Positions 1 through 43,907 of a stretch of DNA of 43,907 nucleotides are shown here, piece by piece. Numbering within the stretch: position 1 is the first letter of the stretch; the number at the start of each line of letters is the position of its first letter. The notes below the pieces were generated by a model. The model was not told where the DNA came from. It worked only from the letters and a program-made list of their open reading frames with translations, and did no database searches. Source of the stretch: Bacteroidales bacterium (GTDB lineage: Bacteria > Bacteroidota > Bacteroidia > Bacteroidales > UBA932); the NCBI GenBank assembly GCA_017620335.1, contig JAFZQO010000042.1, positions 1 through 43,907 on the forward strand. Direction: 5' to 3'. A program made the position numbers and the translations under genes.

Positions 1-72
1 AGGCGCTTCACGGAACGGATTAAGAAGCGAAGAGAAGATAGAGATGTTTGCCAAATGTTTGCCAAGTTATAA
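1..72 (+). CDS. 3' end of an unidentified gene (partial)
   Basis: An open frame entering from the left edge ends at a TAA at 70-72. The 23 visible residues are rich in Arg, Lys and Glu and end MFAKL. The last part is encoded by two perfect tandem copies of ATGTTTGCCAA (44-54 and 55-65). A gene ending tail-to-tail against a tRNA gene could be an integrase of an integrated element, but nothing visible proves this. The fragment may also be chance. Confidence 0.25.
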   Translation, partial: RRFTERIKKRREDRDVCQMFAKL

Positions 73-107
73 AAAATACGCCTTCTAGATACCTAGAAAG
101 CGTATTT
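71..107 (-). terminator. Rho-independent terminator of the tRNA-Leu gene
   Basis: A 14-bp stem (75-88 paired with 93-106, one G-U pair) closes an ATAC loop. On the minus strand it is followed by a run of T residues (76-71). It lies just downstream of the tRNA 3' end at 111, so it should end that transcript. Confidence 0.7.
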
Positions 108-110
108 CTG

Positions 111-427
111 TGCCCCGGGCGGGAATCGAACCCGCACGGCCATTTCGGGCCAAGGGATTTTCTTACTGCTATGGCTTTCACCACCGGAAGCGCTGTCGAC
201 AGCTTCGTTCCGTTCGTAGTCCGGACTATTCCTTCACCGTGGATTAATCATCTTTAGGTGTGTCGTGTCTAGTCTCTGCACCTTCCTCCACTGGGAGACT
301 TGGCTCAAGATTACCATCGGCATTACCCGTTAAGGCTTCCTTGAATTTACGACATTCTACTTCCCTCCTTTCGGAGAGAGCACTCAAATGTTTAAGTCCC
401 TCGTGTCTACCATTTCACCACCAGGGC
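111..427 (-). tRNA. tRNA-Leu(UAA), interrupted by a group I intron
   Basis: Exon 1 is 427-394 (34 nt, starting GCCCTGGTGG and ending CTT) and exon 2 is 161-111. Joined, they form a complete class II tRNA. The 7-bp acceptor stem pairs 427-421 with 118-112, and the discriminator A is at 111. The anticodon stem AGGGA/TCCCT closes the loop CT-TAA-AA, giving anticodon UAA. The long variable arm contains GGCC and GGCC-complement repeats. The T arm reads GCGGG-TTCGATT-CCCGC. CCA is not encoded. The intron (393-162) splits the anticodon after its first base. The amino acid follows from the UAA anticodon and the long variable arm. Confidence 0.93.
162..393 (-). ncRNA. Group I self-splicing intron in the tRNA-Leu anticodon
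   Basis: The 232-nt insert has the hallmarks of a group I intron. The 5' exon ends in U, and ACUU can pair with an internal guide GAGU (about 385-382), leaving a U-G pair at the splice site. The last intron base is G (162). A hairpin with a GAAA tetraloop (about 364-379) fits P2. The Q-like segment reads AATCTTGAGCC and the R-like segment GTGCAGAGACTAGACA. The S-like segment GGAATAGTCC supplies UAGUC to pair with GACUA of R (P7, the guanosine site). A P9-type hairpin surrounds the palindrome GCTGTCGACAGC. No endonuclease gene is present. Site, size and R/S core match the tRNA-Leu(UAA) introns known from cyanobacteria and plastids. Confidence 0.9.
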
Positions 428-438
428 GGTTTCGAGGG

Positions 439-446
439 CAAATATA
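439..446 (-). promoter_or_regulatory. -7 element of the tRNA-Leu promoter
   Basis: TATATTTG on the minus strand matches the Bacteroidota -7 consensus TAnnTTTG. Transcription would start near 433, a few bases before the mature tRNA 5' end. No clear -33 element is seen at the expected distance. Confidence 0.6.
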
Positions 447-868
447 AGAAATTCCTACGATAATCGGATAATCAATGCAGGTCTGTACCGGCTTCAATCA
501 TTTTTCCGTACGGATTGGGGGGTGGGATGGTGATTCGTACGGATATCAGGCGTTTTCAAGTACGGACGGGCAACGGCGACGGAATCCGTACGGGTCTAGG
601 GCAAATATACGAACGGATGAGCGTCTCTATGGTGCTTCGTGACCCGGCGGGATAAGTTCGTTCAGACGGCAGATTTCATGCAAGCGCATTTTATGTGTTT
701 CAAGGCTGTTTTCGCGCTACATGGCACATAAGAATCCCTTGTCTGGAGCAGTTTTCCGCTTCAGAAGCCGTTTGTGCTCTCGACGCGAATTCTAAAAATC
801 GGGCGAGGGAATGACGGTCTGAAACCAACAAGGTAAAAACCGGTATTTCCCGGAAACGGGAAAATCCG
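447..868. other. Gene-free spacer with four GTACGG motifs
   Basis: No credible gene is present. Four copies of a GTACGG-centred motif (two of them the palindrome CCGTACGG) lie at 506-513, 535-544, 558-567 and 586-593, spaced 23-29 bp. A second minus-strand TATATTTG occurs at 602-609 without a visible -33 element. A small hairpin with TTTCCC/GGGAAA arms lies at about 845-862, just before the promoter of the next gene. Confidence 0.5.
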
Positions 869-876
869 TATCTTTG
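869..876 (+). promoter_or_regulatory. -7 element for the HAD phosphatase gene
   Basis: TATCTTTG fits TAnnTTTG and lies 24 bases before the start codon at 901, as is usual for a short Bacteroidota leader. Confidence 0.6.
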
Positions 877-900
877 CAGACCTGAAGCAACGACAGAGAT

Positions 901-1524
901 ATGATCAAGGCGATAGTATTCGATATGGGCGGAGTGATAGTGCGCCTGAACATGGACCGGTGCATAAGCAACTTCAAGGAACTTGCAGGGTTCGAGGACA
1001 TCGAGGATTATCTGGACAGATTCCACCAGAAAGGCTTCATCAGCGACCTCGAGGAGGGCAAGACGCAGCCGGAGGACTTCTATCGCGAATGCCTGGAGCA
1101 CAGCCGGCCCGGGACGACGGTGGAGACGGCGTGTTACTGTTTCTGTTCGCTGCTGGACGGACTCGAGGGAGATACTCTCGACCTGATCCGTTCGCTGCGG
1201 TGCCGCTACGACCTGTACGTCCTGAGCAACAACAATCCCGTTTCCCGAGGGTATTTCCGTGAAATGATGAAAGAGCAGGGATTGGATCCGCAGGAAGTCT
1301 TCACGAAGGAATTCTATTCGTATGAGCTCAAGATGCTGAAGCCTTCGCGCGAGATTTACGAGCGCGTGATCGAGGGGGTCGGCACGAGGCCGGAGGAAAT
1401 TCTCTTTATAGACGACGCCCGGGACAACATCGAGGCGGCGAAGGCGACAGGCATCACGACACTCTGGTTGCGGCCGGGGATGGACATCGCGCAAGAGGTG
1501 GAGAGGATTCTGGAGGAGCGGTAG
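901..1524 (+). CDS. HAD-superfamily phosphatase (YihX-like)
   Basis: A 207-residue HAD subfamily IA hydrolase, expected to be a cytosolic phosphatase acting on small phosphorylated metabolites. Motif I is FDMGG with the nucleophile Asp8; the usual second Asp is Gly10, as in YihX-type sugar phosphatases. Motif II is the Ser109-Asn110 region (LSNNN), motif III is Lys147 (LKPSREIY), and motif IV is Asp171-Asp172 (FIDD). The cap is helical and inserted after motif I. Length and order fit the family. The gene has its own promoter (869-876) and is followed 92 bp later by ahcY on the same strand. Substrate is unknown; glucose-1-phosphate is the known YihX substrate but cannot be read here. Confidence 0.88.
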   Translation: MIKAIVFDMGGVIVRLNMDRCISNFKELAGFEDIEDYLDRFHQKGFISDLEEGKTQPEDFYRECLEHSRPGTTVETACYCFCSLLDGLEGDTLDLIRSLRCRYDLYVLSNNNPVSRGYFREMMKEQGLDPQEVFTKEFYSYELKMLKPSREIYERVIEGVGTRPEEILFIDDARDNIEAAKATGITTLWLRPGMDIAQEVERILEER

Positions 1525-1616
1525 GTCCCCCGCTGCGCTGTGGATGACGATAACGCGCACAGGACGACGGTGAGATTCGCAGTAAGATAAAAGACAATAA
1601 CGATAAAGACAACGAT

Positions 1617-2870
1617 ATGGCAAGCGAAATAAGAGATGCGGCCCTGTGGCCGGACGGAGAATTGAAGATAGAGTGGGTCAGGCACCACATGCCGCTGCTC
1701 AACGGCCTGGAGGACGAGTTCAAGGCTGAACAGCCCTTCAAGGGCCTGAAAATAGCCCTCTCGGTGCACCTCGAGGCCAAGACCGCGTACCTCTGCGAGG
1801 TCCTGGCGGCCGGCGGCGCCGAAATGTTCGTCACGGGCAGCAATCCCCTGTCGACGCAGGACGACGTGGCTGCGGCTCTCGTGCACGCCGGCCTCAACGT
1901 CTTCGCATGGTACGGCGCGACGTCCGAAGAGTACGCGCGGCACTGCCGCAGCGTCATTGCCGCAGGTCCGAACATCATCATCGACGACGGCGGAGACCTG
2001 GTGAACATACTCCATACGGAGTTCCCTGAACTTATCCCTAACGTCATCGGCGGATGCGAGGAGACCACCACCGGCATCCTCCGCCTGCAGCGCCTCGACC
2101 GCGAGAAGAAACTCCGCATCCCCATGGTTTTGGTCAACAACGCCGAGTGCAAGCATTTCTTCGACAACCGCTACGGCACAGGCCAGTCGGTCTGGGACGG
2201 CATCAACCGCACCACCAACCTCATCGTTGCCGGCAAGACCGTGGTCGTGGCTGGCTACGGCTGGTGTGGCAAGGGCGTCGCCATGCGCGCCAAAGGCCTC
2301 GGCGCCAAGGTGATAGTCACCGAAATCAATCCCGTCAAGGCCATGGAGGCTGTCATGGACGGCTTCAGCGTGATGAAGATGCGCCAGGCGGCCCCGCTGG
2401 GCGACTTCTTCGTCACCGTGACCGGCTGCGAGGGCGTCATCACCCGCGAGGATTTCCTCGCGATGAAGGACGGCGCCATCTGCTGCAACGCCGGCCACTT
2501 CGACTGCGAAGTCGATGTCGCCGGCCTCAGGCAGATGGCCGTCTCGGAGAAGCCCGCCCGCCGCAACATCACTGCCTATACCCTGAAGGACGGCAGGAAG
2601 ATCTACATCCTCGCCGAAGGCCGCCTCGTGAACCTGGCGGCGGGCGACGGCCACCCTGCCGAGATCATGGACATGTCCTTCGCCATCCAGGCCCTGAGCG
2701 CGCGTTGGCTCGCGGATCACCGCGAGACGCTCGCGCGTGCGCCCGGCCGTATGGCCGTCGACGTCCCCGAAGAGATCGACCGTACCGTCGCGGAGCGCAA
2801 GCTCGCCTCCTGGGGCTGCGAAATCGACAGGCTCACTCCTGAGCAGCACCGTTACCTCTACGGAGAATAA
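1617..2870 (+). CDS. ahcY: S-adenosylhomocysteine hydrolase (short form)
   Basis: A 417-residue cytosolic enzyme that splits S-adenosylhomocysteine to adenosine and homocysteine, clearing the product of methyltransferases. Diagnostic stretches are the active-site region DNRYGTGQSVWDG, the NAD-binding loop GYGWCGKG, GHFDCEVDV, and LAAGDGHPAEIMDMSF near the C-terminus. It lacks the insert of the longer bacterial/eukaryotic form and ends in LTPEQHRYLYGE instead of the classical YRY tail. This is the type seen in archaea and Thermotoga. The start is the first ATG after a short AT-rich leader with no Shine-Dalgarno sequence. It may be transcribed with the upstream HAD gene or alone. Confidence 0.95.
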   Translation: MASEIRDAALWPDGELKIEWVRHHMPLLNGLEDEFKAEQPFKGLKIALSVHLEAKTAYLCEVLAAGGAEMFVTGSNPLSTQDDVAAALVHAGLNVFAWYGATSEEYARHCRSVIAAGPNIIIDDGGDLVNILHTEFPELIPNVIGGCEETTTGILRLQRLDREKKLRIPMVLVNNAECKHFFDNRYGTGQSVWDGINRTTNLIVAGKTVVVAGYGWCGKGVAMRAKGLGAKVIVTEINPVKAMEAVMDGFSVMKMRQAAPLGDFFVTVTGCEGVITREDFLAMKDGAICCNAGHFDCEVDVAGLRQMAVSEKPARRNITAYTLKDGRKIYILAEGRLVNLAAGDGHPAEIMDMSFAIQALSARWLADHRETLARAPGRMAVDVPEEIDRTVAERKLASWGCEIDRLTPEQHRYLYGE

Positions 2871-2895
2871 ATTCCTTCGTTTCGCTCGGAATGAC
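2871..2895. repeat. Short REP-like element
   Basis: The 25-bp segment after the ahcY stop has ATTCC/GGAAT ends around TTCGTTTCGCTC. Such TTCG(T/C)TTCGCTC...GGAATGACA elements recur in intergenic DNA of many bacteria. Only this copy was seen here. Confidence 0.45.
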
Positions 2896-2925
2896 AAAAA
2901 AAGCGGCCCATACGGGTCGCTTTTT
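2896..2925. terminator. Bidirectional terminator between ahcY and susD
   Basis: An 8-bp stem (2902-2909 with 2914-2921, one G-U pair) closes an ATAC loop and is flanked by A residues on the left and T residues on the right. It can therefore end both the plus-strand ahcY transcript and the minus-strand susCD transcript. Its core GGCCCATACGGGTC nearly matches that of the terminator at 26043-26068. Confidence 0.8.
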
Positions 2926-2940
2926 CATTCAGCATTAAGA

Positions 2941-4764
2941 CTAGTAACTTGTCGGATAAGGCAGGTCGCCGTTGCCGAAGAGCCACTTGTCGTCGGGACC
3001 GAAGCCGGGGGTCTGCTCCAGGACGCCGTCGGAGAGTTCTATCTCGGCGTTGGAAAGCATCCAGAAACCGCGCGTCTTGGCATAGCGTTCAACGATACCG
3101 TTTCCGGGGATGTTGGTCCAGCCGCCAGGAACCGGGTGTCCGCGATACTCTATGAAGGCTCCCACCTGATTGTCGGAGATGACCTTGCCGGCGTCCTTGC
3201 CATACCACCGGCGAAGATCCGTATAGCGGGTTCCCTCGAAGCAGAGTTCGTAACGGCGCTCCTTCTGCAGGCGGTCGAATGAGTAACTGTCGTAAGGCTT
3301 CAGACCGGCGCGTACGCGCAGCTGGTTCATGCCCGTGACGGTGCCTTCAAGCTCATCCAGCATGAGAAGGACGTCGGCAAAGCGGACATAAATCGCATCG
3401 TTGCGGTTGCCGTACTGATTGTGATTGCTGACGGCATTGTTGTACGAGTAGAAGAAATTACGTGTAATCTGAGACTTGGAAGCGTCGGTATAAGAGGTCG
3501 ACACAAGGTATTTCTTGTTATGGAACATCGACTTCTCCACCTCCTTGGAGTTATTTCCCGGATGCTTGGGGAGCTCCACATAGCCGCCTTCCTCCTTCAG
3601 CCAGGGAAGGACGTCTGCAGCTTCGGCAACCGCGAAGACAGAGCCCCAGAGCCGCTTGTCGGTCGGACCGTAGTCCGGATCCTTGAACCATTCCTCGACC
3701 ATCTTGGAGTTGACCGTGCCGTTGGTATAGCCGATGCCCCAGGGATAGCAGAGCGCGTTCGGCGCGGAGCCGGAATTGCGGAGTCCGAAATACTCTCCGA
3801 TACGGTTGTAACCAAGGCTCTGATGCATGAGGCTGAAGTGGCAGGCCCAGACGGTCTCCTTGCTGTGGTTGCCCACCCAGTGGAGGTTCTCCTTCGAAGT
3901 GTAGGTATCGAAGTCGGTGCCATAGGCGAAACCACTGGAATATTCATTGGTATAAGGCCATATCTCGCGAGGGTCCTTCTCCAGGCCGAACTTGGAGTTG
4001 TCGCGGACATCCTTCAGGTAACCGATAATGTCGGACTTGCTCACGCCGAACATGTCGGACTTTCCATAGAATCCCGTATAGAACATCCAGATGCGGGCGA
4101 GAACGGCTTCGGCCGCATATTTCGTGGCCCGGCCGGCAAGGCCGTCCTCCATGGTATAGCCATACTTCGCCGGCATGAGCCTGATGGACTCAAGAAGGTC
4201 GTTGGTAATGGCTTCATATCCCTCCTCAACGGTTCCGCGGGGAAGGATCTCCGTCGCCGTGCTGAGCTTTACAGGGAAAGTCTCAAACTTCTCGGCAAGC
4301 TCCCAGAAGAACCACGCACGAAGGAAATGTGCCTGGCCGAGAAGGTAATTCTTGTACTCCACGCTCTTGAAAAGGGCGTCATCCAGCTCGGGTATTACTT
4401 CTAGTGCATAATTGGCACGGAAGATTCCCTGATAGGACCTCTTGAGGTTGCTTTGGGACTCATCGGCACCCTTCTCCATGAAACGGTCGGTAGCCTGGGC
4501 TCCCGTATTGGAAGTAGAACCCGCGCCGAACATGTCGTCGCTGGCGACGGCATTGCGGAAAATGTTGCAGTTCTCCGGATTGGTATAGACGATGGGCATG
4601 GCATTGTAAATCGATGTCACGATCTGCTCTGCATCCTGCTCCGTCTTCGGGAAATTGGACGTATCGTATGCCTGATAGTTCTCAGTATCAAGAAGTGAGT
4701 TTATCTCCTGGCAACCGGCCAGCGCAAAGGCAAACGTCAATGTGGCAAATAATATCTTTTTCAT
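2941..4764 (-). CDS. SusD/RagB-family glycan-binding lipoprotein
   Basis: The surface lipoprotein partner of the SusC-type transporter encoded just upstream. It captures oligosaccharides or peptides at the outer membrane and closes over the SusC channel. The ATG at 4764 is chosen because it gives a clean lipoprotein signal (MKKILFATLTFAFALAGC). An ATG four codons earlier (4776) directly abuts the susC stop and cannot be excluded. The protein is about 607 residues with the helical TPR-like SusD fold (LRAWFFWELAEKF, ARIWMFY) and the family signature LRVRAGL near the C-terminus, followed by KERRYELCFEGTRYTDLRRW. The substrate is not evident, since no glycoside hydrolase gene is adjacent. Confidence 0.93.
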   Translation of the reverse strand: MKKILFATLTFAFALAGCQEINSLLDTENYQAYDTSNFPKTEQDAEQIVTSIYNAMPIVYTNPENCNIFRNAVASDDMFGAGSTSNTGAQATDRFMEKGADESQSNLKRSYQGIFRANYALEVIPELDDALFKSVEYKNYLLGQAHFLRAWFFWELAEKFETFPVKLSTATEILPRGTVEEGYEAITNDLLESIRLMPAKYGYTMEDGLAGRATKYAAEAVLARIWMFYTGFYGKSDMFGVSKSDIIGYLKDVRDNSKFGLEKDPREIWPYTNEYSSGFAYGTDFDTYTSKENLHWVGNHSKETVWACHFSLMHQSLGYNRIGEYFGLRNSGSAPNALCYPWGIGYTNGTVNSKMVEEWFKDPDYGPTDKRLWGSVFAVAEAADVLPWLKEEGGYVELPKHPGNNSKEVEKSMFHNKKYLVSTSYTDASKSQITRNFFYSYNNAVSNHNQYGNRNDAIYVRFADVLLMLDELEGTVTGMNQLRVRAGLKPYDSYSFDRLQKERRYELCFEGTRYTDLRRWYGKDAGKVISDNQVGAFIEYRGHPVPGGWTNIPGNGIVERYAKTRGFWMLSNAEIELSDGVLEQTPGFGPDDKWLFGNGDLPYPTSY

Positions 4765-4776
4765 ACTCGTATCCAT

Positions 4777-7700
4777 TTAGAATTTAATGCTGACACCTGC
4801 CATATAAACCTTCGGGGAAGGATAATATCCGATGTCGATACCGGAAGTCCAGCTATAGCCGTAGCCGTAACCGACCTCGGGATCCATACCGTCATACTTG
4901 GTGAAGGTAAAGAGGTTCTGTCCCGTGAAATAGATGCGGAGAGAGGACATGGGGAGCTTCTTGATGGCTTTTTTCAAATCATAGCCGAAGGTGATGTTGC
5001 GGATCTTGAAATAATCAGCGTCGAAAGCCCAGATGTCACCAAGGAATCCCTTTGCGTAGAAGTTGTTGTGCTTGCCGTAAGTGAAACGCGGGAAGCTGTT
5101 GGTCGAGCCTTCGCCGGTCCACAGACGGGCCACGAAGTTGTTGGCGTAGTTCTCGACGTCGCTGTTGGCGAACGAACGGTAGCTCTGTAGGACCTGCTGA
5201 CCGAAGGCTCCGGAACCGCTGAGAGAGAAGTCGAAGCCCTTCCACTGCATGCTCAGGTTAAGGCCGACGTTGTGGTCCGGATGAGGGTTGCCGATTTCCA
5301 CGACATCGTCCTTGTCATAGGCGCCGTCGCCGTTCTGGTCGATCCAGATGACGTCGCCGGGCTGCGCGGCGGCATAGCCGTCCATAAAGACATAACCCTT
5401 GGCGTTGTACTCGTCAATCTGGGCCTGGTTCTGGAAAATACCCTCGCTGGCCAGACCGACGAAATAGCCGATAGGCTTGCCGGGACGGGCCTCGAAGGTG
5501 TTGTAAGCGGAGATGTTCTGGGCAATGACGTTGGTTCCGCCATGGATGATACCCTCGGAATTGTTGATGTAGAGGACCTCGTTCACGTTGTGCGAGCCGT
5601 TGACGCCGATGCTGTACATGAAGTCACCGATACGGTCGTTCCAGGTGAGGCTGAGCTCTACGCCCTGGTTACGCACCGCGCCGCCGTTGATGGTCGGCGT
5701 GCCTGTGCCGTACTCGAACGAAGCGGGAGCGTCCACCAGCCAGTCCTTGGTGTCCTTGCGGTACCAGTCGAAGGCTACGCCAAGCCTGCTCTTGAAGAAA
5801 CGGGCGTCGAAACCAAGGTCGGTCTGTTCCGTAGTCTCCCAGGTCAGCTCACGGTTCGGGATGATGCTCGGATAGGCTCCCGTCTGTGTAGCGGTTCCAC
5901 CATGGGTGAAGTCGTAGGGAGCACTCAGGGATACGGTCGCGGCATACTGGAAGTTGCTGATGGAGCAGTTACCGTTCTGTCCCCAGCTACCACGGATCTT
6001 GAAATAGTCGATGATTCCCTTTGACCATTCCATGAAAGGCTCGTTGGTGATGATCCAGCCGGCTGAAACGGAGGGGAAGAAGCCCCAACGGTGGCCGGAG
6101 GCGAAATTCTTGGAACCGTCCTCACGGGCGATGAGGGTCAGCAGGTAGGTGTCCCTGTAGTTGTAATTGACACGGCCGAAGAAGGACAGCAAGTCGTTGT
6201 AGGGGACGGTATTGCCACCTCCGATGCCGACCATTGCCGAATTGATTTCGGAATCGCTGGAAGAAAGGTTGGCGGACTCCCATGTGTGGAACCTGGTGTC
6301 CTGGCGGGAACCGTTCACGGACATTCCCCACTTGGTGCCTTCGATGGAGGTTCCGACAAGGGCGTCGATATGGTGGTTACCGAATTCCTTGGTCCATGAA
6401 ACCGTGTTCTCCCAAGAATAGCCGTTGCTGACGGAACCGCTTTGCGACACATCGTCGAATTCGTTTTCGTTCGTTCCGGAAAGCACGTAGGTCGGCGTAT
6501 AGGAACGGGAGAACGAGGCATAGAAGCGGTATCCGTACATGCTGCGGATCTTCCATGCGCGGGTCGGGGTGTACTCAAGGTAGGCATTCGCCTGCAGGCG
6601 GTAGGACTTGCCTTCTCTGTCGCCATAAGTATAGCTTTCAAGCAGGTTGTACGCACCGTCCTTGGCATCCCAGTTGTCCCTCAACTGGTCCTCGTAAGTA
6701 TAGAAACTGCCGTCTGCGTTGTAGGCGGGAAGGAGAGGGGTATAAACCAGGGCATTGTGGATATCGTTGGAGTAGATGTTGCCCGTACTCATGCCACGGT
6801 CGTTATAGATGGATATGGTGGCATTCTCTCCGAATTTAAGGATGTCGCGGCCGTTCCTGCGGACTATCGAGTAGTCGGTGTTGGCCCTGATTGTATTACG
6901 GTCGTAGTAAGTTTTCTTCGGGTATCCGAGGGTTCCCTCGGTGTAGGACTTGGAGTAGCTCAGCGAGAAGCGTACAAGGTCGTTTCCACCGTTAATGCCG
7001 ATGACATAGTTGTTGGTCGGGGCGTTCTTGTTGACGGACTCCTTGAGCCAGTCGGTACCGTCCCAAGTACCGGCGCGCATCTGCGCAGCCTGGACAGGGA
7101 ACAGTTTTTCGTCAACCTCGGGATAAGTCTGGCCCTCGCTGATGGTACCGTTGCTGACGAATGCCTTGTTGACGAGGTCGATGTACTCCTTGGCGCCGAC
7201 GGCATGCACACCGTTAAGATGGGCCTCCTGGATACCCCAGCTGGCGTCGAAGGAAACGGTGACCTTGCTGTCGCGCTTGCCCTGCTTGGTGGTCACGAGG
7301 ATGACGCCGTTAGCGGCGCGAGCGCCGTAGATGGCAGAAGAAGCCGCATCCTTGAGGATGTCGATGGACTCGATATCAGCGGGGTTGAGGGAGCTGATGG
7401 AGCCTCCGGCCACTCCGTCGATGACGTAAAGGGGGCTCGAAGACCCGGTCGTGCCGAGACCGCGGACCGTGATCGTGTAGCCGGACCACGGCTGGCCGTT
7501 GGACTGGACGATGTTCACGCCGGGGACGGAACTGTAGAGGGCTCCGATGGCGTGTGTGGTGTTCTGCTTCTGGATGAGGTCTCCGGAAACGCTGATGGTG
7601 GATCCGGTGATGAGGCGCTTGCGCTGAGTACCGTAACCGACGACGACGGTCTCGTCAAGTTCGGTCGCCGACTCTCCGAGAGTCACGTTGTAGACATTCT

Positions 7701-7962
7701 GTCCAGCAACGACCTTGAACTGCTGCGGCTCGAATCCGAGGGCTTCCACGTTGATGGTCGCGCCGTCAGGCACGTTGAACGTGTAGTTTCCGTCCAAATC
7801 CGTAATCACGCCGTTGGTCGTGCCGACATGGGTGATACCGGCTCCGATGACAGGGGCTCCGTTGGTGTCAGTGACCTTTCCGGAGATTCGCTTGCCCTGA
7901 GCCATCGCGACGACGCTGCACAATGACAGCAGCGACACCGCAAGGAGGTTTTTGAAATTCAT
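4777..7962 (-). CDS. SusC/RagA-family TonB-dependent outer membrane receptor
   Basis: A 1061-residue TonB-dependent transporter that moves nutrients captured by its SusD partner across the outer membrane. The signal peptide is residues 1-22 (ending AMAQ). A carboxypeptidase-D regulatory-like domain follows (about 24-95). The TonB-box-like stretch ETVVVGYGTQRK precedes the plug domain with the family motifs GLGTTGSSSPLYVIDG, LNPADIESIDILKDAASSAIYGARAANGVILVTTK. The rest is a 22-strand barrel ending in the aromatic terminus VSIKF. There is no STN domain, so anti-sigma signalling through it is unlikely. susD follows immediately; lacI lies 129 bp upstream on the same strand and is the likely regulator. 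Confidence 0.96.
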   Translation of the reverse strand: MNFKNLLAVSLLSLCSVVAMAQGKRISGKVTDTNGAPVIGAGITHVGTTNGVITDLDGNYTFNVPDGATINVEALGFEPQQFKVVAGQNVYNVTLGESATELDETVVVGYGTQRKRLITGSTISVSGDLIQKQNTTHAIGALYSSVPGVNIVQSNGQPWSGYTITVRGLGTTGSSSPLYVIDGVAGGSISSLNPADIESIDILKDAASSAIYGARAANGVILVTTKQGKRDSKVTVSFDASWGIQEAHLNGVHAVGAKEYIDLVNKAFVSNGTISEGQTYPEVDEKLFPVQAAQMRAGTWDGTDWLKESVNKNAPTNNYVIGINGGNDLVRFSLSYSKSYTEGTLGYPKKTYYDRNTIRANTDYSIVRRNGRDILKFGENATISIYNDRGMSTGNIYSNDIHNALVYTPLLPAYNADGSFYTYEDQLRDNWDAKDGAYNLLESYTYGDREGKSYRLQANAYLEYTPTRAWKIRSMYGYRFYASFSRSYTPTYVLSGTNENEFDDVSQSGSVSNGYSWENTVSWTKEFGNHHIDALVGTSIEGTKWGMSVNGSRQDTRFHTWESANLSSSDSEINSAMVGIGGGNTVPYNDLLSFFGRVNYNYRDTYLLTLIAREDGSKNFASGHRWGFFPSVSAGWIITNEPFMEWSKGIIDYFKIRGSWGQNGNCSISNFQYAATVSLSAPYDFTHGGTATQTGAYPSIIPNRELTWETTEQTDLGFDARFFKSRLGVAFDWYRKDTKDWLVDAPASFEYGTGTPTINGGAVRNQGVELSLTWNDRIGDFMYSIGVNGSHNVNEVLYINNSEGIIHGGTNVIAQNISAYNTFEARPGKPIGYFVGLASEGIFQNQAQIDEYNAKGYVFMDGYAAAQPGDVIWIDQNGDGAYDKDDVVEIGNPHPDHNVGLNLSMQWKGFDFSLSGSGAFGQQVLQSYRSFANSDVENYANNFVARLWTGEGSTNSFPRFTYGKHNNFYAKGFLGDIWAFDADYFKIRNITFGYDLKKAIKKLPMSSLRIYFTGQNLFTFTKYDGMDPEVGYGYGYSWTSGIDIGYYPSPKVYMAGVSIKF

Positions 7963-8026
7963 AAAGTTGGTTTATTGGTTAATAATTTGGTTGTAAAGGT
8001 TCTGCCTAATCGTCACGCTGATTCAA

Positions 8027-8047
8027 GACGGCATGTCGCATGCGGTC
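8027..8047. promoter_or_regulatory. Palindrome upstream of susC, possible LacI-family operator
   Basis: Two 9-bp arms (8027-8035 and 8039-8047) around a 3-bp centre match at 8 of 9 positions; the inner GCATG-TCG-CATGC is perfect. It lies in the 129-bp gap between lacI and susC. LacI-family proteins bind palindromes of about this size, so it may be the operator of the adjacent regulator. Confidence 0.45.
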
Positions 8048-8091
8048 GAAAAAAAGAGTTTCAAAAAACTATTGTGTATGTAAAGAACTGT

Positions 8092-9111
8092 CTATCTGTC
8101 CGCCACCGATCCGCCCGGAACAAGCTCGGGACGGAGGATGATGGTGGTGTCGCCAGGCTCGTTTTCGATCATCGCGTGAAGGACCTCGACGGACTTCTCG
8201 CCGAGTTCCCTGAGCGGCTGGACGATGTGGGCGACGGTGCTGGGACCGAGGCGGTAGAGGTCGCTTTCGTCGAAAGCGATGAGGCCGAGGTCACGCGGCG
8301 TGCGGAGATTCATCTCCTTCATTGCTCCGAAAACCATCGCGGTAAGCGAATATGTGGGAAGGAAGAACGCCTCCACCCCGCGGGCGATGGCATCCTTGAT
8401 GATGCTTGGCATGAGTTTCTGGGGATCGCCGTAAGGAACCGTGTCCACGCGCGCCTCCAAACCGTGTGCGGCCATGGACTTGCGGTAGCCCTCGGCGCGC
8501 TCGGAGATGCTGGAGATGTCCAGGTCGTAGGAGACCATCTCGATCTTGCGGTAACCCTTGCCGACGAAGTACTCAGTGGCGATCTCGCCCGCCTCGACGT
8601 CGTTCAGCAGGACTTTGCCGACGCCGTCCAGGTCTTCTATGTCGCGGTCGAGCAGGACTACCGGGACCTTGGCCTCGATGGCCTTGGCGATGGCATCGCG
8701 GCCGCCGGGTACGGGCGCCACGATGAGTCCGTCGATGTTGTACGCGAGCACCGTATCCACGAGCGAGTCGAGCTTCTCGGCGTTCTCGTCGGACGAGCAG
8801 AACAGTACGGTGTATCCGTATTCCGCGGACTTGTCCTCGATGTAGCGGGAGATGCCGGCGAAGAAATTGTTGGCGATGTCCGTGGTGATGACGGCGATGG
8901 TGTTGGAGCGGCCGCTGCGCAGCGATGCCGCCGCGGCGTTGCGCCGGTATCCCAGGCGCTTCGCCACGTCAAGGACGCGCGCCGCGGTCTCGGGATTGAC
9001 GGGGCAGTCCAGCCTGCCGTCCTCCCCGACCTTGGCGTTCATGACGAACGAGACCAGTGTAACGGATACTCCAGCCTCTCGGGCGACGTCCTTGATGGTG
9101 ATCTTTTTCAT
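8092..9111 (-). CDS. LacI-family transcriptional regulator
   Basis: A 339-residue DNA-binding repressor or activator that responds to a small ligand, probably a sugar. The N-terminal helix-turn-helix is clear (ITIKDVAREAGVSVTLVSFVMN, residues 4-25, with the hinge-helix stretch NAAAASLRSGRSNTIAV). It is followed by a periplasmic-binding-protein-like sensor domain (about 68-335, with ANNFFAGISRYIE and DGLIVAPV). It is transcribed in the same direction as the downstream susC and susD. The most likely targets are its own cluster and the palindrome at 8027-8047. Its promoter overlaps the terminator of the ribosomal operon. The ligand is unknown. Confidence 0.92.
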   Translation of the reverse strand: MKKITIKDVAREAGVSVTLVSFVMNAKVGEDGRLDCPVNPETAARVLDVAKRLGYRRNAAAASLRSGRSNTIAVITTDIANNFFAGISRYIEDKSAEYGYTVLFCSSDENAEKLDSLVDTVLAYNIDGLIVAPVPGGRDAIAKAIEAKVPVVLLDRDIEDLDGVGKVLLNDVEAGEIATEYFVGKGYRKIEMVSYDLDISSISERAEGYRKSMAAHGLEARVDTVPYGDPQKLMPSIIKDAIARGVEAFFLPTYSLTAMVFGAMKEMNLRTPRDLGLIAFDESDLYRLGPSTVAHIVQPLRELGEKSVEVLHAMIENEPGDTTIILRPELVPGGSVADR

Positions 9112-9132
9112 AATTTTAAATGATTATCCACG

Positions 9133-9140
9133 CAAATATA
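9133..9140 (-). promoter_or_regulatory. -7 element of the lacI promoter
   Basis: TATATTTG on the minus strand fits TAnnTTTG. It lies 21 bases before the lacI start codon and directly downstream of the ribosomal-operon terminator. Confidence 0.65.
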
Positions 9141-9183
9141 ATAAAAATTAAAGAAGTCCGGCCTTTTGCGGTCGAACTTCTTT
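9141..9183 (-). terminator. Terminator of the ribosomal protein operon
   Basis: An 8-bp AAAGAAGT/ACTTCTTT stem continues, after one mismatch, into a 5-bp GC stem around TTTTGC (9150-9183). On the minus strand it is followed by AATTTTTAT. It lies 25 bp after rplQ, the last gene of the operon. Confidence 0.8.
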
Positions 9184-9208
9184 AAAAACAGGCCTGTACC
9201 TGTCCTGA

Positions 9209-9682
9209 TTATTCAGCCTGAGGGGCTTCGGCGACGGCTTCTGCGGCAGCCTCGGCCTTCTTGGCGCGGCTGCGGCGGGTGCTCTTCTTCGCAGCCTTCG
9301 GGGTTGCGGAAGCGAGGGCGGCCTCGTTGAAGTCAACCAGCTCGATCAGGGCCATCTCGGCGGCGTCTCCCTGACGGAAACCGGTGTGCAGCACGCGGGT
9401 GTATCCGCCCGGACGGTCGGCGATCTTGGGGGCGACGGTGCGGAAAAGCTCGCTGACGGCCTCCTTGTTCTTGAGATAGCTGAAAACGACGCGACGGGAG
9501 TGCGTGGAGTCGTCCTTGGACTTGGTGATGAGGGGCTCGACATAGCTCTTCAGGGCCTTCGCCTTCGCCACGGTGGTGGTGATCCTCTTCTCAAGGATAA
9601 GGGAGGAAGCCATGTTGGCGAGAAGGGCCTTGCGGTGACCGCTCTTGCGACCAAGGTGATTGATTGCTTTATTGTGCCTCAT
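9209..9682 (-). CDS. rplQ: 50S ribosomal protein L17
   Basis: L17 is a structural protein of the large subunit near the exit tunnel. The conserved N-terminus [20 protein letters not shown] and the GGYTRV motif (residues 93-98) identify it. The protein is 157 residues, about 30 longer than the E. coli protein, because of a C-terminal tail rich in Ala, Lys and Glu (from about residue 128). It is the last gene of the operon, two bases after rpoA, and is followed by a strong terminator. Confidence 0.97.
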
Positions 9683-9684
9683 TT

Positions 9685-10692
9685 TTATACGGTCTTTTTC
9701 TTGGGTTCAATATTATATTTGGTAACATCCATTCCGAATGAAAGCTTCATCTTCTCGACGAGGATATCGATCTCGTTGAGGGACTTCCTTCCGAAGTTGC
9801 GGAACTTCATCAGCTCGGCCCTGGAGTAGGAGACGAGGTCGGCGAAAGTGTCGATCTCGGCGGCTTTCAGACAGTTGAACGCCCTCACGGAGAGGCCCAT
9901 GTCGGAGAGCTTGGTGAGGAGGAGATGGCGCATGCGCAGCGACTCCTCGTCGAGTTCCTTGGACTCGGACTCGGTAGCCGGACCGATGGTCACGGTACGC
10001 TCGTCGGTGAAGAGCTTGAAATGGTAAATGAGTATTCCGGCAGCATCCTGGAGGGCCGCATTCGGAGAAATGGAACCGTCGGTGACAATCTCGAGGTTGA
10101 GTTTCTCGTAGTCGGTCTTCTGCTCGACGCGCCAGTTCTCGACGGTCCAGTTCACCTTCTTGATGGGAGTGTAGATGGCATCCACGGCGATCGTGCCGAT
10201 CGGGGTGTTCTCATCGCGGCTCTCCTCGGCCGGGACGAAGCCGCGGCCCTTGGTGATGACGAGGGTGATTTCGAGCTTGACGGAAGGTTCGAGCGAACAG
10301 ATATGCTGTTCGGGATTCAACACCTTGAAGGAAGACAATCCTTTAGAAATATCCTCGGCAGTAAACTCCTGCTTCCCGCTGATAACGATGTTCGCTACCT
10401 CGGAATCAACACTCTCGACCATCCTCTTGAAACGTACCTGCTTGAGGTTGAGGATGATGTCCTGCATGCCCTCGATGACGCCGGGGATGGTGGCGAACTC
10501 GTGGTCCACGCCGGAGATCTTGATCTGACTGATAGCAAAGCCTTCAAGCGAAGCCAGGAGGATGCGGCGGAGGGCGTTGCCGATGGTCTGTCCGTATCCG
10601 GGCTCGAGAGGCCTGAATTCGAAGCGACCGACGGTGTCAGTGCCTTCGAGCATGATCACCTTGTCTGGTTTTTGAAATGCTAAGATTGCCAT
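9685..10692 (-). CDS. rpoA: DNA-directed RNA polymerase subunit alpha
   Basis: The 335-residue alpha subunit nucleates assembly of RNA polymerase. The N-terminal dimerisation domain carries [20 protein letters not shown] and [10 protein letters not shown]. The C-terminal domain (about 255-320) carries [14 protein letters not shown] and the helix-hairpin-helix-like stretch [13 protein letters not shown] that contacts DNA and activators. Its place between rpsD and rplQ is the standard bacterial order, and spacing to both neighbours is short, so they are cotranscribed. Confidence 0.98.
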
Positions 10693-10711
10693 ATGTTTAA
10701 GGTGTTAAATG

Positions 10712-11314
10712 TTACTTGGAGTAGAGGTCGACAATAAGCTGCTCGTTGATGTTCTCCGGGACCTCGGCCCTGACGGGGGCGTTGAGGAACTTTCCGGTCA
10801 GGGTCTGGGGATCGAACTCGATCCAGGAGTACTTCGAAGCGGAGGCGACGCTGTTCTGGATGACCTCAAGGCTCTTGGAGCGCTCCCTGACTGCGACGAC
10901 GTCGCCGGCCTTCACGGTAGCGGACGGGATGTTGCAGACTTTGCCGTTGAGGGTGATGTGGTGATGCGAAACAAGCTGCCTGGCTGCGGCCCTGGAGGGG
11001 GCGACACCCATGCGGTAGACGACGTTGTCGAGGCGGGACTCGAGGAGGACGATGAGGTTCTCACCCTTCTGTCCGGCCATGCGGGAGGCCTTGTCGTAGG
11101 TGTTGTGGAACTGACGCTCGAGGACACCGTACATGTACTTGACCTTCTGCTTCTCCTTAAGCTGGTTGCCATATTCCTTGGACTTCTTGCGCTTGGCTGC
11201 GAGGCCATGCTGTCCCGGAGGATAGTTCCTCTTCTCGAAATCCTTGTCGGAACCGAAAATAGGCTCGCCGAACTTGCGGGCGATCTTGGTGGTAGGACCA
11301 GTATATCTTGCCAT
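10712..11314 (-). CDS. rpsD: 30S ribosomal protein S4
   Basis: S4 is a primary 16S rRNA binder that starts small-subunit assembly. The 200-residue protein begins [17 protein letters not shown] and has the S4 RNA-binding domain from about residue 90 ([29 protein letters not shown]). The N-terminal zinc-binding cysteines of some S4 proteins are absent, so this is the zinc-free type. It sits 19 bp from both rpsK and rpoA in the operon. Confidence 0.97.
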
Positions 11315-11333
11315 GATGTTCTGATTTTAAGAG

Positions 11334-11720
11334 TTAAACCTTACGACGGCCTTTCGGGCGGCAACCATTGTGAGGCATGGGGGTGACGTCGACGATCTCG
11401 GTCACGATGATGCCTGCGTTGTTGATGGTCCTGATAGCGGACTCGCGGCCTGCGCCGGGGCCCTTCACATAAGCCTTTACCTTGCGGAGACCGGCGTCAT
11501 AGGCGGTCTTGGAAGCGTCCTCCGCTGCCATCTGGGCGGCATAGGGAGTGTTCTTCTTGGAGCCCCTGAAGCCGCACTTTCCGGCCGAAGACCAGCTGAT
11601 GACCTGGCCCTGGGCGTTGGTAAGGGAAACGATAACGTTGTTGAAGGTCGATGAAATATGGGCCTCGCCATAAGCTTCAACCTTGACAACTCTCTTTGAG
11701 GTTTGAGTTTTCTTTGCCAT
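11334..11720 (-). CDS. rpsK: 30S ribosomal protein S11
   Basis: S11 forms part of the platform of the small subunit near the E site. The 128-residue protein has the family stretches [35 protein letters not shown] and, at the C-terminus, [18 protein letters not shown]. Length is normal. It lies between rpsM and rpsD with short gaps. Confidence 0.97.
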
Positions 11721-11733
11721 AATTCATCTGTTT

Positions 11734-12111
11734 TTACTTGGTCGCCTTCTTCTTGTTGGCAACGGTCTTCTTGCGGCCCTTCCTGGTACGGGCGTTGTTC
11801 TTGGTGCTCTGTCCGCGGACGGGGAGGCCGTTACGGTGGCGGATGCCCCTGTAGCAACCGATATCCATGAGACGCTTGATGTCCATCTGGACGGAGGAGC
11901 GGAGCTCGCCTTCGATCTTGTAGTTCTCGCCGACCTCGTTACGGATGGCAGCGATCTGCTCGTCGTTCCACTCGCCCACCTTGATGCCATAATCGATGCC
12001 GCACTTGTCAAGGATCTTCTTCGCGGAGCTGCGGCCGATTCCGAAGATATAGGTAAGACCTATCTCTCCTCTCTTGTTGTTGGGTAAATCAACACCGGCT
12101 ATTCTTGCCAT
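11734..12111 (-). CDS. rpsM: 30S ribosomal protein S13
   Basis: S13 lies at the top of the small-subunit head and contacts the P-site tRNA. The 125-residue protein starts [24 protein letters not shown] and has the C-terminal [21 protein letters not shown] that defines the family, followed by a basic tail ending KKATK. It follows rpmJ after 33 bp. Confidence 0.97.
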
Positions 12112-12144
12112 AATTTATTATACGTTAACTTGTTATACAACTTA

Positions 12145-12261
12145 TTATCCCTGGCGCATCTTGAACTTGGGGTTCTTCTTGCAGATCACATAGAGACGGC
12201 CCTTGCGGCGGACGATCTTGCAATCTTCGCTGCGCTTCTTGATGGATGTCTTGACTTTCAT
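12145..12261 (-). CDS. rpmJ: 50S ribosomal protein L36
   Basis: A 38-residue protein reading [38 protein letters not shown]. It is the smallest large-subunit protein and binds 23S rRNA. Of the four zinc ligands of the classical form, Cys14 and Cys27 remain, but position 11 is Ser and position 33 is Phe, so zinc binding is not expected. It sits between infA and rpsM in the standard order. Confidence 0.95.
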
Positions 12262-12276
12262 ATCTCGTATTATTTT

Positions 12277-12495
12277 TTATTTGTATCTGAAAGATATCCT
12301 GCCTTTGGTCAAATCATAAGGTGAAATTTCAACTCTAACCCGGTCGCCCAGAAGAATATGGATAAAGTTCATGCGCATCTTGCCGGAGATGTTGCAGAGA
12401 AGGACGTGTCCGTTCTCCAGCTCCACCTTGAACATGGCGTTCGGAAGAGTCTCGATGACTTTTCCATCTTGTTCTATTGCTACTTGTTTCGACAT
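12277..12495 (-). CDS. infA: Translation initiation factor IF-1
   Basis: The 72-residue OB-fold protein occupies the ribosomal A site during initiation. The sequence has the family stretches [20 protein letters not shown] and [19 protein letters not shown], and ends KGRISFRYK. Length is exactly typical. It lies 12 bp after map and 15 bp before rpmJ. Confidence 0.97.
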
Positions 12496-12507
12496 TAAAA
12501 AAACACT

Positions 12508-13287
12508 TTAAAAATTGATCTTTCCATCTTTCTCGATAAAATCGTAGGTCGACAGCTGCTCGGCCCGGCCTTTACGGACAACAACCGTAAGCTCGTAGTG
12601 AGCCGACTTGCGGTGATCCGAGGTGTGTACCGCCCAACCATTTCGTGCAAGATACACTCCCCTGCCACCGGCATTGATCATCGGCTCGATACATATCACC
12701 ATTCCCTCGACAAGGTGGGTGCCCTTGCCCCTGCGTCCGTAATTCGGGACGCCGGGCTCTTCGTGCATCTCCCTTCCGAGTCCGTGGCCTTCCAATTCGC
12801 GTACCACGGAGAACCCGAATGATTCTACATACGTTTGCACCGCGTATCCGATATCGCCGGTCCTGTTGCCTGCCACAGCGGCTTCGATGCCCTTGTAGAG
12901 CGAAGCCTTCGTCACGTCAAGGAGCTTCCGGGTCTCCGCGTCCACCTCCCCGACGGGGAAGGTGTACGCAGAGTCTCCGTTATAGCCCTTGTAGAGAGTC
13001 CCGCAGTCCACCGACACGATGTCGCCCTCCTTGAGGACGTAGTCCGAGGGGAACCCATGGACCACCACGTCGTTTACGGACATGCAGAGAGCTGCGGGGA
13101 AGCCGTCATATCCAAGGAAGCTGGGAATCGCGCCGTTGTCACGGATGAACTCGTCGGCCACTCTATTCAACTCTAACGTTGTCACACCAGGAGCGACCCT
13201 TCTACCGACTTCAGCCAGCGTCTTCGAGACGATTATGGCATTCTCGCGCAACAGCTCGATCTCTTCCTCGGTTTTCGGCTTGACCAT
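12508..13287 (-). CDS. map: Type I methionine aminopeptidase
   Basis: This enzyme removes the initiator methionine from nascent proteins. The 259-residue protein has the pita-bread fold of the M24 family. Ligands are visible as the Asp of SVDCGTLYKGYNGDSA, the His of LEGHGLGREMHEEPGVPN, the Glu of ICIEPMI, and the final Glu of YELTVVV. There is no N-terminal extension, so it is the minimal bacterial type. The secY-map-infA position is standard for Bacteroidota. Confidence 0.97.
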   Translation of the reverse strand: MVKPKTEEEIELLRENAIIVSKTLAEVGRRVAPGVTTLELNRVADEFIRDNGAIPSFLGYDGFPAALCMSVNDVVVHGFPSDYVLKEGDIVSVDCGTLYKGYNGDSAYTFPVGEVDAETRKLLDVTKASLYKGIEAAVAGNRTGDIGYAVQTYVESFGFSVVRELEGHGLGREMHEEPGVPNYGRRGKGTHLVEGMVICIEPMINAGGRGVYLARNGWAVHTSDHRKSAHYELTVVVRKGRAEQLSTYDFIEKDGKINF

Positions 13288-13312
13288 CTTCCTACTATTC
13301 TATTTCAAACAA

Positions 13313-14650
13313 CTACATTCCAGAGCGTCCGGTCAGACGGCCGGTCTTCATGAGACCGTCGTAGTGACGCATGAGCAAATAGCTTTCGATCTGCTGGAGG
13401 GTATCCAGGACGACACCCACGAGGATCAGCAGCGAAGTGCCGCCGAAGAAGCCTGCGAAAGCGTCGGTAACGCCGAGTTTCCTGGCGAAGGCCGGGAAGA
13501 TGGCGATGAAGCCGAGGAAAATGGAACCCGGGAGGGTGACCTTCGACATCACGGAGTCGAGGTACTCCACGGTCTTCTTTCCGGGCTTGACTCCGGGAAT
13601 GAATCCTCCGTTCCTCTTCATGTCCTCAGCCATCATGGTAGGGTTCACGGTAACTGCAGTGTAGAAGTACGTGAAGATGACGACGAAGATGAAGAAGATA
13701 AGGTTGTACTGCCAGCTGGTGTAGTTACCGAGCGTAGCGGCAAGTCCACGGGTCGCATCCCAGCGCGCGAAGATGAGCGGGAAGAGCATGAGTGCCTGGG
13801 CGAAGATGATAGGCATGACGCCGGCGGCATTGATCTTCAGGGGGATGTACTGGCGGACACCACCGTACTGGCGGTTTCCTACGACACGCTTGGCATACTG
13901 GACGGGAACGCGCCTGACGGCCTGCACGAGCGCAATGGCTGCGACTACGATGAAGAACCAGATGACGAGCTCGACGATGAAGAGGAGGACGCCGCCGTTG
14001 GTGGTGGTGAACTTCTCTCCGGCCTCAGCCACGACGGCGTGAGGGAAACGTGCCACGATACCGATCATGATGATGAGGGAGATACCGTTGCCGATGCCGC
14101 GGTCGGTGATGCGCTCACCGAGCCACATGACGAACATGGAACCTGCCAGCAGGATGATGGTCGACACGATGTTGAACCAGAAGTTGCTCCAGCCGAGGTT
14201 GTTCACAGCGGTGAAAGCCTGTCCGGGAATCTGGTTGTGAAGGGCTGCCAGGTAAGCGGGGCCCTGGATGCAGAGAACCAGAACGGTCAGGTATCTGGTC
14301 AGCTGGTTCATCTTCTTGCGTCCGCTCTCACCCTCCATCTGGAGTTTCTTGAAGTAGGGGACGAAGACACCGAGCAGCTGGACGATGATGGATGCCGAGA
14401 TGTACGGCATCACACCCAGCGCGAAGACCGAAGCGTTACCGAACGCACCGCCGGAGAACATGTTCAGGAGGCCGACGAGGCCTTCCTGGGTGTTGCTCTG
14501 GAAGTTGGCGAGGAGATTGGCGTCGATACCCGGGAGCACGACCTGGCAGCCGAAGCGGTACACCAGGATCAGGGCCAGGGTATAGCCCAGTCTCTTGCGG
14601 AGCTCTTCAATCTTGAAGATATTCTTGATGGTCTCGAAAAACTTCTTCAT
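13313..14650 (-). CDS. secY: Protein translocase subunit SecY
   Basis: The 445-residue channel protein of the inner-membrane Sec translocon, with ten membrane segments. Recognisable parts are the plug region after TM1 (FGCQVVLPGIDANLL), MNQLTRYLTVL before TM3, and the cytosolic loop C5 region RVPVQYAKRVVGNRQYGG. PFIPGVKPGKKT-like loop C6 appears as GGFIPGVKPGKKTVEYLD. It is preceded by rplO (4-bp gap) and followed by map. Confidence 0.97.
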   Translation of the reverse strand: MKKFFETIKNIFKIEELRKRLGYTLALILVYRFGCQVVLPGIDANLLANFQSNTQEGLVGLLNMFSGGAFGNASVFALGVMPYISASIIVQLLGVFVPYFKKLQMEGESGRKKMNQLTRYLTVLVLCIQGPAYLAALHNQIPGQAFTAVNNLGWSNFWFNIVSTIILLAGSMFVMWLGERITDRGIGNGISLIIMIGIVARFPHAVVAEAGEKFTTTNGGVLLFIVELVIWFFIVVAAIALVQAVRRVPVQYAKRVVGNRQYGGVRQYIPLKINAAGVMPIIFAQALMLFPLIFARWDATRGLAATLGNYTSWQYNLIFFIFVVIFTYFYTAVTVNPTMMAEDMKRNGGFIPGVKPGKKTVEYLDSVMSKVTLPGSIFLGFIAIFPAFARKLGVTDAFAGFFGGTSLLILVGVVLDTLQQIESYLLMRHYDGLMKTGRLTGRSGM

Positions 14651-14654
14651 CTTC

Positions 14655-15104
14655 TTACTCGATTACGATAGTCTTTCCACCGGCGGCCTCGATCTTGGAG
14701 ACGGCCGACTTGGAGAATGCATTGGCGGTCACGGTCACGGCGGCGGTGAGATCACCGTTGCCGAGGACCTTGATGAGGTCGTTCTTGGAAGCGAGGCCAG
14801 CCCTTACGATATCCTCGTTGCTGATCTCGGAGGCGTTCAGGGCCTCGGCGAGTGCCTGGATGGCAGCCACGTTGACGGCCTTGTACTCGACGCGGGTCGG
14901 GTTCTTGAAGCCGAACTTGGGAAGCCTTCTCTGGATAGGCATCTGGCCTCCTTCGAAGCCGATCTTATGCTCATAACCGGCGCGTGCCTGTGCACCCTTG
15001 GTACCACGGGTGGCGGTGCCGCCCTTGCCGGAGCCTTCGCCGCGGCCGATTCTCTTGCATTTCTTGGTTGCGCCCTTAGCGGGAGCCAAATTCTCAAGTT
15101 TCAT
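14655..15104 (-). CDS. rplO: 50S ribosomal protein L15
   Basis: L15 is a late-assembling large-subunit protein. The 149-residue sequence begins MKLENLAPAKGATKKCKRIG, followed by the glycine-rich RGEGSGKGGTATRGTKGAQARAG region and FEGGQMPIQRRLPKFGF, all typical. The C-terminal half is the globular domain ending GGKTIVIE. It lies between rpmD and secY. Confidence 0.97.
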   Translation of the reverse strand: MKLENLAPAKGATKKCKRIGRGEGSGKGGTATRGTKGAQARAGYEHKIGFEGGQMPIQRRLPKFGFKNPTRVEYKAVNVAAIQALAEALNASEISNEDIVRAGLASKNDLIKVLGNGDLTAAVTVTANAFSKSAVSKIEAAGGKTIVIE

Positions 15105-15118
15105 AATCCTTCCTCCTC

Positions 15119-15301
15119 TTAGTCAATTTCTTCTACCTTGACGAGATGGCGGACCTTCTCAAGCATGCCCATGGAAACGGGGGTCTTCTCCACCTCGACG
15201 GTCTGATGCATCCTGCGGATACCGAGGCAGCGAAGATTCGCGATCTGCCTGCGGGTCTCACCGTTGGAGCTGATAACCTGTGTAATTCTGAGTTTTGCCA
15301 T
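15119..15301 (-). CDS. rpmD: 50S ribosomal protein L30
   Basis: The 60-residue protein reads MAKLRITQVISSNGETRRQI and then has the conserved LRCLGIRRMHQTVEVEKTP, ending KVRHLVKVEEID. The length is typical of bacterial L30. It sits between rpsE and rplO. Confidence 0.96.
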   Translation of the reverse strand: MAKLRITQVISSNGETRRQIANLRCLGIRRMHQTVEVEKTPVSMGMLEKVRHLVKVEEID

Positions 15302-15313
15302 AATCTGTGCCTC

Positions 15314-15832
15314 CTATCCGTTAAAAACCTTGCTCATGGGAATACCACGGAGACCTGCCACGGTGTAGGCGTCCCTCATCTCGGTGAGGCCGGCGATGGT
15401 GGCCTTGACGAGGTTGTGAGGGTTCGAAGAGCCCTTGGACTTGGCAAGCACGTTCTGGATACCGGCAGACTCGAACACGGCGCGCATGGCACCGCCGGCC
15501 TTGACACCGGTACCGGGAGCGGCCGGCTTCATGAAGACGCGGGAACCGCCGAACTTGGCCTCCTGCTCGTGAGGGATGGTGGTGTTGATGATGGGAATCT
15601 TCACGAGATTCTTCTTCGCATCCTCGACACCCTTGGCGATGGCGGAAGTGACTTCGTTGGCCTTTCCGAGACCATAGCCCACAACGCCGTTCTCGTCTCC
15701 GACGACCACGATGGCCGCGAAGCGGAAGTGACGACCACCTTTGGTGACCTTGGTCACTCTCTGGATGGCGACAAGTCTGTCCTTGAGTTCAAGGTCAGAG
15801 GTCTTTACTCTCTTAACATTTGTATTTGCCAT
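15314..15832 (-). CDS. rpsE: 30S ribosomal protein S5
   Basis: S5 helps control decoding accuracy and has a role in mRNA helicase activity at the entry site. The 172-residue protein shows [41 protein letters not shown] in the N-terminal dsRBD-like fold, and [20 protein letters not shown] followed by [16 protein letters not shown] in the C-terminal fold. Spacing to rplR is 5 bp. Confidence 0.97.
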
Positions 15833-15837
15833 AGTCT

Positions 15838-16200
15838 TTAGAAATTAAGGCCGCCTTCGCGGGCAGCGTCTGCCAAACTTTTAACCCTGCCATGGAAGAG
15901 GTAACCGCCACGGTCGAAAGCGATGGTGGTGATACCCTTCGCGAGACAGCGCTCTGCGATGGCCTTGCCGACGATGGCAGCGGCCTCGATACCGGTCTTG
16001 CCCTTGCACTCGGCGGCGAGGGCCTTGTCGTTGGATGCAGCGGCGGCGAGGGTAACACCCTGCTCGTCGTCGATCACCTGGACGTAGATCTGCTTGTTGC
16101 TGCGGAAGACATTCATCCTCGGCTTCTCAGCGGTGCCGCTGACATGCTTGCGGATACGGTAGTGAATCCTTCTTCTTCTTTCAATTCTATTCAATGCCAT
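15838..16200 (-). CDS. rplR: 50S ribosomal protein L18
   Basis: L18 binds 5S rRNA with L5. The 120-residue protein starts [20 protein letters not shown], continues with [20 protein letters not shown], and ends with the [26 protein letters not shown] signature. Length is normal. Confidence 0.97.
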
Positions 16201-16214
16201 AACTCAATCTCCTA

Positions 16215-16775
16215 TTATTTAGCTGATGCAGACTTACCGGCCTTGCGACGGAGCTGCTCGCCGGCATACTTGATACCCTTGCCCTTGTAAGGCTCCGGCT
16301 CACGGAAGGAGCGGATCTTGGCGGCCACCTGGCCGACAAGCTGCTTGTCGCAGCTCTTCAGGACGAGGCGCGGGTTCTCACCCTTCCTGACCTGGGGAGT
16401 CTCGGCCTTGACCTCCTTGGGGAGGAGCAGCTGGATGCTGTGCGAGTAACCGAGGTTGAGGATGACCATCTGGCCCTGGACCTCTACGCGGTAACCGACG
16501 CCGACGAATTCCTGGGTGATGGTGAAGCCTTCGCTGACACCGACGACCATATTGTGGACGAGAGCGCGGTAGAGACCGTGCATGGAGCGGTGGCGGGGCT
16601 GGTCCGTAGGACGGGCGAACTTGATCTCATTTCCCTCAATGGTGACTTCGATGTCCGGATCCACTTTCTGGCTCAACTCACCGAGAGGTCCTTTAACCTT
16701 GACAACGTTGCCGTCGAGGAGCTCAACGCTCACGCCGGCCGGAAGGTTTACAGGCAATTTTCCAATTCGTGACAT
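16215..16775 (-). CDS. rplF: 50S ribosomal protein L6
   Basis: L6 lies at the base of the L7/L12 stalk. The 186-residue protein starts MSRIGKLPVNLPAGVSVELL, has two repeated alpha/beta domains (VKGPLGELSQ in the first and VGYRVEVQGQ in the second), and ends with the conserved PEPYKGKGIKYAGEQLRRKAGK. It lies 18 bp after rpsH. Confidence 0.97.
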   Translation of the reverse strand: MSRIGKLPVNLPAGVSVELLDGNVVKVKGPLGELSQKVDPDIEVTIEGNEIKFARPTDQPRHRSMHGLYRALVHNMVVGVSEGFTITQEFVGVGYRVEVQGQMVILNLGYSHSIQLLLPKEVKAETPQVRKGENPRLVLKSCDKQLVGQVAAKIRSFREPEPYKGKGIKYAGEQLRRKAGKSASAK

Positions 16776-16793
16776 TATTCTTGGAATTTTAGG

Positions 16794-17189
16794 TTAATAA
16801 ACATAACATACGACCTCACCGCCGACGTTCAGCTCCTTGGCCTCCTTGTCGGTGATGACACCCTTGGAAGTGGAGATGATGGCGATGCCGAGTCCGTTGA
16901 GGACGCGCGGCATGTTCTCCACGTCGGTGTAACGCCTCAGACCCGGGGTGGACACGCGCTCGATCTTCTTGATCGCGGGAGCCTTGGTCTGGGGATGATA
17001 TTTGAGGGCGAGCTTGATGGTGCCCTGAGGTTCTGCATCGATCAGCTTGTAGCTGAGGATGTAACCCTTCTCACAGAGGATCTTGGTGATGGCCACCTTC
17101 ATCTTCGACGTAGGGACCTCCACGACCTTCTTACCGGCGAGGTAAGCATTGCGTACTCTGGTGAGATAATCTGCAATTGGATCAGTCAT
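16794..17189 (-). CDS. rpsH: 30S ribosomal protein S8
   Basis: S8 is a central 16S rRNA binder and, in E. coli, the translational repressor of the spc operon. The ATG at 17189 gives the standard N-terminus MTDPIADYLTRVRNAYLAGK and 131 residues; an in-frame upstream extension has no similarity to S8. The C-terminal RNA-binding stretch is GLGIAIISTSKGVITDKEAK. The 95-bp gap to the upstream rpsN is by far the longest in the operon and contains two hairpins. Confidence 0.96.
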   Translation of the reverse strand: MTDPIADYLTRVRNAYLAGKKVVEVPTSKMKVAITKILCEKGYILSYKLIDAEPQGTIKLALKYHPQTKAPAIKKIERVSTPGLRRYTDVENMPRVLNGLGIAIISTSKGVITDKEAKELNVGGEVVCYVY

Positions 17190-17284
17190 TTTTTTGTCTT
17201 TTTGTGGACCGGCGTCTTCGGACGCCCGATATCCGATTGTTAATATAAAATAATGTATCGTACGGCGCACAAGGCGCCCGGATG
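17190..17284 (-). promoter_or_regulatory. rpsN-rpsH spacer with two hairpins, possible autoregulatory site
   Basis: On the minus strand the spacer forms a GGCGC/GCGCC hairpin (17264-17278), an AT-rich linker, then a GGCGTC-CGAA-GACGCC tetraloop hairpin (17211-17226), 21 bases before the S8 start. Neither hairpin is followed by a T run, so they are not terminators. Other gaps in this operon are 2-35 bp. S8 feedback control is known in E. coli; a similar role here is inference. Confidence 0.4.
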
Positions 17285-17554
17285 TTACCAGCTAGCCTTC
17301 TTGACGCCCGGGATCAGACCGTTGGAGGCCATCTCGCGGAACTGGATACGGCTGAGACCGAAGTCACGCATGTATCCCTTCGGACGACCGGTCAGAGAGC
17401 AGCGGTTGTGCAGGCGGACGGAGGAGGAGTTCTTGGGGAGCTTGTCGAGAGCAGCCCAGTCACCGGCCTCCTTGAGAGCCTTTCTCTTCTCGGCGTACTT
17501 TGCGACCATCTTGGCGCGCTTCACCTCGCGGGCTTTCATTGATTCTTTTGCCAT
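17285..17554 (-). CDS. rpsN: 30S ribosomal protein S14 (zinc-free form)
   Basis: The 89-residue long form starts [20 protein letters not shown] and ends with [20 protein letters not shown] followed by [19 protein letters not shown]. The CxxC pairs of the short zinc-binding form are absent. It sits 8 bp after rplE. Confidence 0.97.
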
Positions 17555-17562
17555 GGATATTC

Positions 17563-18162
17563 TTATTTATTGTGTTTCTTGAACGGAATACCGAACTCCT
17601 TCAGGAGTGCATAGGCCTCCTCGTCAGTCTTGGCGGTGGTCACGAAGGTGATCTCCAGGCCGTGGATGCGGGGATTCTTGTCGATGTCGATCTCAGGGAA
17701 GATGATCTGCTCCTTGAGTCCGAGGGTGTAGTTGCCCTGGCCGTCGAGCTTCTCGGCGACGCCGTTGAAGTCACGGATGCGGGGAAGGGTGACACGGATG
17801 AGCTTCTCGAGGAACTCGTACATCTTCACGTCACGCAGGGTGACCTTCGCACCGATGGGCATGCCCTTGCGGAGCTTGAAGTTGGAGACGTCCTTCGTAG
17901 AAGTGGTGATGACGGCCTTCTGACCGGTGATGAGGCTGAGCTCCTCAGCCGCCTCCTCGACGATCTTCTTGTCCTGGGTGGCATCGCCGACGCCCTCGTT
18001 GAGGGTGATCTTGACGAGCTTGGGGACCTGCATCACGGTGGTGTAGGAGAACTGCTTCATGAGCTTCTCCACGATTTCCTCCTTGTAAACTTTCTTGAGG
18101 GTAGGTACATATCCCGTGGGCACGACCTGTGCCTCGGCGGGCTTGTTAACTTTCTTTGCCAT
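17563..18162 (-). CDS. rplE: 50S ribosomal protein L5
   Basis: L5 binds 5S rRNA and contacts the P-site tRNA. Typical stretches are [49 protein letters not shown] and [15 protein letters not shown]. The protein is 199 residues, about 15-20 longer than usual, owing to an N-terminal extension ([20 protein letters not shown]) before the family core at [13 protein letters not shown]. The ATG lies 2 bp after the rplX stop, so the long start is the natural one. Confidence 0.96.
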
Positions 18163-18164
18163 AA

Positions 18165-18482
18165 TTACTTGATCTCCTCCCCAGACTTTTTAGCGTAACG
18201 GATTTTCTTGTCACCGACGAACTTGTGGCCAACCCTCGTGGGCTTGCCGGACTGGGGGTCGATGAGCTGAAGGTTGGAAATATGGATACCGGCCTCCTGC
18301 TTGACGATGCCGCCCTGAGGCTGCTTGGCATTCGGCTTGGTGTGCTTGCTGACGAGGTTGATGCCCTCGACAATGGCGCGGTCCTTGGCGGGGATGACGG
18401 TGAGGACCTTTCCGGTCTTGCCCTTGTCATTGCCGGCGTTTACGTAAACGGTGTCGCCTTTCTTGATATTCAACTTCTTCAT
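18165..18482 (-). CDS. rplX: 50S ribosomal protein L24
   Basis: L24 is one of the two assembly initiators of the large subunit. The 105-residue protein has the KOW motif at the N-terminus ([19 protein letters not shown]) and [20 protein letters not shown] further on. It lies 12 bp after rplN and 2 bp before rplE. Confidence 0.96.
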
Positions 18483-18494
18483 AATCTTTCTATA

Positions 18495-18860
18495 TTAAAG
18501 GACCTCGGGTGCCAGTGAAACGATCTTCATGTATTGGTCGCGAAGCTCCCTGGCGACAGGACCGAAGATACGGGTGCCGCGGAGCTCGCCCGCGTTGTTG
18601 AGGAGGACGCATGCATTGTCGTCAAAGCGGATGTAGGAACCGTCGGGACGGCGGATCTCCTTCTTGGTGCGCACGACGACAGCCTTGGTGACCGTACCCT
18701 TCTTGGCGTCGGAACCGGGGATGGCGCTCTTGACTGCCACGACGATAGTGTCGCCCACAGTGGCATAACGATGGTGGGTACCGCCCAGCACACGGATGCA
18801 AAGGACTTCCTTCGCTCCGCTGTTGTCGGCTACCTGTAAACGTGTTTCCTGCTGTATCAT
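18495..18860 (-). CDS. rplN: 50S ribosomal protein L14
   Basis: L14 sits at the subunit interface. The 121-residue protein begins [19 protein letters not shown], has the family signature around [20 protein letters not shown], and ends with [20 protein letters not shown]. It follows rpsQ by 2 bp. Confidence 0.97.
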
Positions 18861-18862
18861 AA

Positions 18863-19117
18863 TTACTTGGCTTTTTCGATGATTTCAACTAATCTCCAAT
18901 TCTTGGTCTTGCTGAGGGGGCGGGTCTCCATGATGCGGACGGTGTCGCCGATACCGCACTCATTCTTGTCGTCCTGAGCAACGAACTTCGTGGTCCTCTT
19001 GACGAACTTGCCGTAGAGGGGGTGCTTCTCCCTGACCTCGGAGGACACGATGATGGTCTTGTCCATCTTGTCGCTGACCACTATGCCTATTCTTTCCTTG
19101 CGAAGATTTCTTTCCAT
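18863..19117 (-). CDS. rpsQ: 30S ribosomal protein S17
   Basis: An 84-residue OB-fold protein beginning [20 protein letters not shown], with the family motif [15 protein letters not shown]-like stretch [13 protein letters not shown] and [20 protein letters not shown]. It is a primary 16S rRNA binder. It lies between rpmC and rplN. Confidence 0.96.
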
Positions 19118-19129
19118 GGGATATCTAAA

Positions 19130-19327
19130 TTAAATCAGTGACTTTTCTTTCTCGGCGAGGATGGTGATCATGCGAGCGATATCCTGCCTTACTTTCTTGA
19201 ACCTGGACGTATCCTCTAATGGAGAGATAGCGTGATTGATCTTCATGGTATCAAGATTGGCCTTTTCAATCTCGATGCGGTCGCGCAGATCCGCTACGGA
19301 CATTTCGCGTACTTCTGAAACTTTCAT
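19130..19327 (-). CDS. rpmC: 50S ribosomal protein L29
   Basis: The 65-residue two-helix protein at the tunnel exit begins MKVSEVREMSVADLRDRIEI and contains the conserved R-F-K-K-V-R-x-D-I-A-R stretch. Size and position after rplP are standard. Confidence 0.95.
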   Translation of the reverse strand: MKVSEVREMSVADLRDRIEIEKANLDTMKINHAISPLEDTSRFKKVRQDIARMITILAEKEKSLI

Positions 19328-19345
19328 TTTCTTTCTCCATTAATA

Positions 19346-19765
19346 TTATTCAACATAATCTCTGCGGACGACAAACTTGGTAGCCACGGGGAGCTTGTTT
19401 GCCGCGAGGCGCATGGCCTCCTTAGCGACCGGAAGGGACACACCCTCGGCCTCGAAGATGATTCGGCCGGGAGTGATCGGAGCGACGAATCCGTAAGGAT
19501 CACCCTTACCCTTACCCATACGGGTGGAGAGAGGCTTCTTGGTGACAGGCTTGACAGGGAAAACCCTGATCCAGATCTGTCCTTCGCGGTTCATGTAGCG
19601 CGAGATAGCCTGACGGGCGGCCTCGATCTGCTGGGCGGTAAGCCAGCAGTTTTCAAGCGTCTTAAGACCGAAGGAGCCGAATGCAAGCTGGTTGCCCCTC
19701 TGGGCGTTGCCCTTCATGCGGCCTTTCTGCTCCCTTCTGAATTTTGTTCTCTTAGGTTGTAACAT
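19346..19765 (-). CDS. rplP: 50S ribosomal protein L16
   Basis: L16 helps organise the A site of the peptidyl-transferase centre. The 139-residue protein starts [20 protein letters not shown] and carries [35 protein letters not shown] and [20 protein letters not shown]. It is the first gene of the operon in this window: the normal upstream neighbour rpsC and the rest of the S10 cluster are missing, and a promoter and structured leader lie directly upstream. Confidence 0.97.
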
Positions 19766-19798
19766 TGCTGTATAACTTTAAAAATAAATTCAAACTTC

Positions 19799-19849
19799 CC
19801 TAAATGATTGAGAATCAGCTGGTTGGGTATACTTCTCCCCAATTTTAGG
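19799..19849 (-). promoter_or_regulatory. Structured 5' leader of the rplP operon (three-way junction)
   Basis: On the minus strand, CCTAAA (19849-19844) pairs with TTTAGG (19804-19799) to close a junction. It holds two hairpins: TTGGG/CCCAA (19842-19838 with 19827-19823) and TGATT-CTC-AATCA (19817-19805). The predicted transcription start (about 19848) coincides with the first base of the closing stem, so the transcript would begin with this fold. A role as an r-protein binding site is inference. Confidence 0.5.
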
Positions 19850-19853
19850 ACTG

Positions 19854-19861
19854 CAAAGTTA
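19854..19861 (-). promoter_or_regulatory. -7 element of the rplP operon promoter
   Basis: TAACTTTG on the minus strand fits TAnnTTTG, preceded by an AT-rich stretch. It would drive the whole rplP-to-rplQ operon from about 19848, giving an 80-nt leader. Confidence 0.65.
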
Positions 19862-19890
19862 GTAAAAAAATCTGAATTTGAAATATTTTT

Positions 19891-19999
19891 AAGAAAATTT
19901 TTCACTTATTTTCGACAGGCAAAGTCAATACTTAACCTTCGTCTTTTCAGCGATTTAACAAACCTTGTGGAAAACTTTTTCACACGATTTTCGACAGCC
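19891..19999. repeat. AT-rich imperfect direct repeat with DnaA-box-like sites
   Basis: Two copies of a roughly 28-bp unit (TTTTTCAC, 2-3 variable bases, ATTTTCGACAG) lie at about 19893-19919 and 19969-19998. The second copy overlaps TTTTTCACA (19976-19984) and, on the minus strand, TTTTCCACA (19974-19966). Each differs by one base from the DnaA box TTATNCACA. The strongly AT-rich tract 19862-19905 lies next to them. Confidence 0.5.
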
Positions 20000-20056
20000 C
20001 CGGAACACAGAAAAAAGAAATCATTCAGGCAAGGTATTTGAAGCGAAAAATGTCCG

Positions 20057-20064
20057 TATATTTG
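20057..20064 (+). promoter_or_regulatory. -7 element for the DUF4294 gene
   Basis: TATATTTG fits TAnnTTTG and ends only 6 bases before the ATG at 20071, so the transcript should be leaderless or nearly so. A TTTG at 20037-20040 could be the -33 element, though the 16-bp spacing is short. Confidence 0.6.
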
Positions 20065-20070
20065 CAGGCC

Positions 20071-20760
20071 ATGAAAAAAAGCAGCGTCATATTGTTCCTT
20101 GCCGTGGCCGCCGTCCTTGCGGCGGCGGGCCTGCGCAGCCCGTATTCTGCCGCGCAGAACAAGGGCCAGAAGGGCGTGCTCATGGCCTACTACATCGACG
20201 CGCAGGGCGACACCGTCTTTTACGACCAGCTGCCGCCGGTCTGGTGCTTCCCTAAGGGAACCCGCCGCGAGCGCAAGGACTGGCGCAACTATTACAAGCT
20301 CGTATACAATTTCAACAAGGTCTATCCCTACGCCCTCCTGGTAAGCGACGTGCTCAAGGAGGTGGACAGCACCATCGCCGCCCAGCACATGAAACGCGCC
20401 GAGGAGGACCGGTACACCAGCGAATGGCAGAAGCAGGTCCTCAAGGACTTCGAGCCCATCATCCGCAAGATGACCGTCTCGCAGGGCCAGCTGCTGATGC
20501 GCCTGGTTGACAGGGAGACCTCAAGGACTTCATACAAGATCGTTAAAGACTACAGAAGCACCGTCTCGGCCGTGTTCTGGCAGGGCATCGCCCGCCTCTT
20601 CGGCCAGAATCTCAAGAGCGCGTACGACCCGAAGGGCCAGGACGCGCAGACGGAGGAGCTGGTCAAGGCCTGGGAGGCCGGCGAATTCGACCGGCTCTAT
20701 TATTCGGTGTTCATGGAATGGCCCGAACCGGTCAAGATCCCGTCCAGATACCAGAAGTGA
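20071..20760 (+). CDS. DUF4294 family exported protein
   Basis: A 229-residue protein of unknown function from a family found in Bacteroidota. The start at 20071 gives a signal peptide (MKKSSVILFLAVAAVLAAAG) and lies downstream of the promoter; an in-frame ATG at 20050 lies upstream of the -7 element and is rejected. After the signal, the family core includes DGDTVFYDQLPP-like GDTVFYDQLPPVWCF, WRNYYKLVYNFNKVYPYA and LLMRLVDRETSRTSY. No catalytic motif is recognised. Its 3' end overlaps the convergent lpxH-like gene by 61 bp. Confidence 0.85.
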   Translation: MKKSSVILFLAVAAVLAAAGLRSPYSAAQNKGQKGVLMAYYIDAQGDTVFYDQLPPVWCFPKGTRRERKDWRNYYKLVYNFNKVYPYALLVSDVLKEVDSTIAAQHMKRAEEDRYTSEWQKQVLKDFEPIIRKMTVSQGQLLMRLVDRETSRTSYKIVKDYRSTVSAVFWQGIARLFGQNLKSAYDPKGQDAQTEELVKAWEAGEFDRLYYSVFMEWPEPVKIPSRYQK

Positions 20761-21452
20761 CTTCCCTCCATCCAGTCCTTCAGCACGATAAGGCGCGCTC
20801 CAGACGGCAGCGTCAGGTCCGCCTCGCAGTGCAGGTGCCCGAAGATGAAAACGTCCACGTGCTGCCTTGAAGAGAACTCCTCGGCCCATTTGTACAGAGG
20901 CTCGGACGCACCCTTGAATACATAGGCCTCGTTGCGGGCGAGACGGCTGCGGCGCGACCATCCGAGGCCGAGCCTGAAGGCCAGCCATGGATGCAGGGTA
21001 CTGAAAAGCCGCTGTATCACGCGGTTCTTGAAGACGGCGTTCATGAACCGGTATCCGCCCACTCCCGGGCCCAGGCCGTCCCCGTGCCCGACGCAAAGGA
21101 CCTTCCCTCCGACCTCCACCAGCTGCGGCTGTTCCCGTACCACGGTTATGCCCATGGAGGTAAAATAATCATAGCACCATATGTCGTGGTTCCCCGGGAA
21201 GAAATATACCTTGACGCCAGCGTCAATGAGGTCCATCAGCGCGGCGAAGACCCGCACATAGCCCTTCGGGACCACGTCGCGGTACTCGTACCAGAAATCC
21301 CAGATGTCTCCCAGGAGATATAGCGCGAGGGTGGTGTCCCCGGGGATGTCCCGCAGGAAGGACACGAAGCGCTCCTCGCGGGCGGCCGGGTCCTTCACGT
21401 CCAGCCCCAGATGCACGTCGGAGACGAAATATACCCCCCTGCGTCCGGCCAT
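20700..21452 (-). CDS. LpxH-like calcineurin-type metallophosphoesterase
   Basis: A 250-residue binuclear metal phosphoesterase similar to UDP-2,3-diacylglucosamine pyrophosphatase of lipid A synthesis. Metal-site motifs are SDVHLG (Asp12, His14), LLGDIWDF, PGNHDIW, VGHGDG and FGHLHCE. Length and motif order fit the LpxH-like family of Bacteroidota. It is the last gene of an ftsX-DUF3098-uppP-lpxH-like run, all envelope functions, with a 3-bp gap to uppP. The last 20 codons lie inside the 3' end of the convergent DUF4294 gene. Exact substrate is inferred from family only. Confidence 0.85.
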   Translation of the reverse strand: MAGRRGVYFVSDVHLGLDVKDPAAREERFVSFLRDIPGDTTLALYLLGDIWDFWYEYRDVVPKGYVRVFAALMDLIDAGVKVYFFPGNHDIWCYDYFTSMGITVVREQPQLVEVGGKVLCVGHGDGLGPGVGGYRFMNAVFKNRVIQRLFSTLHPWLAFRLGLGWSRRSRLARNEAYVFKGASEPLYKWAEEFSSRQHVDVFIFGHLHCEADLTLPSGARLIVLKDWMEGSHFWYLDGILTGSGHSMNTE

Positions 21453-21455
21453 CCG

Positions 21456-22262
21456 CTACCGCATCGTAAAGATGATGACGGCCAGGCCGACGAGCGCGCA
21501 GTAGAGCGCGAACCAGCGCAGCTTCGCCTTCTTCACCAGCGCGATCATCACCTTGCAGGCGAAGAGTCCGGACACGAAAGCGGCCAGGAAACCCACCAGC
21601 AGAGGGAAGGATCCGACTGACGATGAGGCCACGTCGCCGCCCACAAGGTCGAGGAACGCCTCCCCGAGTATCGGGATGAGGACCATCAGGAACGAGAACT
21701 GCGCGACGTCTTCGCGCTTTACGCCACAGAGGAGGCCGGTGCTGATGGTGGTTCCGGAACGAGAGAGGCCGGGAATCACCGCGAAGGCCTGCCCAAGGCC
21801 GATGACGAACGCCTGCCACCAGCCGATGCCGTTGCGGCGCTTAACCTCGGCGACCCTGCCGCGCCCGCCATAGAGGTCGGAGAAGAGAAGCAGCATGGCC
21901 GTAACGACGAGCGCGAGGCCCACCACCAGAAGTGAGGAGAACATCGACTCGACCTTGTCCTTGAAGAACATGCCTACGATGAAGACGGGGATCATGGAGA
22001 CGCATATCTTCAGGATGTAGTCGGTCTCGTCGTTGTACTTGAACTTGAAAAGTCCGCAGAGCAGCTTCCAGATCTGCCTGCGGAAGACGATGATCGTGGC
22101 AAGGACGGTGGCGACGTGCACGGTAATCTCGAACACAAGGTCCTCCGCCGCCTCCACTCCGAGGATTTCACGGCCTATGGCGAGGTGGCCGCTGCTGCTG
22201 ACGGGCAGGAACTCCGTGAGCCCCTGCACCAGCCCGAGGATGAGAGCCTGCAACCAATCCAT
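21456..22262 (-). CDS. uppP: Undecaprenyl-diphosphatase (UppP/BacA)
   Basis: A 268-residue inner-membrane enzyme that recycles the undecaprenyl carrier lipid by dephosphorylation and gives bacitracin resistance. The family signatures are EFLPVSSSGHLAIG (residues 17-30) and PGLSRSGTTISTGLLCGV. About eight membrane segments are visible and the length is typical. It lies 3 bp after the DUF3098 gene and 3 bp before the lpxH-like gene. Confidence 0.96.
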   Translation of the reverse strand: MDWLQALILGLVQGLTEFLPVSSSGHLAIGREILGVEAAEDLVFEITVHVATVLATIIVFRRQIWKLLCGLFKFKYNDETDYILKICVSMIPVFIVGMFFKDKVESMFSSLLVVGLALVVTAMLLLFSDLYGGRGRVAEVKRRNGIGWWQAFVIGLGQAFAVIPGLSRSGTTISTGLLCGVKREDVAQFSFLMVLIPILGEAFLDLVGGDVASSSVGSFPLLVGFLAAFVSGLFACKVMIALVKKAKLRWFALYCALVGLAVIIFTMR

Positions 22263-22265
22263 GGC

Positions 22266-22502
22266 CTACTCCTTCTTTCTGCGGGCACCCATGATGCCTG
22301 CGATCACGATGACGATGCCGGCGATTATCACCAGCGGGGCGGCCACAAGACGGCGGAAATCGAACATCGCATAATTGAACACCTGCGGATCCTTGACGCC
22401 TCCGCCCATCATGAGTATATATCCCGCTATCATCACCAGCACGCCGATGATGATGGTTTTGAGCCCCTTCGGGGTCACGGCCATCTTGGGATTGTCTTCC
22501 AT
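22266..22502 (-). CDS. DUF3098 small membrane protein
   Basis: A 78-residue protein with two membrane segments (about residues 17-35 and 50-70) and a basic C-terminus (GARRKKE). It belongs to DUF3098, which lies between ftsX and uppP in many Bacteroidota. The ATG at 22502 is one base after the ftsX stop, giving MEDNPKMAVTPKGLK; upstream in-frame codons overlap ftsX and are rejected. Function is unknown; the context suggests an envelope role. Confidence 0.85.
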   Translation of the reverse strand: MEDNPKMAVTPKGLKTIIIGVLVMIAGYILMMGGGVKDPQVFNYAMFDFRRLVAAPLVIIAGIVIVIAGIMGARRKKE

Positions 22503-22503
22503 A

Positions 22504-23382
22504 TCAATAGTATAATTCATCCTTGCCCGAAGCGACAAGCTTGTTTACGACGAAATATGTGCTTATCACGCAGATCAGCACGCCGGCGACCAGGACGATG
22601 CCCATCACCAGAAGCAGGAGCTTCAGCGAGAAAATCTCGAAGAGCTGCGCGAACTCGCTGCGCACGAAGAACAGCAGGCCGATCAGCAGGATTATGGCGA
22701 TGAAGGCCGAGAAAAGCCCCTGGAACACCGCCTGGACCATGAACGGCCCTCGTATGAACGAACGCGTGGCGCCCACGAGCTTCATCGTATGGATGGTGAA
22801 GCGGCGGGCGAAGACGTTCAGGCGAACGGTATTGTTGATCAGCACGAAGGAAATGAACAGCAGCAGCACGATGAGGATGCCGAGGATCGCGGAGATCTTG
22901 CGGAGGTTGGAGTTGAGCGCCTCGATGAGGGACTGCTGGTACTCCACCTCGTCGACGATGGGCGAAGCGAGTATCTCGGACTTTACGAGGTCGAGGCTGT
23001 CTGGCGAGACGTATTCGGCCTTCAGCTGTACGTTGACCGACGCCGGGATGGGGGAGGCCTCGAAGATGTCGAGGAAGCCCTCGCCGAGCATCTGCTCCAT
23101 CTCCCGGGTGCCCTGGGCCTTGGATATGAACTCCGTGGAATGGACGAACCTCATCGAGTCGAGCACCACCTGGTATTCAAGCGTCTGCGCGTCACTGATG
23201 TCCGGCTTCATCAGCACGGATATCTGCATGTGCTCCTTGAAGTAGTCCGAGACGCCCTTCGCATTGACCAGGAGGAGGGCCGCTACCCCCAGCAGCAGCA
23301 GCACCAGGCTGATGCTGATCACCGTGGAGAGATAGGCGCTGCGCAGGCGGCGGCGCATCATTCTGTTCTCTGCTTTGGACAT
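22504..23382 (-). CDS. ftsX: FtsX-like cell-division permease
   Basis: A 292-residue membrane partner of the ATPase FtsE, which links divisome activity to peptidoglycan hydrolysis. TM1 (SAYLSTVISISLVLLLLGVA) is followed by a periplasmic domain (about 50-165) and three more membrane segments in the FtsX domain, with FTIHTMKLVGATRSFIRGPF in the coupling region. The ATG at 23382 is preferred to an in-frame TTG 15 bp upstream. ftsE is not adjacent, as is common in this phylum. The gene heads the envelope operon. Confidence 0.92.
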   Translation of the reverse strand: MSKAENRMMRRRLRSAYLSTVISISLVLLLLGVAALLLVNAKGVSDYFKEHMQISVLMKPDISDAQTLEYQVVLDSMRFVHSTEFISKAQGTREMEQMLGEGFLDIFEASPIPASVNVQLKAEYVSPDSLDLVKSEILASPIVDEVEYQQSLIEALNSNLRKISAILGILIVLLLFISFVLINNTVRLNVFARRFTIHTMKLVGATRSFIRGPFMVQAVFQGLFSAFIAIILLIGLLFFVRSEFAQLFEIFSLKLLLLVMGIVLVAGVLICVISTYFVVNKLVASGKDELYY

Positions 23383-23405
23383 GGGCCGAACTGTCAATCA
23401 AAACT

Positions 23406-23413
23406 CAAAGATA
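23406..23413 (-). promoter_or_regulatory. -7 element of the ftsX operon promoter
   Basis: TATCTTTG on the minus strand fits TAnnTTTG and lies 23 bases before the ftsX start. It is divergent from the promoter at 23444-23451. Confidence 0.65.
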
Positions 23414-23443
23414 GTGAAATATCGAAATATGAAAAAAAAATCT

Positions 23444-23451
23444 TACCTTTG
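23444..23451 (+). promoter_or_regulatory. -7 element for the GT5-like gene
   Basis: TACCTTTG fits TAnnTTTG, 27 bases before the ATG at 23479; it should drive this gene and the DUF4270 gene 3 bp after it. Confidence 0.65.
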
Positions 23452-23478
23452 TAGTTGATATTGTTATAACTGAACAAA

Positions 23479-24297
23479 ATGGAAGTGTCCGTAAAACGAG
23501 TACTGTTCGTCAATTCCGAAATGTCGCCATACCTTCCGGAATCTGAAATAGCATCCATTGGCCGCCACCTTCCACAGGGTATCCAGGAGAAGAAGAAGGA
23601 GATCCGCTCGTTCATGCCGCGCTACGGCTGCATCAACGAGCGCAAGAACCAGCTGCACGAAGTCATCCGTCTCTCCGGGATGAATATCATCATAAGCGAC
23701 GTCGACAGGCCCCTGATCATCAAGGTCGCCTCCATCTCCTCGGCGCGCCTCCAGGTATATTTCATCGACAACGACGATTATTTCCGCCGCAAGCAAACAT
23801 ATGCGGACGACAACGGCAACTTCTTCGCCGACAACGGCGAACGCGCCGTGTTCTTCGCCCGCGGAGTCCTCGAGACCGTCAAGAAGCTCCGCTGGGCCCC
23901 GGACGTGATCCATTGCCAGGGCTGGATCTCCCAGGTCCTCCCCCTGTATCTCAAGAAAGCATACCGCGACGACCCCATCTTTTCAGGCAGCAAGGTCGTC
24001 CTGTCGCTCTTCGGCGACACCCCGAAGGACCTTCTCGGAAAGGATTTCCAGAAGACTGTCTGCTTCGGGGGCATCACCCCCGGGGACGTCCCGCTGCTGG
24101 AGCGCCCCGATGGCATAAATCTTGCGAAAACAGCAGCGCAGTATTCCGACGGCATCATACTCGGCTCGCCCGACGTCGACCCGGACATCGTGTCCTGGTG
24201 CGAGGGTCTCGGCCTGCCGGTCCTCCCCTTCAGCGCCGAGGCCATGGAGAGCGGACGTTACGTCGACGAATACGACAGTTTTTATGACCAGTTGTAA
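23479..24297 (+). CDS. Glycogen/starch synthase N-terminal-like protein
   Basis: A 272-residue protein matching only the N-terminal half of GT5 glycogen synthases (RVLFVNSEMSPYLPESEIAS, DNDDYFRR, RAVFFARGVLETVKKL, PDVIHCQGWISQVLPLYLKK). The KxGGL glucose-nucleotide motif of active enzymes is replaced here by PESEI, and the C-terminal donor-binding domain is missing. It is therefore probably not an active synthase. Such short GT5-like genes occur in Bacteroidota next to DUF4270, as here (3-bp gap). Function is unknown. Confidence 0.85.
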   Translation: MEVSVKRVLFVNSEMSPYLPESEIASIGRHLPQGIQEKKKEIRSFMPRYGCINERKNQLHEVIRLSGMNIIISDVDRPLIIKVASISSARLQVYFIDNDDYFRRKQTYADDNGNFFADNGERAVFFARGVLETVKKLRWAPDVIHCQGWISQVLPLYLKKAYRDDPIFSGSKVVLSLFGDTPKDLLGKDFQKTVCFGGITPGDVPLLERPDGINLAKTAAQYSDGIILGSPDVDPDIVSWCEGLGLPVLPFSAEAMESGRYVDEYDSFYDQL

Positions 24298-24300
24298 AAG

Positions 24301-26019
24301 ATGATTTCCAGACTCCTGAAAATGGCATGCGGCGTCGCCGCCGCGGCTTTCATAATCCTGGGCACACATTCCTGCGTGAAGGTGGACAGCTCGCTTGGCG
24401 CGAACTTCGTCCCCCTCTCGCAGCTGTATGACGTATATAACGTGGAGGTCCCCCTGACGGACATCAAGATGAAGATGCTGGACAGCCTCTCCGGCTACTC
24501 CAACACCCGCATCACCTTCGGCGCCGTGCGCGACGAGGAGTTCGGGCTCACCACCCGCGGCTGCGCCCTCTCGCTCGTCCCCATCCTCGACACCGTCGAT
24601 TTCGGAAGGAATCCCGAATTCCGCTATTTCCGCTTCACTGCGGCGCGCGACACCATCAGCTACGCCGATGTCTCCGAGATCGACATCCTCCAGAACGTCA
24701 ACGTCTACGAGCTCAAGAACCCCATGGACTTCTCGTTCGTGGACCTCAACACCCCCGTCGAGCACAAGCCGGGCAGGGTCACCGACGGCGTCCCCGTGTA
24801 TAACGGCAAGGATTCGCTGAGCTTCCGCTTCAACCGCGCGTTCGGCGAGAAATACATGAAAATCACGACGGAGGACCTCCAGGACATGGACAAGTACCTC
24901 CAGAAGTGGCCGGGCATCTACATCGACACCGACGAGCCTGACGGCATCGGCGGCCGCATCAACATGTTCAACCTCCAGCTGGGCGTCAACACTTCCTACG
25001 GATACATCACCAAGGACTACGCCGAGCTGGCCTTCACGGCCGACTACAACGGGGTGAGGAAGGATTCCTCCTTCATCTTCTACTTCAGCCCCAACCAGTT
25101 CGTGGACCTCGACTCCCTCATCACCATGAAGAGCAGCAGCGAGTACTCGGACTACTATACCTTCCCCCAGTACTGTTTCAACACCACCACGCACGAAACG
25201 CGGGAGAGGGAGGGCAAGCCTGGCGCCACCATCAACATCGAGGGCGGCGGCGGCCTCAAGGCCGTCTTCTCCGCCGAGGAGATCCTCGGCAAGTTGCGCG
25301 ATGACATCTCGCAGCACGGCGACCCCGCCTCCGCGATAGTCACCCGCGCCACCATGGTTCTGCCGTTCGAGCTCCCGGAGGACTACACCGAGATGTTCCG
25401 ATTCCCGGACTACCTGAGCCCCACCTGCCGCCTCAGCTATGAGGACGGGGTGTCGTTCGCGAGTCTCACAGACGTGTCCTCCTCCAGCGAGGACCCCGGC
25501 AAGATGAACCGGTCGCTGCTCCAGTACTCCCCGGACATCACCTATCATGTCCAGAAGCTGCTCCAGAGCACGTCGTCGACCAAACTCTCCAACTATGACA
25601 TCTGGCTCCTGCTGATGAGCACGGAGTATTTCACCGTCGAGAATACCAGCTCCACGAGCATGAGCGACTACTACTACCAGCTGCAGCAGATGATGTACCT
25701 CAACCAGCTTTACGGCGGGTACGGAGGATATGGCGGTTACGGAGGATACGGCTATGGCGGCTATGGCTACGGCTACGGCGGTTATGGATACGGTGGATAT
25801 GGCGGATACGGAGGATACGGCTATGGCATGTCAAACTATTACAGCATGGCACTCCTCGCCTCGATGTATGCCAATTCCGGATCCTCCTCCACCAGGAAGT
25901 CCAAGATCGAGATGGACACGAGCCGCTACTTCAACGCGGCCCTGAACGGGCCGGAGGCCCCCAACGGCCGCGTCCCTACGCTCCGCGTCATCTACGCCCT
26001 TCCAAAGGAATCGGAATAA
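24301..26019 (+). CDS. DUF4270 lipoprotein with a Gly-Tyr repeat
   Basis: A 572-residue exported lipoprotein of the DUF4270 family, whose function is unknown. The N-terminal signal ends GTHSC, with lipid Cys26 or close by. The family core covers about residues 30-460 (VKVDSSLGANFVPLSQLYDV, DISQHGDPAS-like strands). Residues 471-509 form a low-complexity run of GGY/GY units, followed by MSNYYSMALLASMYANSG. The C-terminus is the usual TLRVIYALPKESE. It is probably cotranscribed with the GT5-like gene. The Gly-Tyr segment is not part of the family core as I know it. Confidence 0.87.
   Translation: MISRLLKMACGVAAAAFIILGTHSCVKVDSSLGANFVPLSQLYDVYNVEVPLTDIKMKMLDSLSGYSNTRITFGAVRDEEFGLTTRGCALSLVPILDTVDFGRNPEFRYFRFTAARDTISYADVSEIDILQNVNVYELKNPMDFSFVDLNTPVEHKPGRVTDGVPVYNGKDSLSFRFNRAFGEKYMKITTEDLQDMDKYLQKWPGIYIDTDEPDGIGGRINMFNLQLGVNTSYGYITKDYAELAFTADYNGVRKDSSFIFYFSPNQFVDLDSLITMKSSSEYSDYYTFPQYCFNTTTHETREREGKPGATINIEGGGGLKAVFSAEEILGKLRDDISQHGDPASAIVTRATMVLPFELPEDYTEMFRFPDYLSPTCRLSYEDGVSFASLTDVSSSSEDPGKMNRSLLQYSPDITYHVQKLLQSTSSTKLSNYDIWLLLMSTEYFTVENTSSTSMSDYYYQLQQMMYLNQLYGGYGGYGGYGGYGYGGYGYGYGGYGYGGYGGYGGYGYGMSNYYSMALLASMYANSGSSSTRKSKIEMDTSRYFNAALNGPEAPNGRVPTLRVIYALPKESE
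25711..25827 (+). repeat. Tandem Gly-Gly-Tyr coding repeat
   Basis: About thirteen short units built from GGNTAYGG encode an uninterrupted run of Gly and Tyr inside the DUF4270 gene. The near-identical units make this a likely site of length change by slippage. Confidence 0.85.
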
Positions 26020-26032
26020 CAGAAGGATTTGA

Positions 26033-26068
26033 CAAAAAAAACGAGGATGGCCCGTACGGGTCATCCTC
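26033..26068 (-). terminator. Terminator after acpP
   Basis: An 11-bp stem (26043-26053 with 26058-26068, one G-U pair) closes a GTAC loop. On the minus strand it is followed by a run of T residues (26041-26033), so it mainly serves acpP. A short CTTT on the plus side may let it also act weakly on the DUF4270 transcript. Confidence 0.8.
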
Positions 26069-26093
26069 TTTGTGATTACGCTTTTTTCAGATC

Positions 26094-26339
26094 CTACTCT
26101 CCGAGTTTCTCCTTGACCTTGTCAATGGCGTCCTGGACAGTGGCAATAGCGCTTGTTTCCTCATCCGGGATTTTGATGCCGAATACCCTCTCGAACTCCA
26201 TGAGGAGCTCCACGGTATCAAGGGAGTCAGCACCGAGATCATTGGTGAAGTTCGCGGTCTCAGTGACCTCGGAAGCTTCGACGCCGAGCTTGTCGACGAT
26301 GATCTCCTTTACCTTTTTTACGATTTCCTCGTACTGCAT
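26094..26339 (-). CDS. acpP: Acyl carrier protein
   Basis: An 81-residue acidic carrier of fatty acid intermediates. The phosphopantetheine site is Ser39 in [15 protein letters not shown]. The ATG at 26339 gives the standard start [15 protein letters not shown]; the upstream in-frame extension covers the promoter and is rejected. It is monocistronic, with its own promoter and terminator; fab genes are not adjacent. Confidence 0.97.
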
Positions 26340-26391
26340 AATCTTAAAAATTAGTTTATGGTTTATAAATACACTTTCCTGCAATGTTCGG

Positions 26392-26423
26392 CAAAGTAAC
26401 GAATTAATTTTCAAAAAAACAAA
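26392..26423 (-). promoter_or_regulatory. acpP promoter
   Basis: On the minus strand, TTTG (26423-26420), a 20-bp spacer and TTACTTTG (26399-26392) match the Bacteroidota -33/-7 layout with one mismatch. The leader would be about 50 nt. Confidence 0.6.
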
Positions 26424-26455
26424 CATCCGTCCCTTTTGCCGGGTCACATCCTTCG

Positions 26456-27214
26456 CTACGCTGTCCCGTCATTGCAAGCATCGTGCCGCTTGCTCAGGTT
26501 GATCCATATCCTCAGTCCGTTGAGTGAATTGAGCAGATAGAAGGAGTACTTGACGACGTAAATCGCTGAATATTGGTCGGATGTGTTTTTCAGTGCGACA
26601 CTCCACATCACTACGGAGGCGATGTTGACCAGTATCCAGAATATCCACTGCTCCATGTACGCGGTCGAAAGGAGGTACTGGCCGAGGATATTGCACACCA
26701 TGCTGACCGCATCCATCAGGACCGCCACCTTGAGGAACTGTCCCGCGGCCTCCTTGTCCACCGATGCGAGTATCAGGTACATCACCACGGTTCCGACGAG
26801 GAAAAGCGAGGAGAACAGTATCCACTGCTTTCCGGAGAGGCGCCTGGCCTGGACCTGCTTGTGGGCTTCCGCGCCACGCTTCTTCCATTGGAAGAAACCT
26901 ATGAACTGCATGGGCACGAAGTAGAGGCCGTTGATGATGGCGTTGCCGAGGCCGGCTCCGCCGCGGCGCCAGGTCACGAAGCACATGCTGGCGTAGATGG
27001 CGACGTCAAGCAGGCCGAAAAGGAAGGTCAGGATGCGGCCGTTGGCCGAACAGACGACGCTGAGGATGCCCATCAGCGAGCCGAAGGCCGCGATGAGCAG
27101 TCCGATGCGGCCGCTCTCCGCGGCGTTGAACTTCAGGACCGTGGTCAGCACGATCGCCACCGTCATCCCTATCAGGATGAACGCGTTGAAAAACTTATTG
27201 AACTTCTCTTCCAT
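26456..27214 (-). CDS. pnuC: PnuC-type nicotinamide riboside transporter
   Basis: A 252-residue inner-membrane protein of the PnuC family, which takes up nicotinamide riboside for NAD synthesis. About seven membrane segments are visible, with family stretches [20 protein letters not shown] and [18 protein letters not shown]. It follows uvrC after 3 bp and is probably cotranscribed with it. A close alternative is a PnuC relative for another vitamin; no riboswitch precedes it. Confidence 0.88.
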
Positions 27215-27217
27215 AAT

Positions 27218-29008
27218 CTATCTGGCAAGGGCGGCGCGTATGCGGGCGGCAAGGGCCGGGCCGACCAGCTTCGCGAGGTCGGCCTCCGGCGCGGCCGCTA
27301 TCCGCGCCACGCTCCCGAAATGCATCAGCAGCCGCTGTTCCGTCTTCTCACCCACGCCCGGGATGTCGCGCAGGGCGGAGTGCACCTGGGCCTTGCTGCG
27401 CAGGTCCCGGTGGAAGGTGATACCGAAGCGGTGCGCCTCGTCGCGTATCTGGGTTATCACCCGGAACGCCTGGGAGTTGCGGTCGAGGAATAGCGGATAG
27501 GGATCCCCTATCCTGATGACCTCCTCAAGTCGCTTCGCAAGGCCCACGACCGTCATGCGGTCCTGGATGCCAAGCTCGCACAGGGCCTCCCAGGCCTGGC
27601 CGAGCTGGCCTTTGCCGCCGTCGATCACCACCAGCTGGGGCAAGTCGTCCGGGGCTTCCGCCAGCAGGCGGGAATACCGCCTGTTCACGATCTCCTTCAT
27701 CGAGGCGAAGTCGTTGGCCCCCACGACGGTCTTTATCTTGAATTTCCTGTAATCCTTCTTCGACGGGACTCCGTCGCGGAACACGACGCATGACGCCACC
27801 GGATTGGTGCCCTGGATGTTGGAGTTGTCGAAACATTCCATGTGCACCGGCGCCACGGACATCCCAAGGGCCTTGCGGACATCCTCCACCACGGCCGCCC
27901 GGAAAGCGTCGGGGTCGGTGTGCTCGCGCTGCTTCATGGCGTTGAACTGGAACTCCTTCGCATTCTTCAGGCTCAGAGTGAGCAGGGCGAGCTTGTCCCC
28001 CCTGACGGGGATGTGGAAGCTCACGCCCGGAATCTCCACGTCCGGGAGGAAGGGCACGATGATCTCGCGCGACAGCTCCCCGAACTTGGACTCGATCTCC
28101 GCGATGAAGCTGCTGAGCACGGCCGCCTGCTCCTCCTCGATGTTCATCCTGAAGCCCAGGTTGAGCGACTGCACGACCGAGCCGGAGCGTATGCGGAGGA
28201 AATTGCCGAAAGCCTCGCTCCCCTCGAAGACGAGCGAGAAAACGTCGGCGTCGGTGTCCCGCGCCGCGGAAATGATGGAATGCGAATAGTGCTTCTCGAG
28301 CGCCGAGATCTTCTCCTTGTACTCCTGGGCGGACTCGAAGTCGAGGGCCTCGGCGGCCTGCGACATCCGCTCGCGGTAGCGGTGCAGGATGTCGCCCACG
28401 CCGCCCTTCAGCAGCGAGGTTATCTCCTCTATCCACCCGCCGTACTCCTCGACGGAAACGGCCCCGACGCAGCAGCCCCTGCATTTCCCGATATGGAAAT
28501 CCAGGCAGGGCCTGACCTTCTTCCTCAGGATGGACTCGGAATCTATCCTGTGCTTGCAGGAACGCAACGGATAATGGCCGTAGAACAGGTCCAGCAGGCC
28601 GTGCGCGTAGGTTGCCGAGCTGTAAGGCCCGAAATAGCTCGAGCCGTTCTGGACAAGGCGGCGCGTCAGGAACACCCGCGGATAGGGCTCCGCCGTGACA
28701 CAGATCCAAGGATAGGTCTTGGAGTCCTTCAGAAGGATGTTGTACTTGGGCTTGTACTGCTTGATGAGGTTGTTCTCGAGCAGCAGGGCGTCGGCTTCGG
28801 TATCGACCACAGAATACTGCACGTCGGCGATCTTCGACACCAGGATGCGGGTCTTGGTGTTGAGCCTCTCTGGCGGCACGAAATACTGGTGGACGCGCTT
28901 GAAAAGGTCCTTGGCCTTGCCCACATAAATGACCTTTCCCTCGGAGTCGTAATACCTGTAGACTCCGGGGGAATGCGGTAAAAGGTCTATCTTATCCCTG
29001 ACTTCCAC
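27218..29008 (-). CDS. uvrC: Excinuclease ABC subunit C
   Basis: The 596-residue UvrC makes both incisions in nucleotide excision repair. Domains in order: GIY-YIG nuclease (about 12-95, GVYRYYDSEGKVIYVGKA), Cys-rich region (RPCLDFHIGKCRGCCVG), UVR motif (about 200-240), the RNase H-like nuclease (from about 370, ECFDNSNIQGTNPVAS and LVVIDGGKGQLGQA), and C-terminal helix-hairpin-helix repeats (IPGVGEKTEQRLL). It starts with GTG, whose G is the last base of the upstream TAG stop, suggesting coupled translation. Confidence 0.96.
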   Translation of the reverse strand: MEVRDKIDLLPHSPGVYRYYDSEGKVIYVGKAKDLFKRVHQYFVPPERLNTKTRILVSKIADVQYSVVDTEADALLLENNLIKQYKPKYNILLKDSKTYPWICVTAEPYPRVFLTRRLVQNGSSYFGPYSSATYAHGLLDLFYGHYPLRSCKHRIDSESILRKKVRPCLDFHIGKCRGCCVGAVSVEEYGGWIEEITSLLKGGVGDILHRYRERMSQAAEALDFESAQEYKEKISALEKHYSHSIISAARDTDADVFSLVFEGSEAFGNFLRIRSGSVVQSLNLGFRMNIEEEQAAVLSSFIAEIESKFGELSREIIVPFLPDVEIPGVSFHIPVRGDKLALLTLSLKNAKEFQFNAMKQREHTDPDAFRAAVVEDVRKALGMSVAPVHMECFDNSNIQGTNPVASCVVFRDGVPSKKDYRKFKIKTVVGANDFASMKEIVNRRYSRLLAEAPDDLPQLVVIDGGKGQLGQAWEALCELGIQDRMTVVGLAKRLEEVIRIGDPYPLFLDRNSQAFRVITQIRDEAHRFGITFHRDLRSKAQVHSALRDIPGVGEKTEQRLLMHFGSVARIAAAPEADLAKLVGPALAARIRAALAR

Positions 29009-29832
29009 TACTTCGCGACGGCCGCGACAGCGTCCTCGAGGGCCTTGCCGCGCAGGTCGCGCTTCAGGATGGTGCCGTCAGGACCGAAGAGGATCACGTG
29101 CGGTATGCCGTCGATGCCGTAGAGGGCGGCGGGCTCCTGGTGTCCGTTGTTGATCTGGTTCCAGGTGATGCCGTAGACGACGGCCGTGTCGATGGTGTTC
29201 TTCCAGTTCATGCCGCGGCTCTCCTCCCAGACTGCCACGCTGAGGATGTCGAAATTATCGCCGTGGTACTTGTTGTACACGTTCACGATGTTCGGGAGTT
29301 CGGCCTTGCAGGGCGGGCACCAGGGGGACCAGAAGTCCACGAGGATGTACTTGCCCTTGCCGACATAGTCGGAGAGCTTGCGCTGCTCGGTTATAAGGGT
29401 ACCGTCGGGATTCTCGCCCAGGACATGGTCCACGGTGAAGTCCACGAAAGGCTGTCCCTCCTTGGTCGCGATCTTGGTGTCAAGGCCTTCTGCGACACGC
29501 TGGACGAAAGCGTCCTCCTTGAACTCGTCGGAAAGGCGCGCGATGGCGTCCTTGAGGTCCTCGGGGTCGGCATAGTAATAGCAGGCCTGCAGCGCCTCGA
29601 GCGCCACGGTGTCCTTGGGATACTTCTTCATGGTGGCGAGGCTCAGGTCCACGATCTTCTTTATCGTCTCGTCCTCGATGGCGTCGGGGTCCTCGGCCGC
29701 CTGGTACTCGTCCATGATCTTCTGCATTTCGGCCTCATAGGCCTCCATCTTCTCGGCATTGGTCTTCGGGCCGTTATTGCATGCGACGGCCGCGATCATC
29801 ACGGCAACTGCCGCAAACAGGATCTTTTTCAT
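29008..29832 (-). CDS. TlpA-like thioredoxin-domain lipoprotein
   Basis: A 274-residue exported lipoprotein with signal peptide and lipid Cys18, a helical region (about 25-120), and a C-terminal TlpA/AhpC-type thioredoxin fold. The redox site is WCPPC (Cys172, Cys175) in VDFWSPWCPPCKAELP, and the cis-Pro is in GIPHVILFG. It probably reduces disulfides or haem-ligating cysteines outside the inner membrane. It overlaps the uvrC start by one base. Confidence 0.92.
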   Translation of the reverse strand: MKKILFAAVAVMIAAVACNNGPKTNAEKMEAYEAEMQKIMDEYQAAEDPDAIEDETIKKIVDLSLATMKKYPKDTVALEALQACYYYADPEDLKDAIARLSDEFKEDAFVQRVAEGLDTKIATKEGQPFVDFTVDHVLGENPDGTLITEQRKLSDYVGKGKYILVDFWSPWCPPCKAELPNIVNVYNKYHGDNFDILSVAVWEESRGMNWKNTIDTAVVYGITWNQINNGHQEPAALYGIDGIPHVILFGPDGTILKRDLRGKALEDAVAAVAK

Positions 29833-29855
29833 TCTATCTGACTTTGATTTGGTTG

Positions 29856-29863
29856 CAAAAATA
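29856..29863 (-). promoter_or_regulatory. -7 element of the tlpA-like/uvrC/pnuC operon
   Basis: TATTTTTG on the minus strand fits TAnnTTTG, 23 bases before the start at 29832. uvrC and pnuC have no spacer long enough for promoters of their own. Confidence 0.6.
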
Positions 29864-29875
29864 AGAAATATTCCT

Positions 29876-31246
29876 CTACATCAAGAGGTTGGAGATGAAA
29901 ATCACTATGATGGCTGCGGGGGCGACGTAGCGTATGAAGAAGTACACCACGTCGAAGACGCGCTTGTTGAAGCGGAGCGAGCCGCCGTTGGTGAACTCGT
30001 CGCGCACCTCCGCCTTCTTCATCTTCCATCCCACGAAGAACACGAACAGCAGGCTTCCGAAGGTCATCAGGAAGTCGGAGGTGAGGTGGTCGCAGGCGTC
30101 GAATATCGTCATGCCGAAGACGTGGACGTCCTTCAGCGGCCCGAATGACAGCGAGCACAGCACTCCCAGGACCCAGCAGCCCGCGAAAAGCAGGGCCGTC
30201 GCCCTGGTACGAGACATCTTCCGCTGGTCCACCAGGTACGCCACGCCCACCTCCAGCATCGAGATCGATGAGGTCAGGGCCGCGAAGAGTATGGTCAGGA
30301 AGAACAGTATCGCCACGATGTCGCACAGCCACGGCGCGTCGGCGCCCATCGTCGAGAAGATGAACGGCAGAGTCTCGAAGATGAGGCCCGGGCCGGCGCC
30401 CGGCTCTATGCCCGCGGCGAAGACGGCGGGCATGATGGCGAAGCCGGCTATGATGGCGAAACCGAGGTCGAACAGGGCGGTAAATATGCCTGTGGCCATC
30501 AGGTTCTCGTCAGACTTCAGGTACGACGCGTAAGTCAGGATGCAGCCCACGCCCAGCGAAAGCGAGAAGAAAGCCTGGCCCATGGCCGAAAGCAGGGCGG
30601 AGCCCGTGATCTTCGAGAAATCGGGATGTATCAGGTAGTCGATGCCGGCCTTCGCCCCGGGCAGGTTCACCGAATACAGCATGATCAGCACTATCAGGAT
30701 GAACAGCACCGGAGTCGTGAGCTTGGTGAACCTCTCGATGCCTCCGCGGACTCCGAAGATGATGACCACCGCGTTGACCAGTAGGAATATGGTATGGAAC
30801 ACTATCGGCTTCCACGGGGACGTGATGAAGCTGCCGAACACGGCGGAATGCTCCTCCATGCTGACCGCAGGGTCGGAGAAGGACAGGCTGAGGGACTTCA
30901 GGAAATACTCGATGGACCAGCCTCCCACGACGCTGTAGTACGAAAGGATTATCAGCGGGGTGAAAACGGTAAGGAAGCCCAGCCATTTCCAGCGCGTGCC
31001 GGGAGCGAGCTTCTCCATCGCCCCGAAAGTGCTCAGGTGCGTCCTTTTGCCGATGATAGACTCGGCAAGGAAGATCGGGATACAGAGGAACACGGCGGAG
31101 AACAGGTACACGAGGATGAACGCCGCGCCGCCGTTCTGCCCCACCATGTAAGGGAAACGCCAGATGTTGCCAAGGCCTATGGCCGAACCGGCCATGGCCA
31201 TGATAGCCGTGAAGCGGCTGTTGAAATTCCCCCTTTCCTTGACCAT
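29876..31246 (-). CDS. NSS-family sodium-dependent transporter (1)
   Basis: A 456-residue member of the neurotransmitter:sodium symporter family (LeuT/MhsT-like), which imports amino acids with Na+. TM1 carries GSAIGLGNIWRFPYMVGQNG, the broken helix that binds substrate and Na+. TM6 region and TM8 (ALTSSISMLEVGVAYLVDQR) are also typical. Eleven to twelve membrane segments are present. It lies 3 bp after a close paralogue. Substrate cannot be told; tryptophan or tyrosine are known for bacterial members. Confidence 0.94.
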   Translation of the reverse strand: MVKERGNFNSRFTAIMAMAGSAIGLGNIWRFPYMVGQNGGAAFILVYLFSAVFLCIPIFLAESIIGKRTHLSTFGAMEKLAPGTRWKWLGFLTVFTPLIILSYYSVVGGWSIEYFLKSLSLSFSDPAVSMEEHSAVFGSFITSPWKPIVFHTIFLLVNAVVIIFGVRGGIERFTKLTTPVLFILIVLIMLYSVNLPGAKAGIDYLIHPDFSKITGSALLSAMGQAFFSLSLGVGCILTYASYLKSDENLMATGIFTALFDLGFAIIAGFAIMPAVFAAGIEPGAGPGLIFETLPFIFSTMGADAPWLCDIVAILFFLTILFAALTSSISMLEVGVAYLVDQRKMSRTRATALLFAGCWVLGVLCSLSFGPLKDVHVFGMTIFDACDHLTSDFLMTFGSLLFVFFVGWKMKKAEVRDEFTNGGSLRFNKRVFDVVYFFIRYVAPAAIIVIFISNLLM

Positions 31247-31249
31247 GCG

Positions 31250-32617
31250 CTACAGGGTGAAGTTGGTGAAGAATATGAGGAGCACCGCGATGGGGGCAAC
31301 CCACTTGATCAGGAAATACACGGCGTTGAACAGCGGGACGTTGCGGCGCTTGGTGCCGCCGTTGGTGAACTCGTCCCTGACGTCCTCCTTCTTCATGACG
31401 AAACCGACGAACACCACCGACAGGAAGGCCATGATGAGCAGCAGGATGTTGGACGCCACCCAGTCGAAGATGTCGAAGATGTTCATTCCGGACACCTTCA
31501 GGCCCGACAGGGGGCCGAAGGACAGCGAGCAGAGCGTTCCCGCCGCACCGCAGACCAGGAACATCACGAACACCGCCCGGCCGCGGCGCATGCGGAACTT
31601 CTCCACCAGGAACGCGGTTCCCACCTCGATGAGCGAAATCAGCGAGGTCATGGCCGCCACGATGACGGTGAAGAAGAACAGGCCGGCGACGACCGTGCTG
31701 AGGGCCGGGGCTTCCTGGCCCATCTTGCAGAAGATGTAGGGGATGCTCTGGAAGATGAGGCCGGGGCCGGCGCCGGGCTCTATGCCGGCGGCGAAGACGG
31801 CCGGCATGATGGCCAGGCCGGCCAGCAGCGCGAAGAGCAGGTCAGAAACCGCGGTCCCGGCGCTGGACACCAGGATATTCTCGTTCCGGTGTACATATGA
31901 ACCGTATGTGATGATTATGCCCATGCCGAGGGACAGGGAATAGAAACTCTGTCCCAGCGCATAAGCAAACGTGCGCGGCGTGAACTCGGAGAAGTCAGGC
32001 TTGAAAAGGTAGCGTACACCCTCGCCGGCGCCAGGAAGGCTCATGGAGTATAGGGCTATCGCCACGATCAGGAAGAACAGCACCGGAAGGATGAACTTGC
32101 TGAACTTCTCGATGCCGGCCTTCACGCCCAGCGCCACTACGATCGCGGACATGGCGAGGAAGAGCAGGTGCATCAGCACCGGAACCCACGTGGAGGAGAC
32201 GAACCCGGTGAAGATGCCGCTGGTCGTCCCGGGGTCGGCATGCAGGAACTCAAGGGAACAGGCCTTGAAGAAATAATCAAGGGACCATCCCCCGATGACG
32301 CTGTAATAGGATGCGATAATGGTCGGTATGAGTATCGGCAGAACGCTTATCGACCTCCAGAAGGGTTTTCCGGGAGCTAGCCTGACAAAGGCGTCGCGGG
32401 CGTTGGTGTGGCTGCGGCGGCCTATTATCACCTCCGCGATGAAGATGGGCAGGGAGAACAGGATCGTCGCCACGATGTAAATCAGGACAAATACCGCTCC
32501 CCCGTGCTCTCCGACCATATAGGGGAAGCGCCAGAGGTTGCCAAGGCCTATGGCCGACCCGGCCATGGCGAAAATGACGGCAGTCCGGCTGCCGAAGCCT
32601 TCTCTCTTCTTTTCCAT
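31250..32617 (-). CDS. NSS-family sodium-dependent transporter (2)
   Basis: A 455-residue paralogue of the downstream transporter, with the same TM1 motif (GSAIGLGNLWRFPYMVGEHG), FAAGIEPGAGPGLIFQ, and TM8 stretch AAMTSLISLIEVGTAFLVEK. The C-termini of both copies also match (KKEDVRDEFTNGG against KKAEVRDEFTNGG), so they arose by tandem duplication. AAGGAG stands about 20 bases before the start, an unusual Shine-Dalgarno-like stretch at non-standard distance. It follows folA after 38 bp. Confidence 0.94.
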   Translation of the reverse strand: MEKKREGFGSRTAVIFAMAGSAIGLGNLWRFPYMVGEHGGAVFVLIYIVATILFSLPIFIAEVIIGRRSHTNARDAFVRLAPGKPFWRSISVLPILIPTIIASYYSVIGGWSLDYFFKACSLEFLHADPGTTSGIFTGFVSSTWVPVLMHLLFLAMSAIVVALGVKAGIEKFSKFILPVLFFLIVAIALYSMSLPGAGEGVRYLFKPDFSEFTPRTFAYALGQSFYSLSLGMGIIITYGSYVHRNENILVSSAGTAVSDLLFALLAGLAIMPAVFAAGIEPGAGPGLIFQSIPYIFCKMGQEAPALSTVVAGLFFFTVIVAAMTSLISLIEVGTAFLVEKFRMRRGRAVFVMFLVCGAAGTLCSLSFGPLSGLKVSGMNIFDIFDWVASNILLLIMAFLSVVFVGFVMKKEDVRDEFTNGGTKRRNVPLFNAVYFLIKWVAPIAVLLIFFTNFTL

Positions 32618-32655
32618 CTTGAACTACTAACTAACTCCTTATCAAAAAGATGCGC

Positions 32656-33153
32656 TTATTCGCCGCGCCTCTTGTATACTACGAACTCGTAGGTGAACCC
32701 CGTAGCCTCGTCCGTATGCGTCTCCGACACGGAAGCCTTTTCCCAGAATTCCTCCTCGATGACGGGGAAGAAAGCGTCCGCCTCCGGGATGGTCGTGTGG
32801 ACATGCGTGATGTACAGCGTGTCCATGTCCATCAGGGCCGCCCGGTAAACCGAAGCCCCGCCCATGATGAAGCATTTTTCGGCCCCCTCCGCGGCGGCAT
32901 ACGCCTCCTCGAAGGAATTCACGCATACCACATCGTCCGGAATCGGGTCCCAGCCGAGGTTCAGCACGATGTTCTTCCTGCCCTTGAGCGGACGGAAAGG
33001 CAGGGAGAAATAGGTCGTACGGCCCATTATGACCGGAAAGCCCTTCGTCTTCTCCTTGAAATACTTCAGGTCCTCGGGCAGGTGCCAGGGCAGCCCGCCC
33101 TTGACGCCGATGGCCCAGTCGTCGGCCACGGCAACTATAAGGCATTTCTCCAT
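32656..33153 (-). CDS. folA: Dihydrofolate reductase
   Basis: A 165-residue cytosolic enzyme that reduces dihydrofolate with NADPH, regenerating the cofactor used by ThyA. Typical stretches are IVAVADDWAIGVKGGLPWHL, PEDLKYFKEKTKG, VIMGRTTYFSLPFRPLKGRKN, and MGGASVYRAAL. It follows thyA after 2 bp, so the two are cotranscribed. Confidence 0.96.
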   Translation of the reverse strand: MEKCLIVAVADDWAIGVKGGLPWHLPEDLKYFKEKTKGFPVIMGRTTYFSLPFRPLKGRKNIVLNLGWDPIPDDVVCVNSFEEAYAAAEGAEKCFIMGGASVYRAALMDMDTLYITHVHTTIPEADAFFPVIEEEFWEKASVSETHTDEATGFTYEFVVYKRRGE

Positions 33154-33155
33154 AA

Positions 33156-33950
33156 CTATACTGCCACAGGGGCCTTGATCGCCGGCCAGGGGTCGTACCC
33201 CTCCAGCGTGAAGTCCCCGTAATCAAAGTCAAACAAACTCTTCACCTCCGGGTTGAGGCGCATCTTCGGCAGCAGCCGCGGCTCGCGCGAGAGCTGCAGG
33301 TCCACCTGCTCGAAATGGTTGAGGTAGATGTGGGTGTCGCCCGTGGTGTGGATGAATTCTCCCGGCTGCAGGCCGCATACCTGGGCTATCATCATGGTCA
33401 GGAGCGAATATGAGGCGATGTTGAACGGCACTCCGAGGAAGGTGTCGGCGCTGCGCTGGTAAAGCTGGCAGGACAGCTTCCCGTCCGCCACGTAGAACTG
33501 GAAGAGGCAGTGGCAGGGCGGCAGGGCCATCCTGTCCACCTCGGCGGGATTCCACGCGCTGACTATCATGCGGCGAGAATCAGGATTGCGGCGTATGGTG
33601 TCGACGACCTGCGACAGCTGGTCGATGGCGCGCCCGTCGGGCGCCGGCCAGCTGCGCCACTGGTGCCCGTAAACGGGCCCCAAGTCGCCGTTCTCGTCGG
33701 CCCACTCGTCCCAGATGGACACTCCGTGGTCCTTCAGGTACTTGATGTTGGTGTCGCCGGCAATGAACCAGAGGAGCTCGTAGATGATGGACTTCAGGTG
33801 CACCTTCTTGGTGGTGAGCAGGGGGAAGCCCTCGCCCAGGTCGAAGCGCATCTGATAGCCGAACACGCTCTGCGTGCCCACTCCGGTACGGTCCTTCTTT
33901 ATGGCTCCGTTCTCGCGGATGTGCCTCAGCAGGTCGAGATACTGTTTCAT
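33156..33950 (-). CDS. thyA: Thymidylate synthase
   Basis: The 264-residue enzyme makes dTMP from dUMP with methylene-THF. Catalytic Cys146 is in [13 protein letters not shown]; other signatures are [34 protein letters not shown] and [14 protein letters not shown]. The ATG at 33950 gives the same N-terminus and length as E. coli ThyA; a longer in-frame start overlaps galM and is rejected. The start overlaps the galM stop by 4 bp (ATGA), and folA follows. Confidence 0.97.
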
Positions 33951-34969
33951 TCCACGGTCCTGAAAGCAAAGATTATGGCCTCCTCGTACACCTCTCCCGG
34001 GCGCAGCACGGTGCTGGGATACTCGGGCTTGTTGGGCGAATCGGGGAAGTGCTGGCACTCCAGGGCGATGCCGTAGTTGTTGCCATAGACGTGGCCCTTC
34101 TTGCCGACGGGGCAGCCGGCCAGCCAGTTGCCGGTGTAAACCTGTATGCCGGGCTGGGTGGTGAAGATCTCAACGAGACGGCCGCTCTTCTCCGACCAGA
34201 GCTTCGCCGCGGCCTGAAGCTGGCCGGGCTCGGCGCCGTCGATGACCCAGCAGTGGTCATAGCCGTTGCCTATCTTGAGGGGCTCGAAATCGGCCCTGAT
34301 GTCACGTCCGACGGGCTTGGAGTTGACGAAATCCATCGGGGTGCCGGCCACGGGCTCGCTGTCGCCCAGAGGGATCTGGGTGTCGTCGGTGGGAAGATAC
34401 TCCGAGCAGTTGAGCTTGAGCATGTGGTCGAGGATGGTGCCGCTTCCCTCCCCGTCCATGTTGAAATACACGTGGTTGGTGAGGTTCACCACGGTCGGGG
34501 CGTCGCACTCGGCGGTCATCGTGAGCTTGAGCTCGTTGTCCTCGCTCCACTCGTAATGGGCGACGGCCTTGAGGTTGCCGGGATAGCCCTGCTCGCCGTC
34601 CTCGGAGAAATACATGAACTCCACGGCGTCATCGACGATGCGGCTCTCCCAGACCTTCTCGGCGAAGCCGTCGGGGCCTCCGTGAAGGTGGTTGGGACCG
34701 TTGTTTATGGGAAGGTTGTACTCCACCCCGTCGAGGGTGAACTTCCCGAGGGCGATGCGGTTGGCGAAGCGGCCGGGTATCCTGCCCATGAAAGGACCGT
34801 CCTTGATGAAGGACTCGGGGTCGTCGTAGCCGAGGGCCACGTCGGCGAGTTTACCTTCCCTGTCCGGGACGATGATGGAGACGATGCCTGCGCCGATCTC
34901 GGAGAGGACGACGCTTGCTCCCTTGGAGTTGGTCAGCGTGTAAAGATGACCTGATTTCCTGATATCCAT
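33947..34969 (-). CDS. galM: Aldose 1-epimerase (mutarotase)
   Basis: A 340-residue enzyme that interconverts alpha and beta anomers of aldoses, notably galactose. Recognisable are [55 protein letters not shown] (substrate His), and [20 protein letters not shown] with the catalytic Glu. No signal peptide is seen, so it is cytosolic. It heads the galM-thyA-folA run. Confidence 0.95.
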
Positions 34970-35009
34970 GTTTTTTTCGTTAAAATCCGACGTAAATGCG
35001 TGTGAACGT

Positions 35010-35017
35010 CAAATTTA
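35010..35017 (-). promoter_or_regulatory. -7 element of the galM operon
   Basis: TAAATTTG on the minus strand fits TAnnTTTG, 40 bases before the galM start. Confidence 0.55.
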
Positions 35018-35030
35018 AACAAAAAAAACG

Positions 35031-36005
35031 TTATTCCCTACCGATGGAGGCCAAAAAGGACATTACGCGCTCCGTAGGGGCGTCTTTCATGATGACACGC
35101 CTGTCCCTGTCGAGCAGATACAGGGACGGTATGCCGCGTATGTTGTAGAGAAGGTCGCGGCGGATGGCGTAGTCCGGATCGTATCCGTTGATCCAGATAT
35201 CGGGATAATCCCCCAGGTGCCTGCGCCATTCATCGAGGTCCTCGTCGATATAGACGGTGACTACCGCGAGGGAGCCGGAGGCGATGCGGTCCCTGTAGTA
35301 TCCGACACCGGCCATGTCTGCCAGGAAGTCCCCGCAGGCCTTGCATCCGGGGTTGGAGAACACAAGCAGGGTATAGTCGGCGCGGACGTCCGAGAGGCGG
35401 CGCATGCAGCCTGCGGCGTCCGCGAAGCGGAAGTCCGCGGCAGGAGCGCCAACGGGGTTAAGCGCGCACATGCGCGCGTCGAACTCCAGCGACGGCACCA
35501 GAGCCGGGTCGGTAAACGGCGAGCGCGCCAGCCCGGCGACGTACGGCTGGTAAAGGTCTTCGTTGCGGTACGGGGAATTGGGGTCGTACAGGTAGTGTTC
35601 CATCATGTCCGCGAAGACGCCGCGGACATTGGACGCGGTGTCGGCCCGATGGGCCGACTCCACCTTGTCGAAAAGCGATTCGACCGCCTTCCTGCCCGAC
35701 ACGGCGTCCTGCGTCTGCAGGAGGACTACGTAGGACGAGAAGGCCCCTTCGAACTTGTCTCTAGGGACGCCGCAGACGGTGACGGAGTCGCAGCACATGC
35801 CGCCAGCCCCGGAGAAGAAACGGTCCCAGAAGTGCTCCACGGCATAAGCCGCCCTCTCCGCTTCACCGGTATATACTCCGGGTATCTGGACGGCGGGGAA
35901 CTCGCGGACCGCGTCCGCCGCGGCACCGGCGGAGCGACCCCCGCGCGGTCCGCAGCCGGCCGCCAACGCGGCCGCAGCCAGGACCGCCAGGACGCTAAGC
36001 CTCAT
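35031..36005 (-). CDS. DUF5106/thioredoxin-like lipoprotein
   Basis: A 324-residue exported lipoprotein with lipid Cys18 (ALAAGC), a DUF5106-like N-terminal domain (about 45-180) and a thioredoxin-like C-terminal domain with CKAC (Cys221, Cys224) in LLVFSNPGCKACGDF and the cis-Pro stretch IRGIPSLYLLDRD. It is probably a redox protein of the periplasm or outer membrane. Its start overlaps the 3' end of the Na/Pi cotransporter gene by 11 bp, indicating cotranscription. Confidence 0.87.
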   Translation of the reverse strand: MRLSVLAVLAAAALAAGCGPRGGRSAGAAADAVREFPAVQIPGVYTGEAERAAYAVEHFWDRFFSGAGGMCCDSVTVCGVPRDKFEGAFSSYVVLLQTQDAVSGRKAVESLFDKVESAHRADTASNVRGVFADMMEHYLYDPNSPYRNEDLYQPYVAGLARSPFTDPALVPSLEFDARMCALNPVGAPAADFRFADAAGCMRRLSDVRADYTLLVFSNPGCKACGDFLADMAGVGYYRDRIASGSLAVVTVYIDEDLDEWRRHLGDYPDIWINGYDPDYAIRRDLLYNIRGIPSLYLLDRDRRVIMKDAPTERVMSFLASIGRE

Positions 36006-37737
36006 TGTTCTCCTCCAGGATGGCCTCGGAAACGTTGATGATGAAATCGCCTATCTGCTCGAGTTCGTTGACCACGTCCATGTAGAACACTCCCGACTGA
36101 TAGTTCTTTCCCTCATGCTCGATGCCGGAGATCAGTTCCTCCCTGATGCTGTTGCGGTAAACGTTGATATTGTACTCGGCATTGGACGCGTTGGCGATGT
36201 CCCAGAGCTGCCTGTATCCCAGGCGGAGGTTATGCAGCATGGCCTTGAACGCGTCCTCAACATAGTCCATCAGACGGTTGAGCTTGTTGAGCATGCTGCC
36301 GTCGAAGTACTTGTCGTGGATGTGGATGCGGCGGAGCATGCGGCCGATGGCCTCGCCGGAGTCGCCGAGGCTCTCCAACTCGCCGATAATCTTGTAGATG
36401 CTCTTCACGCGTACGGTCGAAGAGTGGCTCAGTTCGCCCTTGGAGACTTCTCCGAGATACTGGGCGATCTCGTACTCGATGTTGTCAGTGATGGACTCGT
36501 ACTTGACGAGCTTTTCGTTGATCTGCTCGAACTTCTCGGGGTCAGGCTCGTTTATGGCCTCACGCACATACTTGAAGCCATTGTAGCAAATCTCGCCGAA
36601 ATGCACCAGCTCGGAGCTGGCCTCGTTGAGAGAAAGCTCGGCGGTGCCGAGCGGACCGCCCTTGATATACTTGAGCCTGAAGACCTCCTCCTCGCCCGCA
36701 GGGGACGGGACCATCCACGTCACGATCTTCTCGATCACAGGGACGAACCAGATAAGGATCAAGGTATTGATGACGTTGAACAGGGTATGGAGCGTGGCCA
36801 CGCTGTACGGGAGGGATGCCACAAGGGCCTGTCTTGTCTGCACGTCAGCCGTTCCGAAGTCGGTGAGGGCGGGGTTGGGGAAACCGAAAAGCTCCACCAC
36901 CGAGCCCACCACCTTCAGGAACGGGTGGAAGATGCAGAACACCCAGCACACGCCGAACAGGTTGAAAAGCATATGCGCCCGTGCCGTCCTCTTTGCAGAG
37001 ACGTTCGCTACCGAAGCCGCGATGTTGGAGGTGATGGTCGTTCCGATGTTCTCGCCGAGGACCATCGCGGCGGCCATTTCGAAGGGGATGTAGCCGTTGG
37101 CCACCAGCACCATGGTGATGGCCATGGTGGCCGCCGAGGACTGGAGCATGAGGGTCATGAGGGCGCCCGTGACCATGAATATGAGGATGGAACCCACACC
37201 ATAGCCCGTAAGATGCGATAGGAAGATACGCACGGGGTCGTTGTCCAGCAGCATGGTCGAGGTCTCGCGCAGGGTGCTGAGGCCCAGGAACAGGAAGGCG
37301 AAGCCCATGACGAACTCGCCGAAATTGTTGTTGTGCTTCCTCTTCGATGCGATCAGGAGATAGCCCAGGAACATAAGCGGCACGGCGATGGCCCCGAGGC
37401 TGAACGACCCTCCCCCGAACGAGAGGGCGAAGATCCAGGCCGTGACCGTTGTGCCTATGTTGGCGCCCATGATGACGCCGATGGCGTTTGCCAGGGACAG
37501 GAGTCCGGCGTTGACGAAACTCACCAGCATGAGCGTGGTAGCCGTCGAAGACTGGACAAGGGCGGTGACGAGTATACCGGTAAAGACGCGTTTGACGGCA
37601 TTGGAGGTCATCGCTGCCATGAACGACCTCAGCTTGTCTCCCGCCATTTTCTGAAGTCCGCCGCTCATCAGGGACATTCCGTAGAGGAACATTCCCAGCG
37701 AGCCCAGCATCGTGCAGACTTGAAGAACTGTACTCAT
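35995..37737 (-). CDS. Na/Pi cotransporter family protein
   Basis: A 580-residue membrane protein with two inverted NptA-type repeats, each with a QSS motif (QSSTATTLMLVSFVNAG and QSSAATMAITMVLVANG) followed by GxNIGTT (GANIGTTVTAW and GENIGTTITSN). The C-terminal 200 residues form a PhoU-like helical domain on the cytosolic side. It probably imports phosphate with Na+ or takes part in its control. It is cotranscribed with the DUF5106 lipoprotein gene. Confidence 0.93.
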   Translation of the reverse strand: MSTVLQVCTMLGSLGMFLYGMSLMSGGLQKMAGDKLRSFMAAMTSNAVKRVFTGILVTALVQSSTATTLMLVSFVNAGLLSLANAIGVIMGANIGTTVTAWIFALSFGGGSFSLGAIAVPLMFLGYLLIASKRKHNNNFGEFVMGFAFLFLGLSTLRETSTMLLDNDPVRIFLSHLTGYGVGSILIFMVTGALMTLMLQSSAATMAITMVLVANGYIPFEMAAAMVLGENIGTTITSNIAASVANVSAKRTARAHMLFNLFGVCWVFCIFHPFLKVVGSVVELFGFPNPALTDFGTADVQTRQALVASLPYSVATLHTLFNVINTLILIWFVPVIEKIVTWMVPSPAGEEEVFRLKYIKGGPLGTAELSLNEASSELVHFGEICYNGFKYVREAINEPDPEKFEQINEKLVKYESITDNIEYEIAQYLGEVSKGELSHSSTVRVKSIYKIIGELESLGDSGEAIGRMLRRIHIHDKYFDGSMLNKLNRLMDYVEDAFKAMLHNLRLGYRQLWDIANASNAEYNINVYRNSIREELISGIEHEGKNYQSGVFYMDVVNELEQIGDFIINVSEAILEENNEA

Positions 37738-37762
37738 GTGTTTTCTCAGGTATGGTTCGGTG

Positions 37763-37793
37763 CGAATTTACGATTTTTTATTAGATTTGTCAA
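37763..37793 (-). promoter_or_regulatory. Possible promoter of the Na/Pi cotransporter gene
   Basis: On the minus strand, TTG (37793-37791), 20 bases and TAAATTCG (37770-37763) resemble the Bacteroidota promoter with one mismatch in the -7 element. It overlaps the divergent promoter at 37782-37789. Confidence 0.4.
37782..37789 (+). promoter_or_regulatory. -7 element for the metallopeptidase-like gene
   Basis: TAGATTTG fits TAnnTTTG and ends only 7 bases before the ATG at 37797, so this transcript too should be nearly leaderless. Confidence 0.55.
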
Positions 37794-37796
37794 CAG

Positions 37797-40700
37797 ATGA
37801 AAAGACGGCTCTGCATCATACTCGCGCTGCTGCTGGCATGCCTGGAGGTCGGTGCGCAGTTCCACACCGCCGGGGACGACCCGGGCGGAGTGAAATGGCG
37901 CAGTATCTCCTCCGACAACTTCCGCATCATATATCCGGCCGGCAGCGATTCGCTGGCGCTGCGCTACGGCATGGAGCTGGAGCGATGGAACCGGCCGTTG
38001 GGCGGCAGCATCGGGTACACCCCGAACGGGGCGTACCGCAGGCCGCTGCCGGTCATCCTCCACGGTTACACCGTAGTGGCCAACGGTGCCGTGACATGGG
38101 CTCCGCGCCGCATGGACCTGTATACCATCCCGGAAGCGAACTTCCCCGAACCGCTGCCCTGGGTGACGGAACTTGCCGTCCACGAGTCGCGCCATGCGGC
38201 CCAGATGCAGTTCGCCAGGGGAAAGGGTTTCGGCATCTTCAACGCCCTCGTCGGGGAGTTGTTCACCGGGGCGATGGCGGCGCTGTATCCGGGTCCGGCG
38301 CTGCTGGAGGGCGACGCCGTGACGGCGGAAACCGCCCTCACGCACGCCGGCCGCGGACGCTCGGCGGACTTCCTGGAGCATTATCGCGTAAGTTTCGCGG
38401 AAGGGGATTTCCGGGACTGGTACCGCTGGCGCTGGGGGTCGCAGAAGCTTTTCACCCCGGACCATTACCGTGCCGGATACATGCTGGTCGCCGGGGCCCG
38501 CTACACCTATGACGACCCCCTCTTCACTAACAGATACTACGAAAACATCTTCTCGTCCTGGCTGCCCCTGCCCTTCTTCAACCTTCAGAAGACTCTGAAG
38601 CAGGACTCCGGGAAAAAGCTGAAAGGGACGTGGGAAGAAATCGCGGCGGCGCAGGCGGCCCTATGGGCCGCGGACGAAGCGGCACGGGGCCCCTTCGGGC
38701 CCTCCCGGCCGCTCACGTCCCCCGGTCGCCGCTACACCGAGCTGCTCAGTCCCGAAGCCGGCGGAGGGGAGGTCTATGCCATTCAGAAAGGTATTACCTT
38801 CACCCCGAGGCTCGTCAGGCTCACACCTGACGGCAGGACACGTACCGTCCGGCCATTCTCCAACGGAACGGAGCAGATACGCTTCTCGGACAGCACGGGA
38901 CGCCTCTTCTGGAGCGAGATAGTCCCCGACCTCCGCTGGTCGCTGAAGTCCTCGTCGCGCATCTTCTTCGTCGAGCCCGGCAGCGGACGCGCCAGGGCGC
39001 TTACCAGGGAGGGGAATCTCTTCAACCCGTCGCCCGCTCCGGACGGTCCGACCGTCGCCGTGACCGAGTATCCGGTCCGCGGCGGCTCCGCCGTACGCAT
39101 ACTCGACGGCCGGACGGGGGAGACGCTCAGCCGATATCTGGCTCCCGACAGTCTACAGGTCGTGGAAACCGCCTGGGCGGAAGGCCGCATCGTCGCGAGC
39201 GCAATCTCCGAGGCCGGTTTCGGTCTCTATGACGTCACGGACGGTTTCCGCACGGTCCTTCGTCCCGAACCGGTCAAGATAAAGCAACTCCGCACCTCTG
39301 CGGACGGTGTCCTGTTCGTTTCCGATGCCAACGGAGTCAACGAACTGTACCGACTGAATCCGTCAGGCGGCGCCTCCCGCCTGACCAACCACCGCTTCGG
39401 CGCTTCCGACTTCCTCCCCGACGCCTCCGGCGACAGCCTCACCTTCGCAGCGCTCACACCGGCCGGCCGACTCCTTTACAGGGAGGCCATGACGCCCGCC
39501 ACAAGCTTCAGCCAAGCACGCACTGCCAGCCCCTGGCCCGTCGCCGACCGACTGTCGCAGCAGGAGGCGACCCTCACGCCGGCCATACAGGGCGGAACGA
39601 ATGGTCTTTTCTCCGCACCCAAACCCTACCGCAAGCTCCCCCACCTGCTCAAGCTGCATTCCTGGGCGCCGGTCTTCATCGACTATGACGCCGTCGCAAA
39701 CGCCAGCTTCGAATCCATCACCACCTCGGCCGGGCTCGGTGCCACGGCGTTCTTCCAGAACGAGCTCGGAACCACGACAGCCACCGCAGGTTATTCCGCC
39801 GCGCGCAGCATAAAGGACGGTGAATCGGTCTGGGGGCACTCCTTCCACGGAAAACTCACGTACACCGGCCTCTATCCCGTCATTGAACTCGGGGCGGAAA
39901 TAGGCGGGCAGAACGCCTTGCAGCACCGCCATCTGACGGTCATCTACGCCTCTTCAAGCAGGTCATACATCGAGGGCGAGGAGACGGACGTCCCTTATTT
40001 CAAATTGACGTCCAAGATATACGTCCCCCTGAACTTCTCGCGTTCCGGATGGACCAGGGGCCTTGTTCCCAGCGTGTCCGCCCAGCTTTCCAACGACATG
40101 GTAAGCATGGCGGAAATATTCCAGCGCGTGATACAGATGATGGGGGACAAGCCCGGACTGTACCGCGTGGGCGCCGGGGCTAAACCCGGACCCAACGTCC
40201 CGCTCTCCCGCATCACCGCCAGCCTGCGCGGCTACTCGATGCTGGCGACGGCGCGCTCGGCCATCTATCCCCGCTGGGGCATAGGCGCCGAGGCCGGGTT
40301 CAGCATGCGCCCCGGTGCCACGGACCTGCTGGCGCCGGCCACATACGCCTACATGTACGGATACCTTCCCGGTCTTATGGATACACACGGGATAAAGCTT
40401 TCCGCCCTGCACCTGGAACGCCTAGGCGGCCGCTTCCCGGACAATCCCGTCAGCACGCTTCCGCGCGGCATGTCCGGAACCAAAGGCCTGTTCTCATACG
40501 TACAGAACCACTATGGCCGCCAGACCCGCCTGACATTCGATTACGCCATGCCGCTGCTGCCACTTGACTGGTCCGGCCTCGGTCCCGTAGCCTATGTCCG
40601 CAACTTCGAGCTGACCGCCCATGCCGATGCGTGCCTGCTCGGCGGACGCGGCGCCGGCGCCCGGAAAGGCCCCGACCTGCTGTACAGCGCCGGCGCCGAC

Positions 40701-40862
40701 CTCGCCGTCCGCCTCGGCAACCTGCTGTGGATTCCATACGCCACCCGCGTCGGCGTCTCCTGGAACTACAACGGGACAACGATAGGAGACGCCCTCTCCA
40801 AAGAAGACGTCTCCATTTCAAAGCATCATTTCGGCCTTATCCTGTCGGTCGACCTTCCTTAA
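37797..40862 (+). CDS. Metallopeptidase-like, propeller and outer-membrane barrel fusion
   Basis: A 1021-residue exported protein; I know of no assigned function. Signal peptide: residues 1-21. Residues 25-300 resemble a gluzincin peptidase: HESRH (129-133) fits HExxH, and LLEGDAVTAET (169-179) offers the third ligand Glu. About 310-600 look like TolB/WD40-type beta-propeller strands (GGGEVYAIQKG, NGTEQIRFSDSTGRLFW, SDANGVNELYRLNPSGG). From about 640 alternating strands and the terminal HHFGLILSVDLP suggest an outer-membrane barrel. It is divergent from the Na/Pi gene and its stop lies 3 bp from that of the convergent phosphatase gene. The three-part architecture is my reading from motifs. 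Confidence 0.75.
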   Translation: MKRRLCIILALLLACLEVGAQFHTAGDDPGGVKWRSISSDNFRIIYPAGSDSLALRYGMELERWNRPLGGSIGYTPNGAYRRPLPVILHGYTVVANGAVTWAPRRMDLYTIPEANFPEPLPWVTELAVHESRHAAQMQFARGKGFGIFNALVGELFTGAMAALYPGPALLEGDAVTAETALTHAGRGRSADFLEHYRVSFAEGDFRDWYRWRWGSQKLFTPDHYRAGYMLVAGARYTYDDPLFTNRYYENIFSSWLPLPFFNLQKTLKQDSGKKLKGTWEEIAAAQAALWAADEAARGPFGPSRPLTSPGRRYTELLSPEAGGGEVYAIQKGITFTPRLVRLTPDGRTRTVRPFSNGTEQIRFSDSTGRLFWSEIVPDLRWSLKSSSRIFFVEPGSGRARALTREGNLFNPSPAPDGPTVAVTEYPVRGGSAVRILDGRTGETLSRYLAPDSLQVVETAWAEGRIVASAISEAGFGLYDVTDGFRTVLRPEPVKIKQLRTSADGVLFVSDANGVNELYRLNPSGGASRLTNHRFGASDFLPDASGDSLTFAALTPAGRLLYREAMTPATSFSQARTASPWPVADRLSQQEATLTPAIQGGTNGLFSAPKPYRKLPHLLKLHSWAPVFIDYDAVANASFESITTSAGLGATAFFQNELGTTTATAGYSAARSIKDGESVWGHSFHGKLTYTGLYPVIELGAEIGGQNALQHRHLTVIYASSSRSYIEGEETDVPYFKLTSKIYVPLNFSRSGWTRGLVPSVSAQLSNDMVSMAEIFQRVIQMMGDKPGLYRVGAGAKPGPNVPLSRITASLRGYSMLATARSAIYPRWGIGAEAGFSMRPGATDLLAPATYAYMYGYLPGLMDTHGIKLSALHLERLGGRFPDNPVSTLPRGMSGTKGLFSYVQNHYGRQTRLTFDYAMPLLPLDWSGLGPVAYVRNFELTAHADACLLGGRGAGARKGPDLLYSAGADLAVRLGNLLWIPYATRVGVSWNYNGTTIGDALSKEDVSISKHHFGLILSVDLP

Positions 40863-40865
40863 GGA

Positions 40866-42224
40866 CTATCTGGGGGCGTTCCAGGCGGCCTCGGCCATCT
40901 TGATTCGGTCGAGGAAGTAGGCCTTGAGGTCGCTCCAGCGATAGTAGGGACCGGAGAGGGGCTGGAGACCGGGGATGACGGCCTCTTTCTCGTTATAGAG
41001 GACCTTGGCCAGGACCTCTCCCTTCTTGTTCTTGTAGAAAATCATCTGGATGTTGGTCGCCATCGGGACCTGGAAGAAGGAGTACCAGCCGTTGTTGTGG
41101 GCCTCGCGGTAAGGGAAGACGCGCCCCTGGAGGTCGTCGATGCCGATCAGGGCGAACAGCGGGAGGATGGAGGTGTCATGTCCGAAACGCAGGTCGGCGG
41201 CGCGGTGGCTGTCGGGCAGGATGGCCGCGTCGGCCTTCTCGATAAAGTCCATCATGAGGGGACGGATGGCGTAACGGATGGTCTCACCGTTCTCGACGGA
41301 GCCTCCCCACATGCGGTAGATGGAGTCGTTGCCGCTGGCCCAGAAATAGACCAGCTCCTCAGGAGTGAAATACTTCCTGTAGATGTCGATGCCGAGGAAG
41401 TCGATGACCTGGCAGAGACCGCCGGTGGTGTAGATGGCCTTGACGAAATTCTCGGGATTGCCAAGGGCCTTGAGGGCCGCGTCATAATCCGTGAACAGCG
41501 GGGTCAGGAAGCGCTTGAAATCATAGCCCGGGGTGCCGGTGGCGGGAGTATAGGCGCGGGGGCCGGTGGAAGAGGTCGAAGGACGGTATCCCGACATGGA
41601 CGGCCTCTGGGCGGGAGCCTGGCCAGGCCTGGGAGGGTTGAGGCTGGGGTTGATGTAGGCCATGAACCTCTCCGCGCTGGTGAAGGTGAACTCATGCCCG
41701 GGGCAAAGCTCGCTCAACTTGTTGGTGAAGTTGCACATGCTGACGATGCAGCGGAAGTTGGTGCTGGAGAAGCTGTTGATTTCGTTGCGGTTCTTGTCCT
41801 TGAAGATTTCCGGGTAGCGCTTGACCATTCTCTCGGCTATCATCCTGTGCTCGCGGGCGCCGCGGGGGGTCAGGGAACCTTCCATGCCCTTGTGGGCCTC
41901 GACGACGGCGTTGACATCGGCGTAGAGGGACTTGCCGGCCTCGGTCAGGAGCCCGAGCGAGTCGAGATATGCGAATCCCTCCTGGGCCGCGCGGCCGAAG
42001 GTGGAGTTCTGCTCGTAACGCGAGCCGTGGCGGCCGTAATGCGTGACGTAGAAAGGCTTGAAGCCCTTCGGAGCCTTCGTATCCTGGATGGGGTCGAACT
42101 CGTAGGAATGCATGTTGTTGGCCGCGCGGTCCGGGTTCTCGGTGAAGAGCCTCACGGCGGCTTCCTGGGCGCCGAGGCCGAGGCAGAGCGCCATCAAAAG
42201 AGAAAAAAGGAAAAGCTTTTTCAT
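40866..42224 (-). CDS. Histidine acid phosphatase, exported
   Basis: A 452-residue exported enzyme of histidine phosphatase branch 2 (acid phosphatase/phytase type). The signal peptide ends LGLGAQ. The phospho-acceptor motif is RHGSR (65-69) in THYGRHGSRYEQN, and the proton donor motif is the HD of FGHDTSILPLFALIG. Residues about 193-233 are a Pro/Ser/Thr-rich insert (NPPRPGQAPAQRPS and on) before the GYDFKRFL continuation. It probably hydrolyses phosphate esters in the periplasm; a role on inositol phosphates is possible. The CpXC gene lies 21 bp upstream and may share its transcript. Confidence 0.88.
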   Translation of the reverse strand: MKKLFLFSLLMALCLGLGAQEAAVRLFTENPDRAANNMHSYEFDPIQDTKAPKGFKPFYVTHYGRHGSRYEQNSTFGRAAQEGFAYLDSLGLLTEAGKSLYADVNAVVEAHKGMEGSLTPRGAREHRMIAERMVKRYPEIFKDKNRNEINSFSSTNFRCIVSMCNFTNKLSELCPGHEFTFTSAERFMAYINPSLNPPRPGQAPAQRPSMSGYRPSTSSTGPRAYTPATGTPGYDFKRFLTPLFTDYDAALKALGNPENFVKAIYTTGGLCQVIDFLGIDIYRKYFTPEELVYFWASGNDSIYRMWGGSVENGETIRYAIRPLMMDFIEKADAAILPDSHRAADLRFGHDTSILPLFALIGIDDLQGRVFPYREAHNNGWYSFFQVPMATNIQMIFYKNKKGEVLAKVLYNEKEAVIPGLQPLSGPYYRWSDLKAYFLDRIKMAEAAWNAPR

Positions 42225-42245
42225 GATTTATTATGATTATATGGA

Positions 42246-42893
42246 TTATCTGAAATACCTGCCGACGAAAGCGGCGTCGACCTTGGCGAACCCCGACGCG
42301 GCCGCGGCCATCGCGGGATTGCGCTTCAGGATGCCGCGGCAGTCCTCGTAGACGTTGAACCCCACGGCCGCCATCTGCATCTGCCCGTCCAGGGGGTAGG
42401 CGAAGGTTATCTCGCCGTCCGCGCCGTCCATGCCCAGGAACTTGAACGGGGCTTTGGAGATCTCTTCCGCCCTGTCCTTCATGTTCCCGCAGAGTTCCAT
42501 CCTGGTCACATACTTGGCCATTTCCATCGTCACGTCGTCAAGACCCGCCCCGAATATCTTGACCTTCTCGATGAGCGAACCGGCGTCGTCCACGAAGCGG
42601 AGGGTGTAGTCCTTCATTTCCGGAAGGGCCCCGTACGCGGCGCCCACGCGTTCCTCGAGCTCCGCGGAGCCCAGCGTCACCCAGACCATCAGTTTCTCGT
42701 CCGGATCGTGGTAAAGGGTCTGGCTGCGCACGAGGTTGCGGGCGCCGCAATGCGGACATTCCCACACAAACAGCGACCCGTCAAGCACTTGCGCCTTGAG
42801 CTCAGGGGTTTCCCGGACGTTGATCCCGTCGTAAGCGGTGACCTTGCTGCGGGAGCCGCAACGACTGCAGGAAGTTTCTGTCTGGGACGTCAT
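42246..42893 (-). CDS. CpXC domain protein
   Basis: A 215-residue protein whose N-terminal half is the CpXC domain: two zinc-ribbon-type pairs CSRCG and CPHCG surround INVRETPELKAQVLDGSLFVWE. No signal peptide or membrane segment is seen, so it is probably cytosolic. The ATG at 42893 is used; an upstream in-frame start overlaps the promoter. Function is unknown; the cysteines suggest metal binding. Confidence 0.82.
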   Translation of the reverse strand: MTSQTETSCSRCGSRSKVTAYDGINVRETPELKAQVLDGSLFVWECPHCGARNLVRSQTLYHDPDEKLMVWVTLGSAELEERVGAAYGALPEMKDYTLRFVDDAGSLIEKVKIFGAGLDDVTMEMAKYVTRMELCGNMKDRAEEISKAPFKFLGMDGADGEITFAYPLDGQMQMAAVGFNVYEDCRGILKRNPAMAAAASGFAKVDAAFVGRYFR

Positions 42894-42918
42894 CGGATGA
42901 TTTTTAGTGCTATAGGGA

Positions 42919-42926
42919 CAAAAATA
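42919..42926 (-). promoter_or_regulatory. -7 element of the CpXC gene
   Basis: TATTTTTG on the minus strand fits TAnnTTTG, 25 bases before the start at 42893. Confidence 0.6.
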
Positions 42927-42939
42927 CAAAAAATAACCC

Positions 42940-42947
42940 TATTTTTG
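42940..42947 (+). promoter_or_regulatory. -7 element of the UPF0324 gene
   Basis: TATTTTTG fits TAnnTTTG, 27 bases before the ATG at 42975; it is divergent from the CpXC promoter. Confidence 0.6.
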
Positions 42948-42974
42948 TTAAAAATGTACTAAACCCCCACAATC

Positions 42975-43907
42975 ATGAAAGAGAATTGGAAATCGGATGA
43001 CTGGATGGCCTGTTGGATCGGCTTCATCATCATCCTCATCGGCGCCGTCGCCGTCCTGACCGGATGGTTCGACTTCTCGGCACTCAAGTTCGGAACGTGG
43101 ACCCTCGGCGAAAAGGCCGCTGCGGCCTCGAGCCTCTGGAGCCAGTTCACCTGGAAGTTCCTCGGCAAGCTCGTGCTTACTGTCGCCGTATTGCTGGTAC
43201 TCTTCGGCGGAGCGGTCAAGCTCCAAGGCGGAGACCTCAAGAAGTACATCCCCGCATTCCTAATGCTGTTCCTGCTGGCCATCGTCGTGCGCCTCGTCAG
43301 CGCGGAGTTCACCCTCAACCGCTATCTCGAGTGGGCCTTCTGGGCTCTGATCATCGGCCTGCTGGTGTCCAACACCGTAGGCGTTCCCGACTGGCTCAAG
43401 CCCGCGGTGCGTACTGAGTTCTACATCAAGGTCGGCCTCGTCATCATGGGTTTCTCGGTCCTCTTCAGCAACATCGCCAAGTTCGGCCTCTACGGCCTCG
43501 GCATCGCCTGGATCGTCACCCCCATCGTCATCATCTTCATGTGGTGGTTCGGCACCAAGGTCCTGAAACTCAAGAACAAGCCGCTTGTCATGACACTCGC
43601 CGCTGCGACCTCGGTCTGCGGTACTTCCGCAGCCATCGCCACCGGCGCCGCCGCCAAGTGCAAGAAGGACGACCTCTCCATCGCCATATCCATCTCCATC
43701 ATCTTCACCATCCTCATGATGGTGTTCGAGCCCATGATCATCAAGGCCTGCGGCATGACGCAGCTCATGGGCGGCGCGCTCATCGGCGGTACGGTCGACT
43801 CGACCGGCGCCGTGGTGCTCGCCGGCAACGCCCTCGGTCCCGAGGCTGAGCAGGCCGCCGTGCTCGTCAAGTCCATCCAGAACATCCTCATCGGCTTCAT
43901 CGCCTTC
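42975..43907 (+). CDS. UPF0324 (YeiH-like) membrane transporter, partial
   Basis: The first 311 residues of an inner-membrane protein of the UPF0324 family, sometimes called putative sulfate exporter; the 3' end is beyond the window. The start MKENWKSDDWMACWIGFIII is followed by about nine membrane segments. Family signatures are TSVCGTSAAIATGAA and GGALIGGTVDSTGAVVLAG. The N-terminal part contains an additional soluble loop after TM1 (FDFSALKFGTWTLGEK). The transported compound is not known with certainty. Confidence 0.88.
   Translation, partial: MKENWKSDDWMACWIGFIIILIGAVAVLTGWFDFSALKFGTWTLGEKAAAASSLWSQFTWKFLGKLVLTVAVLLVLFGGAVKLQGGDLKKYIPAFLMLFLLAIVVRLVSAEFTLNRYLEWAFWALIIGLLVSNTVGVPDWLKPAVRTEFYIKVGLVIMGFSVLFSNIAKFGLYGLGIAWIVTPIVIIFMWWFGTKVLKLKNKPLVMTLAAATSVCGTSAAIATGAAAKCKKDDLSIAISISIIFTILMMVFEPMIIKACGMTQLMGGALIGGTVDSTGAVVLAGNALGPEAEQAAVLVKSIQNILIGFIAF

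Follow-up and report, generated by a model that had tools for sequence, protein, structure and literature searches.

The trnL intron is the textbook ancient intron and serves as an evolutionary marker. In the portion available to us, a 2014 review (PMC4033280) gives its insertion site for cyanobacteria and plastids and confines the group I introns of bacterial tRNA genes to cyanobacteria, alpha- and beta-proteobacteria; the accessible part of PMC4476775 presents an ancient origin and describes the distribution as mosaic. The tRNA-fMet intron of Synechocystis is accompanied by an endonuclease, I-Ssp6803I, which is of the PD-(D/E)XK type and is aimed at the anticodon region (PMC1995217, in extracts). 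According to the available text of PMC3984707, which contains no word beginning with "Bacteroid", the phage introns then known all lay in protein genes; phage tRNA introns were first reported from the Lak phages, huge phages of the gut, and the sections of that report at hand call them enigmatic, place them in genes for tRNA-Thr and tRNA-Tyr and do not name them group I (PMC6784885). The excerpts available of PMC11835236, PMC12363816 and PMC7886860 hold nothing on bacterial or phage tRNA-Leu introns, and within the open-licence literature, as far as its texts were accessible, we found no earlier report of a group I intron in a Bacteroidota tRNA gene or in a phage tRNA-Leu gene.

The DNA analysed here (the window, meaning the whole stretch) is a 43,907-nt contig of a 2.76-Mb draft genome (G000, 96.6% complete). 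An earlier note, made from the letters alone, had placed in it a complete tRNA-Leu(UAA) of a Bacteroidota genome, split by a 232-nt group I intron at the classical insertion point after U34. The host genus is Candidatus Cryptobacteroides (Bacteroidales), in agreement with that assignment, and the intron-aware tRNA search that the note had suggested returns the gene as described: with introns allowed, ARAGORN prints tRNA-Leu(taa) c[110,427], interrupted after position 34 by 232 nt of intron, the exons being 427-394 and 161-111. A tRNA finder without the intron option overlooks the gene; default ARAGORN (introns off) lists 0 tRNAs in the window. Acceptor, D, anticodon and T stems are all paired according to ARAGORN, the variable arm is long, CCA is not encoded, and joining of the exons gives the junction GGGACTT followed by AAAATCCC. 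The elements of the gene and intron are as follows, cell counts referring to the alignment of 27 introns described below:

111..427, minus strand: tRNA-Leu(UAA) gene with intron (intron-aware ARAGORN, end read from the sequence; ARAGORN prints 110-427)
439..446, minus strand: TATATTTG, upstream of the tRNA gene (read from the sequence)
394..427, minus strand: 5' exon, 34 nt, 3' end ...GGGACUU (U33 U34) (ARAGORN and sequence)
162..393, minus strand: group I intron, 232 nt, preceded by U394, last base G162 (RF00028, ARAGORN, covariation)
111..161, minus strand: 3' exon, 51 nt, starting AAAAUCCC (ARAGORN and sequence)
71..106, minus strand: terminator-like hairpin, then a six-T run, directly 3' of the tRNA (read from the sequence)
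383..396, minus strand: P1, CUUAA 396-392 with UUGAG 387-383, U394.G385 wobble at the 5' splice site
363..378, minus strand: P2 hairpin, 378-373 with 368-363; 156/162 cells paired, double changes in 6/6 pairs
261..354, minus strand: P3, 354-349 with 266-261; 160/161 cells paired, double changes in 6/6 pairs
305..344, minus strand: P4, 344-340 with 309-305; 133/135 cells paired
336-334 with 315-313, minus strand: P5, inside P4; 61/81 cells, the weakest helix
281..303, minus strand: P6, 303-302 with 282-281, P6a hairpin inside; 53/54 cells
224..274, minus strand: P7 (guanosine site), 274-270 with 228-224; 135/135 cells, the search pattern having set most of the 3' strand
235..260, minus strand: P8, 260-257 with 238-235; 106/108 cells
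166..219, minus strand: P9.0-like pairing, 219-216 with 169-166; the window copy has one A.C (alignment)
within 166..219, minus strand: P9b, 185-183 with 175-173 (alignment)
244..393, minus strand: HNH C-terminal remnant, 49 codons and stop, in frame through the core, HLSALSERREVECRKFKEALTGNADGNLEPSL... (against the intact ORFs of loci L011, L015 and L021)

The octamer at 439..446 presumably resembles the Bacteroidota -7 promoter element.

Covariance model RF00005 gives 43 tRNA matches in the draft genome. ARAGORN on 30 of the loci and 13 fetched stretches reads the leucine anticodons CAG, TAG, GAG and CAA once each and no further UAA, and a joined-exon pattern (up to 3 mismatches) finds no intact tRNA-Leu(UAA) in the genome. 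The draft genome thus yielded a single tRNA-Leu(UAA), the window copy, and the second intact gene that, according to the earlier note, would have made it dispensable did not appear. Because no other copy was found, splicing of the intron is probably essential for the host; UUA codons are rare but present (12 long window ORFs, chosen by hand, use UUA for 2 of their 641 leucine codons).

Membership of the group I class, which the earlier note had read from conserved core segments, is borne out by a covariance-model match together with covariation. RF00028 (Intron_gpI) matches 403-208 over the whole model (1-253) with 46.7 bits and E 1.3e-10, which is below the curated cut-off of 50 bits, a threshold rather than a structural feature, and for this reason a gathering-level Rfam scan of the whole window lists nothing; the Rfam check that the note had proposed thus succeeds as a significant match and falls short only of the curated score. 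RF00028 matches 15 of 61 genomes (G000 and 60 relatives) at E <= 0.001, and in 8 of these the score of 51.0-61.7 bits exceeds the cut-off. The P1 pairing, the U before the intron and the terminal G are all present as claimed (CUUAA/UUGAG, U394.G385, G162).

For the covariation test, 27 diverse and short introns, the window's included, were chosen, with sources in Bacteroidota, Pseudomonadota, Acidobacteriota, Planctomycetota, Bacillota, Bdellovibrionota and IMG/VR contigs. Over 43 named pairs in P1-P9, 1110 of 1159 cells (95.8%) hold standard pairs, against a mean of 75.0% and a maximum of 77.7% in 500 shuffles. Changes on both sides in at least one intron occur in 26 of the 43 pairs, 18 of them in P2, P3, P4 and P8, helices free to vary under the search pattern. 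The pattern by which most loci were found prescribes AGTCC, the 3' strand of P7, together with some of the 3' strand of P9.0, and each of the 27 introns was chosen for GGAYTT in the 5' exon, so that P7, P9.0 and P1 owe part of their pairing to selection. In P1, C-G, U-A and U.G are kept in 27/27 introns, the 5' strand partly by selection. All core helices of the window intron are able to form in this alignment; its thermodynamic folding energy is weak (z -1.68 and -1.41) and not decisive alone. Judged from these features, the element is a real group I intron and not a chance resemblance.

We take the subgroup to be tRNA/IC3-like. Bulge-helix-bulge tRNA introns are short, usually lie at 37/38 and are cut by a splicing endonuclease; such an intron does not fit the length of 232 nt, the site after position 34 and the group I core. 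Elsewhere in the window, 771-877 on the minus strand weakly matches TD-1 RNA (24.1 bits, the cut-off being 64.5; E 0.16), probably by chance.

Introns of congeners carry an HNH ORF in the P1 loop, up to 215 aa long, that continues in frame through P2, P3, P4 and P6 and in L015 and L021, for example, reaches P8, that of L011 stopping earlier; the tail of the protein is therefore encoded by the ribozyme core. The congener protein matches Pfam HNH and HNH_3 and, in PHROGs, phrog_10822 (E 4.3e-47). No complete endonuclease ORF exists in the window intron, but its 49-codon frame matches the HNH tail (compare L021, ...KLSALSERRDVECRKFKEALTGNADGNLEPSLFKEEGAETRHDTPKDD); Pfam assigns 0 families to this remnant, which is too short to match. 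A length series of 38 distinct introns of the genus and family, covering 30 of the 44 intron matches in the genus, contains 34 of the window's lineage: 21 measure 210-234 nt and have no HNH ORF, four (264, 305, 389 and 607 nt) have none or a broken one, and nine (722-739 nt) have an HNH ORF of 135-215 aa counted from the first M. Because the open remnant frame matches the intact ORFs, the window ORF was probably lost by deletion rather than gained later by its relatives, although the HNH-bearing relatives could have acquired the ORF after the window lineage split off.

The HNH ORFs of the sister copies show few amino-acid changes relative to silent ones. Over the 28 pairwise comparisons of 8 ORFs, pN/pS outside the core has a median of 0.26 and a maximum of 0.34; the short C-terminal tail has a median of 0.25, with single pairs up to 1.9. 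These uncorrected values were used because NG86 was usable in just 2 of the 28 pairs for the HNH part, probably owing to saturation. In four other loci (L155, L271, L287 and L469) the HNH ORF lies in the P6 region and not in P1, ending just before J6/7.

Within the genus, both the filled and the empty site are common. The intron junction pattern occurs in 44 of 121 genomes and the uninterrupted gene in 45; two (G446 and G455) have both, and these frequencies are rough because 34 genomes gave neither pattern. Among the 54 better genomes each allele is found in 25, and a control pattern read backwards gave 0 matches in the genus genomes. On contig C6 of G446, the intron-bearing and the intact tRNA-Leu(UAA) lie ~7 kb apart (28559-28612 and 21406-21435). 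Flanks were compared for 12 of the 45 empty loci: six share an upstream flank with filled loci in the same orientation, reaching the gene in four (L414, L418, L422 and L423; best pair L422 with L404, 83% over 1240 bp) and lying ~0.9 kb further from it in two, and for the other six no common upstream flank was found. In the window, L391 and L408, the intron gene lies near the same gene, which from its sequence we would call a HAD-family gene.

A second intron lineage is present in the same tRNA in at least four genus loci (L382, L388 and L395, printed as Leu(taa) by ARAGORN, and L392, printed as Ser) and groups with Prevotellaceae introns. A single clade of 18 genus and family introns is rejected (AU p 2.9e-69, on a tree with long branches), and on this basis the tRNA-Leu(UAA) site of one genus is occupied by two unrelated intron lineages. 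Beyond the genus, RF00028 matches 8 of 119 genomes drawn from the family, G000 included; two of these, G129 and G065 (29.1 and 27.7 bits), were set aside for want of a conserved core or split tRNA. Genomes from other families of the order gave 0/24 RF00028 matches. Two further searches were narrower: BLAST of the window core against 295 genomes of the order matched G000 alone, with at most 2 candidates scored in the 21 genomes listed, and the exact junction pattern occurs in 3 of 395 genomes of the phylum, G000 included.

A search pattern reaching from P7 to the 3' splice site found at least 120 GTDB loci and at least 120 IMG/VR loci, which are not a random sample. ARAGORN prints tRNA-Leu(taa) with an intron for 86 of 120 GTDB loci listed and 98 of 120 IMG/VR loci listed; the remaining listed loci have no or another anticodon, partly through mis-parsing, as with L180 (printed Ser) and L150 (printed Phe), whose exons read by eye are Leu(UAA), the counts keeping the printed labels. 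The 86 listed GTDB loci divide into Bacteroidota (42), Pseudomonadota (26), Bacillota (7), Acidobacteriota (3), Chloroflexota (3), Planctomycetota (2), Bdellovibrionota (1), Armatimonadota (1) and one unplaced, so that, among the loci listed, genome records of at least eight phyla contain tRNA-Leu(UAA) introns; some contigs may be misplaced or viral, since many of the records are metagenome bins.

Contigs of at least 100 kb account for 26 of the 98 listed IMG/VR tRNA-Leu(taa) loci, and tRNA-Leu(taa) introns are also found in the uncultured phages LR756501 (735 kb) and LR756511 (595 kb) and in the 490-kb Agrobacterium phage Atu_ph07 (recorded host A. tumefaciens C58). A conjugative plasmid of Bradyrhizobium ISRA435 carries one as well; BLAST with this gene matches 1272 of 72,556 plasmid records, 1263 of them with at least 80% of the query covered, mostly enterobacterial, at 60-80% identity in 1268 of the 1272. 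Three plasmid copies beyond that of ISRA435 were inspected: two enterobacterial ones have exons read by eye as tRNA-Leu(UAA), and a B. elkanii copy gives no tRNA in ARAGORN. In plasmid pCTX-M3 (NC_004464.2, 1501-1799 of locus L474) and in LR890263.1 (1001-1297 of L475), the tRNA-Leu(UAA)-like gene with its group I intron has a predicted aac(3)-II gene as a neighbour at ~0.65 kb; ARAGORN prints Stop(tta) for both, and the exons are Leu(UAA) by eye. Scans of viral contigs with the lineage-specific and the cyanobacterial core patterns gave 0 matches each, and BLAST of the Anabaena intron (sequence entered by hand) gave 0 plasmid matches and two partial phage matches.

Intron cores were extracted by HMM, which matched 255 of 257 loci (not L264 and L313); the duplicates L009, L013 and L024 were left out. 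Of 364 rows, the joint alignment kept 306 (at least 60% filled), thinned to 232 and then to 130. The 130-row tree, whose bootstrap had not settled, places the window in a Bacteroidales clade (96/88) beside the IMG/VR introns L058, L079, L101 and L360, which have HNH ORFs in P1, and one Armatimonadota locus; the phage rows L310, L283 and L268 inside the window clade have long branches and are probably misplaced. A 99/98 branch separates this clade from the Azoarcus intron (sequence entered by hand) and 17 of 18 proteobacterial rows. Anabaena, represented by a single sequence, likewise entered by hand and homologous in its core (HMM E 5.9e-23), sits on a long end branch (0.74) at a fork supported by 90/88. 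In a tree of 45 HNH proteins, the Bacteroidales proteins of the window lineage form one clade (100/100), and two further Bacteroidota groups stand among phage proteins; the HNH protein of L021 is 50-53% identical to the P1 HNH proteins of L058, L101, L360 and L079. The contigs of L079, L101 and L360 are viral by IMG/VR assignment, and of 10 of their ORFs 4 match PHROGs (a sigma factor, a clamp loader and two enzymes, with 0 structural genes). Both trees are unrooted, and the direction of transfer cannot be read from them.

The cyanobacterial and plastid trnL intron resembles the window intron in its tRNA, insertion point, similar size and homologous core, and the window copy likewise has no complete ORF; it differs in that the window's sister copies carry an HNH gene and are patchily present in one genus, whereas the cyanobacterial and plastid lineage is regarded as stable, largely vertical and without an endonuclease. 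The introns of Azoarcus tRNA-Ile and of proteobacterial tRNAs, which we take to be IC3, share the small architecture, the anticodon-loop position and the homologous core but, apart from one proteobacterial row, fall across the 99/98 branch. With the Synechocystis tRNA-fMet intron the window's lineage has in common a group I intron in a bacterial tRNA gene and an endonuclease aimed, in the window's lineage presumably, at the anticodon region, although enzyme type and tRNA differ; with the Lak introns, the occurrence of relatives in tRNA genes of huge phages, although in other tRNAs. Phage group I introns in protein genes belong to the same ribozyme class and have HNH proteins of the same PHROG families, but the best 20 of 44 matching records cover 35-46% of the window intron at 70-77% identity. 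Of the hallmarks of HNH homing introns, the intact ORF is absent from the window copy and present in congeners, and empty target sites exist in close relatives (45/121 congeners).

We consider the window intron to be the descendant of a homing intron that has lost its HNH gene and splices within the only tRNA-Leu(UAA) found in its Cryptobacteroides genome, with a probability of about 0.85. The ancestral intron would have encoded, from the P1 loop into the core, an HNH enzyme that cut uninterrupted tRNA-Leu(UAA) genes, repair of which would have copied the intron in. The window copy, having lost all but the 3' end of the HNH gene, would still splice but no longer move by itself: the precursor tRNA would fold so that P1 presents the 5' splice site as a U.G pair, bound guanosine would attack there, the freed exon would then attack after the terminal G, and ligation of the exons would yield tRNA-Leu(UAA). 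We propose that the intron is retained because it is rarely deleted precisely and because the host would lose the tRNA if splicing failed. Points against this reading are the RF00028 score under the cut-off, the A.C in P9.0 and the weak P5. The first two of these, with the lost ORF and the rarity of UUA in the chosen ORFs, could instead signal a decayed, non-splicing intron or a pseudogene; this is very unlikely given that every core helix can form, the tRNA stems pair, a terminator-like hairpin is present and no other tRNA-Leu(UAA) was found.

Residence in tRNA-Leu(UAA) since before the phyla split, a case that has been made for cyanobacteria and plastids, with loss in most Bacteroidota, would account for the insertion point shared with the cyanobacterial intron and for a homologous core in many phyla, but it is very unlikely: two unrelated lineages occupy one site in one genus, sister copies carry HNH ORFs, matches are scarce in other families and across the phylum (0/24 and 3/395 as above), the Bacteroidota label, pooled, needs 10 changes on the core tree, at least 5 of them forced by starred branches (superseding 14 changes and 6 forced with the window's family counted apart), and a constraint to one Bacteroidota clade is rejected (AU p 0.0008). 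The earlier note had allowed either transfer between phyla or very old descent with loss elsewhere, to be settled by an intron tree and a survey of relatives. Very old descent is unsupported because filled and empty alleles are about equally frequent, some flanks are common up to the gene and two lineages share one site; transfer fits better because of the sister HNH ORFs and the related introns in phages, plasmids and other phyla, a mobile background that the note missed. A phage or plasmid might also have brought the whole tRNA gene, replacing or supplementing the native one, in place of homing by the intron alone. Phages and plasmids do bear intron-containing tRNA-Leu(UAA) genes, two congeners hold both alleles, ~7 kb apart on one contig in G446, and in half of the empty loci compared no upstream flank shared with filled ones was found, with a further two sharing only a distant stretch; against this, the flank common up to the gene in 4/12 is as expected for an intron entering a resident gene, and the intron genes of the window, L391 and L408 lie near the same putative HAD-family gene. 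Whole-gene transfer is accordingly an improbable origin for this copy, and the homing-intron reading is kept.

On that reading, the window intron seems to be what erosion has left of a mobile element with kin, some of them still encoding an endonuclease, in other bacteria, giant phages and plasmids. It is ordinary in kind; what is unusual is a patchy, phage-associated and apparently mobile lineage at the trnL site. The textbook site is polymorphic in one gut genus, where two intron lineages have used it, and phages and plasmids have introns there too; it offers a natural system for following how an intron invades, how its endonuclease gene decays and how its ribozyme is kept in a probably essential tRNA. 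We advance only tentatively, as somewhat less probable than its negation, the broader idea that the tRNA-Leu(UAA) anticodon serves universally as the homing site of one superfamily of phage and plasmid group I introns, with repeated entry into chromosomes and decay of the HNH gene after each arrival, the cyanobacterial and plastid trnL intron being one settled branch and not a unique relic; the origin of the plastid intron becomes testable in these terms.

Some intron cores lie outside tRNA-Leu. Eight IMG/VR contigs (L039, L047, L065, L075, L076, L084, L113 and L130) combine the group I core pattern with introns placed by ARAGORN in other tRNAs (Thr, Asn, Asp, Gln and His), possibly of the kind called enigmatic in Lak phages. 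In the Pelagibacter phage HTVC120P (997-1152 of L478), an intron core lies between two CDS annotated as capsid protein and shares 80% identity over 163 nt with the tRNA-Leu intron of the 735-kb phage, which suggests movement between a tRNA gene and a protein gene.
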